A DNA stretch of 64,000 nt from Chlorops oryzae (lineage: Eukaryota; Arthropoda; Insecta; Diptera; Chloropidae): positions 63,661,587 to 63,725,586 of the forward strand of contig CM035806.1 in assembly GCA_020466095.1 (NCBI GenBank), read 5' to 3'. Numbering within the stretch: position 1 is the first letter of the stretch; each line of letters begins with the position of its first letter. A program made the translations under genes and the position numbers. Under the pieces are notes generated by a model. The model saw only the letters and a list, made by a program, of their open reading frames with translations, was not told where the DNA came from and made no database searches. Shown here in pieces: positions 1 through 64,000 of this stretch.

Positions 1-99
1 ATGTACTGTATTTTATGTATCTACGGAGATCTACGGGGGGTGAGTTTCAGGATTTCCTTACGCTTTGTGCTTCGATTGCGAAGTAGAAAAAAAATTGTT

Positions 100-230
100 A
101 TTGTCTGCTTTAAGTTCGCATTCTGATCGTTATCCCACCGAAAGGTAGTTAGCTGGACGGTTAAGACTATCGCTCAGCGACCTCCTGGGTTGGGGTTCAA
201 CCCCTGGCTCGGAGGAGAATAATTTTTTTT
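100..230 (+). repeat. tRNA-like SINE head (tentative)
   Basis: The stretch has a D-arm-like segment (TAGCTGGACGGTTAAGAC near 149-166) and a B-box-like segment (GGGTTCAACCCC near 192-203), the two internal pol III promoter elements of tRNA genes. It is followed by AATAATTTTTTTTTT. The stems do not fold as a clean tRNA cloverleaf, so I read it as a tRNA-derived SINE head or tRNA relic rather than a working tRNA gene. The upstream and downstream limits are uncertain. Confidence 0.35.
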
Positions 231-630
231 TTTAATTACCAAGTTTTTTTTAATGTTTATATTATAATTTATTTTATTTAATAGTTAATTTTGAAATAAA
301 AAAACTTTTCGCTAAATTTTTAAGTATTTTTTCTTCATATTTTATCTTTTTTTTTATACCCGACACACTCAGTATCGAGGGTATATTGGGTTTGTGTGGT
401 TGTGTGTAACACCCAGAACCAGTCGAGATATACCATACAAAATATATATTGAAATGATCAGCGTCACCAGGAGATTCGATTTAGACATGTCCGTCCGTCT
501 GTTTGTATACAGTTATTTTATCGAAGGAGTTGAGCTATCTTGACAAAATTTGGTATGCGTGCTCACGGGGAGTGTGAGTAAGAACAAGTTCGAGAATGGA
601 CCCGTTCGGACCATTTTTAGGGGTACCTCC

Positions 631-1220
631 TAGGGCTATAAAAATTATTCGAATAGTTCGAATGTTTGAATTCTCGAACTTTCGAATCTCGATTTTATGT
701 ACGATTCTCAATCGAATAGCACTATTCGAATAGTTGACACACTGCGATTATTCGAATAGTTGTTAGAATTCGAATGTTCGGATTCGTTCAAAGTCGAATG
801 ATCGATGCAACCGGAACTTGTCATGACAATATGCACTGAGTAAGAATTTTTAAATTTTATTCTTTGCTAAAATGAATTCCAAAAAAAGCTGGGTGTGGAA
901 TTATTTTGAAAAAAACAAAGATGGAAAGCAAGTCACTTGCTCCATTTGTGGAGCAATACTTGCTTACCATTTTTCCACCACATCACTCAGCAACCACTTG
1001 AGGAATGTACATAAGAAGAACCAGAGCGATGCTGATGATATAGTACTAAAACATTCGAATAGTCAGTAGCGACTATTCGAATAGTTGCTTTCTTCCGACT
1101 GTTCGAATATTCGACGGAGAACGAATATTCGAATACAGAAAATCGAACTTAACTATTCGAATAAAATCGTGCTCGAATAAATCGAACATTCGAATGTCCG
1201 AATATTAAGAGCTCTACCTA
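631..1220 (+). mobile_element. hAT-like mini-element nested in family A copy
   Basis: The insertion splits the conserved family A motif GGTACCTCCAGTACTAGGG. Flanking 8-bp duplications are GTACCTCC (623-630) and CTACCTCC (1221-1228). The ends are imperfect inverted repeats, TAGGGCTATAAAAAT at the left and TAGGTAGAGCTCTTAAT as the complement of the right. Both subterminal regions are packed with ATTCGAATAGTTCGAA-type motifs, as expected for transposase-binding sites. An 8-bp duplication and TAG-type ends indicate the hAT superfamily. The interior holds one BED zinc-finger ORF and no room for a catalytic domain, so the element is non-autonomous. Confidence 0.75.
872..1069 (+). CDS. BED-type zinc finger, remnant of hAT transposase N-terminus
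   Basis: The 65-residue frame starts at ATG 872 and encodes W7/W9 aromatic residues followed by C23-x2-C26-x15-H42-x4-H47, the signature of a BED zinc finger. In hAT transposases this domain binds the subterminal DNA motifs. The reading frame stops at TAG just after the finger, where the sequence returns to ATTCGAATAGT motifs, so no RNase H-like catalytic domain follows. It is the internal part of the 590-bp mini-element around it. If expressed it would be a DNA-binding peptide without transposase activity; expression is not shown. Confidence 0.6.
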   Translation: MNSKKSWVWNYFEKNKDGKQVTCSICGAILAYHFSTTSLSNHLRNVHKKNQSDADDIVLKHSNSQ

Positions 1221-1878
1221 CTACCTCCAGTACTAGGGTCTGTTACGAAAACAACAAAAACTGCTCTAAAATCTGAGTTTTTCAAGATATTTTGATGAAA
1301 TTTGGTATTTGAACATGCTTAAAGGCAATTACTATGAATTCAAAAAATTGGAAAAGTGGGCGTGGCAGAAGGGCGTTTTTTGAAAATTGTCTCCTACACC
1401 CGAATTTCAAATGGGACTTGAACGAAAGTTGGCACTTATGCCTAGTTTGTAACCACAAACATCCTCCCCAAAATTTTTTTTGGTCGGTCCATTATTAAGG
1501 GTACCTCCAGTACTAGGGTCTGTCACAAAAATATCAAAAGTGCCCCAAAATCGGATTTTTTCGAAATGTTTCAATGAAACTTATGATTAGAGCGTATATC
1601 TAAGCCTCCGATTAGATTTCAAAACAATTGGAAAAGTGGGCGTGGCAAAGGGGCAGTTTTCATAAAGAAATTTAACAAAAGTCGGTATATGAGGCCACTT
1701 ATGGCCTTAAACACTTCTTGATATTAAAAAATCTTTGAACATATGTGTCTGTGTCGGGTATTCTATTGTCAGGCTTGCCTGACTATAACACCCTTACTTG
1801 TTTTTAATATGTATTTATTTTTCAATTAATAAATTTTTGTAGTAAAATTTCTATTCGTGCGTTCCACAAAAACTTCAG

Positions 1879-2496
1879 CAACATTTAAGGCCATAAGGGG
1901 CCCCATATGCCGACTTTTGTTAACCTTTGCCACGCCCACTTTTCTAATTTTTTTAAAATTCTATTCGGAGGAATAAATATACGCGCAAATTCTAAGTTTC
2001 ATTGAAATATTTCGAAAGAGTCAGATTTTGGGGCAGTTTTGAGATTTTTGTGGCAGACCCTAGTACTGGAGGTATCCTTAATAATTGACCTATCAAAGAA
2101 ATTTTTGGAGAAGATGTTTCTGGCTACAAAGGAAGCATAAGTCCCAAATTTCGTTCAAGTTCCATCTGTATTTCGGGTGTAGGAGGCAATTTTCGAAAAA
2201 CGCCCTTCGGCCACGCCCACTTTTCCAATTTTTGGAAATTGAATAACTTGGCTTTAAATATGTTCATCTATCAAATTTCGTCAAAATATCTTGAAAAACT
2301 CCGGTCTTACAGCAGTTTTTGTGATTTTCATAACAGACCCTATCACTAGAGGTACCCTTAAAAATGGTCGATCGGGTCCATTCTCGAACTTGTTCTTACT
2401 CATGTGCCTGTGAGTACGCATACCAAATTTCGTCAAGATAGCTCAACTCCTTCGATAAGAAAACTGTATACAATTAGACGGACAGGCAGACGAACG

Positions 2497-2555
<59 letters not shown>

Positions 2556-2584
2556 GGACAGACGGACATGGCTAAATCGAATCG
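1879..2584 (-). mobile_element. Family A element, truncated at both ends
   Basis: Complement of the family A body: GCCATAAGGGGCCCCATATGCC, CACGCCCACTTTTC, the paired CCTAGTACTGGAGGTA blocks and the CTCCTTCGATAAGA segment are all present. Neither the hairpin end nor the TATACCCGACACA end is present. A GACA microsatellite of roughly 70 bp sits at the usual position (2495-2567). Confidence 0.7.
2495..2567. repeat. (GACA)n microsatellite inside family A copy
   Basis: About 14 tandem GACA units with GACG variants at both edges. It occupies the position where other family A copies have only 2 to 6 units, so it is an expanded internal GTCY tract. Confidence 0.9.
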
Positions 2585-2739
2585 CACATCGCGAAAATTG
2601 GGTTTATTCATGTTTTACGCTCTAACTTCGTAAGAGTGTGTGGGAATTTGAAAAATTTCGGCTTTTTGAAGTCAGGAGACTTCATACTAACAACAAATAA
2701 CCGATACGAGATTTGTGTATGAACAAAAAAAAATTTTTT

Positions 2740-3063
2740 TTTTTGGTAGCAGTGTGTAATGAACAGCTGGAAATAGTGAACGCTTTTGTGTTACACGGAC
2801 TGTTCTAAATAATCAGGCCTGTAGAGAGGGGAGTGGAAAATGGGGATTTCCGGGCATTCTGAGGGGGCCCACAATTGGCATGGGACTTTTTTTTTTGGTA
2901 GCACATTTTTGTGAGGGGACCCCGGAAAAAAATCCCCTGGCCACAAATTTCTCTCTACGGGCCTGTAAATAATGAACAAAACATTCAATCTCGCTAATAC
3001 GAACAATCTGGATACAATGAACAGGACGTGCAAAAATTAATTCACTAAATCCAGATTCGACTG
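2740..3063. mobile_element. Tc1/pogo-like fragment interrupted by hAT-like mini-element
   Basis: Text such as GAACAATCTGGATACAATGA and an end reading CCAGATTCGACTG followed by TA resembles the CAG...TA-flanked ends of pogo/Tigger-like elements. The left end is not recognisable. The 2814-2965 hAT-like element and its target duplication lie inside it. Family assignment is inference. Confidence 0.35.
2814..2965. mobile_element. 152-bp hAT-like MITE
   Basis: Inverted ends CAGGCCTGTAGAGAG and CAGGCCCGTAGAGAG are flanked by a perfect 8-bp duplication, TAAATAAT, at 2806-2813 and 2966-2973. CAG-type ends with an 8-bp duplication define hAT. The GC-rich interior (runs of GGGG and CCCC around a TTTTTTTTTGGTAGCA segment) has no coding potential. 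A related, damaged copy ends at 39392. Confidence 0.85.
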
Positions 3064-3188
3064 TATTGCATCGCGAAATTCAAGCGAGAAGTACATGGGA
3101 GAATTTTAAATCGCTTCATTCGTGTTTCTTGTTGCTTCTTCGATTTTATGATGCTTCTTCCTTTAACGTTTAGCATGTGCTTGTGATT

Positions 3189-3356
3189 ATGTTCTTGTCT
3201 TTTTTATTATTTTTTATTTGTGTCTCGAGTGCATTGCCCTTTATCAGATGCGTGCCCTTTGGCGGTTATTCGCCACTGCTCGAAAGTAGCAACGCAAAGG
3301 ATATCAAAAGCACCAACAACAACCAACAATTCGCAACAACTCCAACAACAACAAGT
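3189..3356 (+). CDS. Possible secreted-protein exon fragment, interrupted by family A insertion
   Basis: From ATG 3189 the frame gives a strongly hydrophobic start (MFLSFLLFFICVSSALP), typical of a signal peptide with a cleavage site after SSA, then a short mixed segment with two cysteines or near-cysteine positions, then Asn/Gln/Thr-rich low-complexity sequence. The frame runs straight into the CAAGTAAGGG terminus of the family A copy at 3351. I do not recognise the protein. It may be a real 5' exon whose 3' part was displaced by the insertion, or a chance frame. There is no supporting upstream promoter or donor site apart from the GTAAGG of the element end. Confidence 0.25.
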
Positions 3357-4206
3357 AAGGGTGTTATAGTCAGGCGAGCCTGACAATAGAATACCCGAGA
3401 CAGATACACATGTTCAAATAATTTTTAATATCAAGAGGTGTTTAAGGCCATAAGTGGCCTCATATACCGACTTTTGTTAAATTTCTTTATGAAAACCGTC
3501 CCCTTTTGCCACGCCCACTTTTCCAATTCTTTTGAATTCTATTCGGAGGATTAAATAAACGCTCAACTTCTATGTTTAATTGAAATATTTCGAAAAAATC
3601 CGATTTTGGGGCACTTTTGAGATTTTTGTGACAGACCCTAGTACTGGAGGTATCCTTAATAATGGACCTATCAAGGAAATTTTTGGAGAGGATGTTACTG
3701 GCTACAGAACAGGCATAAATCCCAAATTTCGTTCAAGTCCCATTTGAATATCGGGTGTAGGAGACAATATTCGAAAAGCGCCTTTCTGTCACGCCCACTT
3801 TTCCAATTTTTTTAAATCATATTACTTGCCTTTAAACTTGCTCAAATACCAAATTTAATCAAAATATCTTGAAAAACTTAGATTTTACAGCAGCTTTTGT
3901 GGTTTTCGTAATAGACCCTAGTACTGGAGGTACCCCTAAAAATGGTCCGATCGGGTCCATTCTCGAACTTAATCTTACTCATGTCACCGTGAGGAGCACG
4001 CATACCGTTTTTCGTCAGGAGAGCTAAATTTCTTCGATAAGAAAACTGTATACAGACAGACGGACGGACATGGCTAAATCGAATCTCCTGGTGACGCTGA
4101 TCATTTCAATATATATTTTATATAGTCTATCTCCACTGGTTTTGGGTGTTACACACAACCACACAAACGCAATATACCCTCGACACAGAGTGTATCGGGT
4201 ATAAAA
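3351..4206 (-). mobile_element. Family A element, near full length
   Basis: It begins with ACAAGTAAGGGTGTTATAGT and the hairpin GTCAGGCGAGCCTGAC, and ends with CGACACAGAGTGTATCGGGT then ATAAAAA. Both internal blocks are present. The microsatellite is short (ACAGACAGACGGACGGACA). Confidence 0.8.
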
Positions 4207-4207
4207 A

Positions 4208-4302
4208 CGTGCCCACACGTGCGTGCGGTTGCAATTTTCTGTTCATTGAGGGAGAGCCCGTATGCAAACAGACAGAAAATCTATATTTGATTTTGTGTAT
4301 GG

Positions 4303-4358
<56 letters not shown>

Positions 4359-4910
4359 TGCATCCCAAATATCTCATTTGCCACAAATGTGACAAATAAA
4401 CGTGACCATAAACAACCGCATCAAAGAACAATATGTCCTGGTTATCCTTACCTTACCTTACCACGCCGAACAGATAATATTGAGCGCAAATTACATGTAC
4501 ATTCAGGTGCTTTTGGGCCAACGATGCCAAATGGTATTGATGATATTATGTGAAATCCCGAAAATTTATGAGCCCTTGAATTATGTGCATTGTTGTCAAT
4601 AGAAGGACAAATGGACGGACAAAGTAACCAATTCAATCGATTCAATTGATGTCCTTATAAATGTAGGAAATTAAAGCATGTCAATGCTGAGAGCGGTCCT
4701 ATGTTCATCCTAAGAATTAAACAGATTAAATATATATAAATATATATAATTTAATACTGAGAGCATCGGTATGCAACTATAAATCTCTTTTTTCAATAAG
4801 AAAATCGATCTGCCGCCTCCTGCGGTTTAAGCTCGTATATTTTGTAATATTGAAAATTCAGAACCGCTTCTAAAAATATTGGTTATTTGAAATTTTTTAA
4901 ATGAAAGATA
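4208..4910. other. Unique-looking AT-rich DNA with a GT microsatellite
   Basis: Apart from the GT array at 4305-4356 I see no repeat ends or coding signal. A 135-residue frame through this interval only reads the tail of the family A copy and the GT array (VCVCVC...), so it is not a gene. Confidence 0.5.
4305..4356. repeat. (GT)n microsatellite
   Basis: About 25 uninterrupted GT units. Confidence 0.95.
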
Positions 4911-5543
4911 ACACTAGTTTACAGCCATTTTGTACAGGAAACACCACTTTACTTTTCTTATAGATTTTGGGTCCATGAATCCGAAAACCTCATCAAAAAT
5001 TTTTTGAATGGATTGGTTTTTGAGATATGACCATTTGAAATTTTGGCTCTTTTTTTTCAAAAGTACTTTCATTTGATGGATCATATCTCGAGATAGAAAC
5101 AAACTACTTAGTTAAATGATGTACTAACTTAAAGAATATAAAATTTTAAATCAAAATATGTCCCTTTTTTATGATATTATGGTACAGTGTCAATGTAACA
5201 TAAGCCAAAAGTTCAAAAAAATATTTTTTTCTATTCAAAATTAAGAAAAAAATATCATGTTTAAATTTTAAAAAAAAATACAAATCCTAAGACTGTATTT
5301 TTTTTTAAAAACCACACGTATAAAATGAACCCTTGTGAAGAAAACGTGATACCAACGAATAAAATCTATGGGTTAATATTGAAGTTATGTCCATTTATGT
5401 ACAACTTTCAAAGTCCTTCTTTCGTTTACACCAACGAGTATGCTTTAACATTTTTAAAATTATGAAAGTCTCTTTATTTATTTTACTCAATAAAGTATGC
5501 TTTACATATTTTAAGCTATCAAAATCAATGAAGCAAACCAAAA

Positions 5544-6186
5544 TTAGAAATAGTTTGATGTTTTCTTTTGTCTTTTGTTCTCTTCGGTATTTGATTCGCG
5601 TATAAGAAACCAAATATAATCTCCCATCATTCTTTCGTTCCAAAATCCCTAATAGCGTCTTTCGATAGTCTTCATTTCTTGATGGAATCTTTCACCGTGC
5701 TCGTCACTGACATCACCAAGGTTCTCAGGAAAAAAGTCCAAGTGGGAGTGTAAAAAATGGATCTTTAGAGACATATTAACTCCTGTTAAAAGTTCGGGAT
5801 AATAAGGTACATGAGACGGAGGAATAAATAAAATGGAGTCGACAAATGAAGTATTTACCCATTTTTGCATAATTCTCTAACAAATTCGTTACAATAGCCT
5901 TAAAATTCGGGCTTTTATGGTTTCCAAGAAAATTAGAAACGACTTATTTAAAAGAATTCCAAGCCGCGAGTTCATTTGGAGATAAATATGTATGGAAAAT
6001 GTTGTCTTCAAGCAATTTCTTTATTTGTGGACCATCAAAAACTCCTTCCTTAATTTTTGCCTCAGACAAACGTTTAAACAGAGACTTAAGGTAGATCAAC
6101 GCTTGACTTTCCTTTTTTAACGCCTTTACAAAGTTCTTGATTAGTCCAAGTTTGATGTGCAAAGGAGGAAGAATCACATCCTCTTA
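5544..6186 (-). pseudogene. Fragment of an uncharacterised, repeat-associated arthropod gene with one intron
   Basis: The minus strand reads EDVILPPLHIKLGL and onward, then FLGNHKSPNFKAIV, then a 76-bp intron (GT at 5858-5857, AG at 5784-5783), then MSLKIHFLHSHLDFFPENLG and HGERFHQEMKTIERRY, ending with MMGDYIWFLIRES up to TAA at 5544-5546. I recognise these blocks from memory as a family found many times in arthropod and hydrozoan genomes, without known function and probably carried by mobile elements. Splicing at the indicated sites joins AKMG to VNMSLK in frame. Two in-frame stops break it: TAA at 5944-5946 and TAG at 5649-5651. The upstream part of the gene is missing; a stop lies just before E. 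The piece spans the palindrome loop and the inner end of the left arm. Confidence 0.65.
5783..5858 (-). other. 76-bp spliceosomal intron in the captured gene fragment
   Basis: On the minus strand the boundary reads ATGG|GTAAATAC ... TTTTAACAG|GAGTTAAT. Removing it restores a continuous frame across a conserved protein segment, and the length is typical of short fly introns. Seen directly; splicing itself is inferred. Confidence 0.7.
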
Positions 6187-6216
6187 TTTTCACCCACTTT
6201 TCCCCTTTTTCGCTAC

Positions 6217-6325
6217 CAGGGATTTTGAAACGAAAGAATGATGGGAGATTATATTTGGTTTCTTATACGCGAATCAAATACCGAAGAGAACAAAAGACAA
6301 AAGAAAACATCAAACTATTTCTAAT
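6217..6325 (+). pseudogene. Second, inverted copy of the captured gene's 3' coding end
   Basis: The + strand reads RYQGF-stop-NERMMGDYIWFLIRES and on to the same TAA stop. This is the inverted partner of 5544-5655. This copy keeps the CAG codon that is TAG in the other arm, but has TGA where the other arm has TGG. It contains only the last part of the gene. Confidence 0.7.
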
Positions 6326-6630
6326 TTTGGTTTGCTTCATTGATTTTGATAGCTTAAAATATGTAAAGCATACTTTATTGAGTAAAATAAATAAAGAATT
6401 TTAAAAATGTTAAAGCATACTCGTTGGTGTAAACGAAAGAAGGACTTTGAAAGTTGTACATAAATGGACATAACTTCAATATTAACCCATAGATTTTATT
6501 CGTTGGTATCACGTTTTCTTCACAAGGGTTCATTTTATACGTGTGGTTTTTAAAAAAAAATACAGTCTTAGGATTTGTATTTTTTTTAAATTTAAACATG
6601 ATATTTTTTTCTTAATTTTGAATAGAAAAA

Positions 6631-7210
6631 TAGATATTTTCGATACAAGTGTCGAAATGAAGCTGTTTTTTGCACGAGTGGTAAATGTTGTAAAACGAGG
6701 CGCAGCCGAGTTTTACAATACCACGAGTGCGAAAAAAGCTGATTTTCGACACGAGTGCCGAACAATATTTTATGCAATGAGATTTCAAACTAGATTTTAA
6801 CCTAAATTTAAGAAAACGTTTTTTTTGTGAAGAAAATTTTTATTTTTATTTGACACATTCATAATTTGAAATTCTTTATTATACAACTTCGTAGTATGCT
6901 CTGCTTATTTTTGCCTTGTATTTTTTGAAATGCGTGCATTTTGAAATTTATTATTGCACACCTTGCCTTGTATTTTTTGAAATGCGTGCGTTTTGAAATT
7001 TATTATTGCACACCTTGCCTTGTATTTTTTGAAATGCGTGCGTTTGAAATTTATTATTGCACGCTTTGAAATTCATTACAAACCCTGGTAGTATGCCATG
7101 CTTTTTGTTTGTTTTAAAATTTTTTTTTATACTTTCTCAAATCTAGTGTCATAATATGCTTCATTATGATTTTAAAATCGACATCATAATAGGCCTATTA
7201 CGATGTCGAA
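6631..7210. mobile_element. Insertion in right arm of the palindrome, with 52-bp tandem repeat
   Basis: This segment has no counterpart in the left arm. Its left part folds on itself (GAAGCTGTTTTTTGCACGAG against CTCGTGGTATTG and CGAAAAAAGCTGATTTTCG). It contains a 52-bp tandem repeat (6911-7063). The end repeats are not clear enough to assign a superfamily. Confidence 0.5.
6911..7063. repeat. 52-bp tandem repeat, about 3 units
   Basis: Units start at 6911, 6963 and 7015, each beginning TTGCCTTGTATTTTTTGAAA and ending TTATTATTGCAC. The units differ by only one or two bases. Confidence 0.9.
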
Positions 7211-7615
7211 TTGCATAAAATATTTTTTTGAAATTTTGGCTTATGTTACATTGACACTGTACCATAATATCATAAAAAAGGGACATATTTTGATTTAAAA
7301 TTTTATATTCTTTAAGTTAGTACATCATTTAACTAAGTAGTTTGTTTCTATCTCGAGATATGATCCATCAAATGAAAGTACTTTTTAAAAAAAAGATCCA
7401 ACATTTCAAATGGTCATATCTCAAAAACCAATCCATTCAAAAAATTTTCGATGGGGTTTTCGGATTCAGGGACCCAAAATCTATGAAAAAAGTGGAGCGG
7501 GATCAACTGTACATTTATTTTTTTAAATTTTGTAAACTAGTGTAATCGGCCCTATTATGATCACCTTGGGGAGAGGAGCCATCGCGACCATTCCAATCGT
7601 ATGTTACTTATTTAC

Positions 7616-7868
7616 ATATCGCACACTAATCACTAAATCGGCACAACTCAAAATTTTGCATTTCTCGGGCCAACAGCCTACAACTCTCGACGCCTGTAAA
7701 AACAATTTCTTTTCTAAATTTTTATTATTCTTAAATAATTGGAGAATCGTTAAATATAAATGTTAATTTTCCACGTGCTCCGCCTGCTGCAGTAAAATGT
7801 TGGCAAACATGAAAAAAGCGATTAAAATTTTTTTGAATTGCGCCGGCTTAGTGATTAGTGTGCGATAT
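7616..7868. mobile_element. 253-bp MITE, ATATCGCAC family, copy 1
   Basis: Inverted ends ATATCGCACACTAATCACTA and its complement at 7850-7868 continue as AATCGGCACAACTC against GAATTGCGCCGGC. A second, larger member with nested DNA lies at 47350-48499. No transposase remnant is present, so the superfamily is unassigned. Confidence 0.7.
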
Positions 7869-8338
7869 ATTAGATATTTGTCCTTAACTTACTGACAACT
7901 AATTGTCAGTCGCGAGCTGCCAGTAAGAGAAGTCGCTAAACAAACGGAAATACCTCTAAAACAGCCAAATTTTTTCTCCAACTGGCGAATTAATAGCCAA
8001 CATTACTATTACGGCTCACATGACTTCTACATTTTATATTTTCAAGCTAACTTCCTTAATTTAAACATTCATGCAATCAGAGTATATACCACGACCTCCT
8101 TACATTTCCTATTTTTTCCAAAAAATCCTTGTGAGATTTTTCGTTGGTTTTTTGATTTCGAAAAAAATTGGAAAAGGGGTTTTTAATAATTTTAAGGCGT
8201 TTTTTTCTCGGAAAAATGTGGCTCCACTTAGCAAAAACCGGACTGTCCCGTATGTGTGAAAACACAAAAGCTCATCATGTGCACATGTGAAAGCTCTTCG
8301 CTCGCGAGCTCAAGGCGTGCCTCTCTGCTTTAATGATA

Positions 8339-8450
8339 CGAAACGGTTTCGGTTTCGGCCAGTTTCGGCCAAAAAACACAGTTTCGGCCATAGTTTCGGT
8401 TTCGGCCAAAAAACTGCCGAATATTCGGCTAGCGCCGAAACTGAAATAAT
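8339..8450. mobile_element. GGTTTCGG-rich hAT-like end region
   Basis: The stretch repeats GGTTTCGG and TTTCGGCC at least seven times. The same motif fills the mini-element at 8783-8844, whose ends are hAT-like, so this is probably the subterminal region of a larger relative with lost ends. Confidence 0.4.
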
Positions 8451-8782
8451 TAAACTAGCTGATTTGAATTAAACGTTGCGGCTATTTCAAAATACCGGTT
8501 TATAATACTAAAAGTACTTGCACTCATCAAACAAATGTTATGTATGATACCATATGGTATCGATTATAATCAATAATTATTCACACTTGCATTCTTTTCG
8601 ACATCATAAGCTGGCACGCGGTCATTTCTGATTTGAAATGAACTTATTTACGTTTTAATTGCTTTTTTTATCCTTATGAAGTCGAACTATATAGCCTTTT
8701 TGAAGTTGGTATGACCTACAAGGAATTTCGTACTCATCTCAAATCATCTCATGCATTTTCTTATTAATTAAGGTAAAAATAT

Positions 8783-8844
8783 TAGTGTCCGCCCGAAGGT
8801 TCGGTTTCGGTTTCGGCAAAAAATCTTGTTTCGGTCGAACACTA
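8783..8844. mobile_element. 62-bp hAT-like solo mini-element
   Basis: Inverted ends TAGTGTCCGCCCGAA and TAGTGTTCGACCGAA with imperfect 8-bp flanks AAAAATAT and AAAATAAT. The interior repeats GGTTTCGG. It is unusually short, essentially two joined ends. Confidence 0.5.
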
Positions 8845-9314
8845 AAAATAATTTCAACAAGTAAGGGTGTTATAGTCAGGCGAGCCTGACAATAGAATAC
8901 CCGATACAGACACACATCTTCAAATAAATTTTAATATCAGGAGTTGTTTAAGGCCATAGGGGCCCCATATACCGACTTTTGTTAAATTTCCTAAATATAC
9001 GCACAAATTCTAAGTTTCATTGAAATATTTGGAAAAAGTCAGATTTTGGGGCAGTTTTGAGATTTTTGTGACAGACCCTAGTACTGGAGGTACCCTTAAT
9101 AATGGACCGATCCAGGAAATTTTTGGGCAGAATGTTTATGGCTACAAAGGAAGTATAAGTGCCAATTTTCGTTCAAGTCCCATAGGCGTTTCGGGAGTAG
9201 GAGACAATTTTCGAAAAACGCCCTTCTGCCACGCCCATTTTTCTAATTTTTGTAAATCACATTAATTGGCCTAAAATATGTTCAAATGTCAAATTTCATC
9301 AAAATATCTTGTAA

Positions 9315-9783
9315 GAGGCCGTTTCCACTATAGCCGCATCTTGCATCTTTCAGCATTTTGGCAAGATGCGAAAAAATGCCGTATGAATATACATGCAATT
9401 GTTGTTGTATTCTGAACCGCATCTTCTTCGCGTATTTAAAAGATGCGAAGAAAATGCGATTTTTTCCGATTATCTATCGACTTTAACAGCACATATCATA
9501 TGTGAATAGCCAGCATTTCAGACATTTTCAGCAAAAATGGCGGTGGAAACCAAGAAGAAATGTAAGAAACCCATTCTATATTATAATAAAATTTATTAAT
9601 TTCCTTTGTTTCAATGAAAAAAATGAAGGCGAGCGAGTATGCTGGACATACGCATTTCGATTGTAAACAAAAATCAGCTGATTTGAAAGATGCTACATGC
9701 AAAATGCTAATGGAAACAACAATCTCAAAAATTCGCATCTTGAAGATGCGAAAGCAAGATGCGGCTATAGTGGAAACAGCCTC
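9315..9783. mobile_element. 469-bp TAA-flanked MITE (PIF/Harbinger-like)
   Basis: The ends share GAGGCYGTTTCCACTATAGC and continue with CGCATCTTGC. A 3-bp duplication TAA lies at 9312-9314 and 9784-9786. A 3-bp TAA site and G-initial ends fit PIF/Harbinger. The interior repeats the GATGCG motif and includes a short ATGGCGGTGGAAACC frame followed by a GTAAGA donor-like site, which could be a relic of a first exon. The site splits a family A copy. Confidence 0.75.
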
Positions 9784-9955
9784 TAAAACATCGGTTTTAG
9801 AGCAGTTTTTGTGATTTTTATAACAGACCCTAGTACTGGAGGTACCCCTAAAAATGGTCCGATCGGGTCCATTCTCGAACTTGTTCTTACTCATGTCCCC
9901 GTGAGCACGCATACCAAAGATAGCTCAACTCCTTCGATAAGAAAACTGTATACAA

Positions 9956-9957
<2 letters not shown>

Positions 9958-10017
<60 letters not shown>

Positions 10018-10037
10018 GGACAGACAGACGGACGGAC
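9958..10037. repeat. (GACA)n microsatellite inside family A copy
   Basis: About 15 GACA units with GACG variants, at the internal GTCY position of the surrounding element. Confidence 0.9.
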
Positions 10038-10071
10038 ATCGCTAAATCGAATCTCCTAGTGACTCTGATCA

Positions 10072-12008
10072 TTATACCCGACACACTCTGTGTCAAGGGT
10101 ATATTGCGTTTGTGTGGTTGTGTGTAACACCCAGAACCAGTCGAGATAGACCATACAAAATGTATATAGAAATGATCAGCGTCACCAGGAGATTCGATTT
10201 AGCGATGTCCGTCCGTCTGTCCGTCTGTATATCCGTCTGTCTGTTTGTATACAGTTATCTTATCGAAGGAGTTGAGCTATCTCGAGAATGGACCCGATCG
10301 GACCATTTTTAGGGATACCTCCAGTACTAGAGTCTGTTACGAAAATCACAAAAACTGCTCTTAAAGCGAAGTTTTTCAAGATATTTTGATGAAATTTGAT
10401 AGTTGAACATATTTGAAGTCAATTTATTCAATTTCAAAACATTGGAAAAGTGGGCGTGGCCGAAGGGCGTTTTTCAAAACTTGCCTCCTATACCCGAATT
10501 TCAAATGGGACTTGAACGAAATTTGGCAGTTATGCTTCCTTTGTAGCCATAAACATCCTCTCCAAAAAATTTTTTGATAGGTCCATTATTAAGGGTACCT
10601 CCAGTACTAGCCCAAGTAGCAAAATAGGTCGAAAATTGGTAAATTCTTACCTATATTAGGTCAGAATATTTACTTGACCTAACCTAAATAGGTCGAAATT
10701 ACGTCGATTCGACGTCGAGTCGACGTAAGTGGGGAATAGATTGGAAGTCGATTGGCGGTAATAATAGGTCATAATAGGGCATTTCGACTTCAAAGTCAGG
10801 GCGAAAAGAAGTCCGTTTACCTAATATTAGTCGAAAAGAAGTCGCAATGACCAATTTTCGACCTAATTGGACTTATGAGTAAAACGAAAGAGAACGTAAA
10901 AGGAAACGAAAAAAGTGAGAGAGAGAGTAACAGAGAAAGATATAAATACATAATATCTTACTCAGTCATTCGTATTACTCGAAAGCAGAAATGAACGAGA
11001 GATTTTCTTCTTCGTGTGTCTTAAGAAATAAATAATAAATAAAATATGGACTTCATTAAAAATTATTTTGCGCTTAATAAGTCCCAAAAACATATGCCCG
11101 CTGAGATTTTTCGTGAAAGTGTTCCTTCTACTTCTTCATTTTTAAGGGGCTTTCTCATTGATGGAAATTAAATAAATATTGCTTGAAAAAAATTGTTTTT
11201 CTTAAAGAAAAAACATATGCAGAAGAATAATTCTCAATTTGCCATTCGAAAAATATGGCGGAGCTCGACCTATTTTGACTTATTTCGACTTTAAAGTCAA
11301 ACCGACTATGAAGTCCAAAAATCAAGTCCGCTCGACTTTGAAGTCGAAGCATGCAACAAAATAAGTCAACTTTTGACCCTATTTCGCCCTATAAGTCAAA
11401 CGGACTTTAAAGTCGAATTTTAGTCAAAAAATTGGTCTGTTTGCCTTGAAAAATTACCTAATTTGGAATTCAAAGTTAAGTCAATTTTAAGTCACTCAAT
11501 AGGGAATTTTTTACCTATTTTCGACCAAAAATCGACTTGGAAGTCGAAGCGACTTTGAAGTCATGAAATAGGTAGAATAGAGGTAATTTGGACCTTCGAA
11601 ACGGACTTTTAAGTTAGGTCATATTTAAGGCCGGAAAATAGGTCAGAAATAGGGTATTTTCAACCAAAATAGGTCGATTCGACTTGCTGCTGGTCGAATC
11701 GCTCTATTTTGCTGCTTGGGAGGGTCTGTCACAAAAATCTCAAAACTGCCCCAAAACCGGATTTTTTTGAGATATTTTACTGAAACTTAGAATTTGAACG
11801 TATATTAAGGCCTCCGATTAGAAAACAAAAAAATGGGAAAAGTGGGCGTGGCAAAAGGGCGGTTTTCATAAAGAAGTTCAATAAAAGTCGGTATATGGGG
11901 CCCCTAATGGCCTTAAACACCACTTGATATTAAAAATTATTTGAAGATGTTAGTCTGTGTCGGGTATTTTATTGTCAGGCTCGCCTGAATATAACACCCT
12001 TACTTGTT
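10072..12008 (+). mobile_element. Family A element split by a 1.1-kb insertion
   Basis: Starts TATACCCGACACACTCTGTG and ends with GTCAGGCTCGCCTGA then ATAACACCCTTACTTGT. The 10611-11720 element interrupts CCAGTACTAGGGTCTGTC. Both internal blocks are present on either side of it. Confidence 0.8.
10611..11720 (+). mobile_element. 1.1-kb AAGTCG/TAGGTC-motif element, copy 1
   Basis: Ends CCCAAGTAGCAAAATAGGTC and, complementing the right end, CCCAAGCAGCAAAATAGAGC. The flanking site implies a 2-bp AG duplication (10609-10610 and 11721-11722). Both outer thirds are built from interspersed TAGGTCGAAA, GACTTCAAAGTC and GACTTTGAAGTC words. The middle third is ordinary AT-rich DNA with a GAGAGAGAG tract. 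There is no transposase ORF. The class is unknown to me. The near-identical copy 2 lies inverted at 12135-13253. Confidence 0.75.
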
Positions 12009-12110
12009 TCTATATATATTTTGTATGGTCTATCTTGACTGGTTCTGGGTGTTACATACAACCACACAAACGCAATATACCCTCGACACAGAGTGTGTCG
12101 AGTATAAAAA
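12009..12110 (-). mobile_element. Family A 5'-end fragment
   Basis: Complement of the first roughly 100 bp of family A, ending CGACACAGAGTGTGTCGAGT then ATAAAAA. It directly abuts the 3' end of the preceding copy. Confidence 0.75.
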
Positions 12111-12134
12111 TGCATCAACATATTACATGTGTAT

Positions 12135-13253
12135 CCCAAGCAGCAAAATAGAGCGATTCGACCAGCAGCAAGTCGAATCGACCTATTTTGGTTGAAAATA
12201 CCCTATTTCTGACCTATTTTCCGGCCTTAAATATGACCTAACTTAAAAGTCCGTTTCGAAGGTCCAAATTACCTCTATTCTACCTATTTCATGACTTCAA
12301 AGTCGCTTCGACTTCCAAGTCGATTTTTGGTCGAAAATAGGTAAAAAATTCCCTATTGAGTGACTTAAAATTGACTTAACTTTGAATTCCAAATTAGGTA
12401 ATTTTTCAAGGCAAACAGACCAATTTTTTGACTAAAATTCGACTTTAAAGTCCGTTTGACTTATAGGGCGAAATAGGGTCAAAAGTTGACTTATTTTGTT
12501 GCATGCTTCGACTTCAAAGTCGAGCGGACTTGATTTTTGGACTTCATAGTCGGTTTGACTTTAAAGTCGAAATAGGTCAAAATAGGTCGAGCTCCGCCAT
12601 GTTTTTCGAATGGCAAATTGAGAATTATTCTTCTGCATATGTTTTTTCTTTAAGAAAAACAATTTTTTCAAGCAATATTTATTTAATTTCCATCAATGAG
12701 AAAGCCCCTTAAAAATGAAGAAGTAGAAGGAACACTTTCACGAAAAATCTCAGCGGGCATATGTTTTTGGGACTTATTAAGCGCAAAATAATTTTTAATG
12801 AAGTCCATATTTTATTTATTATTTATTTCTTAAGACACACGAAGAAGAAAATCTCTCGTTCATTTCTGCTTTCGAGTAATACGAATGACTGAGTAAGATA
12901 TTATGTATTTATATCTTTCTCTGTTACTCTCTCTCTCACTTTTTTCGTTTCCTTTTACGTTCTCTTTCGTTTTACTCATAAGTCCAATTAGGTCGAAAAT
13001 TGGTCATTGCGACTTCTTTTCGACTAATATTAGGTAAACGGACTTCTTTTCGCCCTGACTTTGAAGTCGAAATGCCCTATTATGACCTATTATTACCGCC
13101 AATCGACTTCCAATCTATTCCCCACTTACGTCGACTCGACGTCGAATCGACGTAATTTCGACCTATTTAGGTTAGGTCAAGTAAATATTCTGACCTAATA
13201 TAGGTAAGAATTTACCAATTTTCGACCTATTTTGCTACTTGGGATATAGCTTA
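12135..13253 (-). mobile_element. 1.1-kb AAGTCG/TAGGTC-motif element, copy 2
   Basis: Reverse complement of 10611-11720 with very few differences, the most obvious being a few single-base changes and a 9-bp size difference. Flanks read GTGTAT and ATATAG, giving a 2-bp AT duplication (or TA with one more base in the end repeat). The different flanks from copy 1 show an independent insertion and not a segmental inversion. Confidence 0.75.
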
Positions 13254-13765
13254 TAGCTTTCAGAAAACATAATGCCGTTCAATTCAATATTATAGTTCTA
13301 AAATCAAGTATATTGTTTCAAATATATGTAGGGAGGAAAAAGTAAGAGTCAAAATATTATTATTACTCAAAAACGTGGTCAAATATGAAAATATTTACAA
13401 AATGGAGAGGTGATAACTTTCTGCAAACGATGTGGGAAAATGTCTTTCCAAAGGCTTTCGGTTTCAGCAATAGCTTTTAATATAAGCCCACACATTATCA
13501 ATTATGGGGCTCTCTCCAGCTAAGACATGGTGTGCCCAAAATGGACAAAAGAGGAAAATTTTTAAGTTCTGAACTGAATATTTTTAAACAGTTTTTTATA
13601 CCTTTTTTACAGTTTTGGATAAAGAAAAGGTTAAACCAATTTTTTTAAGATCCGAAATCTCTCTGAATTCAACAAATTTTCGCTTAAGAGATATGGGGAC
13701 GTTTCCCATAACTTCATCTTCATGGCATTGCCCGATGATTGAGCGGAATTAAGAATATATCTATA
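13254..13765. other. Unique AT-rich DNA
   Basis: No repeat ends, RNA or coding signals found. Confidence 0.4.
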
Positions 13766-13771
13766 CATATA

Positions 13772-14120
13772 CAGGGTGTCCCAAACTCAATCGACAAAAC
13801 TTAAGGTGGTGATATGGAGGGTCCAAACGGGTCCAAACGGACCAAAAATTGTATGGGAGGGGGTCGCAACAGCATCCCTGAGGTTTTAGAAGCGAAAAAC
13901 CATATTTTCGTTTTAACGCTGGTGCTCCTCATCTACAGGCCGTAATTTCATAATCAGATATGCTATGATACGCTTGTCGGTTTTCCTAAAACACTGCATA
14001 CCACGATTTTAATATAATTAAATTTCTTTTTGACTTTTTCTGCCATCAAAGTCAAAAATTGCGTATTTTTTATTTTTAAATTTAAAGTTGTTCATTTTAT
14101 AAGAAATACGATCGAGCCTC
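13772..14120. mobile_element. Tc1/mariner-like end fragment (CAGGGTGTCC)
   Basis: Starts TA-CAGGGTGTCCCAAACTCA, an end type common in Tc1/mariner-like elements, and is cut off at 14121 by a family B copy. A related right end, GGACACCCTG-TA, lies at 59779-59788. Confidence 0.45.
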
Positions 14121-14676
14121 TTTTTATACCCAGCGTAAGCAGGGTATATTAGTTTTGTGCGAATCTTGTAATAGCCAGAACTAAGCTCCGTAGATATAGA
14201 CATATATATATATTCTTGATCAGGATCAAAAACTGCATCGATTTAGGCATGTCCGTCAATCCTTCCGTCTGTGGTCGGATCTCCTCCGAAACTGCTGGAC
14301 CAACCAAGTCGAAATTTGGCACACTGGTATATCGGGATCCGAGTATGATCTTAACTAAAAATGGGAGACATCCGCCCACTGCCACGCCCAAAAATGAATT
14401 TAATGTTTTTTTCAGTAAAATGCTGATATTTGGTGAACTGGTAAACTACGAAAAGGGACATTTCCTGGGAAAAAATGGATACTGTCCTCCTCGAGCCACG
14501 CCCACAAATAAGGGTTTATCGTAACTTGTGAAGTAAAATGCGTAGAATCTTCAAATTCGCAACATAGGTTGACCAAGGTGAACGAAAGGTTCAGGAAAAA
14601 ATGTATGTAGCCCGCCCACTGCCACGCCCACTAACGGAGATTTTTCAACATAGTGCGCCAATAATGTCGGGTAGAT
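14121..14676 (+). mobile_element. Family B Helentron-like element, 3' truncated
   Basis: Starts TTTTTATACCCAGCGTAAGC; continues with TATTCTTGATCAGGATCAAA, a short GTCCGTC tract, GGTCGGATCTCCTCCGAAAC and CTGCCACGCCCA; stops after ATAATGTCGGG, before the terminal hairpin. Confidence 0.75.
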
Positions 14677-14954
14677 ACCACGGTTGCCTATAATAAGCTA
14701 CGTAATTGATGCAAAATTATGGTTTATAAAAAATTCTTTTGTAAAATTGACTCCCAGAAAAGTTATTTTAATGAAACTTATTGAGCAAAAGAAAAATCTA
14801 AGAAATTAAAATATTTCTGGAATAGTTTTTTTGTTGTACATATTCGCCTCAAAGTATGCTCACTAGTTTTGACAAATTCTTTCCAGGCCTCTAGCTTCTT
14901 AGGCGTCCAAGATGGACCCCCTTCCCAAACAATTTTTGGTACTTTTCGACTTTT

Positions 14955-15600
14955 CTAATCCTAAGTTTTATTGAAATATTTCGAAAAAATCCGATTTTGG
15001 GGCACTTTTGAGATTTTTGTGACAGACCCTAGTACTGGAGGTACCCTTAATAATGGACCGACCAAAAAAATGTGGGGAGGATGTTTGTGGCTACAAACGA
15101 GGCATAAGTGCCAAATTACGTTCAAGTCACATTTGAATTTCGGGTGTAGGAGAGAATTTTCGAAAAACGCCCTTCTCCCACGCCCACTTTTCCAATTTTT
15201 TGAATTCATAGTAATTGCCTTTAAACATGTTCAAATACCAAATTTCATCAAAATATCTTGAAAAATTTCGATTTTAGAACAGTTTTTGTGATTTTCGTAA
15301 CCGACCCTAGTACTGGAGGTACCTCTAAAAATTGTCCGATCGGGTCCACTCTAGAACTTGTTCTTACTCATGTCCCCGTGAGCACACATACCAAATTTTG
15401 TCGAGATAACTCAACTCCTTCGATAAGAAAACTGTATACAAACAGACGGACAGACAGACGGACATGGCTAAATCGAATCTCCTGGTGACGCTGATCACTT
15501 CTATATATATTTTGTATGGTCTATCTCGACTGGTTCTGGGTGTTACAAACAACCACACAACCGCAATATACCCTTGACACAGAGTGTGTCGGGTATAAAA
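14955..15600 (-). mobile_element. Family A element, 3' truncated
   Basis: Complement from the second internal block to the complete 5' end (GTGTGTCGGGTATAAAAA). The hairpin end is missing. The microsatellite is only about 20 bp. Confidence 0.75.
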
Positions 15601-15825
15601 ACAGGAAGAAAACAAAAGGGACCCTATAGATTGTTCCATTCTAAAACTACAGACAGATATTGAGGCTCCTATCCAAACTAACTCCTTTTTATTCTAAATA
15701 CTAGAATGTAGTAAATTCCATTAAATTCTTCTGTAATGGTGTTCTCTCACAAAAATTCTGTTAAATGGAAATCGGTTTGTGTCTTTGACAACAATCGGTC
15801 GTTTTGATTATTGTATTTGCTAAAA

Positions 15826-17226
15826 TTTTTTATACCCGACACATTGCGTCGAGGGTATATTGCAGTTGTATGTAACACCCAGAACCAGTCGAGATAGACC
15901 ATACAAAATGTATGTATGTATATGAAAATTATCAGCGTCACCAGAAAATACGATTTAGACATGTCCGTCGGTCCGTGTGTCTACAGTTTTATTATCGAAG
16001 GGGGTCAGCTATCTTGACGAAACTTGGTATGCGTATTTGCGGGGACATGAGTAAGATCAAGGTCGAGAATGGAACCGATCGGACCAATTTTAGGGTACAT
16101 CGAGTACAAGGGTATGTAATGAAAATCTTAAAAACTGCCTTTTCAAGATATTTTAGTGAAATTTTATAGTGGAACATATACATACTCAGGTCGCCAGTGT
16201 TATTTCTGAAAATTGAAAAAGTAGGCGTGTCAGAAGAGCGTTTTTCGAAAGTTGTCTCCTACACCTGAAATGCAAATAGGACTTGAACGACAACTGGGAT
16301 GCATGCTTCCTTTGTAGCTATAAACATCCTCCCCAAAAATTTACTTGATCGGTCCATTATTAAGGGTACCTCCAGTTCTACGGTCTGTCACAAATATCCC
16401 AAAACTGGCCCCAAATCAGGTTTTTTTTCCAAATATTTCATTGAATTTAGAATTTGAGCGTTTATATGTATAAGCCTCCGTTATGTATGTTGGAGGGGAT
16501 GCCAATTAGGCCGTTTACCCGCCCGTTGTGATACCACGAGGGGTTTTTCTTGTGTTTCTGTGAGTGTATGTATTTTTATGTTGTCTGCCCCTGACATGCG
16601 ATTTTTGAAAAACCAGTGCTAGGCTTGGAATATTACACCCCGTTTCGCCTGTGCCGGGAATCGAACCTCGGACCCGGGATCAAGAGCATAGCACGCATTC
16701 CCTACGCTATCCTAGATCCACTAAGCCTCCAGTTAGAATTAAAATTTTTTTTTAAATTTGGCGTGGCAAATGGGTGGTTTTCATAAAGAAATTGGATAAG
16801 AGTCGGTATGTAGGGCACCCCCTTATGGCCTTAAAAGTCTCTAAAATATTATTTCTAGACCCAGAAAGGTCATCGTTATTTTTAGTACGTAAAGGTCATC
16901 CTTCGTCGATTCGACTACGCCATTTTTTAAAGAAGTTTTTAAACCAGCCTGTGTACCTATACTCACAAAAATTTTTAGTTTACGTTTCCCTGATTATAAA
17001 TATTTGATAAATAATAATACCAAGTAAATACTTTGCGGCCTTTTACTAATAAATAACAATATTAAAGCTAATCTTTTTTTTTTGGCTTTTTATGTAAAAG
17101 GTAAACAAGCGTTCCAGGGTTGATGGTCCTGTTTTTTGGGCGTATTTTGAAAATTATATAAATATGTGTGTCTGTGCCGGGTATTTTATTGTGAGGCTAG
17201 CCTGACTACAACACCCTTACTTGTTT
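15826..17226 (+). mobile_element. Family A element, diverged, with nested SINE-like insertion
   Basis: Starts TATACCCGACACATTGCGTC and ends GTGAGGCTAGCCTGAC then TACAACACCCTTACTTGT. It is more diverged than most copies. A tRNA-derived element is inserted at 16484-16721. Further unmatched DNA near 16840-17120 may be another insertion. Confidence 0.75.
16484..16721 (-). mobile_element. tRNA-derived SINE with target duplication
   Basis: On the minus strand an A-box-like GGATAGCGTAGGGAATG (16696-16712) and B-box GAGGTTCGATTCCC (16656-16669) head the element, and the tail ends in CATACATAA. The insertion splits family A sequence AAGCCTCCGATTAGAATT and is flanked by TAAGCCTCCGTTA (16471-16483) and TAAGCCTCCAGTTA (16722-16735), the long duplication expected of LINE-mediated retrotransposition. 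About 238 bp. Confidence 0.75.
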
Positions 17227-17227
17227 T

Positions 17228-18430
17228 ATATGAAGTATTTCATTTCTGTTTCATTTCTGACTGGAGAGACTGGAGAGAGCCCTTAATCAAACAAAACTTC
17301 CACAATTTTACAAACTTGCAATGATTTTAAAAAATTTTAACCAAGATTTTTTTACATTTAATTTGGAAGAAATTTGTTGGCCTAAGCATCATACATGAAT
17401 GTGGATCGGTTTGGTTCGCTTGATTCGGCTCGGTTCGGTTCGGTTTGGTTAGGTTCGGTTCGCTCGGTTTCTTTCCAACATTGCAATTAGTTTGTTTTGA
17501 AATTTGTTTGAGTATGGTTCGGCCTGAGAGCAGCGGCAAAAAATCGCGTTTGAAATATAATTTTGTTAAATATTTTAAATTCCTTTTGATTTTTTGTTTA
17601 ATAAATTATATATGTGTATAAAAAAAAAATCGTTACCATTTAATGGGAAATAAAAGCTATCGTTTAAGTCGAACCATTATTGTAACCTGCCACAAATGTG
17701 GCTTTGTTTGCAAAATTTTTAAAATATCATGTTGAAGTGATGGCAAAAATAAAATGTTTATAAGAGTTACACTGTTTAAATAGAAAGAGAGTGAAACAGG
17801 GAGAAAGGGGACGAATCAAATATGTAAGATTGGAATTCTGTGCATTCGATATATTCGAAAAAAAAAAAAAAAAAAATTAAATATTACAAAAATAATAATA
17901 ATAATAATGTCTACGACTTTTGAAATTATTACTTTATCAGCTGTTCTTAGCCGTTATTTTAATTGTGCCAATATCAATTAATTGATTTTGTTTCTTGTGC
18001 GATAAATTCTACTTTATTTTCATTGTTTCCTTCATATCATCATAATCAATTTAAGACGAGTGCTTTCAACTGTGCCAATGGTGTCAGTAGACAGTTCAGT
18101 GATTTTTTTGTTTTAATAAATAAATTATTAATACGCTCATCAGTTTCATATTTTTATACGAGGATATTAAAAAAATATACTTATGCAGTCGCCCGAAAAG
18201 TATGCATGCAAAAATAATAAATATGTATAAAATACGTAAATAATATAAAAACTAAACAAAATACGTAGAGACATAGAGCAGAGTAAATAAATAAAAGAGT
18301 ACCAATGAAATCTATCAAACCAAATGAAATTGTACAAAATTATACAAAAAAATTGGGATTCCTGCAGGCTCGCAAAATGTTTTCGAAAATTTTGCGATCG
18401 CAAATTTATATACATATAATACTGAACGAA
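17228..18430. other. Unique-looking AT-rich DNA
   Basis: Contains a GGTTCGGTTCGGTTTGG-like short repeat near 17430-17470, a 17-bp A run at about 17860 and an ATAATA tract. No supported gene. Confidence 0.4.
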
Positions 18431-18582
18431 ACTGCCCAATTTTACCAAAAACTGTCCCCGTACTACACGATTGTGCAAATGAGAGAGATTTCTACAGAGT
18501 ATTTGTCGTCTTCTTCTGTCAAAATCTCTCGCAATTGCGCAATCGTGTAGTACGGCGACAGTTTTTGGTAAAATTGGGCAGT
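18431..18582. mobile_element. 152-bp hairpin MITE
   Basis: Almost perfect inverted halves: ACTGCCCAATTTTACCAAAA against its complement, continuing through CGTACTACACGATTG. The loop is under 40 bp. No target duplication is evident. Confidence 0.7.
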
Positions 18583-18916
18583 GTTGGGAAGTTTCGGGAT
18601 TTTTGACAGCTCAATGCGTAAAAAATGCGAAGCTGCATGAATCCCACTGGACCAATTGAGATGATTTCAACACAAAAATCTGATGGGAGAAAAATGATTT
18701 GATGGATCCTCAACGGATTTCTGGAGCTCATATTTTGAATCTTCCATTAAATTTTTAAAAATTATTTTTATTATTAATTAATTAATTAAATTTTTTGACT
18801 AAACTTGTGTGTGTTTGTTTTTTTTTTTTTTTTTCAACGATCCTCGATATTGGCTGGCTACTCTTTTGTCTTAAAGAAAAAAATCCCTTTTGATGAATTT
18901 ACACTATGGATATGTT

Positions 18917-19068
18917 CAGCAGTGCTCAAAAATGCCACCAGTGGCAAAAATTTTTTTTTGCCTTTCACACACATAGAGTGTGTGAGCGATGTAGAAACAA
19001 ATTTCAACTGCCGAACGAGGAGACCAATACAAGCATTAAATTATGAATGTGTGTTTTGAGCACCGCTG
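18917..19068. mobile_element. 152-bp hAT-like MITE
   Basis: Inverted ends CAGCAGTGCTCAAAA and CAGCGGTGCTCAAAA with a perfect 8-bp duplication GATATGTT at 18909-18916 and 19069-19076. Non-coding interior. Confidence 0.9.
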
Positions 19069-19076
19069 GATATGTT

Positions 19077-20219
19077 TATTATTTGTTATGCCCTCGTAAT
19101 TTTCGAACTCCACTTTCAACTGTTATGCTTCTTTAATTCAAAGATTTAGCACTTTTCTTATCAACATTTGCAATTCCGCGCTATGGAATTAATAAAAAAA
19201 TTTCTCTCATTAAATTCAAATCGCGTGCAGTGCACAACCGAACAAGGCGAGAGGGAAAAATGTGAATAAATAAGTAAATAAATAGAAATGAAGGCAGCAA
19301 CTCCTCATTTTTAATTTGGCAAAACGAATAAGAAGAGGTTTTGTGTCTAATTTTGAGTCGCTGAAGCAGATAATTTCTTGCGGGCCATCGTTATCGTTAT
19401 CGTTTAATGCGCTTATTAATCGATTTTCGGTCAGTGTTTTCGCACAATTGTTGCTCTTGATTGATCGATGTGTTTTCTTTTGTAATTTAAAAATTTCCCC
19501 CAATTTCCTACGAATTGAGTTCTCTCTCCTCTCTCTCAGGTACTCTTTCGCACTCTCTACATCTTTCTCTGCTTCTCTCTATTATTGCCTGATGTGTATT
19601 TTTTTGAAAAATCCTTTTTTCGTATTGCCTCTCATCGTGCGCAATTCTTGATTTCTTGGTATCAACTGTAAAAAACTCATTTAGCAAACTGCCTACCTGT
19701 GCACGCCATGTGAATCCTTCAATGGAATGCCGCATCTTAACTTATCCTGGCTAACTGCCTGCGTTGCTGTGTACCTCTGCCGTTGCCTCTCTATCCGTCT
19801 ATCCATCGTAGCGTCTGCCTGTGAGTTGCCCTTTTCAATTGCCATGCCGTCAAAGAAGACACAGCTGTGTCCAACGTTGCACATTGCCTGTGGCTACTTA
19901 GAACGCACGAAGCACACACACACACACATACTTTATATTGAAAACAGGAATTCCTTTGAAGAATCTTTCCGAAAACAAAAACAAAAATAAGAAAAAGGAA
20001 GTTGAAATTGAAATTGAAGAGAGAAAAAAACCAAATTTTTTCGCTCTTTTCTACCCTGACCAAGGCGTGAGCATTGCCAGACGCTGTTTATCGGAATTTT
20101 ATTATGTTGCATTTTATCCTGGTTGCACCTAGATGCTTGAAATCAGTTCCATTCAATTTAATTTAATCGCTCCATTCCACCTAACTGGCGCTTTGGGATA
20201 ACGCATACGAACACGATCC
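19077..20219. other. Unique DNA, no supported gene
   Basis: Relatively GC-rich in 19680-20130, with several overlapping short frames on both strands and none with domain features. A short CA run lies at 19915-19928. Confidence 0.4.
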
Positions 20220-20812
20220 ATCCCCACTAGCGAATCCAATCCCGCACTATTTTCTTTATATATAATTTATGCGGGATTATTTACGCGGTATCCGCGAGAT
20301 TTACGGGATTGAAAAAACACCGCACTATAGCCAGAAGTGAAGATTATTCTTCAAAACAAAAAAAATTTCTCCGCCAAAATATTCAAGCGCAGCTTTTCAG
20401 TTTCTCAATAAAATTCAAAAAGTGCCTTGAAATTGGAAAATGCCTCATAACATACAAGGGCCATTGAATCGATTCAATATTTTTCTCTGCTGTTTTCTGA
20501 AACACATAAAAAAGTAGGACGTATGTATAGAGTTCGGTTGATTTCATAGCGAAATAACAATATTTGTGATATAAAAAACCCAAAAAATAAAAAAAATATC
20601 CTAGGAATAGAGGAGCTAAAAACAAAAATGTTTTTTTTTTATCTTCGAACAAGATTTTCGAAATGAAAAAAGGATTTTTCTTTTGCATTGAAAAAAAAAG
20701 TAAAAAAAAAAACAATAATCTTCAGTGAAGATATTTTCTTTCGGTTGGTCAGATTTTTTGGAAAATGAACCTTGCAAGCTGCAAAATATTTACAACAGGT
20801 CATATCTTTTTA

Positions 20813-22105
20813 ACAGGTTGGCTGATAAGTCCCCGGTCTGACACATAGATGGCGTCGCTAGTATTAAATGCATATTATTTTTATATAGTGGCAACCTTCA
20901 AATGATTCGTGTCAAAATTTGACGTCTGTAAGTCAATTAGTTTGTGAGATAGAGCGTCTTTTGTGAAGCAACTTTTGTTATTGTGAAAAAAATGGAAAAA
21001 AAGGAATTTCGTGTTTTGATAAAATACTGTTTTCTGAAGGGAAAAAATACAGTGGAAGCAAAAACTTGGCATAATAATGAGTTTCCGGACTCTGCCCCAG
21101 GAAAATCAACAATAATTGATTGGTATGCAAAATTCAAGCGTGGTGAAATGAGCACGGAGGACGGTGAACGCAGTGGACGTCCGAAAGAGGTGGTTACCGA
21201 CGAAAACATCAAAAAAATTCACAAAATGATTTTGAATGACCGTAAAATGAAGTTGATCGAGATAGCAGAGGCCTTAAAGATATCAAAGGAACGTGTTGGT
21301 CATTTCATTCATCAATATTTGGATATGAAAAAGCTCTGTGCAAAATGGGTGCCGCGCGAGCTCACATTTGACCAAAAACAACAACGTGTTGATGATTCTG
21401 AGCGGTGTTTGCAGCTGTTAACTCGCAATACACCCGAGTTTTTGCGTCGATATATGACAATGGATGAAACATGGCTCCATCACTACACTTCTGAGTCCAA
21501 TCGACAGTCGGCTGAGTGGACAGCGATCGGTGAACCGTCTCCGAAGCGTGGAAAGACTCAAAAGTCCGCTGGCAAAGTAATGGCCTCTGTTTTTTGGGAT
21601 GGGCATGGAATAATTTTTATCGATTATCTTGAGAAGGGAAAAACCATCAACAGTGACTATTATATGTCGTTATTGGAGCGTTTGAAGGTCGAAATCGTGG
21701 CAAAACGGCCCCATATGAAGAAGAAAAAAGTGTTGTTCCACCAAGACAACGCACCGTGCCACAAGTCATTGAGAACGATGGCAAAAATTCATGAATTAGG
21801 CTTCGAATTGCTTCCCCACCCACCGTAGTCTCCAGATCTGGCCCCTAGCGACTTTTTCTTGTTCTCAGACCTCAAAAGGATGCTCGCAGGGAAAAAATTT
21901 GGCTGCAATGAAGAGGTGATCGCCGAAACTGAGGCCTATTTTGAGGCAAAACCGAAGGAGTACTACCAAAATGGTATCAAAAAATTGGAAGGTCGTTATA
22001 ATCGATGTATCGCTCTTGAAGGGAACTATGTTGAATAATAAAAACGAATTTCGACAAAAAAATGTGTTTTACTTTGTTAGACCGGGGACTTATCAGCCAA
22101 CCTGT
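20813..22105 (+). mobile_element. irritans-subfamily mariner element (Himar1-like)
   Basis: The 1,293-bp element has 27-bp perfect terminal inverted repeats (20813-20839 and 22079-22105, starting ACAGGTTGGCTGATAAGTCC) and the TA duplication at 20811-20812 and 22106-22107. The ends and encoded protein match what I recall of Himar1 from the horn fly almost base for base, so it is a young copy. The ends appear intact, so it could be moved by a transposase supplied in trans, but its own gene is broken. Confidence 0.95.
20992..22038 (+). pseudogene. mariner transposase, 348 codons with one internal stop
   Basis: Mariner transposases cut and paste the element at TA sites. The frame from ATG 20992 (MEKKEF; chosen over an ATG 9 bp upstream because Himar1-type proteins start here) covers two helix-turn-helix regions, the WVPREL linker motif (residues 119-124), the first catalytic Asp in MDETW (D158) and the second in HQDNAPCHK (D252). 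Codon 279 is TAG (21826-21828) where relatives have Tyr before SPDLAPSD. After it the frame stays open to TAA at 22036-22038 and includes the third catalytic Asp (D287). The natural length is the family's 348 residues. As it stands the product lacks the third Asp and is inactive. Confidence 0.95.
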
Positions 22106-22241
22106 TATATATGTATAATATACATTGTATATGTATACAGCATAAAAGTTAAGAAACTAAAAATTTTGTATTAATTTTATTAATCCGCGGATCCCGCGGG
22201 ATTTAGATGATCAATTGAAAATTGGATTCCCTAATCCCCAC

Positions 22242-22672
22242 TAATATCATCGTCGTCATCGCCGTCCATCCAAGGGGTTGTAACGAATTTTGATTGCGAT
22301 TTTAGCAAGAAGCTTTAAGCTGTCAACTTGAAGAAAGTTTTTCATCAAATTTTTCGGAAGCATAAAATATTAAAAAGCATGATATAAAAAAGCCAATGAG
22401 CAGATCCTTATTTTAATAGCGAAAAAAGTTTCCTTTCTCCTCTTTAATGTCAGTAGTAAAATGCTGGGATGTGAAATATGTCATAAAAATATGTACATAC
22501 GTTGATTTTCTCTGCAATGACAGGGGAATTCATGTTCAGATTTCAATTTAATATTTCAATTTCAATAATTACGGTCCTTCTCACAGCACTGGGAAAGTAC
22601 AGCTTAGAGTCGGTCCCAACTTGGCTTCAACGAGTAAGAATATCTCTCAATGGGGTAAATGTGTTTGTCTAC
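22242..22672. other. Unique DNA, no supported gene
   Basis: A hydrophobic 111-residue frame crosses into the next mini-element and is not convincing. Confidence 0.4.
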
Positions 22673-22679
22673 CTAGTAG

Positions 22680-23146
22680 TGATGTTGCGAATATTCGCAT
22701 TCGCATTCGCGAATATTCGCATATTTCTGGACTTTCGCCTTCGAAAAATTTTATGCGAATATTTTGAGAGTATTAACGTTCGAAAAATATACAAATCCTA
22801 TGGATGTTATATATTTCTTTTATATAGATTGATTTGATATGTGTATTGATTTGTAGATTTCAAAACAATATTAAAAAGTTATTTAAAAAAGGCTTGGAGA
22901 ACAAATTTAAATTCATTTTCCTTACGAAAACAGATTAATTAAATAACTTTTTTTTGGATCATAGTGCAACACTCTAACAAAAAATGCATATGTGGGGTAT
23001 ACACGGCACGTCAGCTGTCAAAACCAAAGCATAGATAAGTGGCGATTAATTTAAAACTGAACATTCGCATTCGCGAATATCGGCGACAGATATTCGCATT
23101 TGCATTCACATTCGCGAATGTTAAAAAAACCCCATTCGTAACATCA
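22680..23146. mobile_element. 467-bp hAT-like MITE with ATTCGC subterminal repeats
   Basis: Inverted ends TGATGTTGCGAAT and TGATGTTACGAAT with a 7-bp duplication CTAGTAG at 22673-22679 and 23147-23153. Both ends are dense with GCATTCGC and GCGAATATTCGC words, the likely transposase sites. Non-coding. Confidence 0.75.
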
Positions 23147-23311
23147 CTAGTAGGTACCTACTTGGTGGGAATCAGTGCTAGCCAATAAATGTTATTTAGA
23201 GAGAATCGAATCGATTTTTTAAACAGTAAAAATATTCCCTAGTAAAACGTTTTAATCGATTTGTCGCGTTTAACCCTCTACCGCATATGAACCCATATAT
23301 AAACCCATGTA

Positions 23312-23792
23312 GAGTGGGTACGTTCTATAGTACGAATGCAAATTTTTTTTTGCTATTCGATTATACGAATAACTGTATGTTTTGAAAGCGTTTGTTTGTT
23401 TTTCTTTAAATGGATGAGTTCCTACGAAGTTTTATATCGAAGTGCGATTTGATATTTTTAAAATGTTTAACAAAAAAAGCGACAAAAAGAGGTTAATTTC
23501 TTTAAAAATTTTGTTCTGTTATTTATTTTGTTTTAAATAAAAAATAACATTCAATAAACTACGCGCATGTGGTTTATTCATAAAAAATATAAGGAAAATT
23601 TGTGTCCAATAATGCGAATTTTCCAACATTACGAAAGAATTAGGAATCATCCTGATGAAGGCGGGCGATACGTATAGAGCAATATACAAATAAAGCGATT
23701 GAAATAAAAGTTAGAATTCCGAACCGTTTTATTTCTTGATTACGAAAGTCATTGACACTACATATATAATTCGTACTATTGGGCGACCACTG
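23312..23792. mobile_element. 481-bp TA-flanked, pogo/Tigger-like MITE
   Basis: TA sites at 23310-23311 and 23793-23794 flank ends GAGTGGGTACG...TAGTACGAAT and CAGTGGTCGCCCAATAGTAC. The match between ends is partial, mainly AGTGG and ATAGTACGAAT. Confidence 0.5.
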
Positions 23793-23921
23793 TATAAACC
23801 AACAACGGAAACATGGAATATTTGTGGATGAAAAACGAAATATAAATAATTTTGAAGCCTCAGTATCGAATTTCTCTATATCGCGAATGTTCTGAGGGGG
23901 TTTTCGCTACATCATAGTGCC

Positions 23922-24778
23922 ATTTTTATACCCGACACACTCTGTGTCGAGGGTATATTGCATTTGTGTGTGACACCCAACACCAGTAGAGATAGACCAT
24001 ACAAAATATATATAAAAATGATCAGCGTCACCAGGAGATTCGATTTAGCCATGTCCGTCCGTCCGTCTGTCTGTCTGTCTGTCTGTATACAGTTATCTTA
24101 TCGAAGGAGTTGAGCTATCGCGACAAAATTTGGTATGCGTGCTCACGGGGACATGAGTAAGAACAAGTTCGAGAATGGAGCCGATCGGACCATTTTTAGG
24201 GGTACCTCCAGTACTAGGGTCTGTTACGAAAATCACAAAAACTGCTCTAAAATCGAAGTCCTTCAAGATATTTTGATGAAATTTGATATTTGAACATGTT
24301 TAAAGGCAAGTAATACGATTTCAAAAATTGGAAAAGTGGGCGTGGCAGAAGGGCGTTTTTTGAAAATTCTCTCCTACACCCGAAATTCAAATGGGACTTG
24401 AACGAAATTTGGCACCACTTATGCCTCGTATGTAGCCACAAACATCCTCCCCAAAAACTTTTTTCGATCGGACCATTATTAAGGGTACCTATAGAACTAG
24501 GGTCTGTCACAAAAATCCCAAAAATGCCTCAAAATCAGACTTTATTGAAATATTTCAATGAAACTTAGAATTTGAGCGTATATATAAGGGTCCGATTAGA
24601 ATTCCAAAAAAATTTGAAAATTGGGCGTGGCAAAAGGGCGGTTTTCATCTATAAATTTAACAAAAGTCGGTATATGGGGCTCCTTATGCCCTTAAACACC
24701 TGTTGATATTAAAAATTATGTGTCTGTGTCGGGTATTCTATTGTCAGGCTCGCCTGACTATACACCCTTACTTGTTTT
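23922..24778 (+). mobile_element. Family A element, complete
   Basis: A clean reference copy: TATACCCGACACACTCTGTG start, (GTCT)n tract at about 24056-24090, both internal blocks, and terminal GTCAGGCTCGCCTGAC then TACACCCTTACTTGTTTTT. Confidence 0.85.
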
Positions 24779-26489
24779 TTTTTGTATCAGTTAGAACTAC
24801 ATTTGTTTTGTTTGAGTCTAGTACTACAACTTCTTCATGTAAAAGAGAAATATTGAACAGTTTACGAGATATAGCCAAGAGTAAGTGCGCAACTTAGTTT
24901 TCGGCCAACTTTTTTTTTTTTAGATCGCTAAAAACCTCGCGCCAATCCGACTAAACCAAGTGTGAGGCATTGTTATACTCGTCGAGGAATCTCAGAAACT
25001 GCAGTCCCTTTCTCCGAAACATTTTATGTGTTGCCCAGTGTAATTGGAGTTATTTTATCAAAATTTTTAGCTAACTTTAAAAGTCGATTTTTGTTGAATA
25101 GATTTCGAAAACAATTAAAAAATAAAATTTTAAAAAAAATGCCCTCTAAAGATTTTTATACAAGCAACAAAATTTTCCTTTCAAAAGAAAGCCTTTTAAA
25201 ATATTTTCTTTGAAAATGTAGCTTCATATGTTAATTAAAAAAATGTTATATAGGTATGTATATATTGTTTTTGTGTACCAAGACAATGGGATTGGACTGA
25301 CACAATGTAAGATTAAAGGTGTTAGAACGCCTTGAGGTTTCTTTCTTTTCATTCTCCAGTTAAATTTTTTTTTATTTTTTATTTATTTTGATTTATTTAT
25401 TTTCTTCCTTTTTTTCTGATGCTTCAGTCGCTTGTAAGTGAGCCTCACATAATAACATCCGATTGAAGTCGACTGTCGTCGGCCGTCGTCGTCGTCATCA
25501 TCATTTATATCGTTCCTTATGTGTGCATTTGTCTATGACAAATTTCCTCCTTCTCATCTTACAATTCCCCCCCACTTGTGAATGTGGCGGTGCACTTTCA
25601 TTGTCAACGGTACCGGTGAACCGTGCTCCCCATTTCGTCGGTGCACTGCTCACACGCACACACGCACACAGAGAACGAACGCACAGCACACCCCATAAAT
25701 GGCTCCACACACGCGTGCTACTGATACACTCCTCCAGCCTTCAATTGTTTGGATTGTGCACTTCCGGGGATTTTCGTCGTGCCACGCCAGACATTGTTCT
25801 TTTTATGCTGCTGCTCGAGAGTATCTTATCTCCTTGCACGCTTTATATCTGATCATTTGTCGCATCGCCTCTTCTCATGTTTACATACATATTTCTTTTT
25901 ATTCCAATTTTTTTTTTTTGTACTTAAAAAAAAACTTTTTTTCATCTCTTGGCTTTTGCTCCAATTGGGGCTCTGCTCGCCTGGTTTAGTTTTATTGGGG
26001 TAGGCCCAATCTGAGGGCTATTACAACGGTTTTATGTACGCATGTTTCTTCGCATTTACATACGTAGATATTTATGTATTATACATATATATGTAACGTT
26101 GAATGTAATGAGATGATTTCTGATGTTAAAGCATCTGCAGCATCTGTTGCTCATCCGTAAGAAGACATTGACATTCAACACAACGGAGTTCAGCGTTCAA
26201 CTTGCGTTCGTTTGTTTGTCATTTATTATCATTTATTTATATAGCGATTTCTTTTGCCTTCTTTAATAAATAAATACATACATACATATGTAAGTATATG
26301 CAAGAGGAAAGAAACCCCAAAGAAAGAAGCATAGTAAAAAGAAAATCGATGTATAGCGAAGAAGACGCATGCATCAATCTCAATCAAGTGCTTTCGGAAA
26401 GAGGAATCAAGGAACAGAGACCGAGAGCTACTACGAAAAATAGCGAGAGAACGACTGAAAGAGGGAAAGAGAAATATGTATATTAGAAA
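24779..26489. other. Unique DNA, probably intronic or intergenic
   Basis: Contains GTCGTCGTCATCATCAT near 25480-25503 and a moderately GC-rich stretch to 25870. The 129-residue frame over it is rich in Leu, His and Ser with no domain, and I do not call it. Confidence 0.4.
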
Positions 26490-26530
26490 GGCAGAGAGAG
26501 TGCGAGCGAGAGAGACCCGGAAAGAGAGAA

Positions 26531-26584
<54 letters not shown>

Positions 26585-26602
26585 GAGAGAGAGAGAGTGA
26601 GC
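26490..26602. repeat. GA-rich purine tract
   Basis: Mostly GAGAGA with rare interruptions. Confidence 0.9.
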
Positions 26603-27640
26603 ATGAAAGTGGGAGAAGAGCGCGGGGTGTAGAGTTTGGTTTAATGTAAATTTTTTGCGGTTTTAAAGTTTGTTTACATCTCTGAGGTTTTCGTTTTCTC
26701 TTTTTTATATTATTATTATTATTTTATTATTACTACATATAACAAAAGTATAAACAGTTAGACCCCCACATCCAGTATGGGGTCAATTATTTGCAGTAAA
26801 ATATCGTGGGTTCATTTTTCACTCTTCAATCTGATACTTTTTTTTATGTCGGACTGGAGTCTTTAGAGAAAAAAAAAGGTGAACACCTAAAAATTAATTT
26901 CCTTTGTGATCTGATGTTCGCGGATAGGAGTGTTTACATTGCTTTCACAAAATTCCATTACTTTTCCGTTAGTTTACTATTGATTTTGTTTGGTCATTTA
27001 AATCTGTAACAAATAACTTACTTGATCTACATCTGAACCAAAAAGAATTTTTTTTTTTTTTTTTCATTTTATTAATTATATGCATAGCTATGTTATTTAT
27101 AATTTTTCGTTAAGAGATCAGGCTGAGCAATCAGTTCTTTCCTTAAGGTTTCCAACCTTAGAGATAAAGATAAAGGCAATTGCTAACATTTCCTTTACTT
27201 CCGAATGGCATCTTTATATTTCTCTATAGGAGAAAATCGTTTCTCAACTCAACGCAATTAAAAGTGGTATAATGAAAAAAAAAAAAAACAATAACAAACT
27301 TTAATCATCCTTAAACTTTATTCCCACTTCCTTCAATGACAAATATAATACGATAAATATACTTGACATTTAAGAGGAAAATAAAATTTTGTGCAGCAAT
27401 AAACAGAATAAAAAGAATAAACAAAAAGAGGAAGCAGGAAAACAAGGAGAAAACGTTGTCTCTTGCAAATTTTGTTGCATTTGGGGCACAGAATTTCTGG
27501 CGAAATTGTGCAAATACTTGTCTTCGTTCAAAACTTTTTGAGTAGATGAAAATTATTGGACCGGAATATTGCCGAGACTGAAAAATGAGAAATCGACAAA
27601 AAATTAAACTTTTTTGCAGTCGAAATTGAAAAGGGTACAT
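26603..27640. other. Unique AT-rich DNA
   Basis: Homopolymer T and A runs at about 27047 and 27270. No gene supported. Confidence 0.4.
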
Positions 27641-27901
27641 ATAGGGGAGAGAGAAACAGATAGACAGAGAGAGAGAGAGAGAGACAGAAAAAGAGAGAGA
27701 GACAGAAAAAGAGAGAGAGACAGAAAAAGAGAGAGAGAGACAGAAAAAGAGAGAGAGAGACAGAAAAAGAGAGAGAGAGACAGAGAGAGATAGGCAGAGA
27801 GAGATAGAAAGAGAGACAGAGATAGAAAGAGAGACAGAGCGAGAAGATAGACAGACACAGAGAGAGATAGACAGACACAGAGAGAGATAGACAGATAGAC
27901 A

Positions 27902-27971
<70 letters not shown>

Positions 27972-28288
27972 TCGAGAGAGACGGATAGAAAAAAGGGATA
28001 GAGAGACGGATAGATAGACGGATAGAGATAGAGATGGATAGAGATAGAGCTAGAGAAAGAGCTACAGAGAGAGAGCTAGAGAGAGGGGTTGAGAAATAGA
28101 TAGAGAGTGATAATGAGAGCGTAATGGGGAGAAAGAGAAAGGGTGTGATATGGAGAGTTAGAGTGCGGAAAGAGAGAAATAGAGTGGAGTAAGAGATTGA
28201 TAGAGATAGAGATAGATAGAGATAGATAGAGCAAGAGAGATAGATAAAGAGAGCTACTAAAGAGCCAGATAAAGAGAGCGAAAGGGAA
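27641..28288. repeat. About 650-bp purine-only GA/GATA/GACA satellite-like tract
   Basis: Nested short periodicities (GAGAGAGACAGAAAAA, GATAGACAGACACAGA, GATAGAGATAGA) with almost no pyrimidine apart from T in GATA and C in GACA. The Ser/Leu-rich open frames on the other strand reflect this composition. Confidence 0.95.
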
Positions 28289-28296
28289 AGAGACAA

Positions 28297-29154
28297 CAGA
28301 GCCGGAGCCAGGGGGTGCGGGGTATGCTCAGCATGCCCAAGACATCGCTCAGCATGCCTGAATCATATAGGAAATTCTATTTTCAAAAAATCATAAATAG
28401 TATTATTGGATTTCGTTCAATAAAAAGGTTTATCGGGGAATATGATTTTGTTTCTTTTTATACCCAGCGTAAGCGGGGTATATTAGTTTTGTGCAAATCT
28501 TGTAACAGGGAGAATTAAGCTCCGGAGATATAGACAGATATATATAGAAATGATCAGGATCAAAAACTGAATCGATTTAGACATGCCCGTCTGTCCGTCC
28601 GTCCGTCCGTGGTCGGATCTCCTCCGAAACGGCTGGACCAATCAAGTCGAAATTTGGCACAAAATAATATCGCGGTCCGAGTATGATCCTAAGTATAAAT
28701 GGGAGACATCCGCCCACTTCCACCCGCACAATTGAATTTAATGTGTTTTCAGTAAAATGCCTTGCGAACCACTCAACACATTTCATTCATATTTGGTGCA
28801 CTGGTAAACTACGAAAAGGGACATATCCTGGAAAAAATGGACGCCGTCCTCCCCGAGCCACGCCCACAAATAAGCCCAAAAATAAGGGCTTATCGTAACT
28901 TGTGAAGTTAAAGGCGTAGAAGCTTCATATTCGCAACATAGGTTGACCAAGGCGAATGAAAGGTGTAGGGAAATAATTTATGTGGCCCGCCCACTGCCAC
29001 GCCCACAAATAGAGAAGCAAAACATAGTGCGCTCATAATGTCGGGACGCTGGGTATTTCAAAGTCGGGCTTGGCCGACTTTAGCTTTCTTACTTGTTTTT
29101 GCTTATTTTTGGATGCTCAGCATGCCCAGACTTTGCGTTCTGGCTACGGCTCTG
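28297..29154. mobile_element. hAT-like element carrying a nested family B copy
   Basis: Ends CAGAGCCGGAGCCAG and CAGAGCCGTAGCCAG with a perfect 8-bp duplication AGAGACAA at 28289-28296 and 29155-29162. TGCTCAGCATGCCCA occurs near both ends. Without the nested element it is only about 210 bp. Confidence 0.85.
28454..29100 (+). mobile_element. Family B Helentron-like element, complete
   Basis: TTTTTATACCCAGCGTAAGC start, GTCYGTCC tract at 28585-28608, CCGAGCCACGCCCACAAAT blocks, and terminal GTCGGGCTTGGCCGAC hairpin then TTTAGCTTTCTTACTTGT. The ACGCTGGGTAT just before the hairpin is the complement of the 5' end, a subterminal inverted repeat. Confidence 0.85.
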
Positions 29155-29162
29155 AGAGACAA

Positions 29163-30712
29163 TGATAGAGAAAGTGTCAAAAAGAGAGAGAAACAGAGTG
29201 AAAGACGTTGGGAGACGTAGGGAGAAAATAACGATAAGGACGACAAGGTGAGAAAGATAGAAAGAAGAAGCGAAAGAAGATAAGGAGGAGAAATAGATAG
29301 AGATATAGATTGAAATTGAGAGAGTTTGAGAGATTTTAATAGACGTATAAAAATATAAAAAGTAAGAAACATAGAAAATGAGCGATTGAGAGAGTTTTAT
29401 AGAGACGAGAAGGAGTTAAGATAAACTTAGAAAGACTGAAAGGAAAACAGAGAAAAAGAATAATTGTGAATCAATTGAAATTCCGTTCTGGTGATGCAAA
29501 CACTTTGCCTATATGTGTAACTGTAAGGTTAGGGTCAAAGGGAATTTTTTTTTAGTGATTATGACTTTGAAGGACTGTCTCTACTAAAATTTTCAATCAA
29601 ATACAATATTTTCGTACACATTTATTGTATGTATGTATTTTCATAAAGCTACACTAATCATTGAAGGAACAGGCCTATTTAGATGGTAATCTAAGATAAA
29701 AAAAAACCAACAGCCAAAATAAAATACCTGCACACGAAATAAGCTAATCATTATCACACGTATATGTACATATGTAAGGCTATAAATAATTTGCTTTGAT
29801 GAGCTTCCACCCTTTTGTCTACATGCTTTTTCTGCACCATGTTTTACGAGTATTTACGATATTTCGTAAAACAAGCGCCTGTGAATGGCATCCCAAAGTA
29901 AATATTCGAAAAGGATTTTGTATCTCTATGTCAACTTGCAGCGCCTCATCCGTTTCGTCCATATCAGCCACTTTTGACATTTATGAAAAATCGTTTTTTA
30001 AAGTATTTGTTCGCCTGGCGCCCGGTTTTCTTGTGGGCTTCCTTGACATTAAAATGCCAACAAATCATGGTTACTCCAATGTCACTGGTAGAAGTATCGG
30101 AGGACTTCCTCTCTCCCTCTCTGTCGCTTCGTGTCTCGCTGTGCGTGTGAGTATGAGCCAGTGAGCAATGGGTGCTGGTTTATCGTAAATTTTTTTTTAG
30201 ATACGAGTATATGTATGTACCTACTGAGATTCGTAGGAAAATTTCGTGTCATTTCATATTTTCTATCTACATATTTGCCTATCATCAAATACACGCCACT
30301 CTAGCCCACTTAAATCGAGTTAAAGTTTATGTTAAAGCAATAACTTTTCCTTTGATATTTTTCCATTCCCAAGGTAAGTGCTCCCGCAGCTATAGGGAGC
30401 GCGGAAGCGAGAAAAGGAGAAAGCAGAGAAGGCTAGAATATTAATTACGATTATTTACCATCAATTTGTTTTGCGTATGTTTTAACTTAGCACGACTTTG
30501 CCCCCTAATGGGATTGTGTGTTGTGTTTCGATTCTCATTCTGACTTTGGCTCTATTTTAATTTATCTATACAATAAGAGCACATTTATTTGTTATAGGAA
30601 ATTTTATTTCGCATTTAAGAGAGCGGTGGGGAATAGTTGAATTTCGAGAAGTTTTACTTCGGTATGTAGAATCGGTTTTTTTTTTTTATTGTTTTGGCAG
30701 CATTTCTGAATC
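29163..30712. other. Unique DNA after a GA-rich edge; no supported gene
   Basis: The first roughly 300 bp are purine-rich. An AAG|GTAAGTGCTC donor-like site after a pyrimidine-rich run occurs at 30372-30381 (+), but the preceding AAG makes it a poor acceptor. Confidence 0.4.
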
Positions 30713-31516
30713 CTTTTTATTCCCGACACGCTCTGTGTCGAGGCTATATTGCGTTTGTGTGGTTGTGTGTAACACCCAGAACCAGTCGAGATAGACCATA
30801 AAAAATATATATAGAAATGATCAGCGTCACCAGAAGATTCGATTTAGACATGTCCGTCCGTCTGTCCGTCTGTTTGTATACAGTTTTCTTATCGAAGGAG
30901 TTGAGCTATATTGATGAAATTTGGTATGCGTGCTAACGGGGACATGAGTAAAAACAAGTTCGAGAATGGACTCGATCGGACCATTTTTAGGGGTACCTCC
31001 AGTACTAGGGTCTGTTACGAAAATCACAAAAACTGCACAAAAATTACTATGAATTCAAAAAATTGGGAAAGTGGGCGTGGGAGAAGGGCGTTTTTCGAAA
31101 ATTCTCTCCTACACCCGAAATTCAAATGTGACTTGAACGAAATTTAGCACTTATGCCTCGTTTGTAGCCACAAACATTCTCCCCAAATTTTTTTTGGTCG
31201 GTCCATTATTAAGGTTACCTTCAGTACTAGGGTCTGTCACAAAAATCTCAAAAGTGCCCCAAAATCGGATTTTTTCGAAATATTTCAATAAAACTTAGGA
31301 TTAGAGCGTGTATCTAAGCCTCCGATTAGATTTCAAAAAAATTGGAAAAGTGGGCGTGGCAAAGGGGCAGTTTTCATAAAGAAATTTAACAAAAGTCGGT
31401 ATATGGGGCCCCTTATGGCCTTAAACACTTCTTGATTTTAAAAATTCTTTGAACATATGTGTCTGTGTCGGGTATTCTATTGTCAGGCTCGCCTGACTAT
31501 AACACTTTTACTTGTT
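30713..31516 (+). mobile_element. Family A element with internal deletion
   Basis: Complete ends (TTATTCCCGACACGCTCTGT; GTCAGGCTCGCCTGAC...TTTTACTTGT). About 50 bp is missing after AAAAACTGCAC in the first block. Confidence 0.8.
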
Positions 31517-31623
31517 TATATTCAGAAGGAGTTGATGAATCACTTCAAAGAGCCAAAATGGTTGTTATTTGAATGGATAACGTTCGCGAAGACGCAAAAA
31601 AGAAAAGTAAAAGTTTTACCGTA

Positions 31624-31990
31624 AAAAAGTAAGGATGTTTGGTCATTTCAGCCTGATAATACACTACCCGACACCATATTAAATTAGTAAAGAGCTTGAA
31701 ATTCGCTCATTTCGGCAATTTGCATTAGAAAACCGTAGTTCGCGCTTACGCCGAAATGAGCGAATTGCAAGCTCTTTACTAATTTTATACTCTTTGGTAA
31801 AAGGTTTTTCGTGAGAATAAATTAAATCATGTAACGGTTTACAAAGAAGCAAAAACTTTAGACATCATCAAGCTATCACGAAAATTTGAGATCCCAGAAA
31901 TTTTTTTAATGCCTTTTACAACAGACCCTAGCATTGTGGAGGTCTCCTTAAAAATGTTCCGATCAGGTCAATTTAATTAGGCTTAATCAC
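31624..31990 (-). mobile_element. Strongly diverged family A relic with hairpin insertion
   Basis: AAGTAAGGATGTTTGGTCATTT and ACACTACCCGACACC resemble the family A terminus. ACAGACCCTAGCATTGTGGA and AAAATGTTCCGATCAGGTC resemble its interior. It is older than the other copies. Confidence 0.5.
31681..31785. mobile_element. 105-bp hairpin MITE
   Basis: Inverted halves AAATTAGTAAAGAGCTTG and TTCGCTCATTTCGGC match their complements at the right, around a loop of roughly 30 bp. It may be flanked by AATT. Confidence 0.7.
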
Positions 31991-32056
31991 AGAGTTTCTT
32001 CCAATACAATCTCATGTTTCTAGTTCTACCCATAAAAACTGCACATAAATATTCTA

Positions 32057-32458
32057 AGAAAGAGAGAAAAAGGGAGAGAGAGAGAGAGGGAGGGAGAGGG
32101 TGGGAGAGAGAGAGATAGGGAGAGAGAGAGAGGGAGAGCGAGAGGGAGAGCGAGTGGGAGAGTGAGTGGGAGAGTGAGTGGAGAGTGGGAGAGAGAGAGG
32201 GTGAGAGAGGGTGAGAGAGAGGGTGAGACAGAGGGAGAGACAGAGGGAGAGAGAGAGGGAGAGATAGAGGGAGAGAGAGATGGTGAGAGAGAGAGGGGGA
32301 GAGGGAGGGAGAGAGAGAGATAAAGAGATAAAGAGAAATATAAAAAGAGATAAAGAGAAATAGAAAGAAATAGATAGAAATAGATTGAAATAGATAGAAA
32401 TAGATAGAAGATAGACAGAAGATAGACAGAAGATAGACAGAAGATAGACAGAAGATAG
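32057..32458. repeat. GA-rich purine tract
   Basis: GAGAGGGAGAGAG grading into GAAATAGATAGAAATAGATA and GATAGACAGAA units, followed by a short TA-rich stretch to about 32500. Confidence 0.95.
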
Positions 32459-32576
32459 AAATATATATAATATTATATATATATATATAATATATAAAAA
32501 CTTAGCTTTAAAGCAGGATAACTAAAAATATTTCCAAAAATTTGTGGTTCTAATATTCAGTCAGATATCCTTTTCG

Positions 32577-32990
32577 TTAAATAGAGGATTTTAGTCGGGT
32601 CGGAACATATTGGACTAGTTTCTTTGAATTCCGCGGGTTAATTTTAACCCATACCGCTTTGAGGGCAGTTTTAAGGTATTTTATATTACTAATGTAATGT
32701 TTTTGGATTTGAATCTCTAATTTTTGCCAAAACTCCTCTTTAATGTTAAGATTGGATGAGTGTGGGGCATCTGAAGCACTCTGGGACAATTTTTAAGTCA
32801 CCATTTCTTGACGATTCCAGCAATATGCTCAGGCTCATTATCTTTGTAGAAGTGATACGTCCCTGCTATACCTAACTTCCGCGCACTTTGGATTAAATTT
32901 TCTCGTAATATTTTCGAACAGTGGTTCTTAACCATAATTTCATCGATCAGGCATAGATTACCCACCCCAGCTGCCGAGCAAGGGCCCTTT
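32577..32990 (-). pseudogene. Tc1-like transposase, 3' fragment
   Basis: Reading the minus strand from 32990: CSAAGVGNLCLIDEIM, then SARKLGIAGTYHFYKDNEPEH, then AGIVKKW followed by a TGA stop; in a shifted frame DAPHSSNLNIKEEFWQKLEI and onward to TRLKSSI. These correspond in order to the Tc1 transposase catalytic region: the second catalytic Asp lies in FYKDNEPEH, and the NLNIKEEFW block is where the third acidic residue normally sits (SPDLNPIENLW in relatives, here lost). At least one stop and one frameshift plus loss of that residue make it dead. The N-terminal half and terminal repeats are not recognised. Confidence 0.75.
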
Positions 32991-34698
32991 GAAAATTCCT
33001 TTTTAGTTTTGTGAAAAAATTTTTCTCTGTGTAAAAATTAGAAATGTTTTTTTTGGGATTTTCTGTTGTATTAGGAATCAGCCAACGTTTGTTTCGTCTT
33101 CCTACCTTAATTAGTTTTTGAGATATTTAGAAAAATGTAAGTGCTAATTTTTGTTATTTGTACTAGCGGCATGAGTTTACAAAATGATGTTTCTGAACTT
33201 TGACCTCGTTGAGCACCCCCTAAATGACGTCCGATCGATCTAAATCTTTTCATTTCCCTTTTCTGTTGCCCTCTACTATATTTTGAGGTGGCGGATCGCA
33301 AAATGAAACGAACTTTTCAAATTTGGTCCATCCTACTGTACATACATGTTAGAGTTGTTGAATGCTGCTTTTGAACATCACATTAAAGAGAGAGAGGAAC
33401 TATAATGAAGTCGATAGACGAAAGAGGGGGAGAGAAAAAAAATCAAAAAATCAAAGTGAAGTGAAAAGATCTCCAATGAAACGCAAACAAAATTGAGCAC
33501 AACTCAACGGATCGGATTGTAAAGTAACGTAATGAAATGCAACGCAACGCCTGGCCACGCAACAAAACATAGCACGACAAAACACGAAACGACATTTTAC
33601 TAAATTTAGAAAAATAATGAACGTGTTTTATTGTTTATAAGGAAATTACAAGAACGACAGCGACAAATGAAAATTCATACAATATGTACGACGAACAGCG
33701 ATATTTGAGTGTCAACGTGAACGTGAGCTATCAAACGAACGAAAACCCGTTGAGAACGAAGAAATATGCCGCATGACACTGAATAATACTGAACGCAAAA
33801 ATGTCAGCCAGCTAGTCAGTCAGTCAAACTGTCAACACTATCGAACAATGCATCAAATGACCCATATGAGGAGCCTACATATGTTGCCGATTGGAGCGTC
33901 ATTAAACCCTATTTCCCAGTGTCCCGGCGTCATCTCCTTCATTGCTCATTCGCATCTGCATTTCGAAGTTACATTTTAGAATGTTTTCTTTATTTATTTT
34001 TTCTTTCTATTTTATTCATTTTTTGTAAGAGAGGAGAAAAGAAAAATTATATAAAAAATAAAACAAGCAGAAAAATCGTTCTCGCTAAATTTAGAAACTG
34101 TCCTAATTGAAATTTGAGCAGCAGTTTCGCTGTGTATTCTATTCGACTCGAATTCTTTGGCATCGATGGTGGCGATTGCGATCCTATTAAATCCCCGTGA
34201 CGATGTCCACAATGTTGGTATCAGTCCATCTATCAACTTTTATAATGCATAAGAGAAGCGAGTTCAGGTGATTTTATTTTCTTCATCGGCCTTTGAAAGC
34301 TCTTTCAGTGATTGCAGATTTCAATTTTAATTAAGTCCATGGTTGAGGTAACTGAAAACAGCGCGGCTCAGTTCACTTCACACAGTTATTTCATTGGGGG
34401 AAAAAATGGCTATGCCATTCAATTAGCAATTTCTATCGACCACAACGATGCGCTTTCTCGTGCAAGTGCAAGTGTTGTGCCATGAACACAAGCACAGGCA
34501 CGGGCACTGCAATCCCAGTAGGAATATTCACCGTGGAAGAATCAATGACGTCATGATGGCTTAGGATCCGGCACGCATAACATTTAGTAGGAAGGATTTT
34601 ATTAACTTTGTACTCGAGCTGATAGTGACGTCCCGAATGATTTTTTCACTCTAGGGGTAGCAATAGCAAAAGCAGTATTTGAGAAGAAGTTATAGTAT
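32991..34698. other. Unique DNA, possibly conserved intronic or 5' flanking sequence
   Basis: More balanced base composition than the surroundings around 33460-33980 and 34110-34560 (CGAACG, GTCAGTCAGTC words). No open frame with recognisable features. Confidence 0.4.
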
Positions 34699-34929
34699 CA
34701 GGCATGTGCTAGAATCCGAAAGCTGAAGGAATCGGAATTGAAATCGACCAAAATTTCATATAGAATTTACAGATCTTGTTGGTTTTGGTTTTGGGTCGGA
34801 ACTGCTATAGGATCTTAATTGCACAGAGCCCTATTCTATCCTCTTGTCTATGAGATATACGTATGTATTTGAAATTTCACTGGACTAAAATTCCGATTCG
34901 GTCAGTTTTCGGATTTTAGCACATGCCTG
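34699..34929. mobile_element. 231-bp MITE (CAGGCATGTGCTA ends)
   Basis: Inverted ends CAGGCATGTGCTAGAATCCG and CAGGCATGTGCTAAAATCCG continue as AAAGCTGA and AAAACTGA. The CAGG ends suggest hAT, but the flanks TATAGTAT and TATGAGTT do not give a clean duplication. Confidence 0.7.
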
Positions 34930-35301
34930 TATGAGTTGCTAACCGTTTTCTGAGTGCAGAAAACCTTTTTTTACTTTGTGTTTCTCGACAATTTATTTTT
35001 GTTTCAATTTTTCGAAATTTTTTTTTTTTTTTTTTGCCAGACAAGGATTAAATCACTGATCACTTCTGCCTGCAGGAGATTTTTGGCTACTGGGATGACT
35101 TCAAGGCTGTGTGTGTTTGTGTTGTCAATAACAATGAGTAATTATTGCCTGAAAATGAAATGAAAGCGCCACAAATGATGGGCTTAAAGGATGTACGAAA
35201 CACTCCTGACGACGACCATTGCATGCGGTATAAAAAAAAAAAAAAAAAAAAATTGTGTTATTGAGAGAAAAGTCTGGCACCACATAAACGTTAACCGATT
35301 G
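34930..35301. other. Unique DNA with T and A homopolymers
   Basis: T run near 35018-35035 and A run near 35231-35251. Nothing else supported. Confidence 0.4.
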
Positions 35302-35946
35302 CTTTTTATACCCAGCGTAAGCAGGGTATATTAGTTTTGTGCGAATCTTGTAACAGCCAGAACTAAGCTCCGTAGATATAGACAAATATATATATTCTTG
35401 ATCAGGATCAAAAACCGAATCGATTTAGGCATGTCCGTCTGTCCGTCCGTCTGTGGTCGGATCTCCTCCGAAACGGCTGGACCAACCAAGTCGAAATTTG
35501 GCACACCCGTATATCGGATTCCGAGTATGATCCTAAGTAAAAATGGGAGACACCCGCCCATTGCCACGCCCACAAATGAATTTAATGTGTTTTTAGTAAA
35601 ATGCTTGTAACTTGCGAATCACTCAACACATTTCATTGATATTTGGTGTACCTACTGGTAAACTACGAAAAAGGACATATCCTGGAAAAAAATGGACGCC
35701 GTCCTTCCCGACCCACGCCCACAAATAAGGGTAAATCGTAACTTGTGAAGTAAAAGGCGTAGAAGCTTCAAATTCGCAACATAGGTTGACCAAGGCGAAC
35801 GAAAGGTGCAGGAAAAAAATTTATGTGGCCCACCAACTGCCATGCCCACAAATGGAGATTTGTCGTAACATAGTGCGCCAATAATGTCGGGACGTTGGGT
35901 TTTTCAAAGTCGGGCCTGGCCGACTTTAGCTTTCATACTTGTTTTT
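35302..35946 (+). mobile_element. Family B element, complete
   Basis: TTTTTATACCCAGCGTAAGC start and CGGGCCTGGCCGAC hairpin end with TCATACTTGTTTTT. Microsatellite GTCCGTCTGTCCGTCCGTCT at 35433-35452. Confidence 0.85.
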
Positions 35947-36596
35947 AATTGAAATTTTTCAAAAGTCTATCAAAAGAATGAAAATTAAGCTTATGGATGA
36001 ATAGCCTTGTGGTGGGATATATGGAAATGAAGCATATTTTATGTAAGCCTAAAAATAATTTTTTTTCAATAAAAGTTTTATTTTATCACGCCCACTTTTC
36101 CATGAATTTTCGAGAAAAAGAAAGATTTAAGAGTCCTTCATAAACTCAATTAGTCTTCAAAAATGAAGCCGTTTTAGAGCGAATTTTAATATTTTTAGAA
36201 CACATCAATGTGCAAAATGTAGATGAAAGAAATTTTCCCATTAAGTGAATTCTCGAGGGAATTACGTTTAGTTTTTAGAATTCGTTGGATAAGAGAATCT
36301 AATACAGACAGAATCGATGGCTCATTTTTATTGACGTAAGCACAAACACAACATACTTACACTGAGCGAAAACTACGGTTGTGTAATTTACAACGATTCG
36401 TAGTATACTACGACCGTAGGTATTTTAGAGCAAACTGTAGTACGGACGTATTCAAACATGACTTTAACAGCCATGCGTATTCTTTAGGAGCAAAATTCTT
36501 TACACACGTATTTAAAAAACTTCAAACTTCAAAAAACACGTAAAATAGTTTTCATTTGACTTTAAGTAACATATTTAGTCCACGCGAATTAGATTT

Positions 36597-36672
36597 CTCC
36601 GTGGCGTACGGGTAGCGTTTTCGCTCAGCAATCCGAAGGGCTCGGGTTCAAATCCTACAGCAGGCGAATGAA
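36597..36672 (+). repeat. tRNA-like segment
   Basis: A-box-like TGGCGTACGGGTAGCG and B-box GGTTCAAATCC at the right spacing. The T-stem does not pair well, so I call it a tRNA-derived relic and not a tRNA gene. Confidence 0.45.
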
Positions 36673-36929
36673 ATGTGTTAAAAATGGGAATTTTTCAAGT
36701 AAGTGGAAAAATATTAAAGAAAAAAAAAACATCTAGAAAGAAAACTCAAACTTATCCCAACCGTATAAATTGGAGAGAAGAGAGGGCCCCCATCCCGGCT
36801 TTCCAAAATATATTTTTTTTTTGTTTTTGCATAAAATGTTAGTTTTAAAACTTTTTATTCCTGTAAGGTTTTTAAATATTATATACCTAAATTTTATGTT
36901 ATTATTTGTAAAAAAAAAAAAAAAAATTA

Positions 36930-36985
36930 CGCCTGCCTGACCGGGGATCGAACCCGCCGACTTGGGATTTGCTGCTACTTTCGTA
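36930..36985 (-). repeat. tRNA-like segment, partial
   Basis: On the minus strand GGCGGGTTCGATCCCCGGTC matches a tRNA T-arm. The D-arm half is not recognisable. Confidence 0.4.
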
Positions 36986-37398
36986 TTTAAACTTTTTTAC
37001 TACGCTTGTGGTTATTTTAACTACGTCCGTTAATAGAGCCAAATCATTGCTGTTCGTAGTTAAATTAACTACGTTTTTGTTATTTTTACTACGATTTTTA
37101 GCTCAGTGTAGAGATATGTAAGGAAAATGAAAATTGTGTTTTGCGTTGTGATTGCATTTTTCCAAGGACAATCGAAGTTCTTTTTTATAATTCACTCACA
37201 GCTGTCAGGACATTTAATGTCAGCTCACATGTGCTATATTTATTTAAAGCTGAAATCAAGGCGAGAATTTCAAAGGGTTAAAGTTCAATTTTAAGGTGTG
37301 CTTTGAAATCGCTTTCAAGGTTCTATGCTGTGGAAATTCGATAAGCATTTTGAGATTGCTTCATTTGTTCTTGGAAACATTTCAGTTTTTCAATGAAT

Positions 37399-38002
37399 AC
37401 TCCTCTTTTCTTCTTCTCTCTCGCTCGCTCTTTATTTCTCACTCTCTATTTCTCGCTCCCTCTTTCTCCTGTTCTCTCTTTCTTGCCGTGTCTCCGTCTC
37501 GCCTTATCTATTTCTCGCGTTCTTTCTCTCGCTCTCTCTTTAACCCTCTCTATGTCTCTCTTTCTTTCGCACTTGATTTCTTTGCCTAGCGTTGTCTGTG
37601 CTACTCTCTCGCTCGCTCTTAATATATCGCTCTCTCTCTCTCTTGCTCTCTCACTCTCTTTACCGCTCTCTGATACTCTCTCTTGTTCTCTCGTTATCTT
37701 GCTCTCCCACAATCTATACCACTCTCTGACACTCTCTCTCGTTCTCTTTCTCTCTCTTTATTTCTCTTTTCTCTCTTTCTCTCTTTCTCTCTTTCTCTTC
37801 TCTCTTTCTCTCTTTCTCTCTTTCTCTCTTTCTCTCTTTCTCTTCTTCTTTTCTTCTCTCTCTCTTCTCTCTTTCTCTTCTCTCTTTCTCTCTTCTCTCT
37901 TTCTCTCTCTTCTCTCTTCTCTCTCTTTCTCTCTCTTCTCTCTTCTCTCTCTTTCTCTCTTTCTCTCTTCTTCTCTCTCCTTTTCTCTCTCTCTTTCTCT
38001 CT

Positions 38003-38034
<32 letters not shown>

Positions 38035-38272
38035 TCTTCCTCGTTTCTCTCTTTCTCTCTTCTCTTTCTCTCTCTCTGCTTCTCTCTTTCTCTCTTCTCT
38101 CTTTCTTCTTCTCTCTCTCTCTCTCTTCTCTCTCTTTCTCTTCTCTCTCTCTTCTCTGTCTCACTCGTCTCCTTTTCTGCTCTCTCTGCATTGCTCTTCA
38201 TCTTCTTCTCCTCCTCTTCTCATCTCTCTTTCTCTCTGCGCACTCTCTCTCTCTCTTTCTCTGGCTCTTTCG
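37399..38272. repeat. About 870-bp polypyrimidine (CT-rich) tract
   Basis: Nearly continuous CTCTCT/TTTCTCTCT, more ordered in the centre (37740-38160). Apparent proteins of 218-306 residues (Ser/Leu/Phe) on + and Arg/Glu on - are translations of this tract. Confidence 0.95.
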
Positions 38273-39240
38273 CTGCTCTGTTCTATTTACCTTTCGTCCT
38301 CAATTACCAATGATATCTATCGTTCTTATAATACTTTAATCTCTTCATGGCCAGCACGACTGAAAGATTTCTTCTTAAATGCTAATGCATCATTGGTCGC
38401 GGCATAGGATTAAAAGATTAATTGTCTGAGTCCTCATTACCAATGAAATCTTCCAGTTAACAATATTAAAATTATTTAACTCAAATCGCATTCAATGAGC
38501 AGGAGGATTTGGTTTTTTTTTTTTTGTGATTTTTGTTTTTTGATTTTTTGCATATTTTACAATTTTTCCTCAAAATCACAAAATATATTTATGTAAATCA
38601 ATACTGTTAGGTGCAAAAACTTTAACTGGAGGAACGCATCGAATGAAAGATTAAAATAATTTAAATTTTGAAGAATTGCTATATTTTGTCAATTTCTTGT
38701 GTTCTGCAATTGCCCAATTTTTGTGATTATTTTCAAAATTTTTTGTCCTGAACTTTAAGCACATTTGACAGGAATTTATCGAACCGAATATAATGCTGGC
38801 GAGAATGAATCAAAAGCAATGAAGGGTAGGAGGAGAATAAGAAGGAAAATAAAAAAATCAAATAAGAAAGTTAAGTCGAAAGCACAAAAAGCTCTCTTTG
38901 TTTGTTTTCAATTAAGTTTTCAAAGTGTATATGATAAGGCCGTCTTCAAATATTATTGTCTGCTTTGGTTGAGACTTTTTGAGGCTTATTAAAAAAAAAG
39001 AACATACTTTCAAGTGTGATTGTAGGATTAAAACATGAACGACACATGGCAAAAACAAGAAAACAAAACAATGTTTTTTATTGTGAAAAGTATTTTTCAT
39101 CCAGCCATTCGGAGAGTGATGTTCACAAGGAGAAAAGGTTGCAATTCTCTCCCATTTTTATTTCTTTTCTCAACCAGCAAAAATTGAACCTCGGAAGGTT
39201 CTCACTGGAAGTCACGGTAGGTTCTTCAAAACGAGGAGTT
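38273..39240. other. Unique AT-rich DNA
   Basis: No supported gene; a basic 75-residue frame at 38765 has no domain. Confidence 0.4.
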
Positions 39241-39249
39241 TTTAATGGT

Positions 39250-39392
39250 TGCGGGCCCCACATAGTACCCACATATTTAGTACTGATGCTGTTTGTCCAA
39301 TCACTGTACCCTCATAATGCAAAAGGTGCACCTTTTTGTGAGGGGGCCCGGAAAAAATTCCCCCGCGACCCGAATTTCTCTCTACGGACCTG
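39250..39392. mobile_element. Damaged relative of the 2814-2965 hAT-like MITE
   Basis: Shares TTTTTGTGAGGGGGCCCGG, then CCCC-rich sequence, then AATTTCTCTCTACGG, ending GACCTG. The left end is not recognisable. Confidence 0.5.
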
Positions 39393-39698
39393 CCGTTGGC
39401 CCTTATACATACAAACACTCCTAGTTGCTATAAGAAAATAAGACTGGTACACCAGATACAGAGCACGATCTTAAATCGCAATGAGCATAGTCTGCCCATT
39501 TTCGATGCCTCAAATTTTGCAACCGATTGACGTGGCCAGCCCACATCTCGAGAAATGGAATGAGCTACGAAAATATCGGAATGGACCGACTTTAGCCAGC
39601 CCATGTTATATCCATTGTATATAACTATTTTAAATTATTAATTAGAAGAACGAAATTAAGTGTGCCCATCTTTAAGATAAACGAAGCCAAACATAACT

Positions 39699-39730
39699 AC
39701 ATACATACATACATACATACATACATACAC
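39699..39730. repeat. (CATA)n microsatellite
   Basis: Eight CATA units. Confidence 0.9.
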
Positions 39731-40877
39731 CCATCCACACTTGCAAACATATTTGCCCTTGTGGTCTCTAAGCTTGAAAGAATTATCGAAATATAAACAA
39801 GAAACACTTGTCTCTACTCGTGAGCACCTGAACCACTTAAAATGTTTGCTGAATCTTTGCGCTGAGCATTTTCATTTTCCATCGAAATTTTGTTGTTGTT
39901 CTCCTTTTGTTTTTTCGATTTGAAGCTGCCACAAATCAATTATTTCAACATGGAATGGGATTTCGTATTCATTCGTAAGGTTTCTTCTTGCTTTTTAATG
40001 AAATTAATTAATTGCCGAAAAGTTCCATTTTATTGAACTTTCCTTTTTCTGCCATTTTTCGATAAGACTTTCTTCAAAAAAAAAAAAAAAAAAAAAAAAA
40101 ATAAATAAATAATTAAAAACAAAGAGGAGAAAAGAAAAAAGAATAATCTTGCTTGGTCTTAAGCGGTATCAAGGGTGCATTCAATAATTTCGCATTAAAT
40201 CTTATTTTAAGTAGGATTAAACAAAGTCTTCTCCAATCTTCCTTTTCGCCAAGGATATAGAACTAGCGAGGGCGTAAGATTTGATATCTTTTTGTGTCAA
40301 TTTTTTTTTTTTTTTTTTTTTGCTGAATCTTAATCGATTTTTCGAGTTACATAAATATAACTGAAAGCGATGAGAATGGAAATGAAAAATGACTTTCACA
40401 ATACCGAAATATTTGATATAGCTTGCCCGGGATGCATGTAAAATGTTGTTATCTTGACTTTGATCAATTGCAAATATATGTAGGTATGTATGTCTCCCTT
40501 GGCTTGCCTCTTTCCGGTCAAGCATTAAACAAATTTAATCAGCCGTCTGCCTAAAAAACTAAAAGCAATATGGCAACCTTATCTGTGGGCAACATATGTT
40601 CGGTGAACATTATAATTATTTTAAGCGAGAGCTTAATATTTATCGACCAAAAAACTTCGACATTTATTTACTATTTCATTTTTTTATTCCTATATATTTG
40701 TTGTTGTTTTTGCTGCTGTTTTTTTTTTTTTTTTTTTTTTTTTTGATTTTTTATTACGAATTGACCTTGGCTTTTACGTGCTTTGATATAAAATAAACAC
40801 AGAAAAAGTATTCAAAAAATGTGTGTACCCTCGGCTGATAAAGTAATAATTCACATCCGAAAGGAGAGACATATAGA

Positions 40878-40884
40878 CAGAGAG

Positions 40885-40935
<51 letters not shown>

Positions 40936-40937
40936 CT
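40878..40937. repeat. (GA)n microsatellite
   Basis: About 30 GA units with one interruption. Confidence 0.95.
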
Positions 40938-41163
40938 AGCGTGAATGAGAGGGAGATAGAGAGGCAAACCAACAGATTTTGAAATCAAAAATTTTTTGTT
41001 TGCGATTTTAGTTCGTCGAATCTTATGTTGAAAACTTTATAAAAAAATTTAACGGGACAATTCTCGATCTTCCTAAAATGATGTGAAAAAAGAAAAGAAG
41101 TGAAACTACAATTGAACAATAAACAAAAAAAAATTATAAAATAAATTTTTAAAACCAACTGAA

Positions 41164-41251
41164 ATGATGGAGGGTGAACCACTCGTAGCACCAGTTGTGC
41201 GGCGAAATCCCAGCATAAAGAGGCTATTGAAATTTCCATGGGGTGGGCAAG
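41164..41251 (+). CDS. Candidate first coding exon with splice donor (protein unknown)
   Basis: From ATG 41164 (a second ATG follows at once) the frame encodes MMEGEPLVAPVVRRNPSIKR then LLKFPWGGQ and reaches a strong donor, CAAG|GTAAGTTCC, with GT at 41252-41253, leaving one base of the next codon (phase 1). Codon use is balanced and GC-richer than the AT-rich flanks, unlike chance frames here. Upstream sequence has a minimal ATGATGTGA upstream frame and is AT-rich as expected of a fly 5' UTR. The peptide is basic in its second half, with no signal peptide or membrane segment. I do not recognise the protein. It would place a + strand gene whose first intron fills the rest of the window. It could still be a chance frame. 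Confidence 0.5.
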
Positions 41252-41815
41252 GTAAGTTCCAAATAAAAATTTTAATCAAGAGATTTGTTTGAAAAAGAAA
41301 AGATAAATTTTATTGATTCATGATAATGATGATGGTGATGGTGATGATGATCTGTAATTGAATCATTGAAGCAAAAATTGAAGAAACGAACATTTCGATT
41401 CTTGACGCGATGACCGAGTGAATTTATTGTCTGCTCCATCCTAACATACCTACATATTCCATTGGAATTGTCCCGCTGTCAAAAGCGGAAAGAAATTTAC
41501 TGTTCGATTTTGCATGGTTAGGCCTTGACCTAGTCTGTCCAATCAATTGAATAATGATTGGGACCGCTTTTTTCTCTCACATTTACTATAATTCAAAATG
41601 TTCATTATGTATTTATTATAAGAATTTCAAAAAATAGTCATATTAAATCTTCCCAACAAATTTGGTTGAACTTATTCGCAAAGATTTCAGAGTAACGGAG
41701 CTCGGAAGTACATTTACTCGTTTAAAATTCTAAGCCTTAAACGACGTCACTTTCTATTCTCTCAGTTCTTTTGCTTTTTACGCTACAATTACTTTCGACA
41801 ATATAATTTCAACTA
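41252..41815 (+). other. Likely start of a long intron
   Basis: Begins with the GTAAGTTCC donor and continues as non-coding DNA with a GATGATGGTGATG stretch near 41327-41352. No acceptor followed by an open frame is evident nearby. Confidence 0.4.
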
Positions 41816-42235
41816 ACATAACATAACATAACATAACATAACATAACATAACATAACATAACATAACATAACATAACATAACATAACATAAACATAACAT
41901 AACATAACATAATAACATAACATAACATAACATAACATAACATAACATCATAACATAACATAACATAACATAACATAACATAACATAACATAACATAACA
42001 TAACATAACACATAACATAACATAACATAAATAACATAACATAACATAACATAACATAACATAACATAACATAACATAACATAACATAACATAAACATAA
42101 CATAACATAACATAACATAACATAACATAACATAACATAACATAACATAACATAACATAACATAACATAACATAACATAACATAACATAACATAACAATA
42201 ACATAACATAACATAACATAACATAACATAAAACA
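41816..42235. repeat. (ATAAC)n pentanucleotide array, about 420 bp
   Basis: More than 80 near-perfect ATAAC (CATAA) units with occasional one- to three-base slips. It joins a family A fragment at 42236, where the GACA/GTCY microsatellite region of that family normally lies. The MLCYVML frames on the minus strand are translations of the array. Confidence 0.97.
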
Positions 42236-42444
42236 TAAAATAATTGCTTCGATAAGACTGTAGAACTGTATAGACAGATGACGGACAGACGGGCATGGCT
42301 AAATCGAATCTCCTGGTTACGTTGATAATTTCTATATATGTATGTACATATACCTATTTTGTATGATCTATCTCGAATAGTTCTGAGTGTTACACACAAC
42401 CGCACAAACGAAATATACCCTCGACACAGAGTATGTCGGGTAAA
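42236..42444 (-). mobile_element. Family A 5'-end fragment next to the ATAAC array
   Basis: Complement of the family A 5' part, from CTTCGATAAGACTG and a short GACGGACAGACGG tract to CGACACAGAGTATGTCGGGT. The rest of the element is replaced by the array or lost. Confidence 0.75.
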
Positions 42445-42490
42445 ACAACACATTGCTTAACGTCAAACTGTTTTTGTTATATATGTTTTA

Positions 42491-43766
42491 ATCAAACCCC
42501 GAAGCTCTGCCAATCCTAGGTTTGCCTAGTCAAACCTCAGGTTTGACTAGAAGGCTTAGTCAAAGTCCGAAACAATATCTTTATTCTACCTTTGACTAAC
42601 GATTTTTGGTCAATCCTAGGATAGACTAGTGTGGCCAGTCAAACGCCGAAACTCAATTTTATGAATTCGGGGTTTCACCAGTCAAACCTAAATTAGGTAT
42701 GAAAATGTGTTAGCTTATTAGATAGGTATAATAACATCATATTTTTTAATTTTAATGCTTAACCCTTTCGTGCCCAATGTTGCATATAAGCAACATTCGA
42801 ACGTCCTCCTTCTTTTTGCAGCTACGCCTATGTGATGCAGAAAAATTTTTTGATTTTAATAAAGTGCCGTCGATTAATTGTCTAAGAAAAGAATACGTTA
42901 CAATTTTTCAAAGAGAATCCTTTTATTTCAAATTTGTTTGCCGTAGAGTGTGGACATGTAGAAAATAGTTAAAATTTTGAATATTTTCAAAGGTAATGAC
43001 TTTATAGTAATTGGTTATTTTGATTAAAAATAATTTTGATTACTATTCATTTTTGCAGACTTGAAGCGCAAATATAACAAAAAATGAGGAATAATAAAAT
43101 TTTTGTAATTTTGTTGGTTGTTCAAAAAGTTATAGGCCTTTTTCTGTTTGGAGATAATTTATTTCAGCACCAATATGATGGATCAAAACAACTCAAAGCT
43201 TCGCCTGGTTCAACAACTCACCATCACCTTTCGTTTTTAGTCGAAAATAATGGTATTAGACAGCAGGTTAAAATTCGGGGCTGAGAGGGTTAATATTTCA
43301 ATCAGGGACCGTAATAATTATGACTTTTAGTTTAAAAATCAAAGATGAAATATAAAAATAAATCTTATTATTGATTTTTATTTAAAAAAATCGAAATAAA
43401 AATCATTTTGCTATAGCGCTGCTCATTACTCATTTTCTTCATAATGATTTTTTTGGTTGAAAATCAATGCCATAAGGCTACAGTTCTGCTATAAATACCT
43501 GCGAAAATTCCTAGGCTAGGCATTAAAACTAAAAAATATGATGTTATTATACCTATCTAATAAGCTAACACATTTTCATACCTAATTTAGGTTTGACTGG
43601 TCAAACCCCGAATTCATAAAATTGAGTTTCGGCGTTTGACTGGCCACACTAGTCTATCCTAGGATTGACCAAAAATCGTTAGTCAAAGGTAGAATAAAGA
43701 TATTGTTTCGGACTTTGACTAAGCCTTCTAGTCAAACCTAGGATTGGCGGAGCTTCGGGGTTTGAC
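42491..43766. mobile_element. Long-inverted-repeat element with dispersed AGTCAAACC motif
   Basis: Arms of about 265 bp (42491-42758 and 43530-43766) begin TCAAACCCCGAAGCTC and end AACATCATATTTTTT then a TTTTAATGC. They contain CTAGTCAAACCTAGG-type words in both orientations. A piggyBac-like element lies at the inner edge of the left arm. No ORF typical of a transposase is present. Confidence 0.75.
42763..43289. mobile_element. 527-bp piggyBac-like MITE
   Basis: Flanked by TTAA at 42759-42762 and 43290-43293. Ends CCCTTTCGTGCCCAATG and CCCTCTCAGCCCCGAAT fit the CCCTTT-type termini of piggyBac-like elements. A subterminal GTTGCATATAAGCAAC palindrome follows the left end. Two short frames (one with a hydrophobic start at 43084) have no piggyBac domain. 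Confidence 0.75.
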
Positions 43767-43944
43767 TATAACAAATAGACAAATCTAGCAGAAATTAAAC
43801 CAAGACCCAAAATAAATTTTTTTTTTTGAATTTTTCAATTACAGGCTATGAGTAAATTGTATGTTTTATCAAATACTGGTATTAATTTTCGGTAACTTTG
43901 TAAGCTTTCGGGGTATCAATCAACATTAAGCAAATCTAAGAATA

Positions 43945-44310
43945 GTGGTCCTCATGCAGTTTCGCAAATTTTACGAAGTGGGAAACTTTGCGAAATGGGA
44001 AATGAACTGTCAAAATTTGTATGGAAGATATTTTACGAAGCGTGACAAACTTTCCCATTGGTTTTTGCTTCGCCAATCGTCAGTAGCTAGTGCGCATAGT
44101 AAGTTGGGGTGGGCATACACAGCCAATCGCGTTTGACAAGCCTATGACTTATAGTACAAATGGTTTTAAACCTCAATTTGAAAAAGAAAGAAGCAGTGGG
44201 AAGATAGATAAGCTTTAATTAATTATATTCGAAGGGTCGCTCATAGAACGTCGGAAAATTTGCGATCGCAAAATTTACGAAGGCTATTTGCGAACCTGCA
44301 TGAGGACCAC
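43945..44310. mobile_element. 366-bp MITE (GTGGTCCTCATGCAG ends)
   Basis: Inverted ends GTGGTCCTCATGCAG at both sides, then TTTCGCAAATT and GTTCGCAAATA. TA flanks both ends (43943-43944, 44311-44312); AAT would also fit if one base moves. GCGAAA/GCGATCGC words recur inside. Confidence 0.75.
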
Positions 44311-44312
44311 TA

Positions 44313-44835
44313 ATATTTCCTTCTAAGCGTCTCTTAACCTGTAATCTATTGTTTTCTATTATTTTCAGTTAGAAAGAGCTTGTTTGAGTGATGCTCGATG
44401 TTCATAATTCAAAGAATACATGTGGTCAATTTTTGCAACGTCCCTGACGCATCGTTCTAAACGCCTATCCTACTAAATAACTACACGAATGCGTCGAAAG
44501 GTTAATTTTTGGAAATTTCAATATTCTTTTTTGTTACATTGCTAATTTCACGCAAATCGAGGAATTTTTATATTGATCGGAGAAACATTTCCATTTATCG
44601 CTTTTCTTTTATTAATTGGGGCTTTATAGAACTCAATAATACTAAGTTACGTCATAATTACTTAAAATACATTAAGTCTTTCGCTCTCCCTCTTTACCCT
44701 CTTTTTATGTGCATCGATTTCGAGTGATTCCCGATTATGAAGTATGAATCAAACTTAATGACCCTCAAAACGAGTATACGAGCTATGAGTCAAAAACCTT
44801 AGATTTTTTAATGTGTTCTTTGTCATTTTATTTAT
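44313..44835. other. Unique DNA
   Basis: No supported feature. Confidence 0.4.
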
Positions 44836-44837
44836 TA

Positions 44838-45017
44838 CAGTCAAGCTTTCATAATTTGAACTTCCATTGCTCAAAATTTCATAAATCGAACTGAATCGGG
44901 TGGGCATGGATATTGTGCTGAGAGAGGGTTTTGCATGATATTCTTCAGCTCGAAGCCTTCACAAATCTAATAAACAATCTTTGGATAAGAGCAATTTGAG
45001 TAACGAAGGTTTGACTG
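44838..45017. mobile_element. 180-bp TA-flanked MITE, pogo/Tigger-like
   Basis: Ends CAGTCAAGCTTTCATAATTT and CAGTCAAACCTTCGTTACTC with TA at 44836-44837 and 45018-45019. CAG-initial ends and TA sites fit pogo-like elements. Confidence 0.7.
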
Positions 45018-45019
45018 TA

Positions 45020-46215
45020 TTATTGATTTTTTAAAAAATAAATTAACAATATAAAGGAATAAATCAAAGCTCCAATAAAGCCAAAAAAAAGGCACTGATT
45101 GAGAGATTAAAATTTTAGACAAAAAAAAAAAATTTTAGGGGAAAAAATTCAATCCTTTCCATTAACCAAACCAATTCATAAACAATGAACAGCAATTGAA
45201 TCCGATCTGTCATAATCGGATCAACAACCGGAAAAAAATTCCGCCGCATTAAGAACTTTTGCGTGTCCATCATCAAACTACGGACTTTATTTTTTTTTTA
45301 CTAATAATTTTTCGGTATGAAAAAAGATTTCCCCTCCCATTTTTTCGCCTTTCTCTGAAATCGTACACATAAATTATTTTATAGCTTTAAAATTAAAAAA
45401 AAAAAAAAAAAAATATAACAGCAAAAAAAATTGTTTATTTTTTGTGCGCTTTTGTCATATTCAATGATTTGACATTCGATCGAGCAAGTTGGCAACGCAT
45501 AAAGCCGTCCATAGACGCTGCAATCGCCGTTTGACAAGGCACAGAACGAGCGGTTTGGCTGGCACGTTTATTTGAATCACTTTTTTCTCGTGTTTTTTCC
45601 TCCTTTTCTTCTTCTTACTCTTCTTTTTTTTTTTTGGTTTTGTTTCTGGTCGCAATACGTTTTCAATTTAATAACGCATTTAACTTTTTTGTTCCTTTAT
45701 ATATTCGTATATAAATACGTACTTACATGAATGTGTATACATATGTATGTATATTTTGTGAAATTGATTTCTACTCGCTCAAATGCCTGCTCGTTTATTT
45801 ACAGAGCGTGTGCTATTTTCTCTGCTGTTATTTATCATTATTGATGTAAGGTTGCTTTTCAATTATTTTATTGTAAATTGATTATTTTATGAGTAGCAAA
45901 ATAAGACGAAAACATCGAAAGAAAGAGAGGCGAACGAGAAAGGAAGTGCCAAACGTACCGAAAGATTATGCGCATCTAGAGTGAAAGTATTAGAAAATTC
46001 CTTTTGAGTTTTGATTGAAACGAAAGAAAATTTTTGTGACGCTGGGGAAAACAAAAAACCCTATGAAATCACATCGTAACTTAAGTGTTTCCCTGAAGGG
46101 GTGTAAGGGGCAAGCTTCTATAAATAATTTCCCGTTGAAGAGATTCTATGAGTCAAGGTTCTGCATTTGATTTATTACGATGAGAGTTTGAAATAGCCTG
46201 AAGGACAAGTGACCT
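45020..46215. other. Unique AT-rich DNA
   Basis: Several A and T homopolymers (near 45397-45415). No gene supported. Confidence 0.4.
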
Positions 46216-46242
46216 TGTGTGTGTGTGTGTGTGTGTGTGTGA

Positions 46243-46281
<39 letters not shown>
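46216..46281. repeat. (GT)n(GA)n compound microsatellite
   Basis: GT to 46241 followed by GAGATGAGAGAGA to 46281. Confidence 0.95.
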
Positions 46282-46282
<1 letters not shown>

Positions 46283-46556
46283 GTAGGGACTAAGTACCTC
46301 TAAGAAACAAAAAGCTTGCTCTAATATCTAACAAAGCCTTAACTTTGCCAATAACAATATTTTCCCCTTCGTTCGCATTCAATTGACCTTTTGCCTGAAA
46401 AGAGTATTGTTATTAGTAATGAGGTTGTTATTTTCTATTTTTTTCTTCCTGCTACCCGGTCGGACTATCACCACAACAACTTATTATGGCCGAAATTCCG
46501 AAAAATGAGATGACTGCACAACTATAAAAGAAATTCCAACCTTTTCAGTTTTCTAA

Positions 46557-46998
46557 TCTACAACTAAGCTCCACAGATATAAACAAATACATATACATAA
46601 CTATATATTCTTGATCAGGATCGAAAACTGAACCAATTTAGGCATGTCCATCCGTCTGTCAGTCTGTCTGTCCGTCCGTCCGTCCGTCCGTCTGTGGTCG
46701 GATGTCCTTGCAAACGGCTGGACCACTCACGTCAAAATTCTGCACACAGGTGCATCGGGCCTTGAGTATGATCGCAAGAGAAAATAAGTTATATTTGCCC
46801 ATTGCCACGCCCACCAATGCACATTTTTCGTTACTTCCGAAGTCAAAGGCGGAGAAGCTTCAAATGAAAAATACTTATTTGTTGTCCAAGGCGAATTTAT
46901 CTGGCCCGCCCACTGCCAAGCCCACAAACATTAATTTAATGTAACTTCCATACAAAAAGCAAAACGTTGTGCGTCAATATTGATGGGACGCTGGGTAC
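46557..46998 (+). mobile_element. Family B element, truncated at both ends
   Basis: AACTAAGCTCCACAGATATA start, (GTCC)n tract at 46647-46692, ACGCCCACCAATGCACATT, ending GGGACGCTGGGTA without the hairpin. Confidence 0.7.
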
Positions 46999-47349
46999 AG
47001 GCACGTGCGCAGGAATCACTAATGGCGGGAATTGATTGTTAAATTTGTTTTCAGAAGAAACGCTGGAAACATGAATACACAAGCAATGCCTTCAAGAATT
47101 TTTTTGAAATACCGAAAGTTATGTTACATATAAAGCATATCGTCGGCTTAAAGTGTAAACCTGCTAAGACCACTTTGAACCGATTCTGACATTTCGATGT
47201 CATATGAAAGAAAAAAGCACACTGCATCGTCAGGCAAAAACATTTTTTTTTTAATTTCAAGTTGTAACTACGGAGAAATTGGTGATGAGTAAAACTGTTC
47301 ATTCCAACTGTGGTCAAAGTTCACAACTAAGCCCAACAAGGGACGATAT

Positions 47350-48499
47350 ATATCGCACCGTTGCTACTAAATCGGCACAATTAGAAATTTCACATTTCTT
47401 GAAAATCGTTCGATCTCTCATGAAACTAAGGAAAAACAAGTAAGGGTGTTATAGTCAGGCGAGCCTGACAATAGAATACCCGACACAGACACACGTGTTC
47501 AAATAATTTTTAATATCAAGAGGTGTTTAAGGCCATATGGGGGCCCAATACACCGACTTTTGTTATATTTCTTTATGAAAACTGCCCCTCTGCCACGCCC
47601 ACTTTTCCAATTTTTTGGAATTCTAATCGGAGGCTTAGATATACCCTCAAATCCTAAGTTTCATTGAAATATTTGGAAAAAGTCCGATTTTGAGGCAGTT
47701 TTGAGATTTTTGTGACAGACCCTAGTACTGGAGGCACCCTTAATAATGGACCGATCTAGGAAATTTTTTGGGAGAATGTTTATGGCTACAAAAGAAACAT
47801 AAGTGCCAACTTTCGTTCAAGTCCCATTTGAAGTTCGGGTGTAGGGGACAATTTTCGAAAAACGCCTTTCTGCCACGCCCACTTTTAAAATTTTTGGAAA
47901 TCGTATTACTTGCCTTGAAACATGTTCAAATATCAAATTTCATCAAAATATGTTGAAAAACTTCGAGTTTAGAGCAGTTTTTGTGATTTTCGTAACAGAC
48001 CCTAGTACTAGAGGTAACCCTAAAAAATGGTCCGATCGGGTCCATTCTCGAACTTGTTCTTACTCATGTCCCCGTGAGCACGCATACCAAATTTTGTCAA
48101 GATAGCTCAACTCCTTCGATAAGATAACTGTATACAAACAGACGGACAGACGGACAGACGGACAGACGGATAGACGGACAGACGGACAGACGGACGGACA
48201 TGTCTAAATCGAATCTCCTGGTGACGCTGATCATTTCTATATACATTTTGTATGGTCTATCTCGACTGGTTCTGGGTGTTACACACAACCACACAAACGC
48301 AATATACCCTCGACACAGAGTGTGTCGGGTATAATAATATTTTTTCTAAACTTATATTACTCTCAATCGACTGCTGCATCAATCAATAAAAGCGTTAATT
48401 TTCTGGAAGTTGGGTTTCTTACAGAAAAATGCAATCGAACATAAAAAAATTGATTTAAAAATTTTGAGTTGTGCCGATTTATTAGCAAGGGTGCGATAT
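47350..48499. mobile_element. ATATCGCAC family MITE, copy 2, split by a family A element
   Basis: Left end ATATCGCACCGTTGCTACTA then AATCGGCACAATT; right end complement ATATCGCACCCTTGCTAATA then AATCGGCACAACTC. The family A copy occupies about 47432-48334, so the host piece is roughly 250 bp, as in copy 1 at 7616. Confidence 0.75.
47432..48334 (-). mobile_element. Family A element, complete
   Basis: Starts AAAACAAGTAAGGGTGTTAT with hairpin GTCAGGCGAGCCTGAC and ends GTGTGTCGGGTATAATAAT. Microsatellite of GACGGACA units at about 48139-48200. Confidence 0.85.
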
Positions 48500-48739
48500 G
48501 TATTTTTAAAGCGAAGAGGTTCTTGAGATATTTAGCAATTAATGCAAAACCTCGCTTTTCCTATATCCTTCAGTACGCAGGTTAGTAAAGAAAATTAATC
48601 TTAATTAAAATCAAACTGTTCTCAGAATTTTTAATGTCGTTTGCCATTAAATTTCTTCAAAACCTAAAATTTTAATTAACATTCTGGGCTTACAGTGTCA
48701 TGTTAGCAAACATTTTTGCCAAAAACTGCGTACGACTAA

Positions 48740-48890
48740 TGCCGTATTTACACTTTGACAAAATCTCTTTCAAAACAAACATCAAAAAGTGTAAACGTCA
48801 GAATTTGTGTCATCAAAACCGTTTTTCTTTGTTGGTCACGTTTATTTTGAAAGAGGTTTTGACAAAATCGTCAACAGTGTAAACACGGCA
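48740..48890. mobile_element. 151-bp TAA-flanked MITE
   Basis: TAA at 48737-48739 and 48891-48893 flank ends TGCCGTATTTACACT and TGCCGTGTTTACACT. The interior inverted words TTGACAAAATC and CTCTTTCAAAA recur on both sides. A 3-bp TAA site suggests PIF/Harbinger. Confidence 0.75.
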
Positions 48891-48893
48891 TAA

Positions 48894-50121
48894 GAAAAAT
48901 AAATTTCTTTTGAATTTTTCAACAGGAAATTTGATAGCATTTTGAATAAGTTTACTGTCAATACTTTTTGAAAGTATCAACTGCGTACTGGGGTTATTTG
49001 AAAAATTATTCTTTGAAAATATTTAATGGATGCCATTTTCATGACCACGAATTATGTTATTAAAAAATTATGTTGTTTTTTTGTAAACCAGTGTTATTGA
49101 AGGAATTTTGCAAATCGTGCAGTCGCAGGTGGGAGTTTTCACTGCAGTTTTGAATAAAGAAATCATAACAAATAAGGAATTGCATGCAAGCTTTTTACTT
49201 TTGATGGATTTTTTTTTCTCTTCAAATTACATACCTACATATTTCTTATCGCTTTTCCTTGAACATTTTTAATGACTTTTTGATTAGAGGAACTATTTTA
49301 TATAAGTATTTCGCGTGTTTAAGAAACTTTATTTTTGTAACTTTTGCTGTTTTCTTTTTTCATTTTTTGTTTTCATTCAAACTCGTCCAAAGCTTTCTCG
49401 TGTACGCCCATCCGAACGGATGTGTCCTCTGACCGTCTTCAAAGTTTTGAACTTACCCGAGAACTTGATTGAATTCTTTGAAAGAGATGCGGATAGACAG
49501 AGATAGAGAGGGAGACGGATAGAGGTAGAGATAGAGATAGAGAGGCGGCAAATAGACACGAACTTTTCAACTCGTTATTTAGTTAAATTGAATGAAATTT
49601 ACAGTACTCAAACTTTTATGAGTTTCCAATTCAAACTGATCAAAGAAAGCGAAATTTTCTCGTAATTACTTGCAATCTATTTATTTTGTGTGCGTGTGTG
49701 TGTGTGTGTGTGTACATTGAAGGCGAACATTTGAAGGTTGCTGGATAGAAATGGCATTCAATTGCGTTGAGAGTGAGGAACACGAGCACGTCTTATGGGC
49801 ACTGAGCAGAGCTTTTCTCATTTCATTTAATTAGAGAAAATCGAGTTGGCAACCCCACTTTTTTTTTTTTTTTTGGTTTTTTTTTTGCTTGCAACATTTC
49901 ACGTGCATTCGCTAATTGAGTTGACTTTTGAAAATTGAAAAATATCTTGTGCTCGGGAAATGGAAAAACAAATTTCAGTGCAATTCAACATTCAAAAGGT
50001 GCATTATAAATATAAAAAAGAAAAATTTTTAAAAAATTGTATTTCTTTTTGAATTTAATAAAAAATCGTGAAAAGATAATAACGGTATATTTTTAATTTT
50101 CAAAAATAATTTTTTTTTTAG
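48894..50121. other. Unique DNA
   Basis: Contains a GT microsatellite at 49690-49713 and T runs near 49858-49888. No gene supported. Confidence 0.4.
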
Positions 50122-50370
50122 TCAATTTAATTTGGAAAATTTGATTTCTTCGATTCGTTCAAATTGGCGACGAGTAAATCGTCTCAAATTGTGCTCAAAC
50201 ATCGAAAGCGACGTTTTACCGTCATTCGAAATGTTGTCACTTTTCTGCGTAGATACAGTTGGCGTCGCACGCGCCACAATCGCATGACATCAAATGTCAT
50301 ACATGACATGAATTTGTTGGACGACGGGCGCCAACAAATGCGTCAGCTGATCATTGAAGGTGTGCGCTGA
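50122..50370 (+). other. GC-richer open segment, possible exon
   Basis: After a pyrimidine run ending in TTTTTTTTTAG (acceptor-like, AG at 50120-50121) the DNA becomes markedly GC-richer. From 50131 one frame stays open for 79 codons to TGA at 50368-50370, reading ...SQIVLKHRKRRFTVIRNVV and ...SNVIHDMNLLDDGRQQMRQL. It is basic, has no early ATG and no domain I recognise. An in-frame TAA lies just after the acceptor, so as a coding exon it would have to start inside; it may instead be a 5' UTR exon or an enhancer. Confidence 0.3.
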
Positions 50371-50438
50371 GAGATTTGTAGCTTTTCTTTTTCGAACAAT
50401 TTTTTTTTCGGACTCGTGTCGAAAATTCGAATTAATCC

Positions 50439-50958
50439 ATTTTTATACCCAGCGTAAGCAGGGTAGGTATATTAAGTAGTTTTGTGCGGGTCTTGTAACA
50501 GTTAAAACTATGATCCGTAGATATAGACAAATATTCATATATTCTTGATCAGGATCGAAAACTGAATCGATTTAGACATGTCCGTTCGCCTGTCTCTGTT
50601 GGCGGTAGACCAATGACGTCAAAATTTGAAGATAGCGCCACTTCAGCCCGATGATGTCACAAATACAAAATGAGAGCTTCGTTGTTGTTGTTTTGCATGT
50701 TAAGCCCAACGTCACAACTATACTTTAGCATGGGAAACAACAACAATGCGAATGCTACAAAATAGCGGTGCCCGAAATGGCGCTATCTTGCTCTCTTTAT
50801 ATGAAATGAGAAAATGGGCAATACCCGCCCACTGCCGAACCCACAAACATTAATTTTGTGTAACTACCGGAAAGGCAAAACGTAGTCCGTCAATATTGTC
50901 GGGACGCTGGGTATCTCGAAGTTGGGCTTGACCGACTTTAGTTTTCTTACTTAATTTT
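50439..50958 (+). mobile_element. Family B element, interior partly replaced by a MITE
   Basis: TTTTTATACCCAGCGTAAGC start and AGTTGGGCTTGACCGACT hairpin end, with TTACTTAATTTTT. The middle is interrupted at 50629-50789. Confidence 0.75.
50629..50789. mobile_element. 161-bp MITE nested in family B copy
   Basis: Inverted ends AAGATAGCGCCACTTC and AAGATAGCGCCATTTC. Interior with GTTGTTGTTG and CAACAACAA in opposite halves, giving a hairpin-like layout. Confidence 0.65.
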
Positions 50959-51049
50959 TGATAAGTGAAACATTGTGAAGCATTCAGCAAGTTTAAGTGC
51001 TTTAAAATGAAATTGAATTCCCTCAGAGGGAATCTTCCCTCTGGAAAAA

Positions 51050-51593
51050 GAGAGGAAAATTAGAGTCAAATAAATAAAGGCAAATAAAGGAAAATAAACG
51101 AAAATAAAGGAAAATAGAGGAAAGTAGAGGAAAATACAGGAAAGAGAGGTAGGGAATGAAAGGAATATAAAGGGTCAGATTAAGGGAGTGGGTGAGAAAG
51201 GGAGAGAGAGGGTGACAGAGGGAGCGAGAGGGGGAGAGAGAGGGTGACAGAGAGGGTGACAGAGGGAGCGAGAGGGGGAGAGAGGGAGAGAGAGGGAGAG
51301 AGAGGGAGAGAGTGGGAGAGAGTGGGAGAGAGGAGAAGAGGAGAGAGTGAGGAGAGAAGAGGAGAAGGAGAGATGAGAGAGAGGAAGATGAGAGGGAGAG
51401 AGAGGGAGAGAGAGGGAGAGAGAGGAGAGAGAGAGGAGAGAGAGAGGGAGAGAGAGGGAGAGAGAGGGAGAGAGAGGGAGAGAGAGAGAGAGGAGAGGAG
51501 AGAGGGAGAGAGGAGAGAGAGAGAGGAGAGAGGAGAGAGGAGAGAGAGAGAGAGGAGAGAGAGAGGGGAAGAAGGGAGACAGAGGGAGACAGA

Positions 51594-51629
<36 letters not shown>

Positions 51630-51735
51630 AAAGAGAGAGAGAAGAAGAGAGAATGACAGAGAGGGAGAGAGAGAGAGAAGAATAGAGAGGAGATTCAGAG
51701 GAGATTTAGAGGAGATATAGAGGAGTCATAGAGGG
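51050..51735. repeat. Purine-rich GA tract, left part
   Basis: AAATAAAGGAAA units grade into GAGAGGGAGAGA. The 158-residue Arg/Glu-rich frame is a translation of it. Confidence 0.95.
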
Positions 51736-51743
51736 ATATAGTA

Positions 51744-52624
51744 GGGGAGAAGTGGCATGAAAGAGCCAGTTTACTAAACAGAGCAAAAAAACATGCTTTT
51801 AATGAAAAATATGATGATTTTTCGTTTTCGTATTATTATTTATTTAATAAAGCAGGTAATTGCATACCAAAAAAACTTAAAAACTATATAAAACTTAAAA
51901 AAATATTCATTTTAAAAAAAGGTAACATTCGGCTCTTTCATAACTGGTCGGTATTGAAAGAGCCACTGAAAGTTATGAAAGAGCCAGTATGTAAAAAATA
52001 AATGTGCACTGTTTAAAAAAAAAAAGACAATTCTGTCAACGTTCAATATGTCGTATATGTCAATATGTAGATAACAATTAAATTTTTCCCAACAATAAAA
52101 TTCTGACGTGATGGAATTATTTTTGGTAATTTTTAATTCTTCAACAGACCAAGTCACATAATTAAGCAAAAAAACGAATCCACCGTGCAGGGTAATGAAA
52201 GAGCCGGCTATGAAAGAGCCGGCTCTTTCAACGCCTTTTCACTCGGCTCTTTCATAACTTATTCTTGAAAATCACATAACCTACAAAATAACAACAATAT
52301 CAAAAGTTTTGCGGCTCTGTTTTTACGGAGTTGCAACACCAAATATATGCACAAACTTAATCTGCAATCAATGTAACTATATAAATTCACAATAAAATAC
52401 CAAAAAAGAAATTAAATGAAACAAAATATTTACTTTTCAATGCCAAAAACTTTGAGTCGCTGCACTTGCGCTTGTTGATTTCGACGAACTGTCAAATTTT
52501 TATGGGTAACGGGATATCCGTGCTGCCACTTGAAAAATTAATTACCGACCAAATCCGTTGGTAATCTACCGAAATAATGCAAGTGGCTCTTTCAAAACCT
52601 GGCTCTTTCATGCCACTTCTCCCC
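51744..52624. mobile_element. 881-bp TA-flanked element with dispersed GAAAGAGCC motif
   Basis: Ends GGGGAGAAGTGGCATGAAAG match exactly in inverted orientation and continue as AGCCAG. TA lies at 51742-51743 and 52625-52626. GAAAGAGCC or its complement GGCTCTTTC occurs about ten times, including the palindrome GAAAGAGCCGGCTCTTTC at about 52206-52230. No transposase ORF. It splits a GA-rich tract. Confidence 0.8.
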
Positions 52625-52626
52625 TA

Positions 52627-53632
<1,006 letters not shown>

Positions 53633-53639
53633 ATACAAA

Positions 53640-54040
53640 AGTCTCAAAATCACTTTGAAAAATTCTAGTTCAAGTTATAGAAGTTTGACTGTGTGACAAA
53701 TATACTGTTAAAGCAATGCTCATCTTAACGATATATTAATAAGAATACTTATTGGGTTCATCCTTGGCTGTGTGTGGCTGCATAAAATTTTGTTGAAGGA
53801 GGTGAGCTTCAATGTGTGTTTTTTCACATTAGAGGCATACGGCTATCACGAGGGTTCATAAGTGGATACTATTTTTGTCTATTCAAAGGGTAAAAATATC
53901 GAAAATAAGTTCCGTCTGAAGGAGTTGACTCAGACTTAAGGGCAAGACTGTAATTTTTTTTTGTGATAACTGTCGAAAAGCGTTTGAATTGAAGATTTTT
54001 TAAAATATTCGGAAGTTAACATTTTTGTTTTTTATAGAAT
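53640..54040. other. Unique DNA
   Basis: No supported feature. Confidence 0.4.
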
Positions 54041-54045
54041 CTTAA

Positions 54046-54785
54046 GGGGGTCTTCTCATTGAGCAACTTTTTTTTTCGACTTTTTTTTTTTTTGCATTTA
54101 TTTATAGCTTGGGTAGTTGTGAATATACCCCTAAAAGGAATTTTTGAAATTCGAAATAGTTTAGAGGATATAGCTTTCTTTGTCGAGCAAGATCTGCGCT
54201 AAAACGAGTAATTTTTGCGTTGCTTCAAACTTTAAACGCGTTTATCTCGAAACCACGTTTTTTGGACTGGCGGCCATGATATCTCCAGTTCAACTGAACC
54301 GATTTTCATGAAACAAAGTGGAATCGACGCAGAATTGTCACCATTCTCGGGTGAACCTCGACCATAATTTTTAAAAATTTTTTACTATTTTTTTTTTTAC
54401 ACTAAACTACAAAAAAAAGCCCGAAATTGAAATTTTTTTTTTGAATGGCCGCCATTTTGTCAAAAAAAAAATCACAAAATTAAGCTTGAGGTTCACCCGA
54501 GAATTAAATCTATACTGATTATAACCCCGTTTTTTTTTCCATTTCGGACGCTCCGGAGACCCGGAATCGTGGCCGCCGTGACGGCACCTTTTTTTCACCA
54601 CCAACTTTGAAGTCTCATTACTTTTTGAACAGCCCACGTATCGAGGCAAAAAAAATTTTTTTTTATTTACTTTGAACCTTTTGTAATACAATAAATAAAA
54701 AAAGTTTTCAATTATTCTTTGCGTTTTCAAATAAGAATTTTTTTAAAAAGGGTCCAAAAAACGGGTTTTCAATGAGAAGACCCCC
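54046..54785. mobile_element. 740-bp TTAA-flanked MITE
   Basis: TTAA at 54042-54045 and 54786-54789 flank ends GGGGGTCTTCTCATTGA that match in inverted orientation. The interior has an inverted pair around CTCGGGTGAACCTC / GAGGTTCACCCGAGA. TTAA sites suggest piggyBac-like mobilisation, although the GGGGG terminus is atypical. Confidence 0.7.
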
Positions 54786-54859
54786 TTAAGCTCGACATTC
54801 GATTTAAATTTTCTTGAAAAAAAAAATACTCTTAATAAATTCAATTCATTAATGTATTA

Positions 54860-54887
54860 TTTTCTCTTTTATTTATAGGTAAGTGCT
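54860..54887 (+). promoter_or_regulatory. Candidate recursive splice site (ratcheting point)
   Basis: A pyrimidine-rich run TTTTCTCTTTTATTTATAG is joined directly to a consensus donor GTAAGTGCTC, so AG (54877-54878) and GT (54879-54880) are adjacent. This juxtaposed acceptor/donor is the signature of zero-length recursive splice sites in long Drosophila introns. A second donor (CAAG|GTAAGA, GT at 54938-54939) 59 bp downstream could define a recursive exon; all three frames of that 59-bp piece contain stops, as expected. It lies on the same strand as the candidate exon at 41164. Confidence 0.5.
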
Positions 54888-54939
54888 CGTCCTAAGTAAA
54901 CGTCATATAAAGTGAAAATATTTTCTGGGCATACAAGGT

Positions 54940-55660
54940 AAGAACATATTTGAAAGGACCCAAAAGGCTTCGATAATCAAGTTAAAATTTCCAATTCATT
55001 TACATGAATGCCTGCAAAATTGATTTAAAATACTTGCTCTGTACACACACATATGTATATACGAGTATACAAACATACATATATATATATATATACAGAT
55101 ATACATATTTGGTTTAAAGTCATTCAATTGAACTTCTGTTTACATTCTATAAAAATGTCAAAGTGTCAACTGAAAGGCACAAAAAATGATGGCGGAAAAG
55201 TGCAAAAGGACATTCACGGACGAAGCACAGATACATACAGACAAACGCTTTCCTTTGAACTGAATCGAAATTTAAGGCTGAATGTTGAGTTTTATTGGCA
55301 AGCTCGATATATTGAGGGCGGGAGGAAGGACAAAAAATAAAATCAAAACCGGAAAATATTGAACGGAAATCTTTTTGACTTTTTAGGACGGTTAACATTT
55401 CAAAGAAAGTTTGAACCCCAATCAAATTATAATTTTTGAAATTTATTTTGATTTTTAATTTTCGTATTATTATTTTTTTGGGTTTGTGTTCTCATATTCT
55501 GTCATTGGAAACACAGATGGTGGCGCTAAAGCTCAAAATTTTTGTCCAAATAAAGATGTGCTGTTTTTTCCCATGGGACTGACTTGGCCAAATGAAGAAA
55601 AATGAATTTAAATTAAGCCAAAAAGTCGTCGCAAAAAGTCTCACAATCAATAAGACTGTG
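54940..55660. other. Unique DNA
   Basis: TA/CA-rich patch at 55045-55110. A 95-residue frame at 55053 has no domain. Confidence 0.4.
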
Positions 55661-55666
55661 ATTGGT

Positions 55667-55870
55667 TAGGCTAGGTTACGTTAGGTAAGGTTAGGTTAGG
55701 TTAGGTTGGGTTGGGTTGTAGGGGCCGCCCACCAGAAAGTGGCGCACTAAGATCAAAGGAAGGCCCATTGTGATACCCGCTGGTTCGGACACCTATTTAA
55801 TAAACCATTTTGTTTGCTCAATAAAGCTTTCTATCTTCAGAAGGATTTAGTTCCCCCAGTTCCGACAGGT
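55667..55870. repeat. TTAGGT-rich head of a dispersed repeat
   Basis: GGTTAGGTTAGGTTAGGTTG then GGGTTGTAGGGGCCGCCCAC, followed by CCATTGTGATACCCGCTGG, and a long interrupted T run (55870-55917). Heads of this kind recur in fly genomes. The ATTGTGATACC word also occurs as TTGTGATACC in the SINE at 16484. Class uncertain. Confidence 0.4.
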
Positions 55871-55919
55871 TTTTTTTTTTTTGTTTTTTTTTTTTTGTTT
55901 TTTTTTTTTTTTGTTTTGA

Positions 55920-56415
55920 GAGGCTGAGTCAAAGTGGAATACGATCCAAAGAATTCCGTGAAGCTTAATTTAATCAAAATGAAAAAAGAAATAAAATTCA
56001 ATTTTTATGAAGTTTTTTGGATTAACCTAGCCGAAAGCAACTTTTTTGTCAGTGAATTGAGCCCTTAATTATGAAAGTGTAATTAGTCGAAAATTTTAGA
56101 AATCTAGTTTTACTTCAGAATACGTTAATTTATTAGGATTTGATATGAAATAGGTGATAAAATTTCAAAATCAAGGGCTCAATTATTTTTACTCGAGTTC
56201 ATATAAAATCAATTAAATTCAAATTTTTAATGTGTGTGTGCGGACGTGAATGTGTAGAAAGGCAAGTCGTTCATATCATCCTTTGACTCCAAATTGAATT
56301 GTCAAAAAAAATTTGAAGGGGAGTATGTTTGTGGCTCACATGCTTGATTCTGTCTGCTTTAGAAGGCCGCCTGTCATTTCCACGAGACCAAAAAGGAAGA
56401 AAATATGTGTAATAT
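55920..56415. other. Unique DNA
   Basis: No supported feature. Confidence 0.4.
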
Positions 56416-56429
56416 ATATACATATATAT

Positions 56430-56474
<45 letters not shown>
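56416..56474. repeat. (TA)n microsatellite, left part
   Basis: TA repeat split by the MITE at 56475-57272; the right part is 57273-57315. Confidence 0.9.
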
Positions 56475-56475
<1 letters not shown>

Positions 56476-57271
56476 GGTGCTCCTTAAATTGCGAAATTTC
56501 GAAAAGTTACCGGGCTACCTCGCCATTCGGTTCTACTACCTAAAAAATGAACTGGAGATTTTTTTTTCTTTTTACATTGAGTTTTAGGGGTCGCTACCAG
56601 CAAATGAAAAGTTTGAAAAACGTATTCTTTGAAGGATTTTTACTAACTAACAAAAAGAAAAATTATGTGGTTAGAGCTCGCCATTCGCTTCTACCACCTA
56701 AATAACACACGTGTGATTTAAAAAAATTTTTTAAATTGAGTTTTAGGGGTCGTCCAATGGGTCATAGTTTGGGATAAGTATAAACTTAAAAAATCGTGCC
56801 TAAAAATATGTTATGAATTTGATTTTATTTTTTAAAATTTATTCTGTTTATTTCAAATGTGACTTTTTAAAGCAAATTTCGAGTTATACTTTAGGGTGCT
56901 GTCGGTTATACAAATGAAAGTATCAGACTTTCAGAATCTGAATTATCAATTGAGGTTGGAGATTGAAGTGCGTCACGAAAAATTTCGCAAAAAACCACCG
57001 TATTCTGGCCTGTTACAGAATCTGGTTGTCGATTTTATACATTCTGCCTAAAAGAATACCTTGTAAACTTCGATAAAGTTGAAAGAAATTTTATTTTTCG
57101 TTTCGTATTTTAAATTAGTATATTTTTAGGCAGGCAAAATTTTCAAACTTTGAGCCGTGGTAGCGACCCTTAAAACTCAATTAAAACAACAACAAAAAAA
57201 CATGAGTTCGTTTATTAGGTAGGAGAACCGAATGACGAGGTAGCCCGGCAACTTTCAAATTAAGGAGCACC

Positions 57272-57272
<1 letters not shown>
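56475..57272. mobile_element. 798-bp MITE inserted in a TA microsatellite
   Basis: Long inverted ends: GGGTGCTCCTTAAATTG and GGGTGCTCCTTAATTTG, continuing with CCGGGCTACCTCG and CATTCGGTTCT over about 60 bp. TA on both sides. The interior has TTGAGTTTTAGGGGTCG twice and its complement once. No transposase ORF. Confidence 0.8.

Positions 57273-57315
<43 letters not shown>
57273..57315. repeat. (TA)n microsatellite, right part
   Basis: Continues the 56416-56474 repeat. Confidence 0.9.
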
Positions 57316-57317
<2 letters not shown>

Positions 57318-59135
57318 TTCTCCTTCGTTCGATTATCCTCATTCCCATCACTTACACTTTTATACACTTCAACTGTATGGTATAGGGACATAGCGCTACT
57401 CGTTCCTCGTTCTACTGCTAAAAAGTAATTGTCCTTCCGTAGGATTGAAAAAAATTAGAGTGCGAATAATGAAAATGTTAGTAAATTAGGACAAAGTAAT
57501 GGAGAAAGCAAAGAAAATATACGAAAAACAAAACAAATAAATAAGTTTTAGCGCGAACGACAGCGAGAACGACGGCAGCGCGTGGAGGATCTTCGCAAAA
57601 TCCATTTTCTCATTCGCTGTGTCCTTTATAAGCGCGCGCATGAGTGCCAGTGTGTCTCAGCATGTGTGTGTATCTTTGTGTGCGTGTGGGTCCGGTTGTA
57701 TGTTTGCGAATGTGATTTTCTTTTGCCGTTTGGCTTTGGGCGAGAAAAGGTTAATAATCCTTCAATTCAATTATTTGTATGACAGTTGGAGGAGGAGGTC
57801 ACATCAGTTGCCCCAAGGCACAGGAAGGACACCCACTTTGAGAGTTCTCACTCACTCACTCACTCACTCACTCACATTGTTCTAATTTTTTATTTCATTT
57901 TTTTGTCTTAATTGAATTTAAAGTTCAAGGACTCTCGATATGGAATCTCGATATGGACTCTCTTTAGTGGAAAGTTTATAAATATAATGTTTGATTGTCG
58001 TCATGTCTTTACACTCTAAGCGAATTCATCAAGTCCTTTCAATTGTTTTGTTTTCTTCAATTATTCCTCTTTGTATTCATTTATTATTAGTTTTCTTTTT
58101 CATTTTGCTGGTTCTTAATGTTATAAGCTCTACTCGTTGCCATGGCAAGAGGTATTATTCAATTATGTTTTTCTCAAAAAAAAAAAAAAATAAAAATAAA
58201 TACATAAATAAAAAAAAATAAAAAAATTGAAAATTTTCTCAAGGATATCAATTTAATGGTTTTCCTTCTTCTTAATCCAGTGCCACTTAGTTTTCTCACT
58301 AATAAGTTACTCGTTATTTTGCTATAGAATCGCTATAGAATCTATGTTTCCATATCAACGGCAATCATCAACTAAATGTACATTTTGTGGCGTTGCAGAC
58401 ATGCCCGCTTGCTGCCTTGCAGCATGCACAGTAGCAAACAGTGTTGGATTCTCGGAATCATTCCGGTTAAATTTCCGTTCTACAGAAAATTCTAAGAAAA
58501 CAAACAAAATCTGACATTTCCGTTGCGAACTTTTGCATTTCCCTACATTTGATTGGAGGATTTTCCATTGAAATGGCAAAGAAATAAGTGCCTTTTTATT
58601 GTGTCTCTTAAAAATTTTAATGATTTTCTTTGACCTATTTTTAGCATCAGAGCTTTCATGGAATTCAATTTCAATTAAAGTAAGTGCACCACATAATCCC
58701 GGCTCTTATTGAGGCTCATTTTTTATTTGACCCACTTCCAACTATAAAATCTGCAGGTACCTACATCTAAAAGTTGGAGCTTGTCCTTAAGTAGGATCTT
58801 GGAAAAATTGAAAAAACGCAATCCTGCAATATTGAGAGCAACTGCAGCCGATTGAAAATCGCTAGAGCGAATTGATGATGATAGTTGATGTTTGGTGCTT
58901 TTTGGGGACAATTTGCGTTCTAAGCGGGAAAAATATTTCTGAATGATTTTGAAAAGTTTTTAGTTTTCATTAAAGTATTCCTAAATAGGTCCACACATTT
59001 AAAAAACTGGGCCTAATGAGCAGCTGCTGCTGCTCACCAAAATATGGACTCAACGTTGTCGGACAGGTCTGAATATATTCCCTTGGCCTTGCTGAGATGC
59101 AAGGAAACATCTCTCACTTAAATGTTAGCAAAACC
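57316..59135. other. Unique DNA, no supported gene
   Basis: A GC-richer patch (57550-57720) codes for an Arg- then Cys/Val-rich peptide that reads a TGTGTG-like stretch, so it is not convincing. CTCA repeat at 57846-57874; A run at about 58168-58187. Confidence 0.4.
57846..57874. repeat. (CTCA)n microsatellite
   Basis: About seven CTCA units. Confidence 0.9.
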
Positions 59136-59161
59136 AAAAAAAAAAAAAAAAAAAAAAAAAA
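59136..59161. repeat. A homopolymer next to a family B end
   Basis: A 26-bp A run, an extension of the A tract at the complement of the TTGTTTTT terminus. Confidence 0.85.
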
Positions 59162-59877
59162 ACAAATAAGAAAGTTAAAGTCGGTCAAGCCCGACTTTGA
59201 AATACCCAGCGTCCCGACATTATTGGCGCACTATTGACGGACGGATCCTCTCCATTTGTGGGCGTGGCAGTGGGCGGGCCACATAGGTTTTTTTCCTACA
59301 CCTTTCATTCGCCTTGGTCAACCTATGTTGCGAATATGAAGCTTCTACGCCTTTTACTTCACAAGTTACGATAAACCCTTCTTTGTGGGCTTATTTATGG
59401 GCGTGGCTCGGGGAGGAAGGCGGCAATTTTTTTCCAGGATATGTCCCTTTTCGTAGTATACCAGTACACCAAATACCAATGAAATGTGTTGAGTGGTTCG
59501 CAAGTAGGAAAAATATTAAAACTCAAAAGAAACGTTTAAAAAACGATTAATTGCCAAAACAATTCTTTTGACAGATTTTTCAAAGAAAATAGAAATTAAT
59601 TTCGAAAATTTCTATTTTAATTGCTTGGAATATAAAAAAAATGCATCAAAAATGCATCCTACTTTAAAGGATAATATGTAATTCAATAACGGTACCTCGT
59701 AGACAAGTGATGCAGAAAGCAAAAATATAGCCCTTAACATAAGCTATCCCATGTTAAAATAACTCCAAACATTAATTGGACACCCTGTATATATATATCT
59801 ATATCTACATCAGTTCTGGCTGTTACAAGACTCGCACAAAACTAGTAGGTATACCCTGCTTACGCTGGGTATCAAAA
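59160..59877 (-). mobile_element. Family B element with interior replaced
   Basis: Starts with the complement of the hairpin end (GTCGGTCAAGCCCGAC) and ends TTACGCTGGGTATCAAAA. Between 59505 and 59790 the family sequence is replaced by foreign DNA ending GGACACCCTG-TA. Confidence 0.75.
59505..59788. mobile_element. Tc1/mariner-like end fragment inside family B copy
   Basis: The right end GGACACCCTG-TA matches the CAGGGTGTCC start at 13772. The left end is missing and part of the host element is deleted with it. An ATTTTCGAAATTAATTTC-like inverted stretch lies near 59580-59620. Confidence 0.4.
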
Positions 59878-60015
59878 GGCCTTATAATTGAAGCGGAGCC
59901 GTGAATAACGTTGTAAGTGACAAATTTCACATTTTTGCAAATTTCCCATGCCATTTAGTACTTACAGTGCAGTCACTTAAAACGTTATTCGCGGCTCCGC
60001 TTCAACTATAAGGCC
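59878..60015. mobile_element. 138-bp hairpin MITE
   Basis: Inverted halves GGCCTTATAATTGAAGCGGA and GGCCTTATAGTTGAAGCGGA continue as GCCGTGAATAACGTT over about 43 bp. It abuts the family B end exactly. Confidence 0.75.
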
Positions 60016-60034
60016 CAAGTGGTTAAAAACCCTT

Positions 60035-60490
60035 TTTATGTTTTAAGGCAATTAAAGTAGTTTCCAAAAATTGGGAAAGTGGGCGTGGCAGAAGGGTGTT
60101 TTTCGAAAATTGTCTCCTACACCCGAAATTCAAATGGGACTTGAACGAATTTTGGCACTTATGCTTCCTTTGTAGCCATAAACATCCTCCCAAAAAATTT
60201 ACTTGATCGGTCCATTATTAAGGGTACCTCCAGAACTAGGGTCAATCACAAAAATCCCAAAACTGCCTAAAAATCTGACTTTTTCTCAATATTTCAATGA
60301 AGCTTAGAAGTTGAGCGTATATTTAAGCCTCCGATTAGAAATCAAAAAATTTGGAAAAGTGGGTGTGGCAAAGGGTCGGTTTTCATGAAGGAATTGAACG
60401 AAAGTAGGTATATGGGGCCCCTTATGACATTAAAAACCTCTTGAATATTCTTTCTTAGCGGTTAACGGTCCTGTTTTTGTGCGTAAATTC
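60035..60490 (+). mobile_element. Family A fragment, both ends missing
   Basis: Covers the first block from AAAGTGGGCGTGGC to the end of the second block (TATGGGGCCCCTTATG). Lacks the TATACCC start and the hairpin. Confidence 0.7.
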
Positions 60491-61601
60491 CAGTAATGAC
60501 TCTAATGTCCGATATGCTTAGTCTCAACAAATCTTTTGTTTACTTCATTCTTATGGCCCATTCCCAAATATGAACTGTTAATTGCACATTAAAGGAAAGT
60601 AAGTAAACTATGTAGATGCAAGCTCGCAAAGTGTGAGATAGATTGGCTATATTCATTATTCTTCGATTGATTCAGAAACTGCCAAAAATTCTACGCTTTC
60701 GAAATCGTTGTCCATGATCTTTTGAAAGATCACCTGCTTTCGCTTTTACTTTACATGGAAAATTGACATGTTCATTTCTCAATGCGGAGTAGAAAGTCTA
60801 AAATTATCGAATGAAATGCTCTTCCAATACTCTCCCAATGCTCTCTCAATGCTCTTGCATAACTAGCCACATATAAGCGGAAATTAAAAAATTACTTGGA
60901 AGTAATTTTCTTTAAAGCACCTTTAGAAAAAATAAAAGTGACCGATTTCGAACAATATCGATTTTAAATATGTATCTCGACTTCTCCCATCACCAACAGA
61001 GGAATCCAATTGAATTCAGGCTGTTTGTCTGAAGAACAAAACAAATCGTTTAAAACTTGAGAAATTCATAAAAAACAAACAGAAGGCTTTCGCTTTTAGG
61101 AATTTATGAATCGACCGATCATTAAAAAAAACACACACACAGACCAGGGAAAAAATTATTCAACAAACCCGATAAAAATAATTGAAAACTTTGAAAACAG
61201 ATTTTCAATTGCTGACGCTTTATCGATCGTGCGATCATCGTTCATTGCAGACAAAGAGAATTTCTTGAGCTTAATTTCCCAAATATAAAATAAAATAAAA
61301 GAAGAATTGAAAAAATAACAAGAAATGTGCAAATCCGAAGGGAAAACCAACTGAAATCGTGTAGATAATTGAAGACATTCATATTTCAATGCAAAGAGGC
61401 ATCCCACAAAAAAAAGCTGCCGATTTCTTTACGTGAACTTCTGGAACTGTGTCTTCCAACTGCTCGCCGAGTAGGACTATGCTTAGGTGTAGGATACATG
61501 CGCGTACAGTAAGGCCCTTTTCATCTAAATAAAAAAAAAATTTAATTCATTAGAATTGTTGAAAGTCAGTCAGTCAGTCGGTCAGTAAGTCCAGCCTCTA
61601 T

Positions 61602-61602
<1 letters not shown>
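60491..61602. other. Unique AT-rich DNA
   Basis: No supported gene or repeat ends. Confidence 0.4.

Positions 61603-61631
<29 letters not shown>
61603..61631. repeat. (GA)n microsatellite
   Basis: About 14 GA units. Confidence 0.95.
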
Positions 61632-61634
<3 letters not shown>

Positions 61635-61681
61635 TCTGGCGTTTTAGGTAGCTATGGGCCAAAAATTTCTTTCATTTTTTT

Positions 61682-62056
61682 CTCTTTTTTTACCCAGCGT
61701 AAGCAGGCTAGACATATATAGACAAACATATATATTCTTGATTAGGATCGAAAACTGAATCGATTTAGATATGTCCATCCATCTGTCCGTCCGTCCGTCC
61801 GTCTGTCCGTTTGTGGCCGAATCTCCTTTCAAACGGCTGGACCATCACGTCAAAATTTGGCATATAGGTATATCGGGCGCCGAGTATGATCCTCAGTGAA
61901 AATGGGCGATCTCCGCCCACTGCCGAGCCCACAAACATTAATTTTGTGTAACTTCCGCACGGAAAGAAAAAGCTTAGTGCTTCAACATTGTCGGGACCAC
62001 TGGCTGGATACATCAAAGTCGGGCTTGACCGACTTTAGCCTTCTGACATGTTTTTA
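61682..62056 (+). mobile_element. Family B element, internally deleted
   Basis: TTTTTTACCCAGCGTAAGC start, (GTCC)n at 61785-61808, and GTCGGGCTTGACCGAC hairpin end with TCTGACATGTTTTT. Only 375 bp against about 645 bp for complete copies. Confidence 0.75.
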
Positions 62057-62085
62057 TTTTTTGTTGCCAGTTTGGATATTCTTCA

Positions 62086-62701
62086 TTATACCCGACACAC
62101 TCTGTGTCGAGGGTTTATTGCGTTTGTGTGGTTGTGTGTAACACCCAGAACCAGTCGAGATAGACCATACCAAATATATATTGAAATGATCAGCGTCACC
62201 AGGAGATCCGATTTAGCGATGTCTGTCCGTCTGTCCGTCTGTTTGTATACAGTTTTCTTATCGAAGGAGTTGAGCTATCTCGACAAAATTTGGTATTCGT
62301 GCTCACGGGGACATGAGTAAGAATAAGTTCGAGAATGGACCCGATCGGACCATTTTTAGGGGTACCTCCAGTACTAGGGTCTGTTACGAAAATCACAAAA
62401 ACTGCTCTAAAATCGAAATTTTTCAACATATTTCAATGAAAATTCGAATTTGAGTGTATATTTAAGCCTCCGATTAGAATTGCAAAAAAAAAATGGAAAA
62501 GTGGGCGTGGAAAAAGGGCGGTTTTCATAAAGAAATTAACAAAAGTCGGTATATGGGGCCCCTAATGGCCTTAAAAACTTCTTGAATATTCTTACTTAGT
62601 GGTCCTGTTTTTTGGGCGTGGTTCCAAAATTATTTAAACATGTGTGTCTCTGTCGGGTATTTTATTGTCCGGCTCGCCTGACTATAACACCCTTACTTGT
62701 T
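62086..62701 (+). mobile_element. Family A element with internal recombination between its two blocks
   Basis: Complete ends (TATACCCGACACACTCTGTG; GGCTCGCCTGAC...CTTACTTGT), but only one copy of the internal block: first-block sequence GGTCTGTTACGAAAATCAC passes at about 62420 into second-block sequence (TTTCAATGAAAATTCGAATT). Deletion between the duplicated blocks explains this. Confidence 0.8.
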
Positions 62702-62702
62702 A

Positions 62703-63268
62703 AAATTTCTTTTCGAAATGAAATTCCCGCAGTGCTTGAGTTTGCTGCTGATTTTTCTGCTCTTCAGAAATTTTATATTTTATAAGAGATTCTTCTGTAT
62801 TTCTATAAAAAATAATATGAAAAGAATATATAAGATTTCTCATTTCTTTTTCTGCAGTAATCTCTACGCCTATATGTAGGTATATACATATATATCAAAA
62901 GCTGATGAAATTTTAAGGCCAGTAATCATAGAGAAGACATTTTATTATCGATAGGTTTTTTGAATGAAAATTTATTGAAGTTCTACATGCGCTGAAAAGT
63001 ATGCTCCGATTATCGATTAATTTTCTTATTTTATTTTTCCGATTGCGCATTTCATCATGTCGTTGGTTTTCAAGGAATACGTAATTTTTCTTTTCTAATC
63101 AATGAATTCTTAAATTTTTCTTTTTCTCTGTTTTTGTCTTCACTTCACTTAACTTTAATATTGATACGTAATTAATACCTGCTGTAGAATCCGTACCTCT
63201 ACTGTGGGCATCTTCGAATGCTTTAAGCACAAAGAAACGCAAGTTCCAAAAATATTGTGGTCTACATG
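62703..63268. other. Unique AT-rich DNA
   Basis: No supported gene. Confidence 0.4.
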
Positions 63269-63740
63269 AAGGTGCTCTCACACAATATGTATCGAGCAAT
63301 ATGACCTATCAAATTTCATTCCGTATTCCTGTCAAAATTAGATTGGAACATGCATGGTCTTTTTTGCACTCACACGACACGTATATGCCATTTCTATTAA
63401 TTCTCTTCTTCTTCCTCATAAGACAGCTGTTTTGTGTATTTCTTCTAAAATAAAATGCGTAAAACCTTTGCTTTAAAATTATCAACTAATTAACAAGCAA
63501 ACTACATTTACCTTTGGCGACTCCATTTTGCGCAATTTCTATTTTCAAAAGATAACAGCTGTTTTCGCATGTGCACACATACGATTATCAAATTAGTTTG
63601 ATAATCGAATAAAGGAAGATGCACTGCCATGTGGCTCGGTCATATGTATCGATTTTCTTGCATTCACACGATATGCCAGCTTCGCTTGTGGCATATCTGA
63701 CAGGTCATATTGCTCGATACATATTGTGTGAGAGCACCTT
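63269..63740. mobile_element. 472-bp MITE with about 40-bp inverted ends
   Basis: Both ends read AAGGTGCTCTCACACAATAT then GTATCGAGCAATATGACCT in inverted orientation, almost identical. A central ATCAAATTAGTTTGAT palindrome lies near 63589-63604. Flanks show no clear duplication. Confidence 0.8.
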
Positions 63741-64000
63741 TAAGTAGTCATAAGATTCGAAGACTTTTTAAAAATTGAATAAGTCTCAAATAGCGAATAC
63801 CATATCACATAATTGTAATGTGTATTGTAGTTTTGTTTGTAGCAAAAATACCCAAAAACACACCGGATCAAACAAAACGAAACAAAACGTTTTCGTTTCG
63901 TCAGTCAAGAGAAACCCTTTTCTTTCTTAGTCAAAACCGTTTCGTTTTGACTAATCTGGTTTGTTCGCTCTCAAAAGGCACAATGGACTGTTGTTTGGTT
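63741..64000. other. Unique DNA at the window edge
   Basis: Contains ACGTTTTCGTTTCG and GTCAAAACCGTTTCG words in both orientations (63890-63955), perhaps the start of another inverted-repeat element cut by the window. Confidence 0.3.

Follow-up and report, generated by a model that had tools for sequence, protein, structure and literature searches.

Inverted copies of a young, high-copy transposon in Chlorops oryzae, very probably non-autonomous members of the animal TRC branch of CACTA/EnSpm

Introduction

Animal TRC elements of the CACTA superfamily start with CCC and are flanked by 2-bp direct repeats, the latter noted for 7 of 14 SmTRC1 copies in the available part of their description (PMC1636069). 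From the same two features, CCC and a 2-bp duplication, Spongebob was assigned to TRC/CACTA, as the accessible portion of its description states (PMC4298943). The plant CACTA elements carry direct and inverted repeats of subterminal motifs which are bound by TNPA-like proteins (PMC2613891), and the wider clade is characterised by CxxC and H(3-4)H motifs, duplications of 2-5 bp and mostly CA..TG termini (PMC12730594), both as given in the parts of these sources at hand. In the portions of the published TRC descriptions consulted, subterminal arrays stand as a plant CACTA feature and not as a TRC criterion.

Here we describe two facing elements in a stretch of 64,000 nucleotides from the fly Chlorops oryzae (the window; C1:63661587-63725586 of an assembly of 442 Mb in 1044 contigs). 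A first-pass annotation had called them elements of unknown class and knew of no described family with such a design. The latter was mistaken, as CCC ends with 2-bp duplications are published for animal TRC elements (PMC1636069, PMC4298943, available parts), and the label of unknown class is unsupported since the elements have inverted ends that start with CCC, 2-bp duplications of no fixed sequence and asymmetric arrays next to their termini, all of which suit that group; a claim to a new transposon class does not hold. We consider it very probable that the two elements inserted recently and represent a non-autonomous DNA transposon of the cut-and-paste type, here termed family I, from the animal TRC branch of CACTA/EnSpm (CMC). 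For an insect TRC-type CACTA family that is both young and high in copy number, the termini and the length of the duplication are hereby given exactly and candidate binding sites are mapped; family I makes the animal CACTA branch testable with respect to the pairing of transposase and ends and to the importance of subterminal arrays in animals as in plants.

Results and discussion

Two separately inserted copies

Copy A was delimited by blastn, by alignment and by the genome copies at 10611..11720 on the plus strand (1110 bp), and copy B, inverted relative to A, at 12135..13243 on the minus strand (1109 bp, 99.7% identical to A). The three differences in their alignment are one A in a run of A and two T/C exchanges. 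The first-pass annotation had rightly recognised two near-identical inverted copies of about 1.1 kb and had placed A exactly, but its end of B, 13253, lay 10 bases too far. The 17-bp terminal inverted repeats of A are CCCAAGTAGCAAAATAG at 10611..10627 (plus strand) and CCCAAGCAGCAAAATAG at 11704..11720 (minus strand), and the ends of family I are of the CCCAAGYAGCAAAATAG type, accompanied by subterminal GACTT/TAGGTC arrays.

The flanks of the two copies are unlike, as had been noted at the outset. A lies between AG at 10609..10610, read directly, and AG at 11721..11722, where the empty site in paralogs within the window has a single AG; B lies between AT at 12133..12134 and AT at 13244..13245, both from flank reading. 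As the target duplications differ, A and B arrived separately, and we take the inverted pair to be two independent insertions. The proposal that these transpositions were also recent agrees with the distance of the copies from a 41-copy consensus (two substitutions in A, one gap in B). Unlike target duplications together with unlike flanks argue against a single copy misassembled as two.

Copy number and genome distribution

The search for elements with these ends, advised in the first-pass annotation, yielded several hundred copies of family I with consistent termini. The exact 17-bp end occurs 392 times in forward and 401 times in reverse orientation in the whole genome, and the reversed control gave 0 matches. 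A DNA search, in which 40 of 1538 first-look candidates were scored, returned matches that all cover positions 1-1110 at 99-100%. The first 100 listed ends, which cover C1:1-39.5 Mb, resolve into 41 pairs (82 ends) and 18 single ends; 39 of these 41 pairs span 1050-1130 bp and the remaining two are longer through nested insertions. Two loci tried as autonomous relatives, L076 (2655 bp) and L077 (1500 bp), proved to be ordinary copies with a nested element, which has an 8-bp duplication in each.

Half of the single ends (9 of 18) were probed with 400-bp stretches: seven of them (L084, L085, L086, L088, L089, L090 and L092) are family copies at 94-99%, whereas L087 represents a diverged relative and L091 a copy that has either diverged or suffered a deletion. 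A further six are L050, L051, L052, L059, L068 and L069, where L051 retains the right end only (161 bp, 86%) and the match of L050 is limited to 1-927. The last three belong to copies L030, L040 and L041. A MITE-like non-autonomous element is short, uniform in length, high in copy number and non-coding; family I is short and of uniform length, has many copies and lacks coding capacity. Outside this genome, five IMG/VR stretches carry one exact TIR 17-mer apiece, which by a rough estimate we take as chance matches, and neither 17-mer was found in the literature searched, as judged from the absence of a contained 10-mer in the top-ranked papers.

Target duplication, empty sites and age

Aligning the flanks of many copies, as had been suggested for the duplication length, fixed it at 2 bp: identical 2-bp flanks border 48 of 52 distinct full-length copies, and the other 4 lack matching flanks. 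The offset controls gave 2, 4, 5 and 5 matches of 52, and the match extends to three bases in 1 of 52 copies. A copy entered this count once, and only if it was untruncated, free of nesting and flanked by at least 20 bases; by sample, it comprises 39 of 41 best-scoring copies (window pair included) and 9 of 11 from the end pattern. The 48 duplications follow no fixed target dinucleotide and comprise 13 dinucleotides, namely TT (8), TA (7), AG (6), AT (6), GA (4), AA (4), TC (3), TG, GT, CT and AC (2 each), and GC and CC (1 each). With termini and duplications both consistent genome-wide, the refuting outcome named in the first-pass annotation, copies consistent in neither, did not occur.

For copy A, the two flanks were joined with one AG, and gapless alignments to several paralogs of its host repeat within the window span the junction, which confirms the AG duplication; the matches listed include 3696-3583 (93% over 114 bp) and 1457-1571 (90%). 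No empty site for copy B was present among the matches listed. The point of the host repeat at which A inserted was hit by 4 of the 52 copies, A included, and also by the family II element L102 described below.

In the first sample of 41 copies, which is biased to best scores, each copy lies 0-4 substitutions from the consensus, and one variant is common to at least three copies (position 990, 37:4). The 11 further copies from the end-pattern sample have a median divergence of 0.72% (mean 1.0%); two of them, L052 and L061, additionally have 31-32 small gaps.

Subterminal domains and core

The outer parts of the element are built from short words in both orientations. GACTTNNAAGTC occurs six times in copy A, at 10786..10797 and with further starts at 11287, 11334, 11403, 11534 and 11551; the remaining 61367 bp of the window lack it, and so do 300 of 300 shuffles of A. 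The palindromic outer words proposed in the first-pass annotation thus stood as a subterminal enrichment on both sides and fell as to their spelling, since GACTTNAAGTC has 0 occurrences in copy A and the real motif is GACTTNNAAGTC. Counted on either strand, TAGGTCGAAA is found 3 times in A and 0 times in the rest of the window, against a shuffle mean of 0.01 (maximum 1).

By palindrome coverage we delimited a left subterminal domain at 10611..10870 (plus strand), with TAGGTC and TCGAC words in both orientations, and a right one at 11261..11720 (plus strand), with 19 GACTT/AAGTC words. The coverage in the left 260 bp is 0.32 against a shuffle mean of 0.07, a value reached by 0 of 200 dinucleotide shuffles, and in the right 460 bp it is 0.26 against 0.09, reached by 1 of 200. 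The 390-bp core has no palindrome excess, the observed value being reached by 70 of 200 such shuffles. GACTT and AAGTC together number 5 in the left domain, 2 in the core and 19 in the right domain of copy A. Adjoining the right end is a hairpin at 11665..11711 with 19-nt arms and a 9-nt loop (z of -6.0 for 11660-11720).

The core appears as if transcribed. A predicted TATA-like box, TATAAATA, was read directly at 10941..10948 (plus strand) and is followed by a conserved block; by alignment, such a box and the block are common to A and a family II piece in locus L082, and far less so to the family III locus L093. The sole open frame, at 11046..11171 (plus strand), encodes 41 aa, with AATAAA at 11171-11176; Transposase_21, the mark of an autonomous TRC/CACTA element, is absent. 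Changes to this frame among the 52 copies number 16 nonsynonymous, 1 synonymous and 3 stop (282:76:20 for all possible single changes), and comparison with the corresponding frames in L099 and L103 of family II gave nonsynonymous to synonymous ratios of 21:5 and 24:4, so that no purifying selection is visible on it. The frame was also considered as a transposase remnant and rejected, as it has no Pfam transposase and its best sub-threshold hit is a glycosyl hydrolase (E 0.098). Candidates sized about 330-1050 aa include no homolog of it, it matches none of 120 TRC proteins, and Rfam returned nothing for the whole window at gathering thresholds.

Older relatives

Family II comprises L098, L099, L102, L103 (of which the first part of the locus was read) and the piece in L082, and aligns to A at 74-80%. 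L098, L099 and L102 match positions 1-652 of A and resume at 693, with about 520-690 bp of extra interior. L102 is complete, at 1763 bp, with ends CCCAACTAGCAAAATAG and CCCAACAAGCAAAATAG and the duplication AG. A search with the L082 piece, in which 40 of 1196 candidates were scored, gave matches at 86-100%. An interior frame of family II, L102:1212-1397, which we take to resemble the start of DUF4806-type proteins, was set aside as such because Pfam and protein searches gave nothing for it; the TRC homolog P0043 carries DUF4806.

Family III comprises L093, L100 and L101. L093 aligns with A blockwise (81%, 72% and 86%), measures 3359 bp with a nested mariner and about 2.1 kb without it, and has the duplication TC. 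Its segment 929-1747 matches many other places (60 matches, with 40 of 385 candidates scored) and recurs in the same order in L100, L101 and L103; it may be a nested insertion or a part of the interior. The ends of families II (L102) and III (L093) are similar to those of family I. The longer relative encoding a transposase, which the first-pass annotation had proposed to look for, did not emerge from these older relatives, as L102 and L093 are without transposase and the loci of families II and III have no match to any of 120 TRC proteins.

TRC transposase genes in the genome

The scoring of all 21 candidates put Transposase_21 (PF02992) at nine places in the genome, whereas none of 14 control genomes gave a match. 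All nine places (L078-L082 and L094-L097) were read over 5.4-7 kb each. L079 and L096 are members of a single TRC family whose ends are CCCAGCAAG, with the duplication CC in L079 and AA in L096, so a candidate TRC transposase with CCC ends and a 2-bp duplication is present in this genome. L082, L095 and L097 form another TRC family, for which one end, CCCAGTGGAG, lies at the limit of homology. By eye, D, D, CxxC and HxxxH are present in 4 of 4 aligned frames and E in three, L081 stopping short.

The L080 protein has 1390 homologs from 7993 candidates scored, and its frame matches a D. pseudoobscura transposase entry at 39% (E 2.6e-122). Among the 120 matches listed, the best named ones are from flies (Zeugodacus, Hermetia, Haematobia, Lucilia, Bactrocera and others); further down the ranking come entries from beetle, dragonfly and Hydra and ones labelled as vertebrate. 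No transposase gene bounded by CCCAAGYAGC ends was found within the 5.4-7 kb stretches at any of the nine PF02992 places, and some of these loci contain stretches resembling the ends with 4 mismatches, which we attribute to chance. L082 was tried as an autonomous copy, as it has a TRC gene next to a relative at 74%, and was rejected: set against L095 and L097, the gene terminates by itself at about L082:3788, and it and the family II piece are separate neighbours. L079, the clearest TRC element, has no comparable subterminal arrays.

Superfamily assignment and alternatives

We infer the superfamily, the acting transposase and the role of the motifs from sequence; as the stretches read at the nine PF02992 places gave no partner element with identical ends, the grounds for the assignment are the termini, the duplications and the context. 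Family I shares CCC ends and 2-bp duplications with the animal TRCs (SmTRC1, Tribolium, Aedes), and Transposase_21 genes occur in the present genome. As far as the consulted part of the description extends, 10 of the first 11 bases of the Tribolium TRC end, CCCTAGTAGCA, equal the family I end, whereas the published TRCs are about 4.5-9.2 kb long with a transposase, against 1.1 kb and a 41-aa frame in family I (PMC1636069). Spongebob (EnSpm-4N1_HM and insect relatives) is also alike in CCC ends and 2-bp duplications and has 441 copies in Hydra, but differs in its end, CCCAGCCAACATTGAC, and in its length of 5836 bp in Hydra (PMC4298943, accessible part). Asymmetric arrays of subterminal motifs in both orientations, with stem-loops and with more motifs in the right border, liken family I to En/Spm and Tgmt*; the latter differs in its CACTA ends, 3-bp duplication and motif sequence in the portion of the source at hand (PMC2613891), and the binding sites of family I are putative. 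The termini of the wider clade, mostly CA..TG in the available part of its description (PMC12730594), differ from CCC..GGG and count against the assignment. Further points against it are the lack of arrays in L079, the 4 of 52 copies with unmatched flanks, the absence of matches between 120 TRC proteins and the family II or III loci, and the low number of inverted neighbours expected at so short a distance.

Under the TRC assignment, a TRC transposase made elsewhere in the genome would act in trans and cut the CCC...GGG ends, and insertion with a 2-bp stagger would produce the 2-bp target duplications. By analogy with TNPA, the dense GACTT/AAGTC and TAGGTC subterminal words may be where the transposase or a helper protein binds.

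It is improbable that a superfamily yet undescribed moves these elements and that their likeness to TRC in CCC ends and 2-bp duplications arose by convergence. The lack of a transposase-bearing relative with these ends at 9 of 9 PF02992 stretches and at the family II and III loci would suit this explanation, but CCC, an unspecific 2-bp duplication and a Tribolium-like end all coincide with TRC, and TRC transposase genes occur in the same genome. Quite improbable, too, is that families I, II and III owe their movement to a transposase that uses palindromic GACTTNNAAGTC arrays and belongs to a superfamily, or a sub-branch of CMC, not yet described; in that case the transcribed-looking core shared by families I and II would give rise to a product with a role in transposition. 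Tc1/mariner elements make TA duplications. Origin from this or another known superfamily with 2-bp duplications, be it ISL2EU (AT), PHISTA/ESTA (TA) or Plavaka, appears very unlikely: the length of the duplication is shared and copy B is flanked by AT, which is the 5'-AT-3' duplication of ISL2EU (PHIS), but ISL2EU is restricted to AT and usually ends in GG in the part of the source available (PMC4482050), whereas only 6 of the 48 family I duplications are AT and the ends are CCC. The TA groups fare no better with 7 of 48, and PlavakaA and PlavakaB end in TGT and CATCA according to the portion of the source consulted (PMC12730594), against CCC here.

A transcript spanning both copies could possibly form a 1.1-kb hairpin, which is geometrically feasible, with the spacer at 11721..12134 as its would-be loop, whose 414 nt agree with the length first estimated. 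With 450 copies assumed and random insertion, 0.09 inverted neighbours with a gap of at most 414 bp and 0.5 within 2.3 kb are expected genome-wide, and a pair at a 414-bp gap is therefore somewhat unusual. This expectation and the 99.7% identity of the 1.1-kb arms around so short a spacer would fit a pair kept as a functional hairpin or siRNA locus, but we regard such retention as extremely unlikely, as the unlike target duplications speak for separate arrivals and the first 100 listed ends include a second inverted pair, about 2.3 kb apart, at C1:21.23 Mb.

Insertion of the elements into a dispersed host repeat

A dispersed host repeat lies at 10581-10610 of the window, with paralogs at 1457-1571, 3583-3696, 9023-9137 and 14974-15086, and its insertion point was CAGTACTAG/GGTCTGTC. 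Four of the 52 full-length family I copies and the complete family II copy L102 were inserted at the identical position of this repeat, which may reflect either a target preference or a single occupied repeat that subsequently spread. Two family I copies, L052 and L061, carried about 1.3% substitutions, yet 31-32 small gaps, which are possibly assembly noise.

The interior of L102 contained an open frame of 61 aa (L102:1212-1397), possibly resembling DUF4806-type proteins, which was altered beyond its first part in another family II copy, L099. In the family III element L093, a stretch of 818 bp (L093:929-1747) recurred at many genomic places, giving 60 matches when 40 of 385 candidates were scored, and it is either nested in the family III copies or belongs to them.

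TRC/CACTA and mariner sequences

Two TRC/CACTA elements, L079:350-4647 and L096:50-4183, were 98.9-99.7% alike and shared the ends CCCAGCAAG; the former encoded a transposase frame of 640 aa and a second frame of 104 aa. The same TRC sequence was present without its ends at L078:3025-6612, flanked on both sides by a 36-bp inverted repeat (2664-2699 and 6670-6705), and looks to have been captured within another element. Besides, a mariner transposase frame (Transposase_1) was found at 20953-21828 of the window, shorter than a similar frame of 352 aa nested at L093:2283-3341.

Simple-sequence arrays

Long purine-rich or pyrimidine-rich arrays with GC skew of up to 0.5 occupied 26493-28264, 32061-32459, 37424-38262 and 51186-53622 of the window; in the last of these, AGAGGAGATAG was repeated about 90 times over 52666-53622. 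An array of (TAACA)n with about 84 units was located at 41814-42231.
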